Positions 1 to 64,000 of a stretch of 64,000 nucleotides of DNA are shown here, piece by piece. The stretch is from Candidatus Macondimonas diazotrophica. Lineage in GTDB: Bacteria > Pseudomonadota > Gammaproteobacteria > UBA5335. The notes under the pieces are model-generated. The model was not told the origin of the DNA. It worked only from the letters and a program-made list of their open reading frames with translations, and made no database searches. The DNA is taken from the NCBI RefSeq assembly GCF_004684205.1, contig NZ_SRIO01000007.1, forward strand, positions 62,001 through 126,000, given 5' to 3'. Position 1 is the first letter of the stretch. The number at the start of each line of letters is the position of its first letter. The translations under genes were made by a program, and so were the position numbers.

Positions 1-124
1 GCGCCCAGGCCGCAATCCCAAGACGGGCGAGGAAATTCCGATTTCCGCGCGGCGGGTGGTGACCTTCCGTCCGGGCCAGAATCTGCGCGCACGGGTGCAT
101 GCGTATGTTGGAAAGCGGCAATAA
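1..124 (+). CDS. ihfA: Integration host factor subunit alpha, C-terminal end (5' truncated by window edge)
   Basis: Reading from base 2, the last 40 codons give the C-terminal beta-arm and tail of a DNABII protein: [20 protein letters not shown] followed by [10 protein letters not shown]. This matches the DNA-bending arm of IHF-alpha, including the Pro-containing arm tip that intercalates in the minor groove. The IHF-alpha/beta heterodimer bends DNA in the nucleoid and at promoters. The stop overlaps the start of the following MerR-type gene by 26 bases, the usual ihfA-merR arrangement in Gammaproteobacteria, which argues for alpha rather than HU or IHF-beta. Only the 3' end is visible. Confidence 0.93.
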
Positions 125-455
125 CGACGAGCTGCCTCCGATTCCGGGCAAGCGCTATTTCACCATTGGTGAGGTCAGTGAGCTGTGTGCGGTCAAGCCG
201 CATGTGCTTCGGTATTGGGAGCAGGAATTCGACGAGCTCAGCCCCTCCAAACGGCGCGGCAATCGCCGCTATTATCAGCGCAGTGATGTGCTGCTGATTC
301 GCCAGATCCGCGACCTGCTTTACTATCAGGGATTCACCATCAGTGGGGCGCGCCAGAAACTCGCCAGCCCCGTTGCCGATTCCGATCAGCGGCGCGAGCG
401 CATTCGGGAACTGCGTGTTGAACTCGAGGAAGTGCTGCAGTTTCTGCGCAGTTGA
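99..455 (+). CDS. MerR-family transcriptional regulator downstream of ihfA
   Basis: This 118-residue protein has an N-terminal MerR winged helix (about residues 20-90: [20 protein letters not shown], then WEQEF and [15 protein letters not shown]) and a short C-terminal helix. It lacks the long coiled coil and the cysteine ligand sites of metal-sensing MerR proteins, so the effector is unknown. The gene starts inside the 3' end of ihfA and is probably co-transcribed with it, an arrangement very common in Gammaproteobacteria. An in-frame ATG at 105 is an alternative start. The family is clear; the target genes are not known from sequence. Confidence 0.9.
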
Positions 456-471
456 TTTTGGTGAAAAGCGC

Positions 472-500
472 TTCCCAGATACATCCAATGCAGGTATGAT
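472..500 (+). promoter_or_regulatory. Probable sigma70 promoter of tRNA-Pro
   Basis: TTCCCA (472-477), a 17-base spacer and TATGAT (495-500) lie about 57 bases before the mature tRNA 5' end. GC-rich bases follow the -10 element, as is usual for stringently controlled stable-RNA promoters. Inferred from consensus only. Confidence 0.5.
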
Positions 501-556
501 TGCGCCCTCGCCGAGGCAGGCTTCGAGACTCGAAGCAGTGTCTCACGGCGTAACGT

Positions 557-633
557 CGGGGCGTAGCGCAGTTTGGTAGCGCACCAGCATGGGGTGCTGG
601 GGGTCGCAGGTTCAAATCCTGCCGCCCCGACCA
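557..633 (+). tRNA. tRNA-Pro (anticodon GGG)
   Basis: A complete 77-base tRNA cloverleaf with the 3' CCA encoded (631-633). The acceptor stem is CGGGGCG / CGCCCCG. The D arm contains GCGCAGTTTGGTAGCGC. The anticodon stem CCAGC/GCTGG (584-588/596-600) closes the loop ATGGGGT with anticodon GGG at 591-593. The T arm contains GGTTCAAATCC. It reads proline codon CCC (and CCU by wobble). It stands alone between the MerR gene and a hydrolase gene; no integrase or att duplication is visible beside it. Confidence 0.97.
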
Positions 634-712
634 TCTTCCCCAGTCGCGGTTAAGCACACCGTGGCATGGCTTTTCCATCCCGCATCCTCTACCACGCCAT
701 TGCCCTGTGACT

Positions 713-731
713 CGCCGACAGGCGGTTTTTT
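713..731 (+). terminator. Possible weak terminator after tRNA-Pro
   Basis: A short hairpin CGCC-GACA-GGCG (713-724) is followed by G and a run of six T. The stem is only four pairs, so termination efficiency is uncertain. An alternative pairing CCTGT/ACAGG in the same stretch is also possible. Confidence 0.35.
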
Positions 732-753
732 CAGGCTGCAGAGGTTGGTTGGC

Positions 754-1668
754 ATGGAACAGGAAATCACGCAGGCGCCGGACTGGTTCGTCCGGGCGGT
801 TCAGACCCCTTATCGCGAGCGGCGAATCGAAGTGGAAGGTTGTCCCATCCACTATCTGACATGGGGTGAAACCGGCAAGCCCGGCCTGCTCCTGGTTCAT
901 GGCGGTGGCGCACATGCCCATTGGTGGGATTTCATCGCGCCGTTTTTCATTGATCGCTATTCCGTCTGTGCGGTTGACCTGAGCGGCATGGGAGACAGCG
1001 GCCATCGCGATCAGTATTCCGGTGATCTGTTTGCCAAGGAATTGATGAGCGTCTGCGAAGATGCGGGCTTCGGCGCCAATACCGTCATCGCCGGGCATAG
1101 TTTCGGCGGCCTGGCCACTTTGAAGGCCGGCCTGCACTATGCCAATCGGCTGTCCGGAATCGTGGTGTGCGATTCGGCGATTTTCCCCCCAGGCTTCAGC
1201 CCCGGAAACGACATGCGCTCGTCGCCCTTCAAAGAAAAGAAGACCGTATATCCCGACTTCGAGTCAGCCGTCGCCCGCTTCAAGCTGGTTCCCCCGCAGC
1301 CCTGCGCCAATCGCTATATCCTGGACTATATCGCCCGGCATTCGTTGATGGCCGTGGAGGGCGGATGGACTTGGAAATTCGACATGCGCTTCCTGCAAAA
1401 GACGATCTACGATGATCTGGCGATGGAAGTGAAGCAGCTGAAGATCCCGGCAGCCATGCTTTATGGCGAAAAAAGTATGTTGTTCGGCAAGTTCATGTTG
1501 GAAAATACCCGCAAGTGGTATGCCGACGACGTGCCGTTCATTTGCCTGCCCAAGGCACGCCATCATCTGTTCCTGGATGAGCCGCTCGATTTTGTCGATA
1601 CGCTGGCGGGCATCATCGATCCATGGACCGGGGTGCCCGCTGCAACTCCGGCGAAGCGCTTGCCCTGA
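754..1668 (+). CDS. Alpha/beta-fold hydrolase
   Basis: A 304-residue single-domain alpha/beta hydrolase. An HGGGAHAHWW oxyanion-hole region lies at about residues 49-58. The nucleophile elbow GHSFGG has Ser at about 116, and a C-terminal catalytic His sits in ARHHLFLDEP. Cytosolic, with no signal peptide. The frame stays open upstream through the tRNA, so the ATG at 754 is chosen: it gives a normal N-terminus (MEQEITQAPDW) outside the tRNA. The family includes epoxide hydrolases, esterases and haloperoxidase-like enzymes; the substrate cannot be told from sequence or neighbours. Confidence 0.85.
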   Translation: MEQEITQAPDWFVRAVQTPYRERRIEVEGCPIHYLTWGETGKPGLLLVHGGGAHAHWWDFIAPFFIDRYSVCAVDLSGMGDSGHRDQYSGDLFAKELMSVCEDAGFGANTVIAGHSFGGLATLKAGLHYANRLSGIVVCDSAIFPPGFSPGNDMRSSPFKEKKTVYPDFESAVARFKLVPPQPCANRYILDYIARHSLMAVEGGWTWKFDMRFLQKTIYDDLAMEVKQLKIPAAMLYGEKSMLFGKFMLENTRKWYADDVPFICLPKARHHLFLDEPLDFVDTLAGIIDPWTGVPAATPAKRLP

Positions 1669-1698
1669 CGGCAGGCGAGCCGGTCGATTCGGTATCCC

Positions 1699-2124
1699 AT
1701 GCGTCGTCCTGCGCTATTTGTATATGGCACCCTGCGTCGCGGCGAGCCTGCCCAGCACTTGCTGGCCGGCGCCGACTACCTGGGGGCCGTAGTCATCTCC
1801 CGCCGGTTTGATCTGCGCGCGTTGGCACGCTACCCGATGGCTTGGTCACCGGGGCGTCATGCGGTGGCGGGAGAATGTTACCGCGTTTCACCATTGACGC
1901 TGCGTCGCGTGGATCGCTTTGAGCAGATTCCCTGGGCGTATCGTCGTCGCCTGATTCGAACCCTTCTGGGATGGGCTTGGATCTATCTGGGCCATGACGG
2001 GGCAGATCTGCCGAGACGCGGACGCCGGTTGCCCCACGGACTGTGGCGGTCCGTTCCCCGCACCCATGAGGGACGACGGGTTTGCCGCACTGGCTTGGCG
2101 GCTGCGCGGAGGTACCGTGATTGA
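1699..2124 (+). CDS. Gamma-glutamylcyclotransferase-like (GGCT/AIG2) protein
   Basis: A 141-residue protein opening with LFVYGTLRRGE, the diagnostic YGTL glycine loop of the GGCT/BtrG/YtfP fold. VDRFEQIPWAYRRRLI supplies the position normally holding the catalytic Glu. Family members release 5-oxoproline from gamma-glutamyl compounds or cyclise related amines. The C-terminal third is Arg-rich and unlike typical members, so substrate and activity are uncertain. The gene is followed with an 8-base overlap by the NAD regulator, suggesting co-translation. Confidence 0.7.
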   Translation: MRRPALFVYGTLRRGEPAQHLLAGADYLGAVVISRRFDLRALARYPMAWSPGRHAVAGECYRVSPLTLRRVDRFEQIPWAYRRRLIRTLLGWAWIYLGHDGADLPRRGRRLPHGLWRSVPRTHEGRRVCRTGLAAARRYRD

Positions 2125-3085
2125 GCTGTCTCCGGTGACATCCGAGGGTGCCGATGCGCTTCGGGTCGATCTGTGCGCCATGATCCTCGCCGTGACAGCT
2201 GGCGTGCCGCGCATACTGACCATTCAAACCCCGGATTCGGCGCTGGCCGAACAGCCCCTGTTGCATGCACTGCCTTGGGGGCCGCTGGATCCACGAACCG
2301 ACCGCACCCTGGAGCGGACCTTGCGCAGTTGGGTGGCGCGCCAGTCACGACTGTCGCTGGGTTATGTCGAGCAGCTCTATACCTTCGACGAAGGACGCGC
2401 CGGAGAAGGACTGCGGCGCATCAGTGTGGCATACCTGGCCTTGATGCAGGAGCAGGCTATTGCGCAGCCCGGTGCAAACTGGCGGGATGTGTACGCCTTT
2501 TTTCCGTGGGAAGACTGGCGTGATGGACGTCCGGCGGTCATCGACGAGCAATTGATTCCGGCACTTCAGCATTGGTTGACTGGTCTGCCTGATCCGATCC
2601 AGATCGAACGCGAGCGCGAGCGGATGGATATCCATTTCGGACTGAACGGCGCCCCCTGGGTGCCTGAACGGGTCTTGGAGCGTTACGAGTTGCTCTACCA
2701 GGCCGCTCTGGTGCCCGAATGCGGCACCACCGGTGGTCATCCCGCCTTGGGAATGCCCATGGCATTGAATCACCGGCGCGTGGTGGCCACGGCGATGAGT
2801 CGTCTGCGCGGCAAGATCCAATATCGGCCGGTCGTTTTCGAGTTGTTACCCGCGCGTTTCACCCTGTGGCAGTTACAGCAGGTGGTGGAGGCGTTGACCG
2901 GGATGAGTCTGCACAAGCAGAACTTCCGGCGTCTGGTCGAGCAGGGGGGGCTGGTGGCCAGTACCGGAGAACTGGCCTACGACACCGGAGGTCGCCCCGC
3001 GCAATTGTTCCGCTTTCGCAGACGGGTATTGCGCGAGCGTCCGACTCCCGGAGTGGGGTTGCCGGGCGGGTTTCGTGACAGTTGA
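2117..3085 (+). CDS. nadQ: NadQ/NrtR-type NAD biosynthesis transcriptional regulator (NUDIX-like domain plus winged helix)
   Basis: A protein of about 322 residues. The N-terminal part resembles the degenerate NUDIX sensor domain of NrtR/NadQ regulators (RTLERTLRSWVARQSRLSLG and then YVEQLYTF). The C-terminal part holds the typical winged helix: RFTLWQLQQVVEALTGMSLH, KQNFRRLVEQGGLV and GGRPAQLFRFR. No complete NUDIX box is seen, so it should bind an NAD-pathway metabolite rather than hydrolyse one. GTG 2117 is chosen because GGAGG (2108-2112) precedes it; an ATG at 2066 is an in-frame alternative without a ribosome site. The stop lies inside the -35 hexamer of the nadA promoter, pointing to nadA as its target. 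NadQ is best known in Alphaproteobacteria. Confidence 0.78.
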   Translation: MIELSPVTSEGADALRVDLCAMILAVTAGVPRILTIQTPDSALAEQPLLHALPWGPLDPRTDRTLERTLRSWVARQSRLSLGYVEQLYTFDEGRAGEGLRRISVAYLALMQEQAIAQPGANWRDVYAFFPWEDWRDGRPAVIDEQLIPALQHWLTGLPDPIQIERERERMDIHFGLNGAPWVPERVLERYELLYQAALVPECGTTGGHPALGMPMALNHRRVVATAMSRLRGKIQYRPVVFELLPARFTLWQLQQVVEALTGMSLHKQNFRRLVEQGGLVASTGELAYDTGGRPAQLFRFRRRVLRERPTPGVGLPGGFRDS

Positions 3086-3112
3086 CACCCTTTATGCTCA
3101 ACTCTAGTATAA
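3082..3112 (+). promoter_or_regulatory. nadA promoter with overlapping palindromic operator (probable NadQ site)
   Basis: TTGACA (3082-3087), a spacer of exactly 17 bases and TAGTAT (3105-3110) form a near-consensus sigma70 promoter. An imperfect palindrome TTATGCT-N7-AGTATAA (3092-3112) covers the spacer and the -10 hexamer, the ideal place for a repressor. The regulator gene immediately upstream is the obvious candidate to bind it. Confidence 0.7.
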
Positions 3113-3179
3113 GGAGCTAACGAACGACAGAGGAACGCGAAGGCCCCGTTCGCGATGGAGCTTTCGTCGAGGAACAGCC

Positions 3180-4253
3180 ATGAACCGACTCACACCCCAT
3201 GATTCTTCGGCCGTGCCGACATTGGATGCGACTCAGCGCAAGGCATTGGAACCCATCTATGCCCGCATGCAGCATGTGGTACCCGAAGTCGAGTGGGCCG
3301 TGCACGCGCCCTATGTTGCGGCGATCAACCGGCTCAAGCGGGAGCGCAACGCGGTCATTCTCGCCCATAACTATCAGACCCCCGAAGTGTTCTACGGGAT
3401 TGCCGATTACACCGGGGATTCGCTGGGTCTGGCGCAGCATGCGGCGCACACCGACGCTGATGTGATCGTCCAGTGCGGCGTTCATTTCATGGCCGAGACC
3501 TCCAAGGTGTTGAGCCCGGGAAAGACCGTGCTGATCCCTGATACCGAAGCGGGCTGCTCACTGGCTGATTCGATCACACCGGCCGATATTGCGTTGTTGC
3601 GCAAGCGCTATCCCGGCGTGCCGGTCGTGACGTATGTGAATACATCGGCGGCCGTCAAGGCAGCTTCTGATATCTGCTGCACCTCGGCCAATGCCGTAGA
3701 AGTGGTCGAATCGCTCGGGACCGACCGGGTGATTTTCCTGCCGGATCAGTATCTGGGACGCTGGGTCGCGTCCAAGACCGATGTGCAGGTCATCCTCTGG
3801 CAGGGGGCGTGCGAGGTGCACGAGCGCTTTACCGGCCCACAGCTGCGTGAATATCGCCAGCGCCACCCCGGCATCCACATCATCGCCCATCCCGAATGTC
3901 CGCCGGATGTCCTGGACGAAGCGGACTATGTGGGGTCCACTACGGGTATGGTGCGCCATATCGAGGAAGCCGGTGCCTCCCGGGTGGTCATGGTCACTGA
4001 GTGCTCCATGAGCGACAACGTGGCGGTGCAGTTTCCGAGCGTGGAATTCATTCGTCCCTGCAATCTGTGCCCGCACATGAAACGCATTACGCTGCCCAAG
4101 GTGCTGCATGCGCTGCAGACCCTGTCCCCGGCCGTCGAGGTGGATCCCGAGGTCGCCGCGGGTGCGCGTCTTGCCGTGGAACGGATGCTGGCCGTCGGGC
4201 GTGGACAGGAGAACGGTCCGGCGCTCATGCCGCGTCAGGCTGCGGTTGGCTGA
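3180..4253 (+). CDS. nadA: Quinolinate synthase A
   Basis: A 357-residue enzyme that condenses iminoaspartate with dihydroxyacetone phosphate to quinolinate, the first pyridine ring of de novo NAD synthesis. Visible motifs are LAHNYQTPEVFYGIADYTGD near residue 62 and the three [4Fe-4S] ligands in VQCGVHFMAET, ICCTSANAVEV and CNLCPHMKRITL. Length and motif spacing are normal. nadB and nadC are not in the window, so this is a single-gene unit under its own promoter, adjacent to the NadQ-type regulator. Confidence 0.97.
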   Translation: MNRLTPHDSSAVPTLDATQRKALEPIYARMQHVVPEVEWAVHAPYVAAINRLKRERNAVILAHNYQTPEVFYGIADYTGDSLGLAQHAAHTDADVIVQCGVHFMAETSKVLSPGKTVLIPDTEAGCSLADSITPADIALLRKRYPGVPVVTYVNTSAAVKAASDICCTSANAVEVVESLGTDRVIFLPDQYLGRWVASKTDVQVILWQGACEVHERFTGPQLREYRQRHPGIHIIAHPECPPDVLDEADYVGSTTGMVRHIEEAGASRVVMVTECSMSDNVAVQFPSVEFIRPCNLCPHMKRITLPKVLHALQTLSPAVEVDPEVAAGARLAVERMLAVGRGQENGPALMPRQAAVG

Positions 4254-4296
4254 AGCACAACGGGATAGCGGGTTGCGGCTCGCGTCTCGTCCGCAA

Positions 4297-4327
4297 TTGA
4301 CAACGATTCTTATTCGCTGCATATTAT
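4297..4327 (+). promoter_or_regulatory. Fur-box-like operator and promoter of bfd
   Basis: TTGACAACGATTCTTATTC (4297-4315) read on the opposite strand matches 12 of 16 core positions of the Fur consensus (AATGATAATCATTATC) by hand alignment. TTGACA at 4297-4302 doubles as a -35 element, with CATATT (4320-4325) 17 bases downstream. Iron-dependent repression of bfd is usual in Gammaproteobacteria. Confidence 0.6.
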
Positions 4328-4369
4328 CCTTCAGTTGCTCATCATTTGAGTGATTGGAGGAACCGAGCC

Positions 4370-4588
4370 ATGTACGTCTGTGTTTGTCGTGCTGTCACCA
4401 ACCGGGATCTTGCGGAGGCAATGGCCCAGGGGCATCAGACCTTGCCCGCTCTGCAATCGACGCTGGGTGTTGCGACCGGATGCGGCCGCTGTCGCGGTCA
4501 TGTCTGCCAGATGCTTGAGCGTGCATCCGACATGCCCTTCGCACCGATGACGACCACGACGGATCGCTGTGCTGTTTCCGCAGGCTGA
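4370..4588 (+). CDS. bfd: Bacterioferritin-associated ferredoxin
   Basis: A 72-residue [2Fe-2S] protein that reduces bacterioferritin to release stored iron. The ligand pattern is CVC near the N-terminus (MYVCVCRAV) and CGRC (TGCGRCRGHV), as in the BFD/NirB-type helix-turn-helix fold. GGAGGAA at about 4356-4362 is a good ribosome site for the ATG at 4370. A Fur-like box lies just upstream and bfr follows, so iron release and storage are encoded together. Confidence 0.93.
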   Translation: MYVCVCRAVTNRDLAEAMAQGHQTLPALQSTLGVATGCGRCRGHVCQMLERASDMPFAPMTTTTDRCAVSAG

Positions 4589-4658
4589 CGCGTAACCCTA
4601 CCGGGGCGACCTCGCTTTCGATTAAGATTGCGAGGTAGATATTCCTCGGAGCGTTGTC

Positions 4659-5123
4659 ATGAAAGGTCATCCTCAGGCCATCGAGTGGCTCAATCGAATC
4701 CTCGAAAATGAGCTCACCGCCATCAACCAGTACTTCCTGCATGCACGCATGTGCAAAAACTGGGGATATGAAAGCCTCGGCAAGAAGATCTATGCCGAGT
4801 CGATCGACGAGATGAAGCACGCCGATGTCCTGATCGAGCGAATTCTGTTTCTCGAAGGCCTGCCCAATCTTCAGTCGCTCGGCAAGCTGATGATTGGCGA
4901 ATCGGTTCGCGAGGTGCTGCGCTGCGATCTGGAACTGGAGCGTATTGCCCATCCAGCCCTCAAGGACGCGATTGCCTTCATGGAAGGCATCGGCGACTAC
5001 ATCAGCCGGGAAGTACTTGAAGACATCCTCGAAAGCGAGGAAGAGCACATCGACTGGCTCGAAACCCAGCTCCATCTGATGGACGAGCTGGGCGATCCCA
5101 ACTATCTTCAGTCAGCGGTTTAA
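4659..5123 (+). CDS. bfr: Bacterioferritin
   Basis: A 154-residue four-helix ferritin forming a 24-subunit haem-containing iron store. All ferroxidase-centre ligands are present at their usual positions: Glu18, Glu51, His54, Glu94, Glu127 and His130. The haem ligand Met52 is also present (SIDEMKHAD). It follows bfd. The 70-base gap contains an inverted repeat ACCTCGC/GCGAGGT (4609-4636) without a T-run, so its role is unclear. Both ligand set and length are those of a functional haem bacterioferritin. Confidence 0.97.
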   Translation: MKGHPQAIEWLNRILENELTAINQYFLHARMCKNWGYESLGKKIYAESIDEMKHADVLIERILFLEGLPNLQSLGKLMIGESVREVLRCDLELERIAHPALKDAIAFMEGIGDYISREVLEDILESEEEHIDWLETQLHLMDELGDPNYLQSAV

Positions 5124-5228
5124 CGCCGTCCGTAATCGACAGAGATCCGGCGGACGAGGATGAATCGTTCGCAGATTCGAGTTGTACGCCGCTAAAGCAC
5201 AATCAGCCAGAATGAAAGGAGCGACGAG

Positions 5229-5639
5229 ATGCTTGGATGGATACGAAAGGGTATGGTTTGGGGGGTGATGGCCCCATTTTTGATAATGACCTTGGCAGTT
5301 CCAGCGGCTCATGCCACGGCCGTGGTGACCACCGCACAGGCCATGGCGCAATCCGGTATTGAACAGACACGCTCGGAAAGAGCACGCATCCAAGGTTTTC
5401 TGGCCCGGGAAGACGTGGTGAAACAATTGGTTCGACTGGGTGTCAGTCCTGCCGATGCCCAGTCTCGTGTTGCGGCCTTGACCGACGCCGAGATCGCCCG
5501 GATTGATCAGCACATCGAACAGTTGCCGGCCGGAGGCAACTCACTGATCGGCGCACTGGTATTCATCTTCGTTCTGTTGTTGATCACCGATATTCTGGGA
5601 CTCACCAAAGTATTCCCATTTACCCGCTCGGTGCGGTAG
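5229..5639 (+). CDS. PA2779-family membrane-anchored protein
   Basis: A 136-residue protein with an N-terminal signal or membrane segment (residues about 8-28), a soluble middle with a coiled helical stretch (QTRSERARIQGFLAREDVVK) and a Val-containing C-terminal membrane helix (about 105-125). This is the architecture of the PA2779 family of Pseudomonas and relatives. It normally sits directly before a PA2778-type cysteine peptidase. Here that partner lies about 1.3 kb downstream, separated by a riboswitch and a TerC-type gene. Function unknown; periplasmic side likely. Confidence 0.72.
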   Translation: MLGWIRKGMVWGVMAPFLIMTLAVPAAHATAVVTTAQAMAQSGIEQTRSERARIQGFLAREDVVKQLVRLGVSPADAQSRVAALTDAEIARIDQHIEQLPAGGNSLIGALVFIFVLLLITDILGLTKVFPFTRSVR

Positions 5640-5669
5640 AGCGATCCCGATCCTGCCGGCACGAGGCGG

Positions 5670-5698
5670 TTGACGGACTTCGTCCAACGCGATAGTGT
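5670..5698 (+). promoter_or_regulatory. Probable promoter of the riboswitch-alx transcript
   Basis: TTGACG (5670-5675), a 17-base spacer and TAGTGT (5693-5698) place the transcription start near base 5705, at the beginning of the riboswitch aptamer. Consensus-based inference, strengthened by this position. Confidence 0.55.
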
Positions 5699-5822
5699 GC
5701 CAGCTGAAGGGGAGTAGCTTCTCGTCAAGGTATCGTCATTACGATGACCCATCCGGTACCTTGGGCAACCCGATAAGGGTTGCAAGCAAGACCTTCGCCA
5801 GTCAGGCGAAGGCTCCCATGGC
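5699..5822 (+). ncRNA. yybP-ykoY manganese riboswitch
   Basis: The leader of the TerC/Alx gene carries the conserved core of the yybP-ykoY class. AAGGGGAGTAGCTTC near 5707-5721 is the 5' L1-type core. CATCCGGTACCTTGGGCAACC (in parts, 5750-5770) holds the second conserved segment. Helices AACCC/GGGTT and CCTTCGCC/GGCGAAGG follow, and CTCCC closes against the GGGGAG strand, with GCCA/TGGC (5699-5702/5819-5822) as outer closing pairs. This class senses Mn2+ and typically controls MntP- and TerC-type exporters; the downstream gene fits exactly. Confidence 0.88.
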
Positions 5823-5870
5823 GAATCATGGACCCCGATCCTGACCGGATCGGGGTTTTTTTATGATTCG
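5822..5870 (+). terminator. Riboswitch-associated intrinsic terminator
   Basis: A perfect stem CCCCGATC/GATCGGGG (5833-5840/5848-5855) is followed by seven T (5856-5862). An outer stem CGAATCAT/ATGATTCG (5822-5829/5863-5870) encloses it. A competing hairpin CCATG-GCGAAT-CATGG (5816-5831) overlaps both the 3' closing strand of the aptamer and the outer stem, so it could couple ligand binding to termination (inference). Confidence 0.85.
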
Positions 5871-5887
5871 ACGGGGAGCAACGTGGC

Positions 5888-6871
5888 ATGGAAACCGTGG
5901 GAAATATGTGGCTTTGGGCAGGTTTTTTCGCATTCGCCCTCGCCATGATCGGTATGGATCTTTTTCTGCTGGGTGGCCGCAAGGCACACAAGGTCTCGCT
6001 GCGTGAGGCTGGCGCGTGGTCTGTCGCTTGGGTGACCCTGGCGCTCCTGTTCTGCGCGGGATTCTGGTGGTATCTCGACGGCGCCATGGGGCGCGATATC
6101 GCGAACCAGAAAGCCACGGAATTCCTGACTGGTTACCTCATCGAGAAGTCGCTCGCGGTCGACAACATCTTTGTCTGGCTCATGCTGTTCAGCTACTTCG
6201 CTATCCCGGCCGAGTATCAGCGACGGGTTTTGCTCTTTGGTGTCCTCGGCGCCATCGTTATGCGCACAGTGATGATTCTTCTGGGGGCTTGGCTGCTGGC
6301 CCGTTTTCACTGGATTCTGTACGTGTTTGGCGCCTTTTTGCTATTCACGGGCTTCAAGATGGCATTTTTCGCCGAGCACGAGCCCAATCTCGAAAAGAAC
6401 CCCATGCTTCGCTGGATGCGCGGACATTTGCGGATCACGGATAAACTCGAGGGTGAGTCGTTCTGGGTCATGAAGAATGGCATGCGGTGGTTTACGCCGC
6501 TGTTCGTGGTGCTGGTGCTGGTAGAGATCACTGATCTTATCTTTGCAGTCGACAGCATCCCGGCCATTTTTGCCGTCACCTCCGATCCCTTCATCGTGCT
6601 GACCTCGAACATCTTCGCTATTCTGGGTCTGCGTGCGATGTATTTCCTTTTGGCTGATTTTGCCGGCCGCTTCAGTTTGCTGAAATATGGCCTGGCGGCT
6701 GTGCTGATTTTCATCGGTGCCAAGATGCTGTTGCTCGATGTGTACAAGATTCCTGTTTCGTGGTCTCTCATGGTGGTCGCCGTCTTGATTGTCTCGTCCG
6801 TGCTGGCGAGTCTATGGATCACCCGTAATCGACCGCAGCTGGCGCACCCGGCGGCGCGTGATCCGGGATGA
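5888..6871 (+). CDS. alx: TerC-family integral membrane protein, Alx-like (probable Mn2+ exporter)
   Basis: A 327-residue inner-membrane protein with about nine hydrophobic helices. The TerC signature acidic residues are present: [19 protein letters not shown] and [20 protein letters not shown], both with in-membrane Glu/Asp. E. coli Alx is the closest well-known relative by length and motifs and is likewise preceded by a yybP-ykoY riboswitch. Mn2+ export is the best-supported role for that branch. The promoter, riboswitch and terminator before it indicate induction by manganese. Confidence 0.9.
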
Positions 6872-6907
6872 TGTTATGAAGCAGGTTGCCGGCGAGCCGA
6901 AAAGGGC

Positions 6908-7840
6908 ATGAGAAAGAAAGTGATACGACTCGCCGCAGTGCTGGCGGCACTCATCCTCCTCAAGGGTTGTACGCTGACCGTTCCGGCACTGGATCGGCCG
7001 ACTGAGAGGATGCCGGTTCAGGAATTGACTGATGTCCCATTTTTCCCTCAGCGGGACTACGAATGTGGTCCAGCCGCCTTGGCGGAAGTCCTGACCTACA
7101 GCGGAATCGCGCGATCGCCGGATGACCTGGTGGCGCAGGTTTATCTGCCGGGTCGGCAGGGCAGCCTGCAGGCTGAGATGATCGCAGCGGCTCGGCGTCA
7201 CGGGCGCTTGATCTATCCCGTGAAGACGCCTCGGGAAATGCAAGACCAGCTGCAGGCTGGCTGGCCGGTGCTGGTATTTCAGAATCTGGGATTGCCGCAA
7301 TATCCACGGTGGCATTATGCCGTTCTGGTGGGCTGGGAACCCGGTCGCAATGTGATCTTGCGGTCGGGGACGACTCGTCGGGCCGTGCTCAACGAGGCGA
7401 CCTTTCTGCGGACCTGGGAGTGGGGCGGCGCGTGGGCGCAGGTGGTGCTGGCGCCGGGCCAGCTGCCAGCCCGGGCAGATCCAGACCGGTACCTGGCGGC
7501 AGCGTGGAATCTGGAGTCGATCGGACAGACCGACGCGGCGCTGAGCGCCTATCAGGCGGCCACCCGCCGCTGGCCGGCGGATGATCTGACCTGGCTTGCC
7601 TGGTCGAATCTACTACTCGATGCCCAGGGCGCGGCTGCTGCGCTCGATGCGATCACCCAAGGGCTGCGCCACAATCCGGACAGCGATGCGCTTCGGTTGA
7701 ACAAGGCGGGAATTCTTCTGGCACTGGGCCAACCGGCGGATGCTCTGCCGATCGCTCGGGAAATTGCGTCGCGCGATGGGGTCTGGCGAGAGCAGGCGGC
7801 AGGCTTGCTGCGCCGCATTGAGGCCGGTGATGGCGCGTGA
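6908..7840 (+). CDS. PA2778-family lipoprotein: C39-like cysteine peptidase plus TPR domain
   Basis: A 310-residue predicted lipoprotein with lipobox LLKGC at about residues 17-21. The papain-like C39 domain has catalytic Cys in RDYECGPAALAEVL and His in YPRWHYAVLVGWE. The C-terminal half contains tetratricopeptide-like helices (from about residue 190). This is the PA2778 architecture. The PA2779-type partner is encoded at 5229-5639, with the alx unit between them. Probably outer-membrane-attached in the periplasm; the substrate is unknown. Confidence 0.8.
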   Translation: MRKKVIRLAAVLAALILLKGCTLTVPALDRPTERMPVQELTDVPFFPQRDYECGPAALAEVLTYSGIARSPDDLVAQVYLPGRQGSLQAEMIAAARRHGRLIYPVKTPREMQDQLQAGWPVLVFQNLGLPQYPRWHYAVLVGWEPGRNVILRSGTTRRAVLNEATFLRTWEWGGAWAQVVLAPGQLPARADPDRYLAAAWNLESIGQTDAALSAYQAATRRWPADDLTWLAWSNLLLDAQGAAAALDAITQGLRHNPDSDALRLNKAGILLALGQPADALPIAREIASRDGVWREQAAGLLRRIEAGDGA

Positions 7841-7912
7841 GCCGGATTGACTGGCGAGGTGGGGGGTTGCCGTTTGGTTGAGTCGGTGTCTGTTGGCGTG
7901 CAGGAAAAAGGT

Positions 7913-7969
7913 GGGCCATCCTTGGCCCGATAATCTCATCCATTAGCCCCCTTCGAAGGGATGGGATTA
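7913..7969 (-). terminator. Tandem hairpins between convergent genes, probable alkB terminator
   Basis: On the minus strand an 11-pair inverted repeat (arms 7931-7941 and 7959-7969, one G-T pair) covers the alkB stop codon and contains the palindrome CCCTTCGAAGGG (7949-7960). It is followed by GGGCCA-TCCT-TGGCCC (7913-7928) and, three bases further, five T. The last hairpin is the likeliest termination point. Confidence 0.5.
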
Positions 7970-9139
7970 CCCTGCGGCGAGCGTCGTGCGCCGCAGTTCC
8001 GCGATATCGCTCAGGGCGTTTTCCTTCTGCGCAATTTCCCGCTCCGCCGGTGAGGCTTGCTTGGCGTCCCACTCCAGAAGCAGCGGGGTAATCATCCGGC
8101 GCCACAGGGGCGGGCAAAGGGCGGCCAGAAAGGTTCCGGCATAGCCATGGGGCATTTCGGGTGCGTCCGGGTAGGGCTTGAGCACCCAGAACGGCAGGTC
8201 GCCCTGCTCGTGATGCGCGGAGTGGCGGGTCAGCGAGTAGAGCACGAAGCTCGACATGCGCTTGTTGGTATTCCAGGAATGCCGCGGCTGGACCGGCTCA
8301 TCGGGAACGCGCACCAGACCGAAGTGTTCCATGTAGTTGGCTACTTCTAGCGTGAGCTTGCCGACCAAGGCCGTTGCCAAGAATACCGCGACACCGAGCC
8401 AGCCGGCGGCAGCGAAGAAAATGCCGGCCAGCGCAAGCACCATGGCATAACCACGCAGCATCGAATTATCGACGGACAGTACCGGCTTGCCGATCTTGCG
8501 CAGACGGTCGATTTCGAAACGCCAAGCCGCCACATGCTCATGCCAGATGGCGCCCGGAACCCACAGCCAGAAGTTGGTGTCCTTGCGCCGGGCCGTTGCC
8601 GGGTCACCAATCGTCGCGACACGAGCGTGGTGGTTATATACATGCTCCACAGCGAAATCCGGATTGGCGCTGAACGCCAGCATCCAGCGTCCCAGAATCA
8701 TGTCGCGCCGGCTCCAGGTCCGATGCGTGAGCTCATGACCTACATTGGTTCCGGCTGCGGCGATCAGCACCCCCAACACGACGATGGTGCCCAGGATACT
8801 GGCCAGTCCGGTCTGCGCGCGTGCAGCGAAGACATCAAAGCCGGTCATGTTTTGGATGGCCGTACCGATGCCGAGGAAGTCGCCGCTGCCGAGCATCCAG
8901 GCTTGTGCCAGGCTACCGGCGGCCAATAGGGGCAATACCAGGTACAGCAGAGCATTGAGAATGCCGGGATGGGCATACTCGGGTTCATCCAGGTAGTCGC
9001 CCATGAAGTGATCGCCGAGGAACAGAAAGGCGCCGGCGACGGCCCCCGTCACGAGAATCCAGGGACCCCCTGCGAAGATGCTGACGATGACGGCCAGCAA
9101 GGTGAGATGCATCAGTGTGTAGCGTAAATATTTGATCAT
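7967..9139 (-). CDS. alkB: AlkB-type membrane diiron monooxygenase (alkane 1-monooxygenase family)
   Basis: A 390-residue integral membrane protein with at least six hydrophobic segments. The histidine boxes of the AlkB/XylM family are all present: HELTHR (135-140), EHVYNHH (165-171), RHSAHHE near the C-terminus, and NYMEHFGL. These ligate the diiron site that hydroxylates terminal C-H bonds using O2 and rubredoxin electrons. The start at 9139 (ATG after GGAGA) is preferred over an upstream in-frame start without ribosome site. No rubredoxin or reductase gene is nearby, and the substrate (alkane or other hydrophobic compound) is not determinable. Confidence 0.85.
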   Translation of the reverse strand: MIKYLRYTLMHLTLLAVIVSIFAGGPWILVTGAVAGAFLFLGDHFMGDYLDEPEYAHPGILNALLYLVLPLLAAGSLAQAWMLGSGDFLGIGTAIQNMTGFDVFAARAQTGLASILGTIVVLGVLIAAAGTNVGHELTHRTWSRRDMILGRWMLAFSANPDFAVEHVYNHHARVATIGDPATARRKDTNFWLWVPGAIWHEHVAAWRFEIDRLRKIGKPVLSVDNSMLRGYAMVLALAGIFFAAAGWLGVAVFLATALVGKLTLEVANYMEHFGLVRVPDEPVQPRHSWNTNKRMSSFVLYSLTRHSAHHEQGDLPFWVLKPYPDAPEMPHGYAGTFLAALCPPLWRRMITPLLLEWDAKQASPAEREIAQKENALSDIAELRRTTLAAG

Positions 9140-9414
9140 ATGGTCTTCTCCAAGTGCACAACCGAGCCTCTGGGTTGCCAAGAAATGCGTATTCGCCGCA
9201 CTCTGACGAGCGGTTCGAGTTCAGTGTGACGGAACTGCGGCATAGAAGTATTGACGCCAGTCATGAAAATTATGAATGGCGACATGAGGCGAAGTGGATT
9301 TCCGCCGTGGGGCGAAATGCTGGCCCGAAGGGAAGGCCACGGCGTATTCTTGAACCCAATAAATGTTTCCCATGTTCGACGCGCCAATATCTGTGATCAG
9401 CCGGGAGCCACACC

Positions 9415-10407
9415 ATGAGTTCGAATTCAGCAGTGAAGCCGATCCAGCGCATTGCGGTCATGACCAGCGGTGGCGATTCGCCGGGCATGAACGCGGCGAT
9501 CCGAGCCGTGGTCCGGTATGCACTCCATCATGGGATCGAAGTGATGGGCATCCAGCGTGGATTCTTCGGCCTGGTGAATGATGATCTGATTGCGCTCGGA
9601 CCCCGTGAGGTCGGCGGCAAGATCCAGGAGGGTGGAACCTTTCTGCGCAGCGCGCGCCTGCCGGAATTCAAGCAGACCGAGGTTCAGCAGCGCGCCTTGG
9701 AGGTGCTGGCGCGTCGGCGCATCGGTGGCCTGGTCGTCATCGGCGGAGATGGCTCGCTGGCCGGCGCCACCGCCCTGCATCAACAGGGCTTTCCGGTGGT
9801 CGGAATCCCGGCCAGCATCGACAACGATATCGTGGGAACCGACGCCACCATTGGCATGGATACGGCGTTGAATACCATTCTGGAAGCGGTGGATCGCCTG
9901 CGCGATACCGCCAGCAGTCACGGGCGCATCTTCATCGTCGAGGCCATGGGCCGGCATTGTGGCTATCTCGCCCTGATGGCGGGCTATACCGGCGGCGCCG
10001 AGGTGATCCACATTCCCGAGCTGCCGCTGGAACTCGAGGAGATCCTTGCCACGGTCGAGCAGGCCTGGATCCGCGAGAAGGCGCACGTCATCGTGATGGT
10101 GGCTGAAGGCGCAGCCCATTCCTTCAGTGAGATTGCTGCGTACATCGAAGAGAAGCACAAGGGTTTCGAATGCCGCGTGACCCAGCTCGGCCACGTGCAG
10201 CGCGGCGGGCGACCCACGCATTTCGACCGTCTGTTGGCCAGCCGCTTGGGTGTCAAGGCTGTCGAGTGTCTGCGTGCGGGACAGACCGGTACCATGGTGG
10301 GCCTGCAGGGCACGCAACTGGTGGCCGTTCCGCTGGCCGATGTGGTGGGTCACAACAAGCAGGCACCGGCCGAGGAGTACCAGATCATTCGCATCCTCGC
10401 GCAGTAG
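9415..10407 (+). CDS. pfkA: ATP-dependent 6-phosphofructokinase
   Basis: A 330-residue enzyme converting fructose 6-phosphate to the 1,6-bisphosphate in glycolysis. Motifs are TSGGDSPGMNAAIRA (ATP site), GGDGSLAGA and IPASIDNDI (active-site Asp), and EAMGRHCGYLA (substrate site). Gly in GGDGS, rather than the Asp of GGDD enzymes, and the absence of Lys in the PASIDND loop point to ATP rather than pyrophosphate as donor. GGGAG eight bases upstream serves the ATG. The 275 bases before it separate it from divergent alkB; no confident promoter could be assigned there. Confidence 0.94.
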   Translation: MSSNSAVKPIQRIAVMTSGGDSPGMNAAIRAVVRYALHHGIEVMGIQRGFFGLVNDDLIALGPREVGGKIQEGGTFLRSARLPEFKQTEVQQRALEVLARRRIGGLVVIGGDGSLAGATALHQQGFPVVGIPASIDNDIVGTDATIGMDTALNTILEAVDRLRDTASSHGRIFIVEAMGRHCGYLALMAGYTGGAEVIHIPELPLELEEILATVEQAWIREKAHVIVMVAEGAAHSFSEIAAYIEEKHKGFECRVTQLGHVQRGGRPTHFDRLLASRLGVKAVECLRAGQTGTMVGLQGTQLVAVPLADVVGHNKQAPAEEYQIIRILAQ

Positions 10408-10410
10408 GGC

Positions 10411-11178
10411 ATGTCTTCTCTTCCGCGCGTCCCGTTGCCCTGGCCGGATGAGCTGACCCCGGCCGCCGCGCGCGCGTTACAGAAACAGTGGCGCGGCCGG
10501 GTTCAGCGGCACGGGCGCGTCGATGGCATTCGCTGGATCGCCGGCGTGGATGTGGCATTTCCGGCACAGGGGAGCCGGTCGCGTGGCGCCGCAGTGCTCT
10601 TTCGGTATCCGGATCTGGTTCCGGTGGCCGGGAGCCTTGCCGAGCTGCCGACCCGGTTTCCCTACGTGCCGGGGCTGCTGTCGTTTCGCGAATTGCCAGC
10701 GCTGCTGGCTGCGCTGTCCGGTTTGCCGCAGGTGCCCGATATGATCCTGGTCGACGGCCAGGGGATCGCTCACCCCCGGCGCCTGGGTGTGGCCAGCCAC
10801 CTGGGCGTGCTCCTGGATCGACCGACCATCGGTGTGGCCAAGTCGGTACTTTGTGGCCGCTATGCCGAACCGGATCGAGCATCTGGCAGTCAGTCGCCGC
10901 TCGTTCATGACGGTGAGGTCATCGGGACCGTGCTGCGCACGCGGCAGAACGTTCGGCCGGTCATCGTCTCCTGTGGCCATCGAGTGGGCCTGACCGAAGC
11001 CGTTGCATTGGTCCAGTCGTGCTCGCGGGGCTATCGCCTGCCGGAACCGACTCGGCTGGCGGACAAACTGGCCGGTGCCAACCCTGGCCCTTGGCCACTT
11101 GGCGAAGGCGTGCCGATTCGGTGCGAATCGACAGTGGATGTTGCGGGCGCGGCTCAGGCGCCCGTTCCGATACGTTGA
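10411..11178 (+). CDS. nfi: Endonuclease V (deoxyinosine 3' endonuclease)
   Basis: A 255-residue nuclease that cuts one base 3' of deoxyinosine and other deaminated bases for repair. The motifs are AGVDVAFP (first metal-binding Asp), the YVPGLLSFRE wedge region with catalytic Glu, and LVDGQGIAHPRRLGVASHLG (Asp and His), all in family order. It starts 3 bases after pfkA, so the two are probably co-transcribed. The C-terminal 30 residues are longer than in E. coli and Pro/Ala rich. Confidence 0.93.
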   Translation: MSSLPRVPLPWPDELTPAAARALQKQWRGRVQRHGRVDGIRWIAGVDVAFPAQGSRSRGAAVLFRYPDLVPVAGSLAELPTRFPYVPGLLSFRELPALLAALSGLPQVPDMILVDGQGIAHPRRLGVASHLGVLLDRPTIGVAKSVLCGRYAEPDRASGSQSPLVHDGEVIGTVLRTRQNVRPVIVSCGHRVGLTEAVALVQSCSRGYRLPEPTRLADKLAGANPGPWPLGEGVPIRCESTVDVAGAAQAPVPIR

Positions 11179-11297
11179 AAGCCCGCATTCCCGAAAACGT
11201 CATCGTTCAGTATCACGCTGACGGGAACGAACGACTGCGCCGACTTTCAAATGAGCAACATGCTTTTGCGGGATCGATGACGAAAGGAGTCTTGAGT

Positions 11298-11675
11298 ATG
11301 CCTGGTTTTCTGATTCGTTTGTTTGTCACTGCGCTGGCATTGGGGATCGCTTCTGCGATCGTCCCCGGTATCCAGATCAGTGGATTCTGGACGCTCCTGG
11401 GCGCCGCTTTCCTGCTGGGATTGGCCAATGCCATCATCCGGCCGATTTTGGTCATCCTGACCTTGCCGATCACCTTGCTGACACTGGGCTTGTTTCTGTG
11501 GGTGATCAATGCCGCCATGCTGGGATTGGTTGCCGCCGTCATGGAAGACTTCACGATCAGCGGATTTTTCCCAGCCATGCTGGCGGCGCTGGTGGTGAGT
11601 CTGGTGAGCTGGATGGCATCCTGGTATGTCGGCCCTGCCGGTCGGATCGAGGTGTATACGGCGCAGGGGCGGTGA
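11298..11675 (+). CDS. Small four-helix membrane protein, phage-holin-family (YvlD/DUF360-like)
   Basis: A 125-residue protein with four transmembrane helices. The characteristic stretch LGLANAIIRPILVILTLPIT of the YvlD/mycobacterial-type 'phage holin family' is present. Despite the family name these are chromosomal membrane proteins of unknown function, and no phage gene lies nearby. AGGAG (11285-11289), eight bases upstream, selects the ATG at 11298. The following 60 bases hold a hairpin without a T-run before convergent thiI. Confidence 0.8.
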   Translation: MPGFLIRLFVTALALGIASAIVPGIQISGFWTLLGAAFLLGLANAIIRPILVILTLPITLLTLGLFLWVINAAMLGLVAAVMEDFTISGFFPAMLAALVVSLVSWMASWYVGPAGRIEVYTAQGR

Positions 11676-11738
11676 TGGGGTGAACCCGGAGCGATCCGAT
11701 CGCCTCCGACGCATGCTCCGCCGGCTGCCGAATGCCGG

Positions 11739-13037
11739 TTAACCCCCGTCGGAATCACCCGGCGCATCGATCCTGCGACCGCAGTCGTAGGTGAGCACGG
11801 TTTGTTGATCCAGGGTGCGCTGGATGAGCGCTGGGTAATCCGGGATCAGTTCCTGTTCCAGCGCCGCCAGATGCTTGGCCCGCGAGCGTGTGCGCGGGTT
11901 GCGGCTCAGCAGGGCGCAGCAGTCCTTGTACGGCGCCAGGGAAAGCGCGTAGGTGCCCAGCCGCCGCGCCAAGTTGATGATTTCCTGTTTGTCGTCGGCG
12001 ATCAGGGGCCGCAGGATGGGCATGTCCGTCGCCTGTGAGGTGCTCACCAGGTTTTCCAGTGTCTGCGAGGCGACTTGGCCCAGGCTGTCGCCCGAAACCA
12101 TGGCGCGCGCCCGAATCTGCCAGGCAAGTGCGGCACCGGCGCGGGCGAGAAAGCGACGGAACAGCAGTAAGCCATAGCCATCCGCATCGCCGGGAATCGC
12201 GAGGTCGAAGTGCGTATAGGGCAGCACGAACAGCCGGCAACGCTGGGCGTAGCGGCTGATCTGCTGCGCCAGGGCGGCGACCGGCGTCTCTTCGATCTGT
12301 TGCTGGACCAGATGGCTCGGCGTCATGTGCAAGAGATCGACCGTGCAACCGCGCTTGGCCATCAGACAGGCGGCCACGGGCGAGTCGATGCCACCAGACA
12401 GAAGCGCCAGCACATGGCCGGCGCTACCGAGTGGCAATCCGCCCAGCCCGGCTTGTGTGCCGATATGGCAGTAAAGGCCGTCCCGCAGGATGTCGACGTG
12501 AAAGGTCCGCGCCGGCGTGGTGAGATCGACCCGTTTCCAGGGCGTGTTCAACGCGATTGCGCTTCCCAGTTCCCGCTCCAGTTGGGTCGAAGGAAGCGGG
12601 AATTTCTTGTAGGCGCGGTTAACGCGAACGGCGAATCCAGCTCCGGGGGGCGGTGCATCGGCCGCTAGCGCGATTAGTGCGCGCCCCAGCCAGACGCGAC
12701 CCGCCTCGGGGTCCAGGGCGCTGACTCCGGCATGAAACGCCGGGGCGAAGTTGACGATGCCCGGCACCTCGCGCAACAGGGCAGTGATGTTCGACATGGG
12801 TATGGTTTGCGCGGGCGGGAGGCGCACGCAGAGCCGGTCATGGCGCAGTTCGACTGTCGCATCGACGTCGGCCATGCGCAGGCGATGATGCAGCGTGCGC
12901 TGCAAGCTCTGCTCGAACTGGATGCGGTTACGGCCTTTGAGCGCGACTTCCCCGTAATGCACGAGAATGCGTCGTTCGAATGGGCTGGCCAGATCAAAGG
13001 GATCGGCGACGGCAGGGGCGGGTGACGGAATGGACAT
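11739..13037 (-). CDS. thiI: tRNA 4-thiouridine synthase ThiI, rhodanese-less form
   Basis: A 432-residue enzyme with a ferredoxin-like N-terminus, a THUMP domain (about 60-165) and a PP-loop adenylation domain (LLSGGIDSPVAACLMAKRG). It adenylates U8 of tRNAs for thiolation and can donate sulfur for thiamine. YKDCCALLSRNP matches the conserved Cys344 region of E. coli ThiI. The protein ends soon after and lacks the C-terminal rhodanese domain with Cys456 of enterobacterial ThiI, so sulfur delivery must use another carrier. Single gene on the minus strand. Confidence 0.93.
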   Translation of the reverse strand: MSIPSPAPAVADPFDLASPFERRILVHYGEVALKGRNRIQFEQSLQRTLHHRLRMADVDATVELRHDRLCVRLPPAQTIPMSNITALLREVPGIVNFAPAFHAGVSALDPEAGRVWLGRALIALAADAPPPGAGFAVRVNRAYKKFPLPSTQLERELGSAIALNTPWKRVDLTTPARTFHVDILRDGLYCHIGTQAGLGGLPLGSAGHVLALLSGGIDSPVAACLMAKRGCTVDLLHMTPSHLVQQQIEETPVAALAQQISRYAQRCRLFVLPYTHFDLAIPGDADGYGLLLFRRFLARAGAALAWQIRARAMVSGDSLGQVASQTLENLVSTSQATDMPILRPLIADDKQEIINLARRLGTYALSLAPYKDCCALLSRNPRTRSRAKHLAALEQELIPDYPALIQRTLDQQTVLTYDCGRRIDAPGDSDGG

Positions 13038-13354
13038 GGGCAGGCACTCGGATACGAAAGACGGGATCGTGGGGCAGTACTGGACTGTGCGCGCCTACCG
13101 GGCGTCGGCGGAGCGGTTGCCTGGCGGTGAGCCGCGCAGGTGTCAGGGTGGCATTTTTTCAACGAAGGCCGGCGCGCATTATTGCACACACGCTTGCACA
13201 GCGCGGACGCGCCGGCATCGCGTCGGGTTGGGCTTGGCGAGATGGTCGGTCAAGATCGACACTCGTCATGAAAAGGATTACGGTCCAAGCCACGAATTCA
13301 TGAGGCTGGGCAGTTGCCGTTCTGCTCGGAATGCAGCGTAGATGTGAGGATGTC
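13038..13354. other. Gene-free stretch between divergent thiI and copZ
   Basis: About 317 bases without a supportable gene. It must hold the thiI and copZ promoters, but no strong -35/-10 pair and no CueR-like dyad was recognised by eye. Open frames here on both strands look like antisense or chance frames. Confidence 0.5.
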
Positions 13355-13555
13355 ATGGTAGTTCTCAAAATCGATGGGATGACCTGCGGTCATTGTGTGA
13401 AGGCCGTTTCCAGCGCGCTGGAACAGATCCCCGGCGTGCGTGCCGTGCGGGTGGACCTGGAGCGTGGCCAGGCCGAGATCGACGGCTCAGCCGAGCTGGC
13501 GCAGCTGATCGAGGCGGTTCGCGAGGAAGGATACGACGTCCAGCCGGTTTCCTGA
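13355..13555 (+). CDS. copZ: CopZ-like copper chaperone (heavy-metal-associated domain)
   Basis: A 66-residue single HMA domain with the Cu(I)-binding motif IDGMTCGHC near residue 7 and the ferredoxin-like fold signature GVRAVRVDLERGQAEI. It delivers Cu(I) to the P-type ATPase encoded just downstream. The ATG at 13355 follows GTGAGGA; an upstream ATG would add eight residues and is less typical. No copper-responsive regulator gene is adjacent. Confidence 0.88.
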   Translation: MVVLKIDGMTCGHCVKAVSSALEQIPGVRAVRVDLERGQAEIDGSAELAQLIEAVREEGYDVQPVS

Positions 13556-13625
13556 GGCGATGGGAAGGTCCACCGACCCCCGGTCTGGAATCGCGGGTTT
13601 TGCTAGCAGCGCTTCACCGCCGCAC

Positions 13626-15866
13626 ATGGTGATCACCACCCGGTTCGAGGTTGGTGGCATGACCTGCGCTGCCTGTGTCCGCCGGGTCGAAAAGGCGCTT
13701 GAGCGACTCGAGGGTGTCGAGTCCGCACGCGTCAATCTGGCGACTCATCAAGCGACTGTGGACTACCAACCAGCGGGGCAGACCCCTGAAGATCTGGTCG
13801 AGGCCATTGCGCGCGCGGGCTATGAGGCCCATGTCTTCGAGCCCCGAACCGGCTCGGGGTCGAGGCCGGTTCCGGCAGGGGCACCGCAAGAGCAATGGCG
13901 CCAACCGCTGATTCTGGCGCTTGCCTTCACGGTACCGCTGGTGCTGCTGTCCATGGGCCGGATGCTGCCGGGGATGCATGCGTGGACCGCCGCGCGATTG
14001 GATGAGCAGGGATGGCAGCTGCTCGAGTGGGTACTCGCGACGCCCGTGGTGTTCTGGGCCGGACGACGGTTTCATCGCAGTGGTCTGCGCGAGCTGCGTC
14101 ATGGCAGTCCGGGCATGCACAGTCTGGTGATGATCGGCGCCTTGGCTGCCTATGGGTATTCGCTCGTCGCATTGATTGCACCCGGCGTGTTCCCGCCCGG
14201 TTCAGCAACGACCTATTTCGAGGCTGCGGCTGTCATCATCACGCTCGTCATCCTCGGGCGTGGCATGGAGGCGCGCGCTCGCGGTCGGGCGTCCATGGCC
14301 ATCGCCAAACTGCTTCGCTTGCAGGCCACGACTACCCGTCGATGGACATCCGGTGACTGGCAGGAGGTCGGCATCGACGCGGTGCGTCCGGGCGACCGGT
14401 TGCTGGTTCGCCCCGGGGAACGCATTCCCACCGATGCCGTCGTTGTGGACGGCCGCAGCTACGTCGATGAATCCATGGTGACCGGGGAGCCAATTCCGGT
14501 GGCCAAGGACGTGGGCGCTGAGCTGATCGGCGGAACCATCAACCGGGATGGGACCTTGACCGTGGCGGCCGTGCGGGTTGGCGCCGATACGACGCTGGCG
14601 CGGATTGTCCGAATGGTCGCCGAGGCGCAGGCCGACAAACCGCCTATCCAACAACTCGCCGACCGTATCGCCGGGGTGTTCGTGCCCATTGTGCTGGCAC
14701 TTTCGGCACTCACCTTTGTGGTCTGGCTGCTGATCGGACCGGATCCTGCGCTCAGCTACGCCTTCACCACGGCCGTGAGCGTGTTGCTCATCGCCTGTCC
14801 CTGCGCCATGGGTCTGGCCACGCCGACAGCCATCCTGGTGGCATCTGGGCGCGGGAGCGATCTCGGGATCCTGTTTCGTCGCGGCAGTGCACTGGATTTG
14901 CTGGCCGAAGTGGATCTGGTGCTGTTCGATAAGACCGGCACGCTCACCGAAGGGCGCCCGGAGGTGGCCACGCTGAAGGCGCGCAGCGGTGACGCGGCGC
15001 TGCTGAGCCGGGCCGCCGCCGTCGAGGCGATGAGCGAACACCCGATCGCCGAGGCAGTGGTGCGTGCGGCGCAGACGCGTGGCCTGTCTTGGCCCGTGGC
15101 AAGCGACATTCAGGTGGCAGTCGGGCTGGGCGTCCGCGGCATGGTCGGCGGTGCCGAGGTTGCCGTGGGTGCGCCGCGATACATGGCGCAGCTGGATTGC
15201 GAAACCAGCGACTTCACGGCCGCGCTGCAGACCATCGCAGCGGCGGCGCAGACCCCCGTCTGTATCGCGATCAATGGCGTGGTTCAGGGTGTTCTGGGGG
15301 TCGCGGACCGGCCGCGAGACGGGGCTACCGAAATGGTTGCGGCATTGCGTGCAATGGGACTGTCGGTCGGTATGGTCACGGGCGATCAGCAAGCGACGGC
15401 GCAAGCCATCGCCGGGCGTCTGGGAATCGACCGGATCCACGCGGAGGTGCTGCCGACCGGCAAGGGGGAGGCGGTAGATTCACTCCAGAAGCAGGGACTG
15501 CGCGTGGCCTTCGTTGGCGATGGGATCAACGATGCACCCGCACTGGCGCGGGCCGATGTCGGCATCGCCATGGGTACCGGGACGGATATCGCCATCGAGA
15601 CCGGCGGGGTGGTGTTGATGCGCAGCGATCCGCGCGGGGTGGCTCAGGCGATTGCGCTGGCCCGCCGGACCCGTCGGACCATCCAGCTCAACTTCGTATG
15701 GGCTTATGGCTACAACTTGCTGCTGATCCCGGTGGCTGCTGGTGCGTTGTATCCTCTGGCCGGGTTATTGATGAATCCGATGTTGGCGGCCGGGGCAATG
15801 AGCCTGTCGAGTGTTCTGGTGGTTTTCAATTCCCTGCGTTTGCAACGCTTTCGTCCTGATCGTTGA
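13626..15866 (+). CDS. copA: Cu(I)-exporting P1B-type ATPase
   Basis: An inner-membrane Cu(I) efflux pump of about 746 residues. In order it has one N-terminal metal-binding domain (GGMTCAAC), eight hydrophobic helices, the transmembrane ACPCAMGLATP site that fixes copper specificity, the phosphorylation motif FDKTGTLTEG, SEHPIAEAV in the nucleotide domain and GDGINDAPALARADVGIAMG. The start is uncertain: ATG 13626 sits just before the metal-binding domain. ATG 13560, five bases after copZ, is in frame and would add 22 residues. It is co-transcribed with copZ. Confidence 0.95.
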   Translation: MVITTRFEVGGMTCAACVRRVEKALERLEGVESARVNLATHQATVDYQPAGQTPEDLVEAIARAGYEAHVFEPRTGSGSRPVPAGAPQEQWRQPLILALAFTVPLVLLSMGRMLPGMHAWTAARLDEQGWQLLEWVLATPVVFWAGRRFHRSGLRELRHGSPGMHSLVMIGALAAYGYSLVALIAPGVFPPGSATTYFEAAAVIITLVILGRGMEARARGRASMAIAKLLRLQATTTRRWTSGDWQEVGIDAVRPGDRLLVRPGERIPTDAVVVDGRSYVDESMVTGEPIPVAKDVGAELIGGTINRDGTLTVAAVRVGADTTLARIVRMVAEAQADKPPIQQLADRIAGVFVPIVLALSALTFVVWLLIGPDPALSYAFTTAVSVLLIACPCAMGLATPTAILVASGRGSDLGILFRRGSALDLLAEVDLVLFDKTGTLTEGRPEVATLKARSGDAALLSRAAAVEAMSEHPIAEAVVRAAQTRGLSWPVASDIQVAVGLGVRGMVGGAEVAVGAPRYMAQLDCETSDFTAALQTIAAAAQTPVCIAINGVVQGVLGVADRPRDGATEMVAALRAMGLSVGMVTGDQQATAQAIAGRLGIDRIHAEVLPTGKGEAVDSLQKQGLRVAFVGDGINDAPALARADVGIAMGTGTDIAIETGGVVLMRSDPRGVAQAIALARRTRRTIQLNFVWAYGYNLLLIPVAAGALYPLAGLLMNPMLAAGAMSLSSVLVVFNSLRLQRFRPDR

Positions 15867-15995
15867 AGCGGTCGAGCTGCCCTTTCATCGGTGGCGCGAT
15901 GAATGGCGTCCCGCTGCGGTTGTGATACGCTGTTGGAGCCGTGTCGTGGTGCCCCGTAATGTCCCCGCACCACAGAGTTTCAAGGAGTTATTGTG

Positions 15996-16334
15996 ATGAA
16001 CGATGCATTGGTCGGCCAAATCCAGGCCCTGCTCAAGTCGCATCCTGTGCTGCTTTTCATGAAAGGCACGCCGGATTTTCCGCAGTGCGGGTTTTCCGCC
16101 AAGGTCAGCGGTATCCTCAAGGAGTGCAAGGCTCCGTTCGCCTCGGTGAACATTCTGGAAGAGCCCGAGCTGCGGGAAGGACTGAAGGTTTATGCCAATT
16201 GGCCGACGTTCCCCCAGCTCTACATCGATGGCGAACTGATCGGTGGCTGTGATATCACCATGGGCCTGTACCAGAGTGGCGAACTGAAGCAGATGATCGA
16301 TGCGGCAGGCGCCCAGGCGACTCAGTCCGCCTGA
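15996..16334 (+). CDS. grxD: Monothiol glutaredoxin Grx4/GrxD
   Basis: A 112-residue CGFS-type glutaredoxin with active-site Cys31 (DFPQCGFSAKVSGIL) and glutathione-binding WPTFPQLYIDGELIGGCDI. Such proteins bind a bridging [2Fe-2S] cluster with glutathione and carry Fe-S clusters to acceptors. AAGGAG at 15982-15987 supports the ATG. The 3' end overlaps the convergent RNase T gene by 13 bases. Confidence 0.95.
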   Translation: MNDALVGQIQALLKSHPVLLFMKGTPDFPQCGFSAKVSGILKECKAPFASVNILEEPELREGLKVYANWPTFPQLYIDGELIGGCDITMGLYQSGELKQMIDAAGAQATQSA

Positions 16335-16993
16335 GCCTCTGCATCAGTGCCGGCTGGTTCGCTGGCATTCAGGATGTTTTGTTCATAAACGCCACGGAAG
16401 GCGTTTACCACCTGGCAGAAGAGCTCGGCGGTGCGTGTTGCGTCGTATCCCGCCGAATGGGCCGACACTTGGTCGAAGGGCAAGCCCGCCATCAGCGCTG
16501 CCCGGCGCAGCACGGTCTGGCCATAGGCCACTCCGGCAAGGGTCGCCGTATCGAAGCAGCTGAACGGGTGAAACGGATTACGCTTCACGCCGCAGCGAGT
16601 CACGGCCGCATTCAAAAACCCCAGATCAAAATGGGCGTTGTGCCCCACCAGTATGGCGCGATGGCAGCCTGCGTCCCGCATATGGCGCCGAACCTCGCCA
16701 AAGATACGTCGCAGTGCCTCGACTTCGGCAAGGGCGGGGCGCAACGGGTGGTAGGGATCGATCCCGTTCACGGCAAGCGCGGCCGCCTCGATGTTCGCCC
16801 CGGGGAATGGTTGAACATGGAAGGACTGCACCGAACCGGGTTGAAGCAGATCATCCGCGTCGAGTACCAAGGGCACCGCGGCGATTTCCAGCAGAGCATC
16901 GGTCGCGGCATTGAAGCCGCCCGTTTCGACATCCACCACCACGGGGAGAAAACCGCGGAAGCGTCGCGCCATGGGTTGATCGACGGAACTCAT
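16322..16993 (-). CDS. rnt: Ribonuclease T
   Basis: A 223-residue DEDDh exonuclease that trims 3' ends of tRNA and other stable RNAs and turns over tRNA CCA ends. The catalytic boxes are VVDVETGGFNAATDALLEIA (Asp, Glu), VGHNAHFDLGFLNAA (Asp) and HSAGYDATRTAELF (His, Asp). Its ATG overlaps the pyrC stop by four bases (ATGA), so it is translationally coupled to pyrC. The frame stays open upstream inside pyrC, but that extension is not family-like. Confidence 0.94.
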   Translation of the reverse strand: MSSVDQPMARRFRGFLPVVVDVETGGFNAATDALLEIAAVPLVLDADDLLQPGSVQSFHVQPFPGANIEAAALAVNGIDPYHPLRPALAEVEALRRIFGEVRRHMRDAGCHRAILVGHNAHFDLGFLNAAVTRCGVKRNPFHPFSCFDTATLAGVAYGQTVLRRAALMAGLPFDQVSAHSAGYDATRTAELFCQVVNAFRGVYEQNILNASEPAGTDAEAQAD

Positions 16994-18060
16994 GCGGTCG
17001 ATTCCTGCCCATTGCCGGGCTTTGGCGTCGGGGCGACGCGCCAGCGGAGGCGTTCTCCCGCGCGAAGGGGGACCAGTTCGCTCGATCCAAGTGGGTAACT
17101 GGCCGGAACAGACCAGTCCTCGCGGATCAGCGTGATGCGTTCCGCGTTGCGCGGCAAGCCGTAAAAGTCGGCGCCATGGAACGCGGCGAAGCCTTCGAGC
17201 CGATCCAGCCGTCCCATCTGCTCGAAGGCTTCGGCATACAGCGGCAGGGCGAGCGGTGCCGAGTAGATGCCTGCGCAGCCGCAAGCGCTTTCCTTCGCGC
17301 TGCGTGCGTGAGGCGCGCTGTCGGTACCGAGAAAGAATCGGGGGTCGCCCGATGTCGCTGCGTCCAGAACGGCGGCGCGGTGCCGCTCTGCCTTGAGGAC
17401 CGGCAGGCAGTAGTAGTGAGGCCGCAGCCCACCTTGGAACAGGGCGTTGCGGTTATAGAGCAAATGCTGCGGCGTGATGGTTGCGGCAAGGCCCGTGGCG
17501 CGGCTGCGCACGAAGGCCACCGCCTGGGCCGTCGTGATGTGTTCGAACACCACCCGCAAGGTCGGCAGGCGCGAGAGGACCGGTTCGAGCGCAGTATCGA
17601 TGAACCGCGCTTCCCGATCGAAGACATCGACATCCGGGTCGGTCACCTCGCCATGGACCAGCAGCGGCAGTCCGGTTTCGGCCAACACCTCAAGCGCAGG
17701 GAAAATGCGGTCGATATGACGAACACCCGCGTCGCTGTGGGTGGTTGCGCCGGCTGGGTAGAGCTTGACCCCGTGGATGAAGTCCGTATGCGCCGCCAGA
17801 CGCAGTTCCTCGCCGGTTGTCGCTTCGGTCAGGTAGAGCGTCATCAATGGTGTGAAGCCGGCGCCCGGCGGACAGGCGGCTCTGATGCGGTCTCGGTAGG
17901 CGGCAGCCTGCGCGACGGTGGTGACGGGCGGCTGCAGGTTGGGCATGACGATTGCCCGGGCGAAGACCGCTGCGGTGGCCGGCAGCACACGGGCCATCAC
18001 GACGTCGTCGCGCAGGTGCAGGTGCCAGTCGTCGGGGCGTGTCAGGGTCAGTTCATGCAT
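16990..18060 (-). CDS. pyrC: Dihydroorotase (class II)
   Basis: A 356-residue zinc amidohydrolase closing carbamoyl-aspartate to dihydroorotate in pyrimidine synthesis. Metal ligands are visible in DDWHLHLRDD (His-x-His), GVKLYPAGATTHSDAG (carboxylated Lys), VHGEVTD, FEHITTAQAV and LGTDSAPHARSAKE (catalytic Asp). ATG 18060 is chosen over a GTG two codons earlier. It is the first gene of a pyrC-rnt unit and is divergent from lemA, with only about 38 bases between starts. Confidence 0.96.
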   Translation of the reverse strand: MHELTLTRPDDWHLHLRDDVVMARVLPATAAVFARAIVMPNLQPPVTTVAQAAAYRDRIRAACPPGAGFTPLMTLYLTEATTGEELRLAAHTDFIHGVKLYPAGATTHSDAGVRHIDRIFPALEVLAETGLPLLVHGEVTDPDVDVFDREARFIDTALEPVLSRLPTLRVVFEHITTAQAVAFVRSRATGLAATITPQHLLYNRNALFQGGLRPHYYCLPVLKAERHRAAVLDAATSGDPRFFLGTDSAPHARSAKESACGCAGIYSAPLALPLYAEAFEQMGRLDRLEGFAAFHGADFYGLPRNAERITLIREDWSVPASYPLGSSELVPLRAGERLRWRVAPTPKPGNGQESTA

Positions 18061-18098
18061 GGGCACAGATCGGTTGCATGCCGGGAGGAATGATACAT

Positions 18099-18680
18099 AT
18101 GGATTCGCAGCTGTTCTGGATGATGCTGGCGGGGATTGCGCTGGCGGGAATTATCTATGCCATCGTCCTCTATAACAACCTGATCCGGCTTAAGCACAAT
18201 GTGTCCAAGGCCTGGTCCAACATCGACGTGGTACTGCGCCAGCGGCACGAAGAGCTTCCCAAACTGGTGGAAGCCTGCCGTCGATATATGCGCCACGAGC
18301 AGGAAACCTTGGAACAGGTGGTCCGTGCCCGCGCGGCGGTCGGTCAGGCGCGCGAGCAACGCGACATGGCAGCGCTGGGCAGCGCCGAGTCGAGTCTGCG
18401 TGCGGGCCTCGGGCAGCTCTTTGCCGTGGCCGAACAGTACCCCGAGTTGCGCGCCGACCGGGCATTTCGCCATTTGCACGATCGGATCAGCGGCTTGGAA
18501 GACACGATTGCTGACCGCCGCGAATTTCATAATGAGTCGGTGAATCGCAATAACATCCGGATCGAAACCTTTCCGGATGTGATACTCGCGCGGCTGTTCG
18601 GGTTCGAGGCCGCGGAACTGCTCCGGTTCGAATCCGAACACACCCGGGATGTTGCGCTGCGACCGCTGTTCGATCCTTGA
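18099..18680 (+). CDS. lemA: LemA-family protein
   Basis: A 193-residue protein with one N-terminal transmembrane helix (residues about 8-28) and a helical LemA domain containing YNNLIRLKHNVSKAWSNIDV and REFHNESVNRNNIRIETFPD. GGGAGGA (18083-18089) precedes the ATG. The downstream gene encodes a GIDE-domain membrane protein, a frequent companion of LemA. Function is not established; a membrane-quality role has been suggested for related pairs. Confidence 0.9.
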   Translation: MDSQLFWMMLAGIALAGIIYAIVLYNNLIRLKHNVSKAWSNIDVVLRQRHEELPKLVEACRRYMRHEQETLEQVVRARAAVGQAREQRDMAALGSAESSLRAGLGQLFAVAEQYPELRADRAFRHLHDRISGLEDTIADRREFHNESVNRNNIRIETFPDVILARLFGFEAAELLRFESEHTRDVALRPLFDP

Positions 18681-18686
18681 AACGCC

Positions 18687-19556
18687 ATGACCGACCCGCA
18701 ACTCTGGGGCCTTGCGGCCGCCTTGATCATCGGCGGGTTCAGCCTCTGGTTCGGCAGCCTGCGCCGCCTACGCTGGGTGCGGGATACCCCCACATCGCGC
18801 GTTCGCTCAGCCGCTCAGGGGATCGTTGAACTGGTGGGCCATGTACGACCCTTGCCGGGTGAACTCCTGGTCTCGCCGATGAGTGCACAACCCGCGGTCT
18901 GGTGGGAATGCAGTGTCTCGCGGCGTGATGAGGGCCGCGCCGGGCGGCGGCGATGGACACGGGTTGCGCAGCGCCGGAGCGATGCCGGTTTTCTGTTGGA
19001 CGACGGGTCCGGGGTATGCACCATTCAGCCCGATGGCGCGCGGGTCATGGCGCAAACCCGGGTGTGGTACGGATCGACACCTTGGCCGCGGCCGGGCTCA
19101 CGCGACGTGCGCTGGCGCTGGTTGCGCCCAGCGCCCTATCGCTATACCGAAAAGCTGTTGCCGGTGGGGCAGAAAATCTACGTATTGGGGGAGTTCAAAA
19201 CCTGTCGGGCGAGCGATGGCGCCACGGCACAATCCACCTTCAAGCGTTTGATGGCAGAATGGAAGCAGGACCAGACCGGGTTGCACGCGCGTTTCGATCG
19301 CAATGGTGATGGCCGAATCGACATGGCGGAGTGGGAAATGGCCCGCGATGCGGCGCGCCGCGAGGTCGAGGTGGCGCAAGCGCGGTTGTCGCGCCAGCCG
19401 GCGATGAATCGGGTGGTGGCGCCAGCCGATGGGTCTCCCTATCTGTTGTCGGTGAAATCCGGTGAAGACCTGATTCGCCGGGGCCGTCTGGCGGCGCTGT
19501 CTGGATTGATTTTGGCACTGCTGGGGTTTGCCCTGTTGGCACAGGCCCTTCGCTAG
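18687..19556 (+). CDS. GIDE-domain membrane protein with an embedded EF-hand
   Basis: A 289-residue protein with an N-terminal transmembrane helix (6-24), a GIDE-like beta domain (about 55-175, with WWECSVSRR and EKLLPVGQKIYVLGEF) and a C-terminal transmembrane helix (about 270-288). Between them residues 204-215, DRNGDGRIDMAE, form a canonical 12-residue EF-hand loop with ligands at 1, 3, 5, 9 and 12. It starts 6 bases after lemA. GIDE is shared with eukaryotic MUL1-type ligases, but no RING finger is present. Ca2+ binding is predicted, not shown. Confidence 0.8.
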   Translation: MTDPQLWGLAAALIIGGFSLWFGSLRRLRWVRDTPTSRVRSAAQGIVELVGHVRPLPGELLVSPMSAQPAVWWECSVSRRDEGRAGRRRWTRVAQRRSDAGFLLDDGSGVCTIQPDGARVMAQTRVWYGSTPWPRPGSRDVRWRWLRPAPYRYTEKLLPVGQKIYVLGEFKTCRASDGATAQSTFKRLMAEWKQDQTGLHARFDRNGDGRIDMAEWEMARDAARREVEVAQARLSRQPAMNRVVAPADGSPYLLSVKSGEDLIRRGRLAALSGLILALLGFALLAQALR

Positions 19557-19695
19557 CTAGGGCTGGTCTGGGCCGTCGCATGCGATCGGTGCTTCGCCGC
19601 GCATGGCGGTACTGGGGGTGTGGAACTTCACGAGCGGCGCGTGGCCACACGATAGTGATTGTCCCGATTTGAACGAAATGATGAGGATTCCGGAG

Positions 19696-20019
19696 ATGTC
19701 CATTGTTCTGACCGAAGCGGCCGCGGACCAAGTGCGGCGACAGCTGCAGCGGCGCGGCGCCGGGTTCGGCTTGCGGGTGAGCCTCAAGCGAACCGGTTGT
19801 TCCGGATGGGCCTATGTGGTGGATTACGCGGATGCGGTTGAAGTGAATGATGAGGTGTTCGAGCAGCACGGCGTGAACGTCGTTGTCGATCGTGACCTTC
19901 TGCCGCGGCTGGAGGGCATGTCGCTCGATTATGCTCGCGAGGGGTTGCATGCCGCTTTCAAGTTTCACAACCCCAATGTCAAGGAAAGCTGCGGCTGCGG
20001 CGAAAGTGTCAGTTTCTGA
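19696..20019 (+). CDS. iscA: IscA-type iron-sulfur cluster assembly protein
   Basis: A 107-residue A-type carrier with the three conserved cysteines: Cys35 in KRTGCSGWAYVVDY and the C-terminal pair in KESCGCGESVSF. It hands Fe-S clusters or iron to apo-proteins. The other isc genes are not adjacent, although ndk and rlmN downstream are the usual neighbours of an isc operon. The gene may therefore be the remnant of, or a stand-alone addition to, that neighbourhood. GGAG just before the ATG selects the start. Confidence 0.9.
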   Translation: MSIVLTEAAADQVRRQLQRRGAGFGLRVSLKRTGCSGWAYVVDYADAVEVNDEVFEQHGVNVVVDRDLLPRLEGMSLDYAREGLHAAFKFHNPNVKESCGCGESVSF

Positions 20020-20140
20020 ATGCTTGGCCGGTGGAAGCGAGAAAGCTAAACTAGCGCCCCACGTGTGACTGGACCGTATCATGCTGTTTACGGTCTTTAT
20101 CATCGTTCCCGCTTTTTTCAACACCGCCGGAGAAGTTTGA

Positions 20141-20569
20141 ATGCCCGTCGAACGCACCCTGTCCATCATCAAGCCTGACGCTGTCGCCAAGAATGTCGTG
20201 GGGCAGATCTATAGCCGTTTCGAGCAGGCCGGACTGCGCATCGTTGCGGCACGCATGATGCAGCTAAGCCAGCAGCAGGCCGAGGGGTTCTATGCCGTTC
20301 ACCGCGAGCGTCCGTTCTTCAAGGATCTGGTCAGCTTCATGGTGTCCGGTCCGGTCATGGTTCAGGTTCTGGAAGGCGACGATGCCATCGCCAAGAACCG
20401 CTCGCTGATGGGTGCCACGGATCCGAAGAAGGCCGATCCCGGTACGATCCGCGCCGATTTTGCCGATAGCATCGACGCCAACGCCGTCCACGGCTCCGAT
20501 GGCGCGGAGACCGCCGCTGCGGAAATTCGCTACTTCTTCAGTGACCTGGAGCTGTGTCCGCGCTCCTGA
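20141..20569 (+). CDS. ndk: Nucleoside diphosphate kinase
   Basis: A 142-residue enzyme equilibrating nucleoside di- and triphosphates by a phosphohistidine intermediate. The catalytic His lies in [12 protein letters not shown], and the N-terminal [10 protein letters not shown] and the [11 protein letters not shown] (Kpn-loop region) segments are canonical. It begins the ndk-rlmN-pilW-rodZ part of the conserved gammaproteobacterial cluster. Confidence 0.97.
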
Positions 20570-20602
20570 TGGCGGGCAGCGTGCGGGTGCGGGAGGTGCG
20601 GG

Positions 20603-21694
20603 ATGTCGGATAGAACCGCCTTGTTCGGTCTGGACCGGGATGGACTGACCGCCTTTTTCGTGGCGCTCGGCGAAAAGCCCTTCCGCGCCCAGCAGCTCAT
20701 GCAGTGGATCCACCAGCGCGGCGAGGCCGATTTTGACGCCATGAGCAACCTGGCCAAGCCGCTGCGTCGGCGCTTGGCCGAGGTCGGGGATGTCCATCCT
20801 CCGGAGGTTCTGGTCGATCAGCAATCGGCCGATGGCACGCGCAAATGGCTCCTGCGCGTCGACGGTGGCAATGCCATCGAAACGGTCTTCATTCCCGAAC
20901 AGAACCGGGGGACCTTATGCGTGTCTTCCCAGGTTGGTTGCGCAATGGCTTGCACCTTCTGCGCAACTGGCCATCAGGGGTTCAATCGCAACCTTTCGAC
21001 GGCGGAAATCATCGGGCAGGTCTGGGTCGCCAACCGGGCGCTCGGCTACACGCCCGATGGTGAGCGTATCATCAGCAATGTGGTGCTGATGGGGATGGGG
21101 GAGCCGCTGCTCAATCTGCCCGCGGTGGTGCCGGCACTGAACATCATGCTCGACGACATGGGCTATGGCCTGTCCAAGCGTCGTGTCACTGTCAGCACCT
21201 CGGGAATCGTGCCGGCGATCGACCGGCTCAAGGCGCAATGTGATGTAGCCTTGGCGGTGTCCCTGCACGCACCCGATGACGCCCTGCGCGACGAGTTGGT
21301 GCCGATCAATCGCAAGTATCCGATCGCCGATCTGATGGCGGCCTGCCGGCGCTACATGTCGGGTAAAAGTGCGCGCAGTCACATCACCTTCGAATACGTG
21401 ATGCTCGACGGCATCAACGACACACCCGCTCATGCCGACCGGCTTGCCGGCCTTCTGGCGGACGTTCCGGCCAAGATCAACCTGATTCCGTTCAATCCGT
21501 TTCCCGGAACATCGTATCGCCGCTCCTCGCCGGCAGCCGTGAGCCGATTCCAGGAATTGCTGCTCAATCGCGGGTACATCGTGACGGTGCGGCGGACGCG
21601 CGGCGATGACATCGATGCAGCCTGCGGCCAACTGGCCGGACAGGTGCACAACCGCCTGCGCCGCCTGGATGTGCGCCCGGAGATTCGCGCATGA
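20603..21694 (+). CDS. rlmN: Dual-specificity rRNA/tRNA adenine-C2 methyltransferase
   Basis: A 363-residue radical-SAM enzyme methylating C2 of A2503 in 23S rRNA and A37 of some tRNAs. The CxxxCxxC cluster motif is [12 protein letters not shown]. The second catalytic Cys is expected in the C-terminal [17 protein letters not shown]. Its TGA overlaps the ATG of pilW by four bases. Confidence 0.97.
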
Positions 21695-22422
21695 GTGGCG
21701 TTCGCGTATGGGTCATGATGATCGTCACGGCCATGGTCATCGTGGGCTGTTCGGCAAAGGCGCCGCCCCGCGGCAACGAAGCCGACGCCCTGCATTACAG
21801 CCTACGACTGGGATACGGCTATCTCGAGAACGGGCAGTATTCCGTGGCGCTGGAGAAGTTCGAGCGGGCCTTGGAGCTCGACCGTCAGTCTTCCGAGGCT
21901 TATCTGGGGATGGCTGAAACCTATGCGCGTCTCGCCCAGTATGAAAAGGCGGACGTGAACTACCGGCGGGCCATTGCCTTGGCCAAGAGCGCGGGCGCGG
22001 CGCACAACAACTATGGCGCATTCCTGTGCGCCCAGGGCAAGCTGCGCGCGGCAGAATCGGAGTTTCTCGCTGCGATTGCCGATCCCGCCTATTCGACGCC
22101 GGCATTTGCCTATACCAATGCCGCCGTCTGTCTGCGCAAACTGCCTGATCTTTCCAAGGCCCGCGCCTATCTGGATCAGGCAACCCGGGCGGATCCGCGA
22201 TTCGCGCCGGCCTGGTTCGAACTCTCGAGCCTGGCCATGGAGCAGGGGCGGACGGCAATGGCTCGCGACCATCTGGAACGGTATCACCAACTGGTCGCCC
22301 CGAACCGCGAATCATTGAAATTGGCGTATCGGATCGAATCCGCACTCGGCAATACCGAGATTGCTGGTCGCTTGGCCGCGAGGCTGAAAAAGGATTATGG
22401 CGATGACGTTTTCCTCCCCTGA
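21691..22422 (+). CDS. pilW: Type IV pilus biogenesis/stability lipoprotein PilW (PilF)
   Basis: A 243-residue outer-membrane lipoprotein with a signal peptide and lipobox at IVGC (residue about 19), then about six TPR repeats (first at [20 protein letters not shown]). The pilotin helps assemble the PilQ secretin multimer. The gene position between rlmN and rodZ is diagnostic. No other pilus genes are in the window. Its 3' end overlaps rodZ by 26 bases. Confidence 0.92.
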
Positions 22423-23380
22423 CGCTCCTGGGAATGACAAGCCGGACGGCGCTGTCGGTTTCGGCGCGATATTGCGGGCTGGCCGCGAGGCCCGGGGTCT
22501 GGATGCGCTGCACGTCGCCGATGCGCTGCGTCTGTCGCCTCGAATGGTGGAAGCCATCGAGGCGGAAGATCTGGAGCAACTGCCGCCGCCGTTGTTCGTT
22601 AAAGGTTATCTGCGCAGTTACGCTGCGTTGGTCGAAATTGACGAAGGCGCTGTGTTGCAGGATTTCGAGCGCCGTATCCCCGATCGGCAAGCTGCGCAGC
22701 CGCTTCCCCCGCACCGGCGGCAGGCGATCGATTTGAACGACGTGAAGCGTGGGCGTCAACTGGCATCGGTGATTCTGGTCTTGGTCCTCCTGGGCGGAGC
22801 GACCTTCTGGTGGATGCAGCCCGCTTCGGACGTCGATATCGGGGACTCTTCGGGACAAACCGATACGGCGATCCGTCCGGTGGAATCACCGGACGGATCG
22901 CCGGCCGTGGATTCGTCTCTCGATTCCCTCGAGCCGTCGTCAGGGGAATCCGCCGCGTCAGCCATCGACTCCGCCCTGGACTCACCCACCAGCGTGACCG
23001 CCCCAGACGGGCCACAAAATGAGCCCCCCAGTGCGCTCGAAGCGACCCGGCCCACCCCGATTCCGCCGGCTGACCCTGTTCCTCTCACGGCATCCGCTGA
23101 GCTGGCGCCGGCTTTCGAGGCTGACGCGAGCACCGCCGTGCTCAAACTTCGTTATCAGGATGACTGTTGGACGGAAGTGCGTGATGCACGGGGGCGTCAG
23201 TTGGTTTATCGCTTGGCCAAGGCCGGCAGTGAACAGGAAGTGCGCGGGACGCCACCGTTCTCGGTCTATCTCGGCTATGCCCCCGGAGTTTCGGTCGAAG
23301 TTGACGGGACGCCCGTCGCGATGTCTGCGATCGTGGGCAATTCGACCGTGGCGCGATTCAAGCTGGATCGGCCGCAATGA
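22397..23380 (+). CDS. rodZ: Cytoskeletal protein RodZ
   Basis: A 327-residue protein with an N-terminal helix-turn-helix of the HTH_25 type (FGAILRAGREARGLDALHVA; about 20-85), a basic juxtamembrane linker and one transmembrane helix (about 120-137). A long Ser/Asp/Pro-rich periplasmic linker leads to a C-terminal DUF4115 beta domain (about 245-325, DDCWTEVRDARGRQLVYR). It links MreB to the elongation machinery and sets rod shape. ispG, which usually follows, is absent; hisS is next. Confidence 0.93.
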   Translation: MAMTFSSPDAPGNDKPDGAVGFGAILRAGREARGLDALHVADALRLSPRMVEAIEAEDLEQLPPPLFVKGYLRSYAALVEIDEGAVLQDFERRIPDRQAAQPLPPHRRQAIDLNDVKRGRQLASVILVLVLLGGATFWWMQPASDVDIGDSSGQTDTAIRPVESPDGSPAVDSSLDSLEPSSGESAASAIDSALDSPTSVTAPDGPQNEPPSALEATRPTPIPPADPVPLTASAELAPAFEADASTAVLKLRYQDDCWTEVRDARGRQLVYRLAKAGSEQEVRGTPPFSVYLGYAPGVSVEVDGTPVAMSAIVGNSTVARFKLDRPQ

Positions 23381-23445
23381 CGACGCCCTGCTGCGCCAGC
23401 CGCGCTGTTTGACCACAACCCGATCGCGAATTTCAGGAGTTCACT

Positions 23446-24738
23446 TTGACCGCCTTGACCGCCGTGCGCGGCATGAACGATATCCTGCCGACCCAAACGC
23501 CTCGATGGCGTGATCTGGAGACGGCCGCTGCCGGTTTGCTGCTTGCCCGAGGGTATCAGGAAATCCGCCTGCCCGTCGTGGAACGCACCGCCTTGTTCCA
23601 GCACTCCATCGGCGAAGTCACCGATATCGTCGAAAAGGAAATGTACACCTTCATCGACCGGGGCGGAGACAGTCTCAGCCTGCGCCCGGAGGGGACGGCC
23701 GGTTGCGTACGCGCGATGATCGAAAACGGCCTGCTGGCGCAGGAAGGTGCGTCCCATCGAGTTTGGTATGCGGGTCCCATGTTTCGCCACGAACGTCCCC
23801 AGAAAGGGCGCTACCGGCAGTTCCATCAAATCGGGGTGGAAGCCTTTGGCATGCCCGGACCGGATGTGGACGCCGAGCAGATCGTGTTGTGTGCCAGGCT
23901 TTGGGAAACACTGGGCATTTCCGCGGTCGTTTTACAGATCAACAGCTTGGGTACGCCAGCAAGCCGCTTGGCCTATCGCGAGCGCCTGATCGGCTACTTC
24001 AGTCGCTATAAAGGCGATCTCGACGAGGACAGTCGTCGCCGGCTTCACACCAATCCGCTCCGGATTCTGGACAGCAAGAATCCTGTTCTCGCTGAGCTGA
24101 TCGCGGCGGCACCGAGCCTGCCGGACAGTCTGGATGCAGCTTCGCGCGTGCACTTTGACGGGCTATGCGAACTGTTGGACGGTGCCAAGGTGGCCTACGT
24201 CCACAACCCGCGTTTGGTCCGCGGCCTGGATTATTACACCCATACGGTGTTCGAGTGGGTGACCGATCGGTTGGGGGCGCAGGATGCGGTGTGCTCCGGC
24301 GGCCGCTATGACGGTCTGGTCTCTCGATTGGGTGGCCGTGAGACCGCTGCAGTCGGCTTTGCCTTGGGCGTCGAACGGGTCGTGGCGCTGCTGGAGGAAA
24401 GCGGTCATGAGCCGTCGTCCGCCGCGCCGGACTGCTATCTGGTTTGGGCGGGTGAGGGGTTGGCGGCGCCGGCATTGCAGCTCGCAGAGGAGCTGCGGCG
24501 CATCAAGGGTGCGCGCGTGATGCAGCACTGTGGTGGCGGCAGCTTCAAGGCCCAGCTCAAGCGGGCCGACCGCAGCGGTGCTCGCTTTGCCGTGATTCTG
24601 GGAGAGCAAGAATGGGCGGATCGTCGCGTGCAGGTCAAGCCGTTGCGGGAGAATCTGCCGCAATACAGTATCCCGTTGACGGAACTTGCGCCCTGGCTGG
24701 TCGGTCAGGGGATCGGCGACGGTCTGGCATCCGAGTGA
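23446..24738 (+). CDS. hisS: Histidyl-tRNA synthetase
   Basis: A 430-residue class II synthetase charging tRNA-His. Motif 2 is FRHERPQKGRYRQFHQIGVE. The HisA motifs LVRGLDYYTHTVFEW and GGRYDGLV, motif 3 AVGFALGVERVVALL and the anticodon domain at the C-terminus are all intact. The start is a TTG (23446) preceded by CAGGAG. It sits directly after rodZ where ispG is normally interposed. Confidence 0.97.
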   Translation: MTALTAVRGMNDILPTQTPRWRDLETAAAGLLLARGYQEIRLPVVERTALFQHSIGEVTDIVEKEMYTFIDRGGDSLSLRPEGTAGCVRAMIENGLLAQEGASHRVWYAGPMFRHERPQKGRYRQFHQIGVEAFGMPGPDVDAEQIVLCARLWETLGISAVVLQINSLGTPASRLAYRERLIGYFSRYKGDLDEDSRRRLHTNPLRILDSKNPVLAELIAAAPSLPDSLDAASRVHFDGLCELLDGAKVAYVHNPRLVRGLDYYTHTVFEWVTDRLGAQDAVCSGGRYDGLVSRLGGRETAAVGFALGVERVVALLEESGHEPSSAAPDCYLVWAGEGLAAPALQLAEELRRIKGARVMQHCGGGSFKAQLKRADRSGARFAVILGEQEWADRRVQVKPLRENLPQYSIPLTELAPWLVGQGIGDGLASE

Positions 24739-24771
24739 TCAATCACCACTTTTCGGCAAGGAGCAGCGGTT

Positions 24772-25410
24772 TTGGCGCAGCAGTATGACGACGATGATTT
24801 AGATCGGCTCAAGCACTGGTGGCAGGATTACGGGAATTATCTGCTTGCGGGTCTTGTCTTCGGCTTGGCGCTGGTTCTGGGTTGGCGATTCTATCAGGGC
24901 AACCAAACCACCAAATCGATCAAGGCCGCCGAGTATTATGAGCAGTTGAACATCGCCCTCGAGCGAGGTGATGTGGCGTCTGTCCAGTCGCTGGAACAAA
25001 CCTTGAAGGAGCGGTTTCCCCGTTCTCCTTATGCCGTTCTGGCGGAACTCATGCTAGCCCGGCAGGCCGTGGATCAGGGCGATTTGGATGCTGCGCGTCA
25101 GGCCTTGCAGAAAGCGGTCGATATGGCCGAGCAGGCGCCGCTTGGCGCATTGTCGAGGGTCCGTCTGGCGCAGGTCCAGCTGGCACAGCAGATGCCGGAA
25201 GCGGCCCTGGATACGTTGCAGGAATTTGACGACGCGTCTTCTTTCCGTCCACTGGTGGAGGAGTTGAAGGGGGATGCGTTGCGCGCGCTTGGGCGCCTGG
25301 ATGAGGCACGACAGGCTTACCAGGCGGGTCTGCGGGCGGCTGAGGCCGCTGAACTGGATGCGCGTCTCATTGAACTGAAGCTGAATGATCTGGGAGGGGA
25401 TGCATCGTGA
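24772..25410 (+). CDS. yfgM: YfgM-family ancillary SecYEG/periplasmic TPR protein
   Basis: A 212-residue protein with a short acidic cytoplasmic N-terminus, one transmembrane helix (about 24-42) and a periplasmic TPR-like domain, matching YfgM (UPF0070). E. coli YfgM associates with SecYEG and the chaperone PpiD and with the stress regulator RcsB. The start is a TTG at 24772 after AAGGAG. The stop overlaps the bamB start by four bases. Confidence 0.9.
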   Translation: MAQQYDDDDLDRLKHWWQDYGNYLLAGLVFGLALVLGWRFYQGNQTTKSIKAAEYYEQLNIALERGDVASVQSLEQTLKERFPRSPYAVLAELMLARQAVDQGDLDAARQALQKAVDMAEQAPLGALSRVRLAQVQLAQQMPEAALDTLQEFDDASSFRPLVEELKGDALRALGRLDEARQAYQAGLRAAEAAELDARLIELKLNDLGGDAS

Positions 25411-26564
25411 AAGCGCGTTTCGGGTTGATCATCGCGCTGAGCATCGGCCTGGCCGGATGCAATGCCTTGGGTGGGCGCCGCCAAACGGTCGATCTGCCGG
25501 CGCCCTTGCCGGAGATCGCGGAAGCACAGTCGGTCCGATGGCTCTGGGATGTCGATGTCGGCGGGAAAAGTGGAGAACGATTCCCTTATTTGGCGCCATC
25601 CACCGGTGATGGCCGAATCTACGCTGCCAGCGCGGATGGTCGGGTCATTGCGGTCGATCCCGGGAAAGGGGAGCAGGTGTGGCGGGTGAAGACCAAAACC
25701 CGTATCGCGGCTGGCCCGACCTGGGTCGCGGACACGTTGCTGGTGGGAACCCTGGACGGCGAGGTTCTCGCACTGGCAGCTGGTGACGGCGAAGTCCGCT
25801 GGCGTCGGCAGATGAGCAGTGAAGTACTGGCCGCACCGCGCGCCGATCAAGGGGTGGTGGTGGTCCGGACCCTGGATGGGCGCGTCACCGGTCTGAACCT
25901 TGAGGATGGTTCGACACGATGGGTCTACGAGAGTACGGTCCCGGCACTCACACTGCGTGGCACGGGGGCCCCCCTGCTGGAAAACGGCTTCGCCATGGTG
26001 GGGTTGGATAATGGCAAGGTGATCGCGTTGCGGCTCACCGACGGACGTCTGGTGTGGGAGGAGACGGTGGCCTTGCCGACCGGGCGTTCCGAGGTGGAGC
26101 GACTGGTCGATATCGATGGTGATCCCGCGCTTCTGGCAGGTGGACTGTTTGTGACGACCTTCCAAGGCAAGATCGCTGGCTTCGATCTGCGTTCCGGACG
26201 GCGCGTTTGGGAGCGGGAAGCCTCGTCTTATCAGAGTCTCGCTGCGAGCCGTGAGGAAATCTACGAGGTGGATGATCAGTCGCGGGTCAGTGCGCTCGAC
26301 CTTCAATCCGGAGATCGGCTGTGGAATCAGGACGCGCTGCGCTATCGTGTGCTGACGGCGCCCGTGATTGTCGGTGGTCATGTCGTCGTGGCCGATGCTG
26401 AGGGCTATGTGTTCTGGCTGGATCGGGAAACCGGTCGCGTGGTGGCCGAAGAGCGTGTCGATCGCAAGGGAATCAGTGCCATGCCACTGGTGACCGGCGG
26501 GAACACCGTCGTGGTACAAGGCCGAAGCGGCCGGCTAGCGGCATTAAGTATCGCTCGTGAGTAA
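25407..26564 (+). CDS. bamB: Outer membrane assembly lipoprotein BamB
   Basis: A 385-residue lipoprotein (signal peptide, lipobox LAGC at residues 15-18) with an eight-bladed PQQ-like beta-propeller. Repeats such as GRIYAASADGRVIAVDPGKG are visible. BamB is an accessory subunit of the BAM complex that inserts outer-membrane proteins. The start is GTG 25407, coupled to yfgM. The 3' end overlaps der by eight bases. Confidence 0.95.
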   Translation: MKARFGLIIALSIGLAGCNALGGRRQTVDLPAPLPEIAEAQSVRWLWDVDVGGKSGERFPYLAPSTGDGRIYAASADGRVIAVDPGKGEQVWRVKTKTRIAAGPTWVADTLLVGTLDGEVLALAAGDGEVRWRRQMSSEVLAAPRADQGVVVVRTLDGRVTGLNLEDGSTRWVYESTVPALTLRGTGAPLLENGFAMVGLDNGKVIALRLTDGRLVWEETVALPTGRSEVERLVDIDGDPALLAGGLFVTTFQGKIAGFDLRSGRRVWEREASSYQSLAASREEIYEVDDQSRVSALDLQSGDRLWNQDALRYRVLTAPVIVGGHVVVADAEGYVFWLDRETGRVVAEERVDRKGISAMPLVTGGNTVVVQGRSGRLAALSIARE

Positions 26565-27972
26565 CGTGTCGCTGGCCTCATTGCCGGTTGTCGTTTTGCT
26601 GGGGCGCCCCAATGTCGGCAAGTCGACCTTGTTCAATCGGCTCACCCGCAGCCGTGACGCTCTGGTAGCGGATTTCCCTGGCCTGACCCGCGATCGTCAG
26701 TATGGTTATGGCCGGATTGGGCCGGTACCTTACCTGGCTGTCGATACCGGTGGTTTGTCGGGAGATACCGAAGGGCTTGATGCGCTGAGTGCATTGCAGG
26801 CCCATCAGGCCCTGGACGAGGCGGACGCGATTCTGTTTCTGGTGGATGCCCGGGATGGTCTGAGCGCCCAGGATGAGATCCTGGCGCAGCGGGTGCGTCG
26901 TGCCGGCAAGCCCGTATTTCTGGTTGCCAACAAGAGTGAAGGATTATCGGAAGGCAACGTTGACGCCGATTTCGCTTCGTTGGGGCTGGGGTCGGTCCAT
27001 GCCGTGTCCGCAGCCCACGGGCAGGGCGTCGCAACGCTCATGGAGACCGTTGCCACGGTTTTGCCGTCGGCCGTTGCGCCGGAGCGCAAGTCTTCGGATA
27101 CCGCGATTCGGGTTGCGGTGGTGGGGCGCCCCAATGTGGGCAAGTCGACCCTCATCAACCGCGTCCTTGGCGAGAACCGACTGGTGGCTTCGGAGATTCC
27201 CGGCACCACCCGGGATGCCATCGCCGTACCGTTTACACGAGCCGATCAGGACTATGTCCTGGTCGATACGGCTGGTGTGCGGCGGCGTGCCCGTGTGGAT
27301 CAGCCGATCGAGAAATTCAGCATCGTCAAAACGCTGCAAGCGATCGATGCGGCTGACGTGGTGCTGTTTCTGTTTGATGGACGTGAAGGGGTCACCGAAC
27401 AGGACGCCAGTCTGCTGGGTTTGGTCATCGAACGCGGGCGGGCGGTGGTTCTGGCCGTCAACAAATGGGACGGGCTTTCACCGGGGGCCCGGGAGCGCAT
27501 CCGGGAGGAATTGCTGCGGCGCTTGCCATTTGCTGATTTTGCGCAGACCCATTTCATTTCCGCTCTGCGCGGCTCTGGAATCGGCGGCATCTTTACGTCC
27601 ATCAAGGCGGCGCATGCCGCAGGTTCGGCAGATCTGTCCACGCCGCAGCTGACCCGGCTGTTGCAGGAAGCCACCACTGTGCATCAACCGCCGCTGGTGC
27701 GTGGAAGACGAATCAAGCTGCGCTATGCCCACCAAGGCGGTCGCCAGCCGCCGGTTATCGTTGTTCACGGCAATCAAACTGAAAATATTCCAGATGCTTA
27801 CAGGAGATTCCTGGTCAACTTCTTTAGAAAATCGCTCCAATTGGCAGGTACGCCGATGCGCATCGAATTCAAATCCGGAGAAAATCCCTACGAAGGGGTC
27901 CGTAACCAGTTGAGTGTGCGGCAGATCAACAAGCGGCGGCGCATGATAAAGCACTACAAGAAGCTCGGATAA
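26557..27972 (+). CDS. der: Ribosome biogenesis GTPase Der (EngA)
   Basis: A 471-residue protein with two tandem GTPase domains. The first has GRPNVGKSTLFNRL, FPGLTRDRQ, DTGG and NKSE motifs; the second has GRPNVGKSTLINRV, IPGTTRD, DTAG and NKWD. A C-terminal KH-like domain follows. It acts in 50S subunit maturation. The start is GTG 26557. It is the last gene of the iscA-to-der string; the hydrogenase operon follows. Confidence 0.97.
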   Translation: MSNVSLASLPVVVLLGRPNVGKSTLFNRLTRSRDALVADFPGLTRDRQYGYGRIGPVPYLAVDTGGLSGDTEGLDALSALQAHQALDEADAILFLVDARDGLSAQDEILAQRVRRAGKPVFLVANKSEGLSEGNVDADFASLGLGSVHAVSAAHGQGVATLMETVATVLPSAVAPERKSSDTAIRVAVVGRPNVGKSTLINRVLGENRLVASEIPGTTRDAIAVPFTRADQDYVLVDTAGVRRRARVDQPIEKFSIVKTLQAIDAADVVLFLFDGREGVTEQDASLLGLVIERGRAVVLAVNKWDGLSPGARERIREELLRRLPFADFAQTHFISALRGSGIGGIFTSIKAAHAAGSADLSTPQLTRLLQEATTVHQPPLVRGRRIKLRYAHQGGRQPPVIVVHGNQTENIPDAYRRFLVNFFRKSLQLAGTPMRIEFKSGENPYEGVRNQLSVRQINKRRRMIKHYKKLG

Positions 27973-27992
27973 GTATCTAAATACTTTTTATT
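27971..27992 (+). terminator. Weak AT-rich terminator after der
   Basis: AAGTAT-CTAA-ATACTT (27971-27986) forms a six-pair hairpin continuing into a T-rich tail (TTTATT). The stem is all A/T except one pair, so it may only partly stop transcription into the hydrogenase region. Confidence 0.4.
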
Positions 27993-28064
27993 CACCGGCA
28001 AACCCCCTTCCCACCTACCCAGGCATGTTAGGCTTGGGCATGGCTTGATCCGCCTTGGGCGCAA

Positions 28065-28106
28065 TTGATCTGAATCAAGTCAGTGGTCTCGATGGATCGC
28101 CACAAT
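28065..28106 (+). promoter_or_regulatory. FNR-type operator and class II promoter of the hydrogenase operon
   Basis: TTGAT-CTGA-ATCAA (28065-28078) is a perfect FNR/ANR half-site palindrome. CACAAT (28101-28106) would serve as -10, putting the start near 28113 and the operator centre at about -41.5, the class II activator position. This predicts induction at low oxygen. Confidence 0.7.
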
Positions 28107-28143
28107 GACCTTCGTGGACGGTAGCCAGAACGGGGAGGTGGAT

Positions 28144-29310
28144 GTGCCTGAAGCCATGCTGGATCTCCCTGGACTCGAGCGTTTGCTGGACAATCTGATG
28201 TCCGCCGGGCATGCCGTGGTGGGCCCCACGGTTCGCGACGGCGTCATTGTGTATGACACGTTGACGGGGGTCGAGTCGCTGCCGAGGGGATGGCATGACG
28301 AGCAGAGACCCGGCTACTACAGACTCCATCATCGCATCGACGAGAACCGCCTGTTCGATCACACGGTCGGGCCGCACAGCTGGAAACGGTTTACCCATCC
28401 GGCCACCGAATCCCAGGTTCGCATCTCCCGCACGCCGGACGGCCGGCTCCATTTCGAATCCCTTGTCAAAAATCCACCGCCGACGGCGTTGATCGGGGTA
28501 CGACCCTGTGAACTGGCAGCGCTGTCGGTGCAGGATCGCGTTTTGGCGGATGCCGAGCACGCCGATGCAAGCTATCAGCGACGCCGTGCGGCCATGTTTG
28601 TCGTAGCCGTGCAGTGCGGCCGAGCGGGGGGAACCTGTTTCTGCGCGGACATGGGCACCGGTCCACGCGCCACGACCGGGTTCGATCTGGCACTGACCGA
28701 GCTGGTCTCATCCGCGGGTACCGTGCGCTGGCATGTCGAAGCCGGTTCGGCGCGGGGTGCGGAATTGCTTGGCCAGCTTCCGGCAACGCCTGCGCAGCCT
28801 TCGGACCGGCAAGCCGCCGAGCAGGTCTGGGCCGGGACGCGCGACCAGATGGCGACGCGCATGCCGGCCCAGGGTGTGCGCGAATTGCTCTATCAGAAGC
28901 TCGATGATCCACACTGGGAAAGCCTGGAATCGCGCTGTCTGGCCTGCGGCAACTGTACGGCGGTGTGTCCAACCTGCTACTGCACCCGCGTGGTGGATGC
29001 GGTGGATCCAGTGGGCGGAACCGCGGAGCGCCGCCAGGAATGGGAATCGTGTTTCAATCCGGAGTTTTCCCATTTACCGGGCGGCAGTGTGCGAGGCAGC
29101 ATCGCGTCGCGTTACCGGCAGTGGATCACCCACAAGCTCGCCAGCTGGCACGATCAGTTCGGCAGTTCAGGATGCGTAGGGTGCGGGCGTTGCATCAGTT
29201 GGTGTCCGGTCGGGATCGACATCACGGCGGAAGTGGCGGCCCTGCGTGCCACGCCGGCGCAGACCCACGGCGTCACGGCGCCTTCGGAGAGTGATCATGG
29301 ATCTTGTTGA
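28144..29310 (+). CDS. hydB: NAD(P)-linked [NiFe] hydrogenase (group 3b, sulfhydrogenase-type), beta subunit
   Basis: A 388-residue iron-sulfur subunit resembling the beta subunit of group 3b hydrogenases. Two [4Fe-4S] clusters are ligated by [16 protein letters not shown] and [16 protein letters not shown]. An upstream [15 protein letters not shown] and [13 protein letters not shown] region is typical of this HybA-like/anaerobic-sulfite-reductase-A relative. It transfers electrons between the flavin and small subunits in the cytoplasm. GTG 28144 is chosen because GGGGAGG (28132-28138) precedes it; ATG 28105 would lie upstream of the inferred transcription start. It is the first gene of the operon. 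Confidence 0.9.
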
Positions 29311-29746
29311 TCAGCTGGCGAGCCACGCATTCTGCGCCGGCATGGCGCCCCAGGTCCGTGCATCGCTGGCAGCCTGTGGCCGCGAAGAAGCGTTCGAACC
29401 CGGTGACTTTCTACTGCGGCAAAACGCGGTGGCGGCGACGTTCTACCTGATTCTGGACGGGCAGGTTGAAATCAAGATCGCCGATGCTCCGGTCGGGCAC
29501 GCACCGCTGGAGACGCTGGGAAAAGGCGACGCGGTGGGCTGGTCCTGGTTCTTGCCGCCGCATCGCTGGCATTTCGACGCCGTCGCCCGTGTTCCCACCC
29601 GCGTGCTGGCCTTTGATGCTGACTGTCTGCGCCAGGCAATGCAGGCGGACAGCGCGGTCGGCTATGCCGTCACGCGCGGCCTGCTCGAGGTCGTCGTCCA
29701 GCGCCTGCAGGCAGCCCGCATGCAGCTCTCGGACCTTTATGGCTAA
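29297..29746 (+). CDS. Cyclic-nucleotide-binding-like (CRP N-terminal) protein without DNA-binding domain
   Basis: A 149-residue protein consisting of a cNMP-binding-type beta roll (EAFEPGDFLLRQNAVAATFY, LDGQVEIKI) and the C-helix only; no helix-turn-helix follows. The phosphate-binding cassette is replaced by GDAVGWSWFLPPHRWHFDA, lacking the usual GE...R-(A/S)-A pattern, so cAMP binding is doubtful. It overlaps hydB by 14 bases and the gamma-subunit gene by 8, so it is embedded in the hydrogenase operon and likely co-expressed. A sensor or regulatory subunit of the hydrogenase is possible (inference). Confidence 0.8.
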   Translation: MDLVDQLASHAFCAGMAPQVRASLAACGREEAFEPGDFLLRQNAVAATFYLILDGQVEIKIADAPVGHAPLETLGKGDAVGWSWFLPPHRWHFDAVARVPTRVLAFDADCLRQAMQADSAVGYAVTRGLLEVVVQRLQAARMQLSDLYG

Positions 29747-30599
29747 TCAGGTGGCCGATTGCAGCCAGTCCAATGCCGCATTGGTGCCGGCGGCGTGGCG
29801 CATCGTGTCCCGCCGCGATGAAACCCCCGATGGGAGCGTGTTCACCTGGGAAATCCGTCCTGAAACAGGCGCGGTTCCGGCCTACCGGCCCGGACAGTTC
29901 AACATGCTCTATGCCTTCGGCGTGGGCGAGGTGCCGATCTCGATCAGCGGGAACGGGGCCGAATCCGGGACGCTGATGCACACCATGCGCGCAGTGGGGC
30001 GGGTCACGCGGGCCATGCAGACCTTGCGCGAGGGCGACACCATCGGCGTGCGTGGACCCTTCGGCACGGCTTGGCCCGTGGAAACCGCCCTCGGGCGCGA
30101 TCTGGTCTTGGTCGCGGGTGGCATTGGTCTTGCGCCATTGCGTCCCGTGGTGTGCTACGCCATGCGAAACCCGCTGGCTTTCCAGCGCGTGTTTCTGCTG
30201 ATCGGCTGCCGCGATCCACAAAGCGAGCTGTTCCGGGACGATGTGATTGCCTGGTCGCGCCGTCCGCATCTGCAGGTCGAGGTGACGGTCGATCGTGGCG
30301 GGCCGGCCTGGCGCGGCCACGTCGGGGTGGTGACCAAGCGGGTGCAGCGCGCCGATTTCGATTCGGCCAGCGCGATAGCCTTGCTCTGCGGCCCGGAACC
30401 GATGATGCGTTTCGCTGTGCTGGCCTTGCAGCAACGCGGTGTCGGCGATGAGCGAATCTTCGTCTCGATGGAGCGCAACATGCAGTGTGGCGTTGGCACC
30501 TGCGGGCATTGTCAGTGGGGCCGCTACATCCTGTGCCGCGACGGCCCGGTGCTGCGCTACGACGAGGTGGCTGACATTTTCGACGTGCGGGAGCTGTGA
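29739..30599 (+). CDS. hydG: Group 3b [NiFe] hydrogenase, gamma (FAD/NAD(P)H diaphorase) subunit
   Basis: A 286-residue flavoprotein of the ferredoxin-NADP reductase fold. It has a FAD-binding beta barrel with [20 protein letters not shown], a nucleotide-binding [17 protein letters not shown] segment and C-terminal [2Fe-2S] ligands in [17 protein letters not shown]. Related to PyrK and sulfhydrogenase gamma, it exchanges electrons with NAD(P)H. The start is the ATG at 29739, overlapping the preceding gene. Confidence 0.92.
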
Positions 30600-30600
30600 C

Positions 30601-31374
30601 ATGGCGGTGTTGCCCCGGTTGGCGGTCTGGAAATTCGCATCCTGCGACGGGTGCCAGCTGAGCCTGCTCGATTGCGAAGACGAACTCCTGTCGCTGGGTG
30701 AGCAGGTTCAGTTCGCCAATTTTCCGGAAGCGTCCAGCGACATCCAGCCTGGCCCCTACGACATTTCGCTGGTGGAAGGGTCGGTGTGCACGCCCCATGA
30801 TGCCGCACGTATCCAGCAGGTGCGGCAGCAATCCCGCATTCTGGTCACCATCGGTGCCTGCGCCACGGCCGGCGGCATCCAGGCGCTGCGCAATTTCGAC
30901 GATGAAGCGGCCTACCGCCAGGCGGTGTATGCCCATCCTGAATACATCCACAGCCTGGCCACGGCGACGCCGATTGCCGAGCACGTCCCCGTGGATTTCG
31001 AACTGCGCGGCTGTCCTGTCCGTAAGGAGCAGTTGCTGGAGGTTTTGGGCGCTCTGCTGCGCGGCCACGCCCCACGGCTGACCCAGGGCAGCGTCTGTGA
31101 GTCCTGCAAGGCGGCCGGTCATCCCTGCGTTTTGGTTGCGCACGGGACGGCTTGCCTGGGCCCGGTGACACAGACCGGCTGCGGGGCTTTGTGTCCGGCG
31201 GTGGGGCGCGGCTGCTATGGCTGTTTCGGTCCGCGCGAACAGGCCAATACCCAGGCCTTGAGCGCGCAACTCGCGGCGCTGGGCCAAACCGGCCCCGCCC
31301 TCAAACGCCTGTACCGAACCTTCAACGCCGCAGCGCCGGCCTTCGAAGCGGAGAGTCATCGCCATGAATCCTGA
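30601..31374 (+). CDS. hydD: Group 3b [NiFe] hydrogenase small (delta) subunit
   Basis: A 257-residue small subunit. The proximal cluster ligands are in [31 protein letters not shown] and [10 protein letters not shown]. Two further clusters are supplied by the Cys-rich tail, including [11 protein letters not shown] and [12 protein letters not shown]. There is no Tat signal, so the enzyme is cytoplasmic. It starts one base after hydG, and its 3' end overlaps the large-subunit gene by 11 bases. Confidence 0.93.
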
Positions 31375-32662
31375 AAGCCGCACCCTGCGGGTGGATTATC
31401 TGGCGCGTGTGGAAGGCGAGGGCGCCTTGCATCTGGATATCGAGGGTGGCCGGGTGACGCGAGCAGAGCTCGCAATCTTCGAGCCGCCGCGCTATTTCGA
31501 AGCCTTGTTGCGGGGACGGGATTTCCGCGAGACCCCCGACATCACCGCGCGTATCTGCGGCATCTGTCCCGTGGCTTACCAGATGAGCGCCTGCCAGGCG
31601 ATGGAGGATGCCTGCGGGGTGGTGCTGCCGCCGCCGGTCCTTGATCTGCGCCGGTTGCTGTATTGCGGTGAATGGCTCGAGAGCCATGGATTGCATGTCC
31701 ATCTGCTGCATCTGCCCGATTTTCTCGGCTTTCCTGACGCCGTCCAGATGGCTCGGGTCCACCCCGAGGCGGTGCGGCGCGGGCTGCGGCTCAAGAAGCT
31801 GGGCAACAGCCTCATTGAGATCGTGGGTGGGCGCGCCATCCATCCGGTGAATGTACGGGTGGGGGGGTTCTATCGAGCGCCGGCGCTTGAAGCCCTGCGC
31901 GCGCTCTTGCCGGAACTGGACTGGGCGATCGATGCGGCCGAGGAAACCGTGCGCTTCGTCGCCGGCCTGGATTTTCCGGATCTCCAGATGGATTACGAAT
32001 TTTTTTCCCTCGTGCATCCGGATGAATATCCCATCTACAGCGGGCGCCTTGCATCGAGTTGCGGTGCCGAGTGGGCTGTGGCCGATTTTTCCGATGCCCT
32101 GCGCGAAGGTCAGGTGCCTCATTCGACGGCCCTGCAAAGCGTCCGGCCCGATGGCACGCCGGTTCTGCTCGGCCCCATGGCCCGCTATGTGCTGAATCGC
32201 GAGCGCTTGACGCCGCGCGCCCGTGCGGCCGCGGCGGACGCTGGACTGGACCAGGGCTACTGCAATCCCTACCGGGCGATTATCGCGAGGGCGGTCGAAA
32301 TCCTGTTTGCCTGTGAAGAGGCCAGGCGATTGATCGAGGGCTATCGGCCGTTTGAACCAGCCGCGGTGACGGTGACGCCGCAGGCCGGGGAAGGCCATGG
32401 TGCGACCGAGGCGCCACGCGGGACGCTCTATCATCACTATCGCATCCGGGATGACGGCCGCATCGAATACGCGCGCATCGTGCCGCCCACGGCGGTCAAT
32501 CAGGCGCGTATCGAAGCGGACTTGGTGACCTTGGCGCAAACGCATCTGCATCTGGATGACGACGGCTTGCGAGCCCTGTGTGAGCAGGCGATCCGCAGCT
32601 ACGACCCCTGTATTTCCTGTGCCACCCACTTCCTCAAACTCGACATCCGCCGGCAACCATGA
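31364..32662 (+). CDS. hydA: Group 3b [NiFe] hydrogenase large (alpha) catalytic subunit
   Basis: A 432-residue subunit binding the Ni-Fe(CN)2CO centre. The L1 motif is [12 protein letters not shown] with ligands Cys65 and Cys68; the position often His in other groups is Tyr. The L2 motif is [10 protein letters not shown] with Cys416 and Cys419. Ten residues follow His422, the expected C-terminal peptide removed by the maturation protease encoded next. It interconverts H2 with protons and electrons, reversibly with NAD(P)H through the other subunits. All catalytic ligands are present. Confidence 0.94.
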
Positions 32663-33123
32663 GCGGCGCGCTGGTCGTCGGCCTGGGGACGCCGGACCGC
32701 AGGGACGACGGGGTCGGTCTGATCGTGGTGGAACGGCTGCAGGAGGATGTGCCGGCGGGGGTGGTCATCCGCTCCCTGCCGCGTCAGGCGCTGGATCTGC
32801 TGAGTCTGTGGGCCCACTTCGAGCGGGTCTGGGTTGTGGATGCGATCCAGTCCGGCGCACCGGCGGGCACCTGTCACCGGGTGCAGCCGCCGCTTCCGGC
32901 CAGTGCATTCGGGCGCGGCGCGCATTCCACTCATGGCCTGGGGCTGGCCGAAAGCATTGCCCTGGCGGAAAGTCTGGACGTTCTGCCGGCGCATCTGGTC
33001 GTCTACGGAATCGAGGCGGGCTCCGTGACGCCGGGTGAGGGCCTGACGCCGCCGGTGGCCGCAGCGGTCCCGAAGCTCGTGGCGCAGTTGCGTCAGGAAC
33101 TCAAGGAGATCCTTCATGCATGA
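32659..33123 (+). CDS. [NiFe] hydrogenase maturation protease (HycI/HybD family)
   Basis: A 154-residue endopeptidase that clips the C-terminal tail of the large subunit after nickel insertion. The motifs are VVGLGTPDRRDDGVGL (first metal ligand Asp in place of the common Glu), WVVDAIQSG (second Asp) and HSTHGLGLAE (His), as in HybD. It overlaps hydA by four bases and hypA by eight, so it is presumably dedicated to this enzyme. Confidence 0.9.
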   Translation: MSGALVVGLGTPDRRDDGVGLIVVERLQEDVPAGVVIRSLPRQALDLLSLWAHFERVWVVDAIQSGAPAGTCHRVQPPLPASAFGRGAHSTHGLGLAESIALAESLDVLPAHLVVYGIEAGSVTPGEGLTPPVAAAVPKLVAQLRQELKEILHA

Positions 33124-33376
33124 ATCAGGATTGATCACCGCCCTGTTGCGGCAGGTCGAGGCGCAGGCCCGGGCTGCATCGGCCAGCCGGGTGGTGGGCA
33201 TCGAGCTCTGGGTCGGTGCGCTCTGTGGCTTTTCCGAGGCGCATCTGCGGGAGCATTTCGCGCATGAGGCGCAAGGGTCGCTGGCCGAGAATGCAATGCT
33301 GAGTGTGGCATGCTCCGAGGACATCACCCATCCCGATGCCGCTCATCTGATGCTCCGGTCCATCGAGATTCGCTGA
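33116..33376 (+). CDS. hypA: Mini-HypA: hydrogenase nickel chaperone lacking the zinc domain
   Basis: An 86-residue protein that begins MHESGLITALLRQVEAQA, the nickel-binding MHE start of HypA, and contains the core fold (VVGIELWVGALCGFSEAHLR). It ends in LRSIEIR as HypA proteins do. The family's usual length is about 113-118; the two CxxC motifs of the zinc domain are absent, with only SVACSEDITHPDAAH in their place. Reading frame and overlaps are clean, so this looks like a real short form rather than a frameshift. HypB is not encoded nearby. Confidence 0.8.
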   Translation: MHESGLITALLRQVEAQARAASASRVVGIELWVGALCGFSEAHLREHFAHEAQGSLAENAMLSVACSEDITHPDAAHLMLRSIEIR

Positions 33377-33384
33377 TTCGCCCG

Positions 33385-35673
33385 ATGCATGAGCGCGTCC
33401 GTCGGCTGCGTCTGATTTGCCGGGGTCACGTGCAGGGCGTGGGACTGCGTCCCTATGTCTATCGCCGCGCGACCGAACTTGCCCTGGGCGGCTGGGTCGT
33501 CAACAGCGCCGGCGAGGTGCGCATCGAAGTTCAGGGAAGCGTATCGGCGATGGCGGCTTTTCTGCGCGACCTGAGGCGTATCCCCCCGCCGGCGCGCATC
33601 GATGTGATGATCCGGCAAGCGCGGCCGCTGGAGGCGGCGGCGCCGTTTCGGATTCATTCCAGCGCGGCGGATGACCCTGCCGGCATGGTGATCGCGCCGG
33701 ATCTGGCCACCTGTCCGGCCTGCCGGGCGGAGCTGTTCGATCCCACCGCCCGCCGTTACCGTTATCCGTTCACCACCTGTAGCCAGTGCGGGCCACGCTG
33801 GTCGATCCTGCGACGACTGCCGTTCGATCGGGATCATACCGTCATGGCAGGTTTTCCGCTCTGTGCCCAGTGCCGGGCCGAATATGAGAACCCCGCCGAC
33901 CGGCGCTTCCATGCCCAGACCCTGGCTTGTCCGGCGTGTGGTCCCGCGCTCACCTGGCATCAGTCCGATGGCGCCATCAGCGCGCGCGGTGGGGACGCGC
34001 TGGACCTGGCCGTTGCCGCGCTGCGCCAGGGGCAGATCGTGGCCGTCAAGGGCATCGGCGGCTTTCATCTGTTGACCGATGCGCGGGATGAAGCCGCGGT
34101 GGCGCGTTTGCGCGTGCTCAAGGCACGACCGACCAAGCCCTTGGCCGTGCTGTTTCCGGATCTCGACCAGGCCGGCCGCAGTGGTCATATCGGTGCGACA
34201 GAGGCGGCCATTCTGACCTCGGCCGCCGCGCCAATCGTGCTGCTCGCGCGGCGAGAGGATGACCCGCTCGGCCGCGCGCTTGCCCCCGGGCTCGATCATC
34301 TCGGCGCCCTTTTGCCGTACAGCCCCCTGCACCACCTGCTGATGGCGGCTCTGGGTTTTCCGGTGGTGGCGACCAGCGCCAATCGCAAGGGTGCGCCGCT
34401 GTGTTTCGAGAACGGCGAGGCCTTGCGCGAATTATCGGGACTGGCCGATGGCTTTCTGCTGCACGATCGAGCCATTCTGCGGCCAGTTGAAGACAGCGTG
34501 GTGCAGGTGTTCGCGCATGAGGCGCTGAGGCTGCGCCTGGGCCGCGGCGATGTTCCCGTGACGTTGACTCTGCCGCGTGCGGCCAGGCCGGTGCTCGGCG
34601 TCGGCGGGCAATGGAAGAATACTGTGGCGCTCACGGTCAAGGATCGCCTCGTGATTGGCGGCTATCGCGGCGATCTGGACCATCCCCAGGCGCAAGCGGC
34701 CTGGGCGCAGGAATGCGCGACGCTGCCGGCGCTGTTCGGCGCGTTACCCCGCACATGGGCCTGCGACGCGCATCCCGATTACGTCCCCACCCGCGAGGCA
34801 AGCCGCCTGGCCATGGGAGGCGGATTCGGCGTTTCGTCGGTTCAGCATCATCATGCCCATCTGGCCGCGGCCATCGTGGAGGGGCGCTGCACTGAACCGC
34901 TGCTGGGGGTGGTATGGGACGGTACAGGGCTGGGTTCCGACGGAACGATCTGGGGTGGAGAACTGCTGGCCTGGGAGGCGGGCCAAGTGCGGCGCATCGG
35001 TGCGCTGCTTCCCTTCGCCTTGCCCGGGGGTGATGCAGCCGTGCGGGATCCACGCCGCTCGGCCCTGGGTGTTCTAGCCGCGCTCGGCGAACCGCTGGAT
35101 GGTCCCTTGGCGCGCAGCCTGGGCTACGATGCACAGAGTCTGCACGTCCTGACGCGGATGTTGGAGACCGGCGCCGGCTGCGTCACAACGACCAGCGCCG
35201 GGCGACTGTTCGACGCCGTGGCCGCATTGCTGGGCCACCGGGCGCCGGTGAGCTACGAGGGGGAGGCTGCGATGACCTTGGAGGCCTTGGCGCGTCGCCA
35301 CCCCGAGATGCTGAACCCGTATCTGGTTTCCGGTGTCACGACCGACAACACGTCGGGTTGGATCCGCATGGACTGGCGAGGCGTGCTTGTTGCGGTACTG
35401 GCCGAGCAGCAGGCGGGTCGGCCCGCCGGGCACATTGCCGCGCGTTGGCATGCCACGCTTGCTGCGCTGCTTGCGCAGGCCGTGGCCGAGCGACGCGAGC
35501 GGGCGGTGGTGCTGACCGGGGGCTGTTTTCAGAACACGCTGCTGCTCGGACAGGCGGTTCAATTATTGCGTGCGCAGGGGCGGGGTGTGTTCTGGCCCCG
35601 CCGCCTGCCGGTCAATGACGGCAGTCTGGCGGCGGGGCAGGCGGCTGTGGTCGCGGGCGTTTGGGGAGGATAG
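33385..35673 (+). CDS. hypF: Carbamoyltransferase HypF
   Basis: A 762-residue enzyme making the cyanide ligands of the NiFe site from carbamoyl phosphate. In order it has an acylphosphatase domain (CRGHVQGVGLRPYVYRRA), two zinc-finger pairs (CPACRAELF...CSQCGPRWS and CAQCRAEY...CPACGP), a YrdC-like domain (KGIGGFHLLTDA) and a Kae1-like domain with the HHHAH signature in VQHHHAHLAAAI. ATG 33385 is eight bases after hypA; the frame is open further upstream but lacks homologous content. Confidence 0.96.
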   Translation: MHERVRRLRLICRGHVQGVGLRPYVYRRATELALGGWVVNSAGEVRIEVQGSVSAMAAFLRDLRRIPPPARIDVMIRQARPLEAAAPFRIHSSAADDPAGMVIAPDLATCPACRAELFDPTARRYRYPFTTCSQCGPRWSILRRLPFDRDHTVMAGFPLCAQCRAEYENPADRRFHAQTLACPACGPALTWHQSDGAISARGGDALDLAVAALRQGQIVAVKGIGGFHLLTDARDEAAVARLRVLKARPTKPLAVLFPDLDQAGRSGHIGATEAAILTSAAAPIVLLARREDDPLGRALAPGLDHLGALLPYSPLHHLLMAALGFPVVATSANRKGAPLCFENGEALRELSGLADGFLLHDRAILRPVEDSVVQVFAHEALRLRLGRGDVPVTLTLPRAARPVLGVGGQWKNTVALTVKDRLVIGGYRGDLDHPQAQAAWAQECATLPALFGALPRTWACDAHPDYVPTREASRLAMGGGFGVSSVQHHHAHLAAAIVEGRCTEPLLGVVWDGTGLGSDGTIWGGELLAWEAGQVRRIGALLPFALPGGDAAVRDPRRSALGVLAALGEPLDGPLARSLGYDAQSLHVLTRMLETGAGCVTTTSAGRLFDAVAALLGHRAPVSYEGEAAMTLEALARRHPEMLNPYLVSGVTTDNTSGWIRMDWRGVLVAVLAEQQAGRPAGHIAARWHATLAALLAQAVAERRERAVVLTGGCFQNTLLLGQAVQLLRAQGRGVFWPRRLPVNDGSLAAGQAAVVAGVWGG

Positions 35674-35676
35674 GGC

Positions 35677-35907
35677 ATGTGTCTGGCGATTGCGGGGCGG
35701 TTGCTGAGCGAGGATGGCGAGGACGCGCTGTTTCGGACCGGGCGGGTCGATTTCGGTGGCGTGGTCAAGGCCGTGAATCTCGCCTGCGTGCCGGAGGCCG
35801 AGGTCGGGGATCTGTTGCTGGTCCACGCGGGTCTGGCGATCGGCCGGATCGACCCGGATCGATCCCGGCCGCTGGACCGGAACGTGTCGGGCACGGAGGG
35901 CGTATGA
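35677..35907 (+). CDS. hypC: Hydrogenase maturation chaperone HypC
   Basis: A 76-residue OB-fold chaperone beginning MCLAIAGRL, with the essential N-terminal Cys2 that binds the Fe(CN)2CO unit and hydrogenase precursor with HypD. It starts three bases after hypF and its stop overlaps the hypD start (ATGA). VNLACVPEAEVGDLLLVHAG is the conserved core. Confidence 0.95.
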   Translation: MCLAIAGRLLSEDGEDALFRTGRVDFGGVVKAVNLACVPEAEVGDLLLVHAGLAIGRIDPDRSRPLDRNVSGTEGV

Positions 35908-36998
35908 ACGCCGCGGGTGTGGAAGCCGATGCGATCCGACGCGCGGTGGAGGACATTGCCCATCGGGTGAGCCGCCCCTGGACGCTGATGGAGGTTTGCG
36001 GCGGGCAAACCCATGCCATCCTGCGCCATGGCCTCGATCGTTTGCTGGAGCCACTGGGCATTGAACTCCTGCATGGTCCGGGTTGTCCGGTCTGTGTCAC
36101 GCCGGCTGCGCAGATCGATCAGGCCATTGTGCTGTCGCGCATGCCCGGCGTGGTGTTGTGCTCGTTCGGCGATATGTTGCGCGTGCCGGGCACTACCGAA
36201 GACCTCTCCATGGCCCGAGCGCGCGGCGGCCGGGTGCAGGTGGTCTACTCACCGTTGGACGCGGTGCGGCTGGCCGAGGCCAGCCCGAAGGACCAGGTGG
36301 TGTTCTTTGCCGTGGGGTTCGAAACGACCGCGCCAGCTACCGCCTTGGCCGTGCGTCAGGCGCAGGCGCTGGGGCTCGACAACTTTTCGTTGCTGGTGGC
36401 GCATGTGCGCGTGCCGCCGGCGGTGGAAGTTCTGTTGGCCGCGCCGGATTGCCGCATCCAAGGGCTGCTTGCCGCGGGTCACGTCTGTACGGTGATGGGC
36501 TTGAACGAGTATGCCCCTTTGGTAGCGCGATTCGGCGTGCCGATCGTCGCAACCGGATTCGAGCCGCTCGACCTTCTCGAAGGTGTGTCGTGCATCATCC
36601 GCCAGCTTGAAGCCAGCCAGGCGCGGCTCGAAAATGCCTATGGGCGCGCCGTGGCCGAGACGGGGCAGACGGCCGCCCGGGATCTGGTGGAAGCCGTGTT
36701 CGAACCGGCGACGCGCCCGTGGCGTGGATTGCCCCCCATCCCTGGCGGAGCATGGGTCCTGCGGCCGTCCTGGCAGTCCTTCGATGCGTATCGTCGGTTT
36801 GCGCCCGGCGTTCCGGCCGAGCCGGCGCAGACCGAATGTCTGGCCGGGGCGGTTCTGACCGGCCGGATCCAGCCGATCGAATGTCCGGCCTATGGTCACC
36901 GCTGCACGCCGGAGCGTCCGCTGGGTGCGCCCATGGTGTCCGCCGAAGGCGCGTGCGCGGCCTACTTCCAATACCGCGCGCCGGAGGGAAACGCATGA
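35904..36998 (+). CDS. hypD: Hydrogenase maturation factor HypD
   Basis: A 364-residue scaffold protein on which the Fe(CN)2CO group is assembled. Conserved motifs are MEVCGGQTHAILRHG, LLHGPGCPVCVTP, FFAVGFETTAPATA and the [4Fe-4S] ligands in the C-terminal region (ECLAGAVLTGRIQPIECPAY, HRCTPERPLGAPMVSAEGAC). Overlaps hypC and hypE by four bases each. Confidence 0.96.
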   Translation: MNAAGVEADAIRRAVEDIAHRVSRPWTLMEVCGGQTHAILRHGLDRLLEPLGIELLHGPGCPVCVTPAAQIDQAIVLSRMPGVVLCSFGDMLRVPGTTEDLSMARARGGRVQVVYSPLDAVRLAEASPKDQVVFFAVGFETTAPATALAVRQAQALGLDNFSLLVAHVRVPPAVEVLLAAPDCRIQGLLAAGHVCTVMGLNEYAPLVARFGVPIVATGFEPLDLLEGVSCIIRQLEASQARLENAYGRAVAETGQTAARDLVEAVFEPATRPWRGLPPIPGGAWVLRPSWQSFDAYRRFAPGVPAEPAQTECLAGAVLTGRIQPIECPAYGHRCTPERPLGAPMVSAEGACAAYFQYRAPEGNA

Positions 36999-38053
36999 AG
37001 TCCGATCCGCCCGCGACCGCTGGGCTGTTGTGCCCCATGCCCGTGTCAGCGGTTGGCGAGATCCGCATGGCCCACGGCGGCGGTGGCCGCATGAGCCAGG
37101 ATTTGCTGGAACGGGTCATCCTGCCGCGCCTTGGCCGGCGCGCTGCCGAGCTGCACGATGCGGCGGTACTGGCGCCGCAGGCCGGTTCCTGGGCAGTGGC
37201 GACCGATGCCTTCGTGGTCCGGCCGCTGTTCTTTCCCGGAGGTGATATCGGCTCCTTGGCCGTGTATGGGACAGTCAATGATCTGTTGATGGCGGGTGCC
37301 CAGCCCGTGGCGCTGACGCTATCGCTGATTCTCGAGGAAGGACTTCCCCTCGAGGTACTGGAGCGCGTGCTGGACAGCGTTCGGGACGCCAGCCGGCGCT
37401 GCGGGATTCATGTGGTGGCCGGGGATACCAAGGTCGTGGGGCGGGGTGAGGCCGACGGTCTGTATCTGACCATGACCGGCTTGGGCCGCGTCGTGCCGGG
37501 ATACGCGCCGCATCCGCGCCATGTTCGCGCTGGTGACCGGATTCTCGTATCCGGCGATCTGGGGCGGCATGGGCTCGCGATTCTCAACGCGCGGGAGGCC
37601 TTGGGCTTTGAAGGTGATCTGAATAGTGATTGCGCGCCATTGAGCGAACCGGTCGAAGCACTGATGGCCGCGGTCGATGCCGCTGATCTGCGGGTGATGC
37701 GCGATGTGACCCGTGGCGGATTGTCCGCGGTATTGCATGAGATCGCCGCGGCGGCGGGTTTGTCGTTCCAGATCACGGAGGCAGCGATTCCGGTCGACGC
37801 CCCGGTCCGGGCGGCTTGCGCCTTGTTGGGCCTGGACCCGTTGCAGCTGGCTTGCGAAGGGCGCTTCATCGCGATCGTATCGCCGCAGTGCGAGGCAGCT
37901 GCGCTGGCAGCGCTCCGCGGCTGCACATCGAGCGTCGGTGCGGTGCGCATCGGTCGAGTGGTTGCCGGTTCGGGTGTTTGCCTGGAAGATCCGCTGGGGA
38001 TGCGGCGACCCATGCTGTGGGGAAGCGGCGAGATGCTGCCGCGGATCTGTTGA
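36995..38053 (+). CDS. hypE: Carbamoyl dehydratase HypE
   Basis: A 352-residue PurM-like ATPase that dehydrates the carbamoyl group received from HypF to thiocyanate. It ends in PRIC, the essential C-terminal cysteine that carries the ligand. MAHGGGGRMSQDLLERVILP and RDVTRGGLSAVLHEIA are hallmark segments. It is the last gene of the hydrogenase operon; a convergent GGDEF gene begins 9 bases later without a recognisable terminator between them. Confidence 0.96.
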   Translation: MKSDPPATAGLLCPMPVSAVGEIRMAHGGGGRMSQDLLERVILPRLGRRAAELHDAAVLAPQAGSWAVATDAFVVRPLFFPGGDIGSLAVYGTVNDLLMAGAQPVALTLSLILEEGLPLEVLERVLDSVRDASRRCGIHVVAGDTKVVGRGEADGLYLTMTGLGRVVPGYAPHPRHVRAGDRILVSGDLGRHGLAILNAREALGFEGDLNSDCAPLSEPVEALMAAVDAADLRVMRDVTRGGLSAVLHEIAAAAGLSFQITEAAIPVDAPVRAACALLGLDPLQLACEGRFIAIVSPQCEAAALAALRGCTSSVGAVRIGRVVAGSGVCLEDPLGMRRPMLWGSGEMLPRIC

Positions 38054-38062
38054 TGATGCCGG

Positions 38063-39322
38063 TCAGCCAGAGACCTGGGCTTGCTGAGCGTAAAAGCGCT
38101 GTTTGTCGGCGTACATCCGCTGATCGGCGAGGATCATCAACTGTTCAGGATCGGTTTCGTCGCTGCAGGCGATCCCGATGCTCAGGGTAATGAGCAGTTC
38201 TTGGCCGGCGTTCAACTTGAGCGGTTGCCCATCGACCTGATCCCGAATGCGTGCGGCGAGGCGCTGCGCCTGATCGCCTTTGCTTCCCGGGCAAATGATG
38301 GCGAATTCGTCGCCACCGATCCGGCAGACGATGTCTTCCGAGCGGCACGTCATTTTGAGTCGTTGAGCGACTCGGATGATGATTTGATCCCCGACACGAT
38401 GCCCGTGGCCATCATTTGCCGGTTTCAGGCCATTGATGTCGATCATCAGCAGTGAGAAATCCAAAGCTGCGCTTTGTCGTTTGCCCTCTTGGTGTTGGCG
38501 AAGCGCCTTTTGGAAATAGGATCGGTTGTAGATCCCCGTGAGTCCGTCGGTGTTGGCCAGCTGGATCAGTTCCAGTCGCAACAGATGATTTTCCACGGCA
38601 GCGGCGAGTTGGTCGCGGAACAGCTCAATGGTCCTGCGTGAGTGTTCCGGCAGGCTTGAGCCTTTGATCAGCAGGTGCCCGATGGTCTGATCTTGCCGGT
38701 TCCAGAGTGGAAACAGCGCCCATTGCCATGACGATTCTCCGCTCGACGATGCCGCAAGCCGTTCGAAAAGCCGCTCAGGCTGGCCATCCACCAGAAGTTG
38801 GCTCTCGGTTAGCAAGAGACGCTGTTCGGCTTCGGAAAATCCCGGTGCCACCAGATGTCGGACCAGATGACGGCGACGCCCGTAGAGCAGCAGGCCAAAA
38901 TGATGCGCTGGAAACAACTGCTGCAATTGCTGGATGGTCCCTTCCAGGAGATCGAGCAGGTCTTCTTTCTGCTGAATGAGCAGGCTCGCGTCGAGCAGCA
39001 CGCGCAGGATGTCGCGTTGACGCTCACTATCTGCGCGGCTGCGCGCCGCGACGGCTTGCTGTTCGATCAGCAGATAGGCGATCGAGAGGAACAGCCACAT
39101 CAGGGGCAGTGCGAGTGCCGTTGACGTTCCGAACGCGGCGATGAAGATACCCGACACCAGCCGGCCTTCCGCCAGATAGTAAAACATCGGGGCAAGGCCA
39201 ACGGCTGCAGCTACCACGAAGCCGTAGATCCCGACGGCCAGCAACCATCTTGGCTGATTGAACAGCCAGCGCTGCAGCCGGAGCAGGACGCCGGAGGAAG
39301 TCGGTGGTCGTAGTTGCTTCAT
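38063..39322 (-). CDS. Membrane-anchored GAF-GGDEF diguanylate cyclase
   Basis: A 419-residue protein with two or three N-terminal transmembrane helices (about 28-50, 58-85), a short coiled coil, a GAF-like domain (about 125-245) and a C-terminal GGDEF domain. The active loop is intact (CRIGGDEFAIICPG), with Asp/Asn substrate residues in LMIDINGLKPANDGHGH. It should make cyclic di-GMP. No upstream RxxD inhibitory site was clearly seen. It is convergent to the hydrogenase operon and monocistronic. Confidence 0.9.
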   Translation of the reverse strand: MKQLRPPTSSGVLLRLQRWLFNQPRWLLAVGIYGFVVAAAVGLAPMFYYLAEGRLVSGIFIAAFGTSTALALPLMWLFLSIAYLLIEQQAVAARSRADSERQRDILRVLLDASLLIQQKEDLLDLLEGTIQQLQQLFPAHHFGLLLYGRRRHLVRHLVAPGFSEAEQRLLLTESQLLVDGQPERLFERLAASSSGESSWQWALFPLWNRQDQTIGHLLIKGSSLPEHSRRTIELFRDQLAAAVENHLLRLELIQLANTDGLTGIYNRSYFQKALRQHQEGKRQSAALDFSLLMIDINGLKPANDGHGHRVGDQIIIRVAQRLKMTCRSEDIVCRIGGDEFAIICPGSKGDQAQRLAARIRDQVDGQPLKLNAGQELLITLSIGIACSDETDPEQLMILADQRMYADKQRFYAQQAQVSG

Positions 39323-39368
39323 GATCCCCTGGACTCAACCCTGAATGGATATTCGATCTTTAATCGGC

Positions 39369-39628
39369 CGCTCGTTAATTTTCTTGAATTCTTCGCGAAT
39401 TGGCGAGCGCAATTGGAAACCGGTACGATGATTGCTTTTGTTAATCCTAGGCGCTTTTTTCTTAATACTCCTATTTACAGGGTTCGTTCGCCTGAGTTAG
39501 TTTATATAACTCGCCAAGCTGACCATGTAAGCGCCAAGCCCGGTTGGTGGTAAGGTGCGGTCAAGTGCGTGAATTGCGAGGAGATTGATAATATAAATAG
39601 ATGCCCGGGCCTGCCCCGGGCTTTTTTT
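39369..39628 (+). ncRNA. Candidate structured non-coding RNA in an AT-rich intergenic stretch
   Basis: About 375 AT-rich bases separate the GGDEF gene from the glycosyltransferase and hold no credible gene. On the plus strand CGCTCGTTAATT (39369-39380) pairs with AATTGGCGAGCG (39398-39409) over 12 pairs, two of them G-U, so the pairing favours plus-strand RNA. Further downstream TGACC...GGTCA and GCGCC...GGTGC can nest. The stretch ends in a perfect terminator. A weak -10 (TTTAAT, 39359-39364) lies before it. This could also be a long untranslated leader or two separate elements. Confidence 0.4.
39603..39628 (+). terminator. Strong intrinsic terminator with no gene in front of it
   Basis: GCCCGGG (39603-39609), a five-base loop and CCCGGGC (39615-39621) are followed by seven T (39622-39628). 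On the plus strand there is no coding gene immediately upstream, which implies a transcript starting inside the intergenic stretch, or protection of the next gene from read-through. Confidence 0.85.
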
Positions 39629-39697
39629 GCCAGTGTCAAATTTCCTTCGCGTTCGCCCGCTAAGCTGTGCGGCATAGTTCGCCGCGGAACGTTGACG

Positions 39698-40540
39698 ATG
39701 GCCGAAATTTCCGTTCTCACCCCTGCCTTCGCCGCCCAGCGGCGCTTGCCGTCCAGCATCGCCCGTATCCTGGATCAGGATTTCGAGGACTGGGAGATGC
39801 TGATCGTCAGCGATGATGGCGTCGACTACCAGTCGATCCTGGCGCGTGAGGGAATCGCCGATCCGCGCTTGCGTTTTCTTCAGACCGCCGTCCGGGGCAG
39901 CGGCCCGAACGTCGCGCGCAATTTGGCCTTGCATGCGGCGCGCGGGCGCTTCATTGCACCGCTTGATCCGGATGATCTGTGCGATCCCAGGCGCTTGGGC
40001 TGCTTGCGTGCGCTTGCGGCTGATCATGGGATGGCGGGGGACAATCTCCACGTAATCGACGAGGCCGGCAGCCGGCCAGGTCACCTCGTGTTTCCGCTCG
40101 ATCCGCCGCTGCATTTTCTGACCATTGACGATCTGTACGGAATTCCAGTGCCGCTGTCGTTCGTCTTTCACCGCTCGCTCGTTGCCGGCGGATGGGATGA
40201 GGATATGGGTCCCGGCAGCGATATTCTGTTCACGCTGCGAGCCATGGAACGGGTGGAGCGTGCGGTCATCTACAGCGAGCCCATGCATGAATACCGGTTT
40301 CGTCCCGGATCGATCGGGCACGGGTTCGATACCACGGAGGGCGCCGAAACCGCCTACCGCTGTTGTCTGCAGCGCTTGCGCGAAGGCGATCTGGGCTTCC
40401 GGAGTCATCGCTTCCGCGAAGCGGTGGCGCGCTTGCTCTGGCACAAGCGGCGATTGAACCGGGCCTACCGCCGGGCCATCCATCAGGGATTTTCCGGCAG
40501 TTTTCTGCATTTTCTGGGGCTCTGGGAAAACCATGCGTGA
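39698..40540 (+). CDS. Family 2 glycosyltransferase
   Basis: A 280-residue GT-A protein: EISVLTPAFAAQRRLPSSIA opens the nucleotide-sugar fold, IVSDDGVD and APLDPDDLCDP carry the metal/sugar-binding Asp residues (DxD-like), and GGWDEDMGPGSD is the acceptor-site ED region. No membrane helix. The ATG at 39698 is preferred because the upstream frame runs through the terminator. Its 3' end overlaps the MBL gene by eight bases. Donor and acceptor are unknown. Confidence 0.85.
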   Translation: MAEISVLTPAFAAQRRLPSSIARILDQDFEDWEMLIVSDDGVDYQSILAREGIADPRLRFLQTAVRGSGPNVARNLALHAARGRFIAPLDPDDLCDPRRLGCLRALAADHGMAGDNLHVIDEAGSRPGHLVFPLDPPLHFLTIDDLYGIPVPLSFVFHRSLVAGGWDEDMGPGSDILFTLRAMERVERAVIYSEPMHEYRFRPGSIGHGFDTTEGAETAYRCCLQRLREGDLGFRSHRFREAVARLLWHKRRLNRAYRRAIHQGFSGSFLHFLGLWENHA

Positions 40541-41321
40541 GGCCGGGTGGCAGGCCCGCTTCCTGGGTGTGGGCGCGGCGGGATTCCCGGCGCCCTCGAG
40601 CGCGGCATGGGTGCTGGAGCGGCACGAGGCGGCCCTGTTGCTCGTCGATTGCGGCCCCGAAATCCCCGAGGCCTACCATCGGCAGTATGGCCATTGGCCG
40701 TGCGCGCTCTATCTGACCCATACCCATTACGACCACATCGGTGGACTGGAATCGCTCTTTTTTGCCCTGCGGTTCGCTGATCCGCCGCCGCCGCTGTGTC
40801 GCTTGTTCGTTCCCGCACCGCTGGTCGGAATGTTGCAGCAGCGCGTTGCCGATTACCCGGGCACCCTGGCCGAGGGCATGGCCAACTTCTGGGATGTGTT
40901 TCAGCTCATTCCGGTCAGCGCTGGCTTTTGGCATCGAAATCTGGCGTTCCGAGTCTTTCCAGCTCGGCATCATCTTCCCGGATCGGCGTTCGGGCTGGCC
41001 TTGCCGGGCGTGTTCTGGTTTAGCGGCGACAGCCGGCCTATTCCGGAGCAAGCCATTGCGCATGCCGGTCAGGGGGAAGTGTTGCTGCACGACTGTCGTC
41101 TGATCGGCAATCCCTCTCACAGCGGCATCGACGATCTGGATCGAGAATACCCGCTGGCCCTGCGCGAACGCATGTGCCTCTACCACTACCAGGACGCCCG
41201 CGCGGCGATCCAACTCGAGGCTAGCGGATATCGGGCGGCCCGGCCGGCGCAGCCGATCGCACTGGCCGACCCTCTGCAACCAGCATTCGCTCCCCATTCG
41301 CTAGCGATCCTGAACCGTTGA
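40533..41321 (+). CDS. Metallo-beta-lactamase-fold hydrolase
   Basis: A 262-residue MBL protein. The zinc motif is LTHTHYDHIGGLESL, with further ligands likely in FSGDSRP and LLHDCRL and a late His in CLYHYQDARA. The pattern resembles ribonuclease Z/phosphodiesterase-type MBL proteins. It is translationally coupled to the glycosyltransferase, hinting at a shared pathway such as glycan or nucleotide-sugar handling, but the substrate is unknown. Confidence 0.82.
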   Translation: MREAGWQARFLGVGAAGFPAPSSAAWVLERHEAALLLVDCGPEIPEAYHRQYGHWPCALYLTHTHYDHIGGLESLFFALRFADPPPPLCRLFVPAPLVGMLQQRVADYPGTLAEGMANFWDVFQLIPVSAGFWHRNLAFRVFPARHHLPGSAFGLALPGVFWFSGDSRPIPEQAIAHAGQGEVLLHDCRLIGNPSHSGIDDLDREYPLALRERMCLYHYQDARAAIQLEASGYRAARPAQPIALADPLQPAFAPHSLAILNR

Positions 41322-41426
41322 GCCCTGCGATCCCGGTCTATCCGCTCCTACCCCGCACACCGTTTGCTCGGATCGCTTGCGACAGCCTTTGGGCGCAGTT
41401 AGTCTCGGGGTAAGGAGACCGGAACA

Positions 41427-41807
41427 ATGGTATGGGACAACCGCTATTTCTGGGGCGACCTCATCGCCGATAGTCTGGTGGGCGGCGCGGCAGCGGTGGC
41501 CGGATGGTGGCTCGCCGGCAGTGGCTATCCGATCGTGGTCGTGTTCGGCTTGGCCTTTCTGATGGGTGGAATCGGCGGCATGCTGCTCAACATGCTGGTG
41601 TTTTCGCATTGGCTTGGCGCCATGGAGACCATGTTCTCTACGCTGCTCGGCGGCGCACTGGGGGGTGTGGTCGGTGCAGCCATGGCCGAGGCTGGATGGA
41701 TCGGCGCTGGGGTCGCGGGCGTCGGCGCCGGTGTGCTCGTGTTCGCAGCCCTGGCCGTGCTGCAGGCCCGCATTTCGGCTCGAGCCCGGCGAGGCAACTG
41801 GTCATGA
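41427..41807 (+). CDS. Small multi-helix membrane protein, function unknown
   Basis: A 126-residue Gly/Ala-rich protein with about four hydrophobic helices (roughly 13-30, 33-57, 68-88, 91-110) containing glycine-zipper-like stretches (GGALGGVVGAAMAEAG). No family was recognised. GTAAGGAG precedes the ATG at 41427. Its stop overlaps the methyltransferase start by four bases. Confidence 0.7.
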   Translation: MVWDNRYFWGDLIADSLVGGAAAVAGWWLAGSGYPIVVVFGLAFLMGGIGGMLLNMLVFSHWLGAMETMFSTLLGGALGGVVGAAMAEAGWIGAGVAGVGAGVLVFAALAVLQARISARARRGNWS

Positions 41808-42421
41808 GTGACACACAGCAGACCCAGCGCAAATGGGACCGCGCCGCACCCCGTTACGATCTCATGGTGGCCGGCGGTCAAGAACGACGCTGGGCGCGGG
41901 CGAAGCAGGCGCTCTACAGCACCATGGGCGATGGACCGATCCTGTTCGTGGCCCTCGGAACGGGACTCGACATTACCCACTTCCCACCGGGGCGGGACAT
42001 TGTTGCACTGGATATCAGCCCGGCGATGCTGAAACGTGCGGCGCCGCGTATTGCGGCCTATTCCGGCCATCTGCGTGCCGATGTGATGGATGTGCGAGCC
42101 TTGAACTTCCCCGATGGTCACTTTGACCAGGTGTTTACGGCCTGTACTTTCTGTTCGGTCCCCGACCCGGTGCGCGGCTTGAAGGAGCTGTACCGGGTCC
42201 TGCGACCGGGTGGCACGCTGGGCATGTTCGAGCACACCGGAAGCCGCTATTTTCCCTTCAATGTCCTGCTCGATGCACTCACCCCTCTCAGTCGTCTGGT
42301 CGGGCCGGATCTGAACCGCGATACGGTGGGCAACGTACTGCGCGCGGGTTTCACTGTGGAGTTGGTCGAACCACTCTATCTCGACATCGTCAAGACGATA
42401 CGTGCCCGCAAGCCCCGCTGA
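41804..42421 (+). CDS. Class I SAM-dependent methyltransferase (UbiE-like)
   Basis: A 205-residue Rossmann-fold methyltransferase. Motif I is degenerate (LFVALGTGLDITHFPPG), followed by VALDISPAML (acidic residue for SAM ribose), FPDGHFDQVFTACTFCSVPD and LYRVLRPGG. Similar small methyltransferases act on lipids or quinones. It is coupled to a preceding membrane protein and followed by a PLD-type gene, so a membrane-lipid substrate is conceivable but unproven. Confidence 0.85.
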   Translation: MSDTQQTQRKWDRAAPRYDLMVAGGQERRWARAKQALYSTMGDGPILFVALGTGLDITHFPPGRDIVALDISPAMLKRAAPRIAAYSGHLRADVMDVRALNFPDGHFDQVFTACTFCSVPDPVRGLKELYRVLRPGGTLGMFEHTGSRYFPFNVLLDALTPLSRLVGPDLNRDTVGNVLRAGFTVELVEPLYLDIVKTIRARKPR

Positions 42422-42434
42422 ATCTGGGTGCTGC

Positions 42435-43799
42435 ATGCGCCCCGACGGGCGGGCGGGCTTCGCCGGTCCTCCGCGGCCGGTCGGCGAGCTACAGGTACTG
42501 ACCGATGTAACCTGGCACGATGCGACCGGGCGACGCCATGCCGAGCAAGCGATTTTCGATGCCCAATTGGCCATGATCCGCGCTGCCAGACGCCTGATCG
42601 TGGCCGATCTGTTCCTGTTCAACCCATGGCGAGGGGCGGCGACAGGGGTGTTCCAGGCGCGCTGCCAGGCCTTGACCGAAGCACTGGTGGCCCAGCGCCG
42701 CCGCCATCCCGAGCTGCGCGTGGTGCTGATCACCGACCCGATCAATACGGCCTACGGCGCCGAATGGCCCGATCATTTCCGGCAATTGCAGGCGGCTGGT
42801 GTGACACTCGTAATTACGCCGCTGAAATACCTCGCCGACAGCAATCCAGCCTGGTCCGGGCTGTGGCGCGGCGCGCTGCGGCATTTCGGGTTGGATGGTC
42901 GGGGACGCTTGCCGCATCCGTTCGGCGAGGGCGAGGTGGGGTTCGGAACCTATTTCAGATTGCTGCACTTCAAGGCCAATCATCGCAAGACACTGATCAG
43001 TGATGAGGGCGACCGGTGGCTTGGGCTGATTTCATCGGCCAACCCGCATGACGCCAGCTGCTGGCATCACAATCTGGCGCTGCGTTTCGACGGCCCGGCT
43101 GTGGCGGATTTGATGGCGACCGAAAATCAGGTCTTGGCGCTGGCCGGAGAAGCGCCGATCGATGTGCCGGCGCTGCCCGCGGAACCCGTCTCCATCGGGA
43201 TCTTGGCGCCGGCGCTCCAGGTGGCGGTGCTGACCGAAGCCGGGATCCGGGATCGGGTCCTGGCCGAATTACAGAAACTCAGGTCAGGCGACCGTGTCAT
43301 GCTGGCAATGTTCTACCTTGCCCATCGTCCGATCGTCCGCGCTTTGATTGCAGCGCATCGGCGCGGCGCTGAGGTGCGAATTCTGCTGGATGCAAATCAC
43401 GATGCCTTCGGGCATCGCAAGGACGGCTTGCCCAATCGGCAGGTGGCCTGGGAGCTGGATCGGGCGGGCATTGCCGTGCGCTGGTTCAAGACCCAGGGCG
43501 AGCAGGCTCATGGCAAATGGCTGTTGATTCGGCGTGCCGACGGCGGCGGCTGCCTGGTGAGCGGTTCGGCCAACTTCACACGCCGCAATCTGGATGGCTT
43601 CAATCTCGAAACCGATCTCGTGGTGACCGGACCGGCGGCGCACTCGGTTTTCCAGTCGGTCGGAACCTTATTCGAACGGCAGTGGCGCAATGAAGACGGT
43701 ATCGAGTTTAGCCTGGCCTATGGCGTGTTCGCCGAACGGCGGCTGCTGAAATACTTGCGCTACCGGTTCATGGAATTCTCGGGCTGGAGTACATTCTGA
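42435..43799 (+). CDS. Phospholipase D-superfamily protein (cardiolipin synthase-like)
   Basis: A protein of about 454 residues with two PLD/HKD half-sites. The first is KANHRKTLISDEGD (HxK-x4-D intact); the second is EQAHGKWLLIRRADG (HxK present, the Asp shifted), followed by SGSANFTRRNLDGFNLETD. It resembles cytosolic PLD-like or cardiolipin-synthase-like transferases that exchange phosphatidyl groups. A GTG at 42402 would add 11 residues and overlap the methyltransferase; the ATG 42435 after that gene's stop is chosen, without a clear ribosome site either way. Confidence 0.8.
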   Translation: MRPDGRAGFAGPPRPVGELQVLTDVTWHDATGRRHAEQAIFDAQLAMIRAARRLIVADLFLFNPWRGAATGVFQARCQALTEALVAQRRRHPELRVVLITDPINTAYGAEWPDHFRQLQAAGVTLVITPLKYLADSNPAWSGLWRGALRHFGLDGRGRLPHPFGEGEVGFGTYFRLLHFKANHRKTLISDEGDRWLGLISSANPHDASCWHHNLALRFDGPAVADLMATENQVLALAGEAPIDVPALPAEPVSIGILAPALQVAVLTEAGIRDRVLAELQKLRSGDRVMLAMFYLAHRPIVRALIAAHRRGAEVRILLDANHDAFGHRKDGLPNRQVAWELDRAGIAVRWFKTQGEQAHGKWLLIRRADGGGCLVSGSANFTRRNLDGFNLETDLVVTGPAAHSVFQSVGTLFERQWRNEDGIEFSLAYGVFAERRLLKYLRYRFMEFSGWSTF

Positions 43800-43873
43800 G
43801 ACGGCTCGTCCAGTACGGGACGCTGGACGCGCAACCTCTCCACCCGCGCGGCGACACGGGAGTGGCTAAGGCA

Positions 43874-45751
43874 ATGGACAAGACCCTGCGATTTCATCTG
43901 ATCTACTTTTTCTTTGCCTTGATTGCGTTGCTGCTGATGCGGGATGTCTGGCAGCAGGTCGAGCAGGTCGAGACCATCGACTACAGCGTGTTCCAGTCCT
44001 ACCTCGAGTCGGGCGAGATCGAGGAGGTGACGGTGAAGGGGCAATATCTGACCGGCATCCTGCGCCAGCCAACCGAGTCGGGACGCACGCAGTTCGTAAC
44101 CACGCGGGTCGAACCGGCGCTGGCCGATGAGCTTTTGAAATCTGGGGTGCGCTTTCGCGGTACCGCAGACAATCCCTGGGTCCGTGAGGTGCTGTCCTGG
44201 ATCGTACCCATCAGCCTTCTGGTGCTGTTCTGGTCGTTTTTGCTGCGACGGATGGGGCAGGGCCAGAGCGGCTTGATGGCCATCGGTCGCAGCAAGGCCA
44301 AAGTCTATGTGGAAAGCAATACGCGGGTGAGCTTCGAAGATGTGGCCGGCGTGGACGAGGCCAAGGAAGAGTTGCGCGAGATTGTGACGTTCCTGAAGCA
44401 ACCCGCCGGCTACGGCAAGCTCGGCGCGCGCATTCCCAAGGGAATCCTGCTGGTGGGGCCGCCGGGGACTGGCAAGACGCTGTTGGCCCGGGCCTTGGCC
44501 GGGGAAGCGCAGGTGCCGTTCTTTTCCATCAGCGGGTCGGAGTTTGTGGAGCTGTTTGTCGGTGTCGGCGCAGCGCGGGTGCGGGATCTGTTCGAACAGG
44601 CCCGTAAGTCTGCGCCCGCCATCATCTTCATTGACGAGCTCGATGCGCTGGGTCGCGCGCGCGGCGCCTTTCCCGGTGCCGGCGGACATGATGAACGCGA
44701 GCAGACACTCAACCAGTTGCTGGCGGAAATGGATGGATTCGATCCGTCGGGCGGACTGGTTCTGGTGGCGGCGACCAATCGCCCGGAGATTCTTGATCCC
44801 GCGCTACTGCGGGCGGGGCGTTTCGATCGGCAGATTCTGGTGGACCGCCCAGACAAACGGGGGCGGGTGCAGATCCTCCAGGTGCATCTGAAGAAAATCC
44901 GCCTGGCGTCGGGCCTCGATCCCGAACAGATCGCCAGCCTGACCACCGGATTTTCCGGTGCCGATCTGGCCAATCTGGTTAACGAAGCCGCCCTGTTCGC
45001 GACCCGCCGGGGTGCGGAGGCAGTGACCATGGATGATTTCACCGCAGCGGTGGAACGAATCGTGGCGGGCCTGGAAAAGCGCAATCGGCTACTCAATCCG
45101 CGCGAACGCGAGATCGTCGCACACCATGAGATGGGTCATGCATTCATCGCCCTGGGATTGGGTGGGAGCGAGCGGGTGCACAAGGTTTCGATCATTCCCC
45201 GCGGGGTCGGCGCGCTGGGCTACACCATCCAGCGGCCCACTGAGGATCGCTTTTTGATGAGTCGTGGTGAACTGGAAAACAAGATTGCCGTCCTGCTGGG
45301 TGGGCGCGCGGCCGAAGTGTTGATATTCAATGAATTGTCGACAGGCGCTGCGGATGATCTGGTCAAGGCCACCGATATCGCGCGCAACATGGTGATTCGT
45401 TACGGCATGGACACGGCGCTTGGCCATGTGGCCTATGCCGCTGAACAGCCCCGTTTTCTGGAAGGGACTGGCGAAATGCCGACCCGATTGCCGGTGAGCG
45501 AGCAAACGGCAGAGCGGATCGACGAAGCGGTCCAGCGCATCATGGCCCAGTCTTTCGAGCGCGCCAGCGCGTTTCTGCAGCGCAACCGCTCACTCCTGGA
45601 AGCCGCGGCGCAGGAATTGCTGCGCCGTGAAACGCTGGATGAAGCGCACCTCAGCGAATGGGCGCGACAACTGGTACGGGCTGAGCCTGGTGTGGCAACG
45701 GCGTCTTCGCCGCTTGCCGGCTCGATGCAGGCCGGCGGGGAGCGATCCTGA
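43874..45751 (+). CDS. ftsH: FtsH-family ATP-dependent zinc metalloprotease
   Basis: A membrane AAA+ protease of about 625 residues. It has two transmembrane helices flanking a periplasmic domain (about 10-25 and 108-128), an AAA module with Walker [14 protein letters not shown], Walker [13 protein letters not shown] and [11 protein letters not shown], and an M41 domain with zinc site [10 protein letters not shown]. FtsH degrades misfolded membrane proteins and regulators. The neighbourhood (PLD gene, argB) is not the usual rlmE-ftsH-folP context, so this is probably a second copy (inference). A GTG at 43862 would add four residues. Confidence 0.92.
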
Positions 45752-45761
45752 TTGCCTATAA

Positions 45762-47262
<1,501 letters not shown>

Positions 47263-47337
47263 ATCGGCCTCCGCGTCCCCTCATGGACACGGTAGCGACC
47301 GCTTCGGCAGAGACTTGAGTTGATTTCCGGACGCGCT

Positions 47338-47988
47338 TCAGGCGGCGGCTGGATCGCCATAGCGTTCGCGGTAGGCGGTCACGGCGCGACGGATGGTGTC
47401 ATCCCCCTGCCCGAACAAGTAACTTTCGATGTCGCTCAAGGTGGCGATGCTGATGACTGCGAGGTCCAGGGTTTCGGTCACTTCCCGCACCGCTGAGCGC
47501 TCTCCCGTGCCTTTTTCCTGACGGTCCAGGCAGATCAAGACTCCGACTGGAGTGGCGCCGGCATTGCGGATCAACTCGACGGATTCACGCACGGCGGTTC
47601 CAGCGGTCATCACATCGTCGACGATCAGGATCCGCCCCTTCAGGGGTGCGCCGACCACGACACCGCCCTCGCCGTGATCCTTGGCTTCCTTGCGGTTGAA
47701 GGCCCAGGGCACGTCCCGCTCAAAATCGCGCGCCAACGCGATCGCTGTGGCTGCAGCCAGCGGAATCCCCTTGTAGGCGGGGCCGAACAGCATATCGAAG
47801 CCGATTCCCGCCTCCGTCACGGCAGTGGCGTAGAAATGCCCCAATGCCGAAAGCGCCGCGCCGGTCTGGAATTGGCCGGCATTGAAGAAATACGGGCTGA
47901 TTCTGCCCGACTTGAGCGTGAACTCGCCAAAGCGAAGCGCGCCATGGCCGATGGCAAAACGCACGAAATCCTGGCGGCATTGGGACAT
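47338..47988 (-). CDS. pyrE: Orotate phosphoribosyltransferase
   Basis: A 216-residue type I phosphoribosyltransferase making OMP from orotate and PRPP. The PRPP loop is [42 protein letters not shown] and [13 protein letters not shown] (catalytic Lys loop) are all conserved. GAGGATTCC precedes the ATG at 47988. pyrC lies 30 kb away, so pyrimidine genes are dispersed. Confidence 0.97.
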
Positions 47989-48088
47989 GGAATCCTCATG
48001 GGGTGGATTCGACACAGGGAGGGCATGATAGCAGTGATCGCGGATCAGGGCCGTGGCGCAGTGTGGCTCGCACGGCCTGATCTCTGTT

Positions 48089-48958
48089 TCAGGGCTGGGC
48101 GGCTGTTTCGGCTGCAAGGAAAAGAGCGGGGTCGACCAAGTTGCCATTGAGGGCTACACCCCAATGCAGATGGGCACCGGTAGCTCTGCCGGTTCGTCCA
48201 ACCTGACCCAGCAGCTGGCCGGGCTGAAGGGACTCGCCTTTTTGCACCGCGAAGCTGCTGAGGTGACAGTACATCGACACCAGCCCTCCACCATGATCCA
48301 CGAAGACGGTCTTGCCGTTGAAGTAGAAGTCGCCGATGTCGATCACGATGCCGGCGGCAGGTGTCTGAATCGGCGTGCCTTCCGCTGCGGCGATATCGAG
48401 GCCGCTGTGTGGCTTGCGAGGCTTGCCATTGAACAGGCGACGCAATCCGAAGGGGCTCGAAGTTGGTCCGGCCGCCGGTTGCGCCAGCGGCCAGGGAAAA
48501 TCACCAGAGGTCGGGCGGTAATAGGTCAGCGCCGCGCGGATACGAGACTGTTCCTGGCGAACCCGCTCCAGTGTCGCCACATCCAGATCGACCATCTTGG
48601 GCGGGACGGTCAGTTTCTGGGTCGGATAGTGTTTGTCCTCGACCGTAAACGCTAGATGTCGAACGTGACCTTCGGCATCTTGCCAGTTGAGCTGATGTGG
48701 GCCTGGCTTGGCGTCGAGCCCAAGACCTACGAGCGCCACGGCACGATCGTCTTCATGGATCAGCCAGATCGGGTAATCCTCATAGGACGCCGATTGCGCA
48801 TCGGGCGGGAGCGTCAAGACCGCGATCCCACCGGGTGTCGGCGTCGAAGGCATCAATGCCCAGGCAGTGGGGGCTAACATCAGCAGCACTCCGGCGAACA
48901 AGGCGATGCGCGACCGAATGGATGCAAAAGCGGACTGAGCGGGGATTCGGCAATACAT
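48089..48958 (-). CDS. M23-family (LytM-type) metallopeptidase
   Basis: A 289-residue exported protein: signal peptide (about 12-35), a beta-rich N-terminal domain, then an M23 domain with active zinc ligands in [10 protein letters not shown] (HxxxD) and [12 protein letters not shown] (HxH). These residues are intact, so it can act as a peptidoglycan endopeptidase rather than only as an amidase activator. It lies ten bases downstream of xseA on the same strand, probably co-transcribed. Confidence 0.92.
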
Positions 48959-48968
48959 TGATGACGGC

Positions 48969-50324
48969 TCACAGGTCGGTGGAAGTTTCGACGAGGCAGG
49001 TCAGCAGACCCTGGTGCAGATGGACTTGAACCTGGCTGCCGGGGCAGGCCTGCGCTGCGGCATGAACCACAGCGCCATCGGGCAGCCGTTTGACGATGGC
49101 ATAGCCACGTTCCAGGGTTCCCAATGGGCTGACCGAGCCGAGTGCCCGGCTCAAGTTGGCCAACTGGCTTGCCTGATGGGCCAATCTCCCGGCCATGCTG
49201 CGGTCGAGCGCTTGGCGCAGGTGCTGCAGCTGTTCCCGCCCGCGGCGCAGGCGCAGGAGCGGCCGTTCCGCCCACAAGCGGGCTTGCTGCACGGTGAGGC
49301 GCTGCGTTGTGCGATCGAGTCGATAGCGCATAGCCCGATGCAGCCGGCTCTCCAGTTCATCCAGCGCCTGCCGTTGGTGCTCCAGACGACGTTCCGGGTG
49401 GCATTGGCCCAGCCGATGGCTCAGCTGTTGGATGCGGAGCCGGTCCCGATCCAGCCGCTGGTGAGTCAGATGCGCCAGCCGCGCTTCCGATTGACGAAAG
49501 CGGCGCATCAGATCCGTCCCATCGGGCACCACGCTTTCCGCCGCCGCCGACGGCGTGGGTGCACGCAGATCAGAGACGAAATCGGCAATGGTGAAGTCGA
49601 TTTCATGACCCACGCCGGTCACGATCGGCAGCGGAAAGGCATTGATGGCGCGAGCGACCTCCTCGAGATTGAACGCCCAGAGATCTTCGAGGGAGCCGCC
49701 GCCCCGAGCAAGGATGAGGACATCGATTTCGCGGCGCACACCGGCGAGTTCCAGCGCCCGAATGATCTGTGGCGCAGCATCGACGCCCTGGACTGCGACC
49801 GGATACAGCACCACTCGCGCTGCCGGATAACGACGGTTCAAGACATGCAGAATATCGCGCAGTGCGGCACCGGTGGGTGAGGTGATCACACCAATGGTGT
49901 GCGGATGGGTCGGCAGCGGGCGCTTGCGGCTCGCCTCGAAAAGTCCTTCTGCTGCGAGCCTGGCCTTGAGCGCTTCGAACGCCATGCGCAGCGCGCCTTC
50001 CCCAGCCGGCTGCATCTGGTCGGCGATGAGCTGAAACTCGCCGCGGTTCTCGTACAGGCTGACTTGAGCCCGGAGCTGTACCTGGAGTCCATTGTCCGGA
50101 CGCAGTGACAGTCCCTGATTTCGATTGCGAAACATCGCGCAGCGGACCTGCGCATGGGCATCTTTGAGTGTGAAATACCAGTGACCCGAGGCTGCCCGGG
50201 TAAAATTGGAAAGCTCGCCCATGACCCATAAAGGGGGAAAACCGCTTTCCAGAATTTGCCGGGCTTCCCGATTGAGCTGGGAAACACTGTAGACCGCTTG
50301 TGAGACATCGGTGCGAGCAGGCAT
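48969..50324 (-). CDS. xseA: Exodeoxyribonuclease VII large subunit
   Basis: A 451-residue protein with an N-terminal OB-fold (WVMGELSNFTRAASGHWYFT), catalytic domain motifs GVITSPTGAALRDI, LILARGGGSLEDLWAFN and VTGVGHEIDFTIADFVSD, and a long coiled-coil C-terminus. With XseB it degrades single-stranded DNA. xseB is not adjacent. Normal length and all catalytic motifs are present. Confidence 0.96.
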   Translation of the reverse strand: MPARTDVSQAVYSVSQLNREARQILESGFPPLWVMGELSNFTRAASGHWYFTLKDAHAQVRCAMFRNRNQGLSLRPDNGLQVQLRAQVSLYENRGEFQLIADQMQPAGEGALRMAFEALKARLAAEGLFEASRKRPLPTHPHTIGVITSPTGAALRDILHVLNRRYPAARVVLYPVAVQGVDAAPQIIRALELAGVRREIDVLILARGGGSLEDLWAFNLEEVARAINAFPLPIVTGVGHEIDFTIADFVSDLRAPTPSAAAESVVPDGTDLMRRFRQSEARLAHLTHQRLDRDRLRIQQLSHRLGQCHPERRLEHQRQALDELESRLHRAMRYRLDRTTQRLTVQQARLWAERPLLRLRRGREQLQHLRQALDRSMAGRLAHQASQLANLSRALGSVSPLGTLERGYAIVKRLPDGAVVHAAAQACPGSQVQVHLHQGLLTCLVETSTDL

Positions 50325-50375
50325 CCGGCTATCATAGCCACCGGGGGTCGGGTCGCGCCAGCGTTGATCTGCGAA

Positions 50376-50594
50376 TCAGCGCTTCCAATCCGCGCACATG
50401 GACTGGCATTCCCCGCGCCATGGACAGTTCTCCGCTCGGCACGAGTAGCGGGCTTCCGTTCCGAAACACGGGCCAAACCCAATCTTTCGCTGAATACCCC
50501 ATACCTCCCATCGCCGGTCGGAAAAATCCCGCCCGCCATGCAATTCGATAACACGTTCCTGATAGAGCCGGCCGAATTGGGAGTCCTGTCTCAT
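50376..50594 (-). CDS. Small cysteine-rich protein of unknown function
   Basis: A 72-residue basic protein whose last 30 residues carry five cysteines (43, 52, 57, 63, 67) in GPCFGTEARYSC and CPWRGECQSMC, ending ADWKR; a compact metal-binding or Fe-S site is plausible. AGGAG seven bases before the ATG is an excellent ribosome site, which argues that it is a real gene in an otherwise empty 550-base gap between glgA and xseA. No family was recognised with certainty. Confidence 0.65.
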   Translation of the reverse strand: MRQDSQFGRLYQERVIELHGGRDFSDRRWEVWGIQRKIGFGPCFGTEARYSCRAENCPWRGECQSMCADWKR

Positions 50595-50873
50595 TGCATG
50601 TCTCCTGACTGCGGGGTTGGGGCTATAGCGGCAAGGCTTTGAAAATCTTTAAAAGGAAAACGGCCAATGGTCATGCAAGAAATGTTGACGAATGGCACGT
50701 GTGTCCTTGAGATCGATACAGCGCTTTAAAGTTCACTTGCGCGGATCAGCAAATGTCATCGGCTCATCAACTCTATGGGAATGCCCAAGCGGCTGAAAGC
50801 GTCTTCTTTTGTTGTCACAAAACTGCATAATTCAGGCCAATAAGCGCGTCACTCAACTTCGTCCGTCTCGGTG
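50595..50873. other. Intergenic stretch between the small Cys-rich gene and glgA
   Basis: Relatively AT-rich, without a credible gene. It contains an AT hairpin TTTTGT-TGTC-ACAAAA near 50813-50828 and no clear terminator for glgA or promoter for the small gene. Confidence 0.4.
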
Positions 50874-52373
50874 TCAATTCGATGAGCCACGCCGCAGTAA
50901 TTGCTGATAGATGGTGTGGTAGAGGCGGGCACTGTTGGTCCAGCTAAAATCCTGTGCCATGGCGGCGTGCACCAGTTTGTGCCATTGGTCCTTTTGCTTG
51001 TAATAATTCAGGGCGCGCCGCACGGTATCGAGCAGCGAAGACGCCGTGGCCGGAGCGAACTGGAATCCGGTGGCGGTTCCTGCGGCGAGCGTCGCAGGTG
51101 TGGTGTCTATGACGCTGTCCGCCAGTCCCCCGCAACGGTGGACGATGGGCGGCGTGCCGTATCGCAGACTGTAGAGCTGATTCAGGCCGCATGGTTCGAA
51201 GCGCGATGGCATGAGGAACAGGTCGCAGCCGGCCTCGATGCGATGGGCCAGCCTTTCATCGAAACCGATTCGGCAGGCGACATATCCCGGCAGTTGCGCG
51301 CACGCCTGTTGAAGGCGTGCTTCCAGTTCAGGCATCCCGGATCCCAGAAATGCCAGCTGGACGGGCAAGCGAACGAGTTCGGGCAGGATGTCCAGAATCA
51401 GATCGATTCCCTTTTGCGGAACCAGCCTGGCGATGAATCCCAACAGAGGGATATCAGCCTGAACCGTCAGGCCCATTTCGGCTTGAAGGGCGCGTTTGAT
51501 CGCGGCTTTTCCGGTCAGATCGTCGGCATCGTAGTGCGCGGGGAGGTGTGGATCGCCGACAGGATCCCAGAGCGCGGTATCGATGCCATTGAGCACCCCA
51601 TGCAGGACGGCCCGGCGGTGCCGGAGCAGTCCATCAAGCCCTTCGCCCAAGGCTGGGGTCTGGATTTCCTCGGCGTAGGTGGGGCTGACGGTGCTCAGCG
51701 CATCGGCAAAGACCAGCCCTCCCTTGATCAGGCTCGTCTGGCCGTAGAATTCGAGTGCATCGGCATGATGGAGCCAGAACGGCAAACCCAGTTCATTCAG
51801 GATCCCGGGCGGGAAATCGCCGCGATATTGCAGATTGTGAATGGTGAACAGCACCGGCTGCGCCACACGTTCGAGCAACATCCATACGGGGATCAAGCCC
51901 GTCTGCCAGTCATTGGCGTGGACGAGGTCAGGTTTCCAGGACAGACCAGCTCGGCCGGCGGCGAGGCGCGCTGCGACGCGGCAAAGCCGGTTGAAGCGTT
52001 GCGCGTTGTCGGGCCAGTCGCGTCCCCCCTCATCCAGATAGGGGTTGCCGGGCCGGTCGCTGAAGCCGGGGCTGTCCAGTAACCAAACCGGCACACCGAG
52101 GACCTTGGCGGGCAAGATGTGCAGCTGGCAGTCGGCCATGCCTGGCGGCGGTGAGAAACGGGATTCCGGTTTCCAGGACTTTCGAGGGCTGGCAAGGTCG
52201 TGATAGGCAGGGATCAAGACCCGGACATCCACACCCAGCGCCGCCAAGGCAGCCGGTAGCCCACCGGCCACATCCGCAAGTCCCCCGGTCTTGATGAGCG
52301 GAGCCATCTCGCTGGCGACGAACAGAACCTTCAGTGCCCGCACAGCCCGGACCGGTCGCTTGGCGCCGCTCAT
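50874..52373 (-). CDS. glgA: Glycogen synthase (ADP-glucose)
   Basis: A 499-residue GT5 enzyme extending alpha-1,4-glucan from ADP-glucose. The N-terminal ADP-glucose motif is [31 protein letters not shown], the [14 protein letters not shown] segment and the C-terminal [20 protein letters not shown] are conserved. Its ATG overlaps the glgB stop by four bases, so the two are coupled. The frame is open upstream into glgB but the ATG at 52373 gives the family N-terminus. Confidence 0.96.
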
Positions 52374-54568
52374 GACGCCGATCCAGTGTGGCGCAGGATG
52401 ATGCCACCCAGCGGCGGAAGGGTCACTGACAGTGAATGGGGATGATCCATCCAGGGCAGGGCATCGCTGGCGACGCCGCCCGCATTGCCTCGGTTGCTGC
52501 CCCCATAGATTTCGGCGTCCGAGTTCAAGACCTCCCGATACCATCCGGCACGCGGGACGCCGACACGGTAGCCGGCCCGCGGAATCGGCGTGAAGTTGAG
52601 CACGACGACGACTTCGTCGGGGCCACACATGCGCCGATAAGCGATCACTGATTGTGCCGCGTCGTGACAATCAATCCAGGAAAATCCGTCCGCGGCAAAG
52701 TCCTGTCCATGCAAGGCGGGCCACTCACGGTAGAGCCGGTTCAGATCACCGAGCAGGCGCATGAGGCCCTGGCGGCGCGGATCGGCCTGCTGATCCCATG
52801 GCAGGGATTCGTCATGGCGCCATTCCCAAGGCTGAGCCATCTCGCTGCCCATGAACAGCAGCTTCTTTCCCGGGTAGGTCAGCATGTAAGTGTAGAGCAG
52901 GCGCAGATTGGCCATCTTTTGCCATTCATCTCCGGGCATCTTCTGCCACATCGAGCCTTTGCCATGCACGACTTCATCATGGGAAAAGGGCAGGACAAAA
53001 TTTTCGCTGAAGGCGTAGAGCAGGCCGAAGGTCAGATCCTGGTGTTCGTAATGGCGATAGATCGGGTCCTTGCTCATGTAGCGCAAGGTGTCATGCATCC
53101 AGCCCATGTTCCATTTCATGGAGAACCCCAGTCCGCCCACATAGGTGGGGCGCGTGACCTGCGGCCAGGCAGTGGATTCCTCCGCAATCGTGACCGAGCC
53201 CGGTGCCTCGCGGTGGGTAACGGTATTCAGCTCGCGAAGAAAGTCGACTGCTTCCAGATGTTCGTTGCCCCCATGGCGATTGGGCAGCCATTCCCCGGGT
53301 CCACGTGAATAATCCAGATAAAGCATGGAGGCCACGGCATCGACGCGCAGGCCGTCGATATGGAACTCTTCGAGCCAGTACAGTGCACTGGAAATCAGGA
53401 AGCCGCGCACTTCGTTGCGCGCATAGTTGAACACGAGTGTTCCCCATTCCCGATGTTCGCCGCGGCGCCAGTCTTCGTGTTCGTAGAGCGCGCTGCCATC
53501 GAAGCGGGCCAAGCCGAAACCATCCCGGGGAAAGTGGCCCGGAACCCAATCCAGATACACGCCGATTCCCGCCTGGTGGCACCGGTCCACAAATTCCCGT
53601 AATCCATCCGGATCGCCATGCCGGCTGGTGGGTGCGAAAAAGCCGGTCGTCTGGTAGCCCCAGGAGGCATCCAGTGGATGCTCGGTGATGGGCAGCAGTT
53701 CGATGTGGGTAAAACCCAGCTGCTGCACGTAGGGGATCAATTCGTCGGCCAGCTCGCGGTAATCCAGAAAGCGCCCGTCCGCGTGCCGACGCCACGATCC
53801 AAGATGCACTTCATAGATAGAAATAGGCTTGTGCTGCCAGCCGTCGCGCTGGCTCATCCAGTCGCTGTCACGCCATCGATACATACTGGACCCGCAAACC
53901 CGGGCCGCAGTTCCGGGCCGCATTTCGAAAGCTCGGCCGTAGGGATCCGTCTTGACCAACAGCGTGCTGTGCGGACGGCTGCGGATCTCGAACTTGTACA
54001 GACAGCCTTCGGACACTTCCGGAATGAACAGCTCCCAAACCCCGGTGTAACCGCGATTATGCATGGGATGGATGCGGCCGTCCCAGTCATTGAAGTCGCC
54101 GACCACGCTGACGCGCTCGGCATTGGGCGCCCACACGGCGAACAGCGTACCCCGGATGCCATCGATCGTCTGGATATGGGCGCCCAGCATCTGCCAGACA
54201 TGCAGGTGTTTGCCATGATGGAACTGCCCGAGGGCTTCATCCGACAGCAGGAGCGGAAACGTATAGGCATCCGTGCGTTCCTGCACGGCACCGCTTTCGT
54301 CTTCCCACTGGTAGGTGTAGTGGACAGGCAGATGCTCGGTCGGACCCTTCCAGAAAAACAGATCAGTGTCGTCCCAGCGTGTCATCGGGTCCTTGCTTGG
54401 CAACAGCCAGGCGGCCCGGGCTCCCGGGATACGGATGCGGACCGTGCACTGAGCGCCGTCCAGATGTCGACCCAGGATCGCCCCTGGGTTGTGGTGGCGC
54501 TGTTCCAGCAGCAGGCGCAGGTCTTCGGCAAGAATGGAATTCAACGGGTTCAATGCGCGCGTGGGCAT
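52370..54568 (-). CDS. glgB: 1,4-alpha-glucan branching enzyme
   Basis: A 732-residue GH13 enzyme. N-terminal CBM48 domain(s) ([20 protein letters not shown]) precede the catalytic barrel, with nucleophile Asp in [17 protein letters not shown], acid/base Glu in [10 protein letters not shown] and transition-state Asp in [13 protein letters not shown]. It introduces alpha-1,6 branches. ATG 54568 is chosen, preceded by GGAG five bases upstream; a TTG at 54589 would add seven residues. It begins the leftward glgB-glgA unit. Confidence 0.96.
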
Positions 54569-54872
54569 ACCGACTCCAATGAGTGCCAACGGAGATAGGC
54601 GACAAGAATGCCATCAAAGGCCGGATGGCGGTTGCCGGATCGGCCAGCAGAAATTTCTGGCATGGTATCTGCTGAACACACAATCGTGTGATACAGATGC
54701 CGGCAGGATAGCGGATAACTACCCCCGCGCCGAAACCTTTGTGCTCACACGATTCGTGGAAGTCGAACTCCAGTCAGGAAACTTTGTCATGATGTAAAGC
54801 AAAACCGCTGATGTCAGCCGATGTAAAACTTGGGGTGCATCGGCAACCGCATCCTCTACCTGTGGAGAACTC
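54569..54872. promoter_or_regulatory. Divergent glgB/glgC control region with a composite hairpin
   Basis: About 300 gene-free bases. GGTATCTG (54664-54671) pairs with CAGATGCC (54694-54701), one G-U pair, enclosing a second perfect hairpin CACAC-AATC-GTGTG (54677-54690). No T-run follows, so an operator or leader structure is likelier than a terminator. GATGTAAA occurs twice (near 54793 and 54823). No consensus promoter was assigned with confidence in either direction. Confidence 0.45.
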
Positions 54873-56144
54873 ATGCAGATCGAACCCTCCCAGCGCTTTA
54901 TCAGTATCGTGACCAAGGACACTTTGGCATTGATTCTGGCTGGCGGTCGAGGCAGTCGCCTTGGCGAACTCACCAGTCATCGGGCCAAGCCCGCAGTTCC
55001 CTTTGGCGGCAAGTTTCGAATCATTGATTTTCCGCTGTCCAATTGCATCAATTCGGGGATTCGCCGTGTCGGGGTGGTCACGCAATACATGGCGCATTCC
55101 CTCATCCGGCACCTGCAGCAGGGGTGGGGCTTTTTGCGCGGGGAGTTCGGTGAATTCATCGAGATCCTGCCCGCCCAGCAGCGTCACGGCGAAGCCTGGT
55201 ACAAGGGCACTGCCGACGCGGTGTATCAGAACATCGAAATCATTCGCACCCATCGACCGCGCTATGTTCTCGTGCTCGGTGGAGACCATGTCTACAAAAT
55301 GGACTACGGCACCATGCTGGGGTTTCACGTCAGTTGTGAAGCCGACGTCACGGTTGCCTGTCTGGAAGTACCGCGGATGGAGGCACAAGCGTTCGGGGTG
55401 ATGGATGTCACGGCTGAGGGTCAGGTGAAGAGCTTTGTGGAGAAGCCGCTTGATCCACCTGCGATTCCAGGCGATCCGGATCACGCGCTGGCCTCCATGG
55501 GCATCTATGTCTTCAATACCGACTACCTGCTGCGCATGCTCGCCGAGGACGGCGCGAATCCGGATTCGGCGCATGACTTCGGCAAGGATATCCTGCCGCA
55601 TGGCGTACGTGAGGGCCATCGGGTTTTCGCCTTTCCGTTCCGCGACAACGCCCAGAGCAAGCAGGCGTACTGGCGCGATGTCGGCACGATCGACAGCTAC
55701 TGGGCCGCGAACATGGAGCTGATCGGCGTCACGCCGGAGCTCGATCTGTACGACGACACCTGGCCGATTTGGACCTATCAAGAGCAGGCGCCGCCCGCCA
55801 AATTCGTCTTCGATGATGAGGATCGTCGCGGCATCGCCATCGATTCCATGCTCTCGGGCGGCTGCATCGTCTCGGGCGCCGTGGTGCGTCACTCACTGCT
55901 CTTTTCCAATGTGCTGGTCGCGGAGCGCACGTTGATCAAGGATACCGTGGTGCTGCCGCGCGCCGTGATCGGCCCCGATTGTCTGGTGCAGCGCGCGGTG
56001 ATCGAGACCGGCTGCCATCTCCCTCCGGGAACCGTCATCGGTGAAGATCCGGCCGAGGATGCGCGGCGTTTTCATGTCACCGACGGCGGCGTGGTCCTGG
56101 TGACGCCGGAAATGCTGCATCAGGAGCTGCCTTATGTCCGATAG
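54873..56144 (+). CDS. glgC: Glucose-1-phosphate adenylyltransferase (ADP-glucose pyrophosphorylase)
   Basis: A 423-residue enzyme making ADP-glucose, the committed step of glycogen synthesis. [20 protein letters not shown] is the nucleotide site, [10 protein letters not shown] and GTADAVYQN follow, the substrate Lys lies in FVEKP, and [11 protein letters not shown] is conserved. A C-terminal left-handed beta helix provides allosteric control. It begins the rightward unit and overlaps the GH57 gene by 11 bases. Confidence 0.97.
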
Positions 56145-57822
56145 GGCACCACTGCCGGTCGTACTCTATTGGCACATGCATCAACCCAGCTACCAGGATC
56201 CAATTCAGCGTCACTATGAAGCACCGTGGACCTATCTTCACGGGATCAAGGATTACGTCGACATGGTGGCGCATCTGGAAGCCGAGCCGCACGCGCAGGC
56301 CGTGGTCAATTTCACGCCGACGCTCCTTGAACAGATCGCCGACTACACCGAACAGTTGCAGCTTGCGGCAGTCGGCCGTGATGGCTTGCGCGACCCCTTG
56401 CTTGCCGCGCTGGCGGGGCCGGTGCTTCCGGTGGAGCCACGTCAGCGGTTGGTGCTGATTCAAGCGGCTCTGCGCATTGATCGGACGCAGGTGATCGAAC
56501 GATTCACGCCGTATCGACGCTTGGCTCGGTTGGCCGATTGGGTGCTCGATCAGCACCCTGCCGCCCTCGGCTATCTGTCGGATCAGTTCCTGACGGATCT
56601 TCTGGTCTGGTACCACTTGGCATGGCTGGGCGAAACGGTTCGCCGCACGGATCCCCGGGCACAGCGGCTGATCGAGCAGGGCGGCCACTACAGCATGGCC
56701 GATCGACTGTTGCTGATCGGACTCATGGCAGAGCTCATGGCATCGATCATTCCTCGCTACCGCCGACTGGCCGAGTCAGGACGGATCGAATTGTCGGTGA
56801 CCCCGTACAGTCATCCCATCTTGCCGCTCTTGCTCGACTTCAAAGCCGCCCAGCAGACCCGTCCGCAGGCACCGCTTCCGCTGTCGCCGGCTTATCCCGG
56901 CGGTGAGGCGCGTGCGCAGTGGCAAATTCGTGAAGCCAAAGCCGTGTTCCATCGCCATTTCGGTATTGACCCCGTCGGCGCCTGGCCTGCCGAAGGCGGC
57001 GTCTGTCCGCGGACGGCGGCATTGCTGCATGAAAACGGCTTTCGCTGGATCGCGACCGGCCAGGGTGTTCTGCGCCATTCCTTGCACACCGATCATCCAT
57101 CGTCCCGTCAGCTGCATCAGCCATATCAATTGACTGATGGCCCGGTGTGCTTTTTTCGGGACGATGATCTTTCCGACCGCATTGGGTTTCGGTATCGCAA
57201 CTGGCATGGCGACGATGCCGTTGCCAATCTGATCCACGAGTTGGAACGCCTGGCGGACGAGGACTCGCCGTCGGGGCGCGTGGTCTCCATCATTCTCGAT
57301 GGCGAGAATGCCTGGGAGTATTATCCGGCCAATGCGTACTATTTCCTCTCGGCACTGTATCGGCGCCTGGCCGCGCATCCGCGCTTGCGGCTCACGACCT
57401 TCAGCCGTTTGCTGGACAGTATGCACGCGGAGACGATTGCACCACTGGACCGCCTCGTTCCCGGGAGCTGGGTATATGGTGATTTTTCCATTTGGATCGG
57501 GGATCGAGACAAAAACCGCGCCTGGGACATGTTGGTCGAGGCAAAAGGAGCTTTTGATCGCGTCATGAGCGAGGGCCGGTTGACGCCGACCGAGGCAGAG
57601 GCGGCAAGGCGCCAGTTGGGGCACTGTGAGGCGTCGGACTGGTTCTGGTGGCTTGGCGGGGACAATTCGGCCAGCAATGTCGCCCAGTTCGAGCGGCTGT
57701 TCCGCCTCCACCTTGCGGCGCTCTATCAGATTCTGGGCGAGGCGGTTCCCGACGATTTGACCCGACCCTTCGCGCAAGGGTTGGCAGACGGTAGCGGATC
57801 AACCATGCGGGGAGGCACATGA
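56134..57822 (+). CDS. Glycoside hydrolase family 57 protein (alpha-amylase/glucanotransferase type)
   Basis: A 562-residue GH57 protein. It has the start motif [14 protein letters not shown] (HQP), the region-3 Glu in [14 protein letters not shown] (nucleophile) and the region-4 Asp in [11 protein letters not shown]. The family contains amylases, 4-alpha-glucanotransferases and branching enzymes; the short C-terminus fits an amylase-type enzyme. Lying between glgC and malQ, it probably acts on glycogen or malto-oligosaccharides. No signal peptide, so it is cytoplasmic. Confidence 0.9.
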
Positions 57823-59282
57823 TTGACCAATCCAGCTCAACTCATCCGTTCTTCAGCGAGCGGCGGGCGGGCATCCTGCTGCATCCTTCCTCATTCCCCG
57901 GCCCCGGTCCCATCGGCAGGCTCGGATCCATCGCCCACCAGTGGGTCGATGTTCTGGCGGCATCCGGTTTTCGCTTGTGGCAAACCTTGCCTTTATGCCC
58001 GCCCGACAGTCTGGGTAGTCCCTACCAATCCTGTTCGGTCTTTGCCGGCCACGAGCGCCTGATCGATCCGACCGGCCTGCCGGACTGGCAGGGCGAAGCG
58101 GCGGCGGACTTGACCGCCGATCAGTGGGACGCTGTCGTCGGCTCGGTCATGGCAGACGGTGACCTGCGATGGCAGTTCGAGACGTTTTGCGCCACGCAGG
58201 CCTATTGGCTCGATGACTTCGCCTTGTATCAGGCGATCAAAGCCGAGCAGGGGACGCCATGGCACGCCTGGCCGGTCCCGCTGCGTGATCGTCATCCCGA
58301 GCAACTCGATGAGGCCCGTCTGGCGCACAGTCGGCCGATCGAACGGACCCGTGTGGCCCAGTTCTACTTCGACCGGCAGTGGAAGTCGATCCATGAGCGG
58401 GCTGGAGAAAAAGGGATCTTGCTGTTCGGCGATCTGCCCATTTTCGTCGCGCATGACAGTGCCGACGTTTGGGCGCATCGCGAGTTGTTCCATCTGGACG
58501 AAGCGGGGCAGATGACCCGTGTGGCGGGTGTGCCACCGGATTACTTCTCGGCCGAGGGACAGTTGTGGAACATGCCGCACTATCGCTGGGATGTGCTGGC
58601 AGCGCGTGGTTATCGCTGGTGGATCGACCGGATTCGCCGTCAGCGGGAGTGGTTCGACCTGATCCGCATCGATCATTTCCGAGGCTTCGAAGCAGCCTGG
58701 GCGGTCCCGGCGGGCGCGCCCAATGCGGTGGAAGGGGCGTGGGAACCGGGACCCGGTCTGGCGCTGTTTCATGCCATAGAGACCACGTTGGGGCCACAGG
58801 CCCTGGTGGCGGAAGACCTAGGTCTGATCACACCGGAAGTGGACGCCTTGCGCCTGGCAGCGCATATGCCCGGAATGCGTGTGCTGCAATTCGCCTTCGA
58901 CAGCGATGCCGAAAATCCCTACCTGCCCCACAACTTCGAGCCCATGACGGTCGCCTATCCGGGCACTCACGACAATCCCACGCTGACCGGCTGGTGGCGG
59001 GCATTGCCAGAGTCCCGCCAGGCCGACATCCGGGGCTATCTCGGTTGCGAAAGCGCCTCGATGCCCGAAGGCCTGATTCGCATGGCGCTGGCCAGCGTTG
59101 CGTGCCTGACCATCCTCGCATTACAGGATTTGCTGGGCCTGGACGACGAGGCGCGCATGAACACGCCAGGGACCGTGACGGCGAATTGGAGCTGGCGGGT
59201 GGACGAGGATGCCCTGTTCGGCGATTGGCAGCGCCGCTGGCGCCCGGATTTGATTCGCTATGGGCGTCTGGCTGCGGACTGA
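57819..59282 (+). CDS. malQ: 4-alpha-glucanotransferase (amylomaltase)
   Basis: A 487-residue GH77 disproportionating enzyme. RAGILLHPSSFPGPGPIG opens the protein; catalytic residues are in FDLIRIDHFRGFEAAW (nucleophile Asp), LVAEDLGLITPEV (Glu) and YPGTHDNPTLTGWW (Asp). It transfers glucan chains and works with glycogen breakdown. It is coupled to the GH57 gene by a four-base overlap. Confidence 0.96.
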   Translation: MIDQSSSTHPFFSERRAGILLHPSSFPGPGPIGRLGSIAHQWVDVLAASGFRLWQTLPLCPPDSLGSPYQSCSVFAGHERLIDPTGLPDWQGEAAADLTADQWDAVVGSVMADGDLRWQFETFCATQAYWLDDFALYQAIKAEQGTPWHAWPVPLRDRHPEQLDEARLAHSRPIERTRVAQFYFDRQWKSIHERAGEKGILLFGDLPIFVAHDSADVWAHRELFHLDEAGQMTRVAGVPPDYFSAEGQLWNMPHYRWDVLAARGYRWWIDRIRRQREWFDLIRIDHFRGFEAAWAVPAGAPNAVEGAWEPGPGLALFHAIETTLGPQALVAEDLGLITPEVDALRLAAHMPGMRVLQFAFDSDAENPYLPHNFEPMTVAYPGTHDNPTLTGWWRALPESRQADIRGYLGCESASMPEGLIRMALASVACLTILALQDLLGLDDEARMNTPGTVTANWSWRVDEDALFGDWQRRWRPDLIRYGRLAAD

Positions 59283-59284
59283 AT

Positions 59285-59321
59285 AAAAAAGCCTGTCCGC
59301 GACGGTGTCGCGAACAGGCTT
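59285..59321 (-). terminator. Terminator of acnA
   Basis: A near-perfect 15-pair stem (59289-59303/59307-59321, one mismatch) is followed on the minus strand by six T (59285-59290). It lies between convergent malQ and acnA; only the acnA direction has the T-run. Confidence 0.85.
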
Positions 59322-59346
59322 GGAATGCCTGAGGCCCGATGGGGCT

Positions 59347-62085
<2,739 letters not shown>

Positions 62086-62266
62086 CACTGATTCTCCCAA
62101 AAGGTTGGCGGCATACTGCCGGACAAGAGTCCAATGCGCCTGAATGCCGTGCGGGGCGTCCTTCGGGCGCGCGGATGCGGCGGCATGGGCAGGGATTCGG
62201 CGCGGCTTGGGGATCGGAAGGCTGGAAACCACCGTCAACCCGAGGTCAGCACCTTGAGTGGGGCGG

Positions 62267-62272
62267 ATTATA
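62267..62272 (-). promoter_or_regulatory. Probable -10 element of acnA
   Basis: A perfect TATAAT on the minus strand, with no good -35 element at 16-18 bases, would start a transcript near 62260 with a leader of about 175 bases. The missing -35 suggests activator dependence. Confidence 0.45.
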
Positions 62273-62299
62273 GCGAAATGCTTCAGAGCGCTCCATGGA

Positions 62300-62944
62300 T
62301 CAGGAATGATCGCGATTCAGGCGGACGAGCAGTTCTCCAGCCTCTTGGCGCAAGCGGCGGCTTTGTAACAACAACGTCAGCCGCCGCCCCCCACATTGAC
62401 GCCATAACCAGGCCGAGCGGATGGCAGCCAGCAACAGGGTGCGAATCAGATCGGCAGCGCCCGCGATCTTGATTTGCTCAGGTGCGCCGCGCACCACGAT
62501 GCGCGGTCCCGCCTCCCCGGCGGTTTGCTGATAAACCTCGGCCAGGTGGGCAAGCGTGCGTTCGCCGTCGGTGCCGAACATCGGGGCTTTGGCAATCGCA
62601 GTGGAAATCCCGTCGGTCAGGCGCTGCACCAGTGTATTGCTGCGGTGGATCCGTCCTTCCAGAAACATGCTGCAGGCGACGTAGTAGGCAATTGGGTGTT
62701 GGGGGTCCATACCGCGTCGTCCCAGATGCTCGATCAGCGATTTGAGCCCCAGTCGAACGCCGTCCATGCCGCCGTACACGGCGGCGACATTCGCGGGATC
62801 GGTTTCATAAAGGCTGCCGATGCTGGCTTTCAATGCAGTCTCATCGACGCCGCTGCGACCGCGATGTGCGAGCTGGTCGACGAGGGCCACGGCCTGGAAA
62901 ACGCCGGCCAAGGCCAGCAAACGATCGGTTGAAGTTGCGTTCAT
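62300..62944 (-). CDS. hflD: High-frequency lysogenization protein HflD homologue
   Basis: A 214-residue helical protein with the HflD pattern ([17 protein letters not shown] near the N-terminus, [28 protein letters not shown] end). In E. coli it is a membrane-associated protein that binds phage lambda CII; its housekeeping role is unknown. Its start overlaps the mnmA stop by four bases, the standard mnmA-hflD arrangement. Confidence 0.92.
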
Positions 62945-64000
62945 GCATCAGATTCCATCAGGGGAACTGCGTGATCCAGGGAGCGCCGGTCACGGATCAC
63001 CGCACCGCCCAGGCACTGTTCCTGGGCATAGAAGACCACGGATTGGCCGGGTGTGACGGCCCATTGAGGGTGATCGAAGTCGACACGCAGGCCACCGTTC
63101 TCGGGCCGGATTCGGCAGCCTTGCGCCTTCTGGCGGTAGCGCACCTTGGCTTGCAGGTTCAACCGTTCCGGCGTTGGATCGGGCACAAGCCAGTGTGGGC
63201 GTTCGGTCCACAGTGTCGTGGAGAGCAGGCGTGGGTGATCCCGATTCTGGCCCACGATGAGCCGGTTGCAGGCAAGGTCCTTGTCCAGCACATACCACGG
63301 TGAATCGGTGCCGGTCCGGCTGCCCCCCAGGCCGAGCCCCTTGCGTTGACCCAGGGTATAGAACATCAACCCCTGATGCGTGCCGAGCTCACGGCCATCG
63401 GGATCGACCATGATGCCGGGTTGGGTGGGGAGGTAGCGGGTCAGAAACGCATTGAAGTCACGCTCACCGATGAAGCAGATGCCGGTGCTGTCCTTTTTGC
63501 GGGCGGTTCGAAAGCCGGCATCCTCAGCGATGCGACGCACTTCGGGCTTGGTCAGCTCTCCCAGCGGAAACAGGGTACACGCCAATGCTTCGGGGTCGAT
63601 CGCATGGAGGAAATAGGTCTGATCCTTGTCCCGATCCGCAGCAGTCAGCAGCCGTGCACCCGTCGCGGTGTGCATTACCCGGGCGTAGTGTCCGGTGGCG
63701 ATCCAGTCGGCGCCGAGTCTGCGGGCATGATGCAGAAAATGTCGAAACTTGATTTCGCGATTGCACAGGATGTCGGGGTTGGGGGTGCGCCCGGCTGCAT
63801 ATTCATCAAGAAAATACTGAAACACTTGCGCGCGGTACTCGGCTGCGAAGCTGACCCGGTGGAGGGGAATATCCAGTTCTTCACAGACGCTGCGGGCGTC
63901 CTGGTAGTCCCGGGCGGCGTCGCAATCACTTTGCGGATCCTCCCAGTTGAACATGAAGAGTCCCTCGACGTGATAACCCGCCTCCAGCAGCCGCAGGGCG
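62941..64000 (-). CDS. mnmA: tRNA-specific 2-thiouridylase MnmA (5' end beyond window)
   Basis: The last 353 codons of MnmA, running off the right edge. Translation there gives RLLEAGYHVEGLFMFNWED, the segment after the missing PP-loop. Visible catalytic residues are Cys in NPDILCNREIKF and the second Cys in KDSTGICFIGERDF; GLMFYTLGQRKGLGLGG and the C-terminal beta domain are present. The enzyme thiolates the wobble uridine of Lys, Glu and Gln tRNAs. Confidence 0.96.
   Translation of the reverse strand, partial: ALRLLEAGYHVEGLFMFNWEDPQSDCDAARDYQDARSVCEELDIPLHRVSFAAEYRAQVFQYFLDEYAAGRTPNPDILCNREIKFRHFLHHARRLGADWIATGHYARVMHTATGARLLTAADRDKDQTYFLHAIDPEALACTLFPLGELTKPEVRRIAEDAGFRTARKKDSTGICFIGERDFNAFLTRYLPTQPGIMVDPDGRELGTHQGLMFYTLGQRKGLGLGGSRTGTDSPWYVLDKDLACNRLIVGQNRDHPRLLSTTLWTERPHWLVPDPTPERLNLQAKVRYRQKAQGCRIRPENGGLRVDFDHPQWAVTPGQSVVFYAQEQCLGGAVIRDRRSLDHAVPLMESDA

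Follow-up and report, generated by a model that had tools for sequence, protein, structure and literature searches.

In 2016, Leyn et al. (PMC5343134) predicted a role for NadQ (COG4111) in regulating the synthesis of NAD in Alphaproteobacteria, along with several members of the beta- and gammaproteobacteria, and gave its consensus as ttATRCTCannntGAGYATaa. NadQ was also treated by Minazzato et al. (2022), as cited in PMC11452294, and structures are available as PDB entries 7q91 to 7q94; the characterised NadQ is described as ATP-responsive. The site between nadQ and nadA described below is an instance of this already published regulatory system. It lies in the window, the whole 64,000-nucleotide stretch of DNA that was analysed, among the following features:

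1699 to 2124, plus strand: gamma-glutamylcyclotransferase (AIG2-like) gene (Pfam GGACT, E = 2e-18).
2117 to 3085, plus strand: nadQ, regulator of NAD synthesis (phmmer match to PDB 7q91 and NrtR_WHD domain).
3082 to 3087, plus strand: -35 hexamer TTGACA of the nadA promoter, read from the sequence and containing the nadQ stop codon.
3092 to 3112, no strand assigned: predicted NadQ operator TTATGCTCAACTCTAGTATAA, with two mismatches to the published consensus and a counterpart in 8 of 8 relatives.
3105 to 3110, plus strand: -10 hexamer TAGTAT of the nadA promoter, inside the right half-site.
3180 to 4253, plus strand: nadA, quinolinate synthase, a 4Fe-4S enzyme of de novo NAD synthesis (Pfam and NCBIfam).

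The identities of both genes, as proposed in an earlier sequence-only reading of this DNA, hold up in database comparisons. The nadQ product matches PDB 7q91, entitled "NADQ transcription factor", with a phmmer E-value of 2.4e-74 (residues 57-357 against 43-332), and its C-terminal winged helix-turn-helix is recognised as NrtR_WHD (E = 2e-20; 73 bits, cut-off 27). Within the DNA-binding domain, the helix LHKQNFRRL-EQ has the same residues in the protein from the window and in the solved NadQ. This near full-length similarity to the characterised protein places the gene, which is present in a single copy in this genome, in the NadQ group (COG4111). The downstream gene is identified as nadA by the Pfam NadA model (E = 9e-116) and by NCBIfam NF006878 (378.6 bits, cut-off 294).

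The longest open reading frame containing nadQ starts at ATG 1994, but translation probably begins at GTG 2117, because this codon is preceded by a Shine-Dalgarno sequence (GGAGGT, 2108-2113) and because homology in relatives begins there. With this start, nadQ overlaps the gamma-glutamylcyclotransferase gene on its 5′ side by 8 bp (2117-2124), an arrangement that suggests translational coupling; a homologue of that gene is found upstream of nadQ in family f1 only. Elsewhere in the neighbourhood, a tRNA-Pro (ggg) gene occupies 557-633, and the minus-strand open reading frame at 386-634 and the 5′ part of the one at 589-1668 lie spuriously over it. On the 3′ side of nadA (4370-5123) are a bacterioferritin-associated ferredoxin-like gene and an open reading frame that is bacterioferritin-like by appearance only. 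Neither has a persuasive Fur box in front of it; before the ferredoxin-like gene, a Fur box was considered and set aside as unsupported, the best candidate having mismatches at 7 of 19 positions.

The promoter can be read directly from the sequence. As the sequence-only reading had it, TTGACA and TAGTAT are separated by 17 nt (3088-3104), and the TGA stop codon of nadQ (3083-3085) falls within the -35 hexamer; this pair is also the top-scoring promoter in the region. The palindrome has the form TTATGCT-N7-AGTATAA, in which six of the seven outer pairs are symmetric and a single G/A difference separates the half-sites. It was said to cover the promoter exactly, which is true of the entire -10 hexamer and of 13 of the 17 spacer bases; the -35 hexamer is left uncovered, the palindrome beginning 4 bp past it. 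Both mismatches to the published consensus lie in the right half (CT for TG), and thus the affinity of the site could be lower than that of a perfect one.

The decisive evidence for this site comes from its conservation across relatives. A TTATRYT-N7-AGYATAA palindrome is found between nadQ and nadA in all eight nadQ-bearing relatives of the same order, and it stays in place while the flanking bases and the promoter vary; the loss of the palindrome from relatives with this gene arrangement, which the earlier account would have taken as a refutation, was not seen. The promoter is at the same place in three of these genomes (G001-G003) and likewise in G004 and G005, there with weaker hexamers. 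The best -10 hexamer of family f1, to which this genome and five others belong, is TAGTAT at operator position 14, in the right half-site, which reads TAG where the consensus has GAG. For the three genomes of family f2 it is instead TATACT, placed at operator position 2 within the left half-site and preceded by a TTGCA-type -35 element. Judged by promoter consensus, it appears that the operator has been kept between the two families and that the promoter has shifted by about 12 bp.

A broader comparison covered 63 nadQ loci (60 after removal of three duplicates of whole-genome matches) from alpha-, gamma- and one delta-labelled genome. Wherever nadA was present on the fetched stretch, a site with at most three mismatches lies upstream of it (22 of 22), and no site was seen at the 41 loci lacking nadA on that stretch, for which the sequence covered about 4 kb on either side of nadQ and sites elsewhere in the genome are possible. 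In the sample of the class outside this order, nadQ occurs in 5 of 365 genomes; two of these have nadQ adjoining nadA, with a site between or beside the genes carrying one and three mismatches, respectively.

Taken with the identities of NadQ and nadA and the match to the published motif, the conservation of the palindrome in all relatives with the nadQ-nadA arrangement makes it very probable that the palindrome is a NadQ operator through which the neighbouring NadQ would repress nadA. The repressor-operator-nadA unit of the sequence-only reading is thereby supported, with binding, repression and effector response standing as predictions. In the proposed mechanism, NadQ, as a dimer or a higher oligomer, would occupy the spacer and -10 hexamer in front of nadA and thereby occlude the promoter from RNA polymerase; a change in the effector state of NadQ would then lead to its release and to transcription of nadA. 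Repression is argued from the position of the site alone, and conceivably NadQ acts here as an activator or dual regulator rather than as a simple repressor. However, the site overlaps the -10 hexamer and spacer in family f1 and the -10 hexamer in family f2, which is where a repressor is expected, and NadQ is listed among the repressors of NAD genes (PMC12421817); such an activating or dual role is accordingly considered very unlikely.

It is still harder to credit that another regulator, such as an XRE-type repressor, binds the palindrome and that its place behind nadQ is incidental. Operators of the form TATACTC-N5-GAGTATA do appear to serve some XRE-type repressors, and on two viral contigs a similar palindrome adjoins an XRE-type gene, immediately before it in L156 and beside it in L091, but the association with nadQ plus nadA is perfect over the 63 loci and the palindrome matches the published NadQ motif.

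The palindrome is also rare. The consensus scan of the window returned one site with two mismatches, the next best having five. In the 2.8 Mb genome, which was scanned for sites by pattern only, a search for TTATNNTNNNNNNNANNATAA gave two matches and one for its reversed control gave none, and an independent-base model predicts about 1e-6 to 3e-5 such sites in the gap between nadQ and nadA, all of which argues against chance. A relaxed 17-mer core allowing three mismatches gave 248 genome matches versus 55 for the reversed control and was dropped as too loose. Although the palindrome does come after a stop codon, a chance or structural, terminator-like sequence ending nadQ is barely conceivable, given this rarity, the retention of position and sequence while the flanks change, and an A+T-rich composition lacking the T-run of an intrinsic terminator.

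The second place in the genome, outside the window, is TTATGCTCAATATGAGTATAA, at 812-832 of a 7.8 kb contig (C32) that is probably phage or prophage, since it carries a terminase large subunit gene. This site is a perfect match to the consensus and lies inside a TTGACA-17-TATAAG promoter, downstream of which no clear gene was found on the contig; an imperfect inverted repeat of about 390 bp (628-715 and 930-1017, 72%) is centred on the site. Among viral contigs in IMG/VR, 21 (L089-L109; about 16 independent) contain a perfect match, whereas four permuted versions of the palindrome gave 3, 5, 7 and 0. The palindrome stands before a terminase small subunit gene in L103, before a terminase large subunit gene in L101 and L106, 1-2 kb before such a gene in L091, L092 and L093, and before scaffold and head genes in L096. 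A tblastn search with the phage terminases for host assignment returned only distant relatives from mixed hosts. That some phages carry NadQ-type operators on their own promoters, and thus place their transcription under a host repressor that senses NAD or energy status, is an improbable reading of these sites. The C32 and viral palindromes may instead belong to another regulator, for example XRE-type or other repressors, since a palindrome of the same kind precedes the XRE-type repressor gene of L156.

Control by NadQ in this lineage appears to be limited to nadA. The sequence-only reading had proposed looking for the same palindrome before nadB and nadC, and none was found there: in nine genomes of the order, seven nadB loci and six nadC loci exceed their family cut-offs, and they show no site, the best matches carrying 5-8 mismatches. 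For this genome and most of its relatives, nothing closer than five mismatches lies around nadC or the high-scoring nadB loci. Upstream of nadQ itself (window positions 1-2200), the best match has eight mismatches, and so autoregulation was set aside as unsupported.

The presence of NadQ in a gammaproteobacterium, which the sequence-only reading emphasised, is supported, but its novelty was overstated, as the regulator had already been reported from several beta- and gammaproteobacteria (PMC5343134). In a tree of nadQ sequences, examined with horizontal transfer from Alphaproteobacteria at issue, the members of the order group with Rhodospirillales and with further members of the class in one mixed clade, the deep forks being weakly supported. 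The nadQ-nadA site leaves the general picture of NAD regulation unchanged. It extends the map of the NadQ regulon to a further order of the class, in what is probably a lineage of Gammaproteobacteria, where the regulon seems to be pared down to a single target. It also illustrates two alternative ways for an operator and a -10 hexamer to share bases, one in each of the sister families.

Similar comparisons can be drawn with other regulators of this pathway. NadR of Enterobacteriales also represses nadA, as is proposed here for NadQ, but it is an unrelated protein restricted to that group (PMC5343134). NrtR, the Nudix-related regulator of NAD metabolism, acts on the same pathway and has a homologous C-terminal winged helix (NrtR_WHD); unlike NrtR, however, the protein from the window has an N-terminal domain that is not the ADP-ribose-binding domain, and the NCBIfam NrtR model scores it at 67.3 bits, against a cut-off of 400, through a match that lies mainly in the winged helix-turn-helix. 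The NadQ regulon of Proteobacteria is the closest counterpart. In contrast to its published form, the right half-site here deviates and carries the -10 hexamer, the lineage, a small order, is represented solely by MAG-like assemblies, and of the published core, nadABC, only nadA has a site; the assignment to NadQ nonetheless stands, because regulon content varies between lineages. Shared with that regulon are the regulator family, the winged helix-turn-helix domain, the operator consensus, the nadA target and the placement of the regulator beside a nad gene.

Follow-up and report, generated by a model that had tools for sequence, protein, structure and literature searches.

In a window of 64,000 nucleotides from Candidatus Macondimonas diazotrophica, a small gene, flanked by beta on one side and gamma on the other in a group-3b-like [NiFe]-hydrogenase operon, encodes a stand-alone cNMP-fold protein. 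With a probability of roughly 0.6, we consider it an accessory, probably regulatory, HoxI-like subunit docked on the electron-input half of the enzyme. The protein is real, conserved and under-studied, and it is close in concept to HoxI, i.e., a variant of a known idea. In the proposed mechanism, for which we infer subunit status, dimerisation, partner, ligand and direction of regulation, the protein would most likely dimerise through its C-helix. The dimer would dock on gamma, perhaps together with beta, and tune the activity or activation of the flavin subunit, like HoxI on the 3d diaphorase. If there is a signal, it could be a different nucleotide, for instance NAD(P)(H), or else a redox or protein contact. 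Group 3b hydrogenases occur widely, in aerobes as well as in anaerobes, and little is known about the control of their direction. If a large 3b lineage has a built-in sensor subunit, its ligand would be a testable handle on the making versus the consumption of H2.

The gene and its operon

All four group 3b subunits, i.e., sulfhydrogenase-type alpha, beta, gamma and delta, are present in the operon (Table 1). Among the NCBIfam models, ShyA fits alpha best and ShyD fits delta best, and since both scores stay below these equivalog cut-offs, the enzyme is called group-3b-like. The beta subunit matches the NCBIfam models AsrA, ShyB and HydB, all below their own cut-offs, and the nearest solved chain to gamma is the gamma subunit of sulfhydrogenase 1 (9nez_C, 6.8e-43). 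The slot assigned to the protease is annotated as maturation protease in the related loci L025 and L026. The HypA downstream of it is short in these loci as well (L025, 10859-11170; L026, 10859-11143). In all three 3b operons checked, the family match extends no further than profile positions 65-67 of 112, and the usual zinc-finger cysteines of HypA are missing from the translations.

Table 1. Features of the hydrogenase operon and of the cNMP-fold protein, in window coordinates.
Feature	Position	Strand	Basis and remarks
Hydrogenase beta, 4Fe-4S, sulfhydrogenase/AsrA type	28105-29310	+	401 aa; Pfam Fer4_22 3.2e-31
cNMP-fold accessory protein (probable role)	29297-29746	+	149 aa; without DNA-binding domain; PF00027 53 bits; AlphaFold2
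Residues 81-97, GWSWFLPPHRWHFDAVA, replacing the phosphate-binding cassette	29537-29587	+	GxSWxxPPxxW in linked relatives
Predicted C-helix, residues 119-148, ending in RLxxxRxxLLDxY	29651-29740	+	DSSP on model
Hydrogenase gamma, FAD/NAD(P)-binding, 2Fe-2S	29739-30599	+	286 aa; PF00175, PF10418
Hydrogenase delta (small) subunit	30601-31374	+	PF01058; NCBIfam ShyD 156 bits, under cut-off 460
Hydrogenase alpha (large, [NiFe])	31364-32662	+	PF00374; RICGIC and DPCxxC motifs in translation
Hydrogenase maturation protease (by position)	32659-33123	+	4-nt overlap with alpha
Short HypA	33116-33376	+	86 aa; PF01155 39.5 bits, profile 1-65/112

The 149-residue protein matched the Pfam family cNMP_binding with an E-value of 3.5e-14 and a score well above the cut-off of 27.5 bits, and no second domain was found in the Pfam search. 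AlphaFold2, supplied with a five-sequence alignment of the window protein and four relatives from related loci, predicted a beta roll followed by a C-helix of 30 residues. The model reached a mean pLDDT of 87.4 and a pTM of 0.80, with the confidence dropping to a mean of 67 at the last residues. The Pfam score above the gathering threshold and the beta-roll fold place the protein in the cNMP-binding domain superfamily. The C-terminal helix-turn-helix of CRP/FNR regulators is absent; the reading frame stops after the C-helix. A stand-alone beta roll with C-helix and without DNA-binding domain is what the sequence-only reading had described, and this observation holds, while its interpretation as a regulatory hydrogenase subunit is partly supported.

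The gene was compared with its counterpart in locus L002, the protein of which is 87% identical. Differences were distributed over the three codon positions as 8/15/59, and among the 149 codons 49 showed synonymous changes only and 19 changed the amino acid. Because of this codon-position pattern, the reading frame is taken to be a real gene, which, judged by the same comparison, is under purifying selection.

From its start codon (ATG 29297), the gene shares 14 nt with the 3' end of beta, and the same overlap was found in the annotated coordinates of L025, L026 and L033. At the other end (TAA 29744-29746; gamma start 29739), 8 nt are common to both genes. The overlaps on both sides are thus as previously described; however, the special lock on production that had been derived from them is weakened. 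From beta through hypA, neighbouring genes overlap by 4-14 nt or are 1 nt apart at all six junctions, and therefore the overlaps are the style of this operon and nothing special to the cNMP gene. Overlaps between the operon genes may well couple their production. No sigma-70-like promoter site was found between 27700 and 30700, which is an uninformative result.

The cassette and the C-helix

The replacement of the phosphate-binding cassette by a GWSWFLPPHRWHF stretch, as claimed earlier, was confirmed at residues 81-93. The conservation of this motif was counted in 36 sequences, i.e., 34 beta-cNMP-gamma sequences including that of the window, plus G004 and G390. G81, W84, P88 and W91 are each kept in 35 of them and S83 in 33, and W82 is less conserved than the neighbouring motif residues. 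At the end of the C-helix, R136, D146 and Y148 were found in 35 and R141 in 33 of the same 36 sequences.

In canonical cNMP cassettes, an acid after the first glycine and an arginine contact the nucleotide. Both are replaced in the window-type protein, so binding of cAMP in the usual mode is improbable, and a canonical cAMP role for the GWS-type protein seems unlikely. A PS00889-type cNMP pattern gave no match in the window protein or in any of the 60 linked, orphan and HoxI sequences, while it matched 4 of 18 other cNMP proteins. By group, these were 0/37 beta-cNMP-gamma sequences (35 loci including the window, plus G004 and G390), 0/11 orphans, 0/7 with the gene before beta, 0/3 with the gene after alpha and 0/2 HoxI.

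The closest solved fold to the window protein is PDB entry 3mdp, the putative cyclic nucleotide-binding protein Gmet_1532 from Geobacter metallireducens (Z 20.5, rmsd 1.5 over 132 residues, 24% identity to the model). Its cassette region, GVSSLIKPYHY, also misses the acidic residue; however, it contains neither of the conserved W84 and W91 of the window-type protein.

In CRP relatives, the C-helix is the dimer helix. Conserved tryptophans and prolines in place of the cassette, and a C-terminal RLxxxRxxLLDxY as strongly conserved as the cassette region, would also fit a ligand-free structural or assembly factor, i.e., a dimeric cNMP scaffold which stabilises or joins hydrogenase protomers and in which the tryptophans fill the old pocket. 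We regard this explanation as possible, but rather unlikely. Many 3b enzymes manage without the cNMP protein, orphan copies persist with no hydrogenase genes nearby, and the precedent HoxI has been described as regulatory. The regulatory subunit is the reading that we prefer.

Distribution in and away from 3b loci

Genome samples of 299 Pseudomonadota, 296 Actinomycetota and 151 Chloroflexi were searched with the delta subunit at cut-offs of 1e-30, 1e-40 and 1e-40, respectively. Gene order was opened at 27 of 27 places (own locus excluded), 36 of 54 and 24 of 28; places beyond these were judged by coordinates, and L230 was opened later. In 5 of the 87 loci beta was not found, and these were left unscored.

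The sequence-only reading had expected the linkage to be conserved in related hydrogenase loci, which is true for part of them. Among 53 3b loci close to that of the window, from three phyla, 31 carry the cNMP gene (24 in the order beta-cNMP-gamma and 7 with cNMP before beta), but 20 do not (2 unscored). The close carriers make up 2/9 loci in Pseudomonadota, 13/26 in Actinomycetota and 16/18 in Chloroflexi. The gene is likewise missing from 28 of 34 distant 3b loci, and 3 carry it after alpha (3 unscored); L230 is one further after-alpha locus. Positions of the gene in 3b loci are consequently between beta and gamma, before beta, or after alpha. On a quick delta tree, its presence and absence require 6 changes. 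This mixed presence, together with the changes on the tree, argues that the protein belongs, as an accessory, to one large 3b lineage in which it was apparently lost again at several later points, and that it is not a universal subunit. As so many close and distant loci are without the gene, the protein is dispensable for catalysis as such.

For the Hyd3 enzyme of M. smegmatis, the published gene table has entries for protease, alpha, delta, gamma and beta, and none for a cNMP gene (PMC2799521). MSMEG_3930, considered as a candidate, was rejected since the same table lists it as gamma. In five Chloroflexi 3b loci (L140, L145, L147, L149 and L150), a separate gamma gene was not found and the cNMP gene lies upstream. 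Measured from stop to stop, the 'beta' reading frames of L140, L149 and L150 encode 656, 774 and 676 aa, respectively, and the long frames of all five loci appear to be beta-gamma fusions. A Pandoraea plasmid carries a 3b operon with an eroded cassette motif (L033, 6980-10006). Its PLSDB table contains no large-subunit gene, and only a partial match was seen; possibly, this operon is decaying.

The family itself was followed with a profile (A2) built from 14 relatives and run on the three phylum samples. In Pseudomonadota, the scores were bimodal (223, 209 and 208 bits, with the next at 79). Of 53 matches with at least 100 bits, 35 have a 3b delta gene no more than 6 kb away, corresponding to 3/3 in Pseudomonadota, 13/28 in Actinomycetota and 19/22 in Chloroflexi. 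G390 is an exception, as its cNMP gene lies on a short contig which also bears the start of a beta gene. In 95 nearer genomes, six further matches of at least 100 bits were obtained besides the window's own, five of them with beta and gamma genes and one, in G004, with gamma alone. With regard to named plasmids, ten regions were opened among 43 matching records. Five show the 3b arrangement (L025, L026, L028, L029 and L033), and the remaining ones comprise three Streptomyces orphans, one CRP regulator and one HoxI.

Fourteen strong copies in Actinomycetota are not linked to any 3b delta gene. One is an extra copy in G561, which also has a linked one; the others are spread across eight genomes, seven of which have a size of 7-10 Mb. 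No hydrogenase subunits were found around eight of the Actinomycetota orphans (L219, L223-L229), seven of which come from genomes of 7-10 Mb, on the 10-11 kb fetched, and none were confirmed near the Streptomyces plasmid orphans L027, L032 and L034, where a weak gamma-like match in L027 turned out to be an annotated globin-domain protein. With strong relatives and no hydrogenase subunits nearby, these orphans indicate that the family can work without the enzyme. In the trees, the orphans L223-L229, L027, L032 and L034 nest among hydrogenase-linked Actinomycetota copies.

The surroundings of such copies bear on another explanation, namely that the protein is a hypoxia or dormancy signalling protein, which is co-transcribed with the hydrogenase and acts on another target. 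The Streptomyces plasmid orphans are located near universal stress, CBS, nitrate reductase, globin or response-regulator genes, and linked copies in Rhodococcus have stress-protein or CBS-domain neighbours. In S. coelicolor, SCO0168, a candidate member of the family, is reported as Crp-like, beside a stress-protein gene and with OsdR sites (PMC5069765). However, the three strong matches of the Pseudomonadota sample all lie inside a 3b operon, and the genes upstream of the window locus are housekeeping and not stress genes (names by inspection), which makes this explanation improbable. That the gene is a degenerating remnant of a CRP/FNR regulator trapped in the operon, as the missing DNA-binding half might suggest, can practically be dismissed given the pattern of purifying selection, the conservation across three phyla and the full-length fold with a good AlphaFold2 model.

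Partner subunit and relation to HoxI

For the preferred regulatory subunit, the available signs point weakly to gamma, or to the beta-gamma half, with gamma as the best-supported candidate partner. In 31 of 31 close carrier loci, the cNMP gene lies between beta and gamma or before beta. In G004, a genome of the window's family that is 99% complete, the gene is found just before a gamma gene. This gamma-like gene has lost most of its FeS-cluster cysteines. At 1e-5, the genome gave a single small-subunit match, a Hox-type gene that belongs to a Hox operon on a different contig; the cNMP contig was scanned for alpha and beta beyond its first 4 kb. At this place (L035, 5494-6815), the cNMP and gamma-like genes adjoin hypF, hypD and hypE (names by inspection).

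Distances between the cNMP proteins of 31 loci were further compared with those of each subunit, regressed on the other three. For gamma, r was 0.23 and was reached in 21 of 2000 permutations, although this signal is small and comes from one of four tests. For beta, delta and alpha, values of 0.10, 0.11 and 0.12 were obtained (401, 321 and 180 of 2000 permutations, respectively).

Two indels track the cNMP gene, namely a 4-residue insert in beta (window residues 201-204) and, in gamma, the absence of a 2-3-residue insert after residue 40. They were considered as a docking signature and rejected. L120, L123 and L124, which lost the gene recently, have retained the 'with' form in both subunits, and L127, another recent loser, has retained it fully in gamma and for the most part in beta, so the indels are lineage markers. 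Moreover, L146 and L148 carry the cNMP gene yet show the 'without' form.

HoxI of the Cupriavidus necator HoxFUYHI2 enzyme is also a stand-alone cNMP-fold protein encoded in the operon of an NAD(P)-linked [NiFe]-hydrogenase (hoxF-U-Y-H-W-I-hypA-B-F). The window protein shares this general setting with HoxI, whereas its host enzyme is 3b-like and that of HoxI belongs to group 3d. Published descriptions present HoxI as a dimer bound to the diaphorase module and as an NADPH activation site (PMC3702609), and as a regulatory dimer on the 3d enzyme (PMC12809855). The four-subunit C. necator enzyme is reported to be active without HoxI, which is hence dispensable (PMC3702609), and high salt together with alkaline pH is stated to dissociate HoxI (PMC3189943).

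With these precedents, a built-in regulatory subunit, which the sequence-only reading had put forward as notable, is no novel idea, and 3b genes of this kind are in print as well. The Hyd-3b cluster of 'M. acidophilus' 29 is stated to encode a HoxI with a cyclic nucleotide-binding domain (PMC12319191), and the 3b cluster of Rhodococcus equi 103S lists a cyclic nucleotide-binding domain protein (PMC13332983). Both genes are mentioned in passing there and are likened to that of the window by description. Among open-licence papers, no study of the cNMP protein as a 3b subunit was found, and the sequence search of the PDB returned no HoxI chain.

The name HoxI, as used for the 3b gene in the former work (PMC12319191), was not adopted here. 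Bit scores and trees disfavour orthology. The cassette region of HoxI reads GELGFIDQTPH (GELxFIDxTPH in two HoxI), in contrast to GWSWFLPPHRW in the window protein. Two HoxI proteins scored 43 and 50 bits against a 3b-only profile, compared with 35-93 bits for 17 of 18 unrelated cNMP proteins and 3 bits for the remaining one. Trees placed HoxI with ordinary CRP-type domains at a support of 98/87, and of 96/88 with long rows removed. From these trees, L004 (from the genome of L141), L112 (broken frame) and L021 were dropped, and the second tree was also built without the five long-branch rows L212, L215, L018, L019 and L015. However, an AU test did not reject a union of HoxI and the GWS proteins in one clade (p 0.257). 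Going by the trees and the generic bit scores, the 3b protein and HoxI are probably not orthologues, which, considering the AU test, is favoured and not proven.

Three strong Chloroflexi copies are exceptions to the 3b linkage. The first one, L222 (2283-6539), is a 3d operon with a GWS-type cNMP gene in the slot of HoxI, between hoxW and hypA. Its gene order is HoxU-like, HoxY (44%), HoxH (45%), HoxW (28%), cNMP, hypA, hypB and hypF. The cNMP protein scored 102 bits with the 3b profile and nests with two 3b-linked proteins at a support of 100/98, and a HoxI query gave no match to it at 1e-3. In L036, the corresponding slot is occupied by a true HoxI (55% identical). Therefore, two cNMP types share one slot of 3d operons, on the evidence of one sampled operon for each type and of C. 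necator. This points to a pair of distinct cNMP subfamilies with the same job. This arrangement would allow a comparison of two distinct proteins for one function, and it cautions against naming the 3b gene hoxI. Both the probable distinctness of the 3b protein from HoxI and the GWS type in HoxI's 3d slot look new.

As a speculative extension, which we put forward with considerable reserve, NAD(P)-linked group 3 hydrogenases might have recruited at least two distinct cNMP subfamilies, HoxI and GWS, for one job. The GWS type would then be a nucleotide or redox sensor with a tryptophan-rebuilt cassette that gates the flavin (gamma/diaphorase) subunit, and Streptomyces would have kept it after loss of the hydrogenase and re-used it in a low-oxygen response.

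The two other Chloroflexi exceptions, L220 and L221, come from one genome. On the 6 kb fetched for L221, no hydrogenase gene was found. In L220 (5078-8567), the related cNMP gene is found opposite another redox cluster, in which a beta-gamma pair is accompanied by a gene with a weak FrhB-type match and which is possibly an electron-transfer cluster of the Flx/Hdr type.
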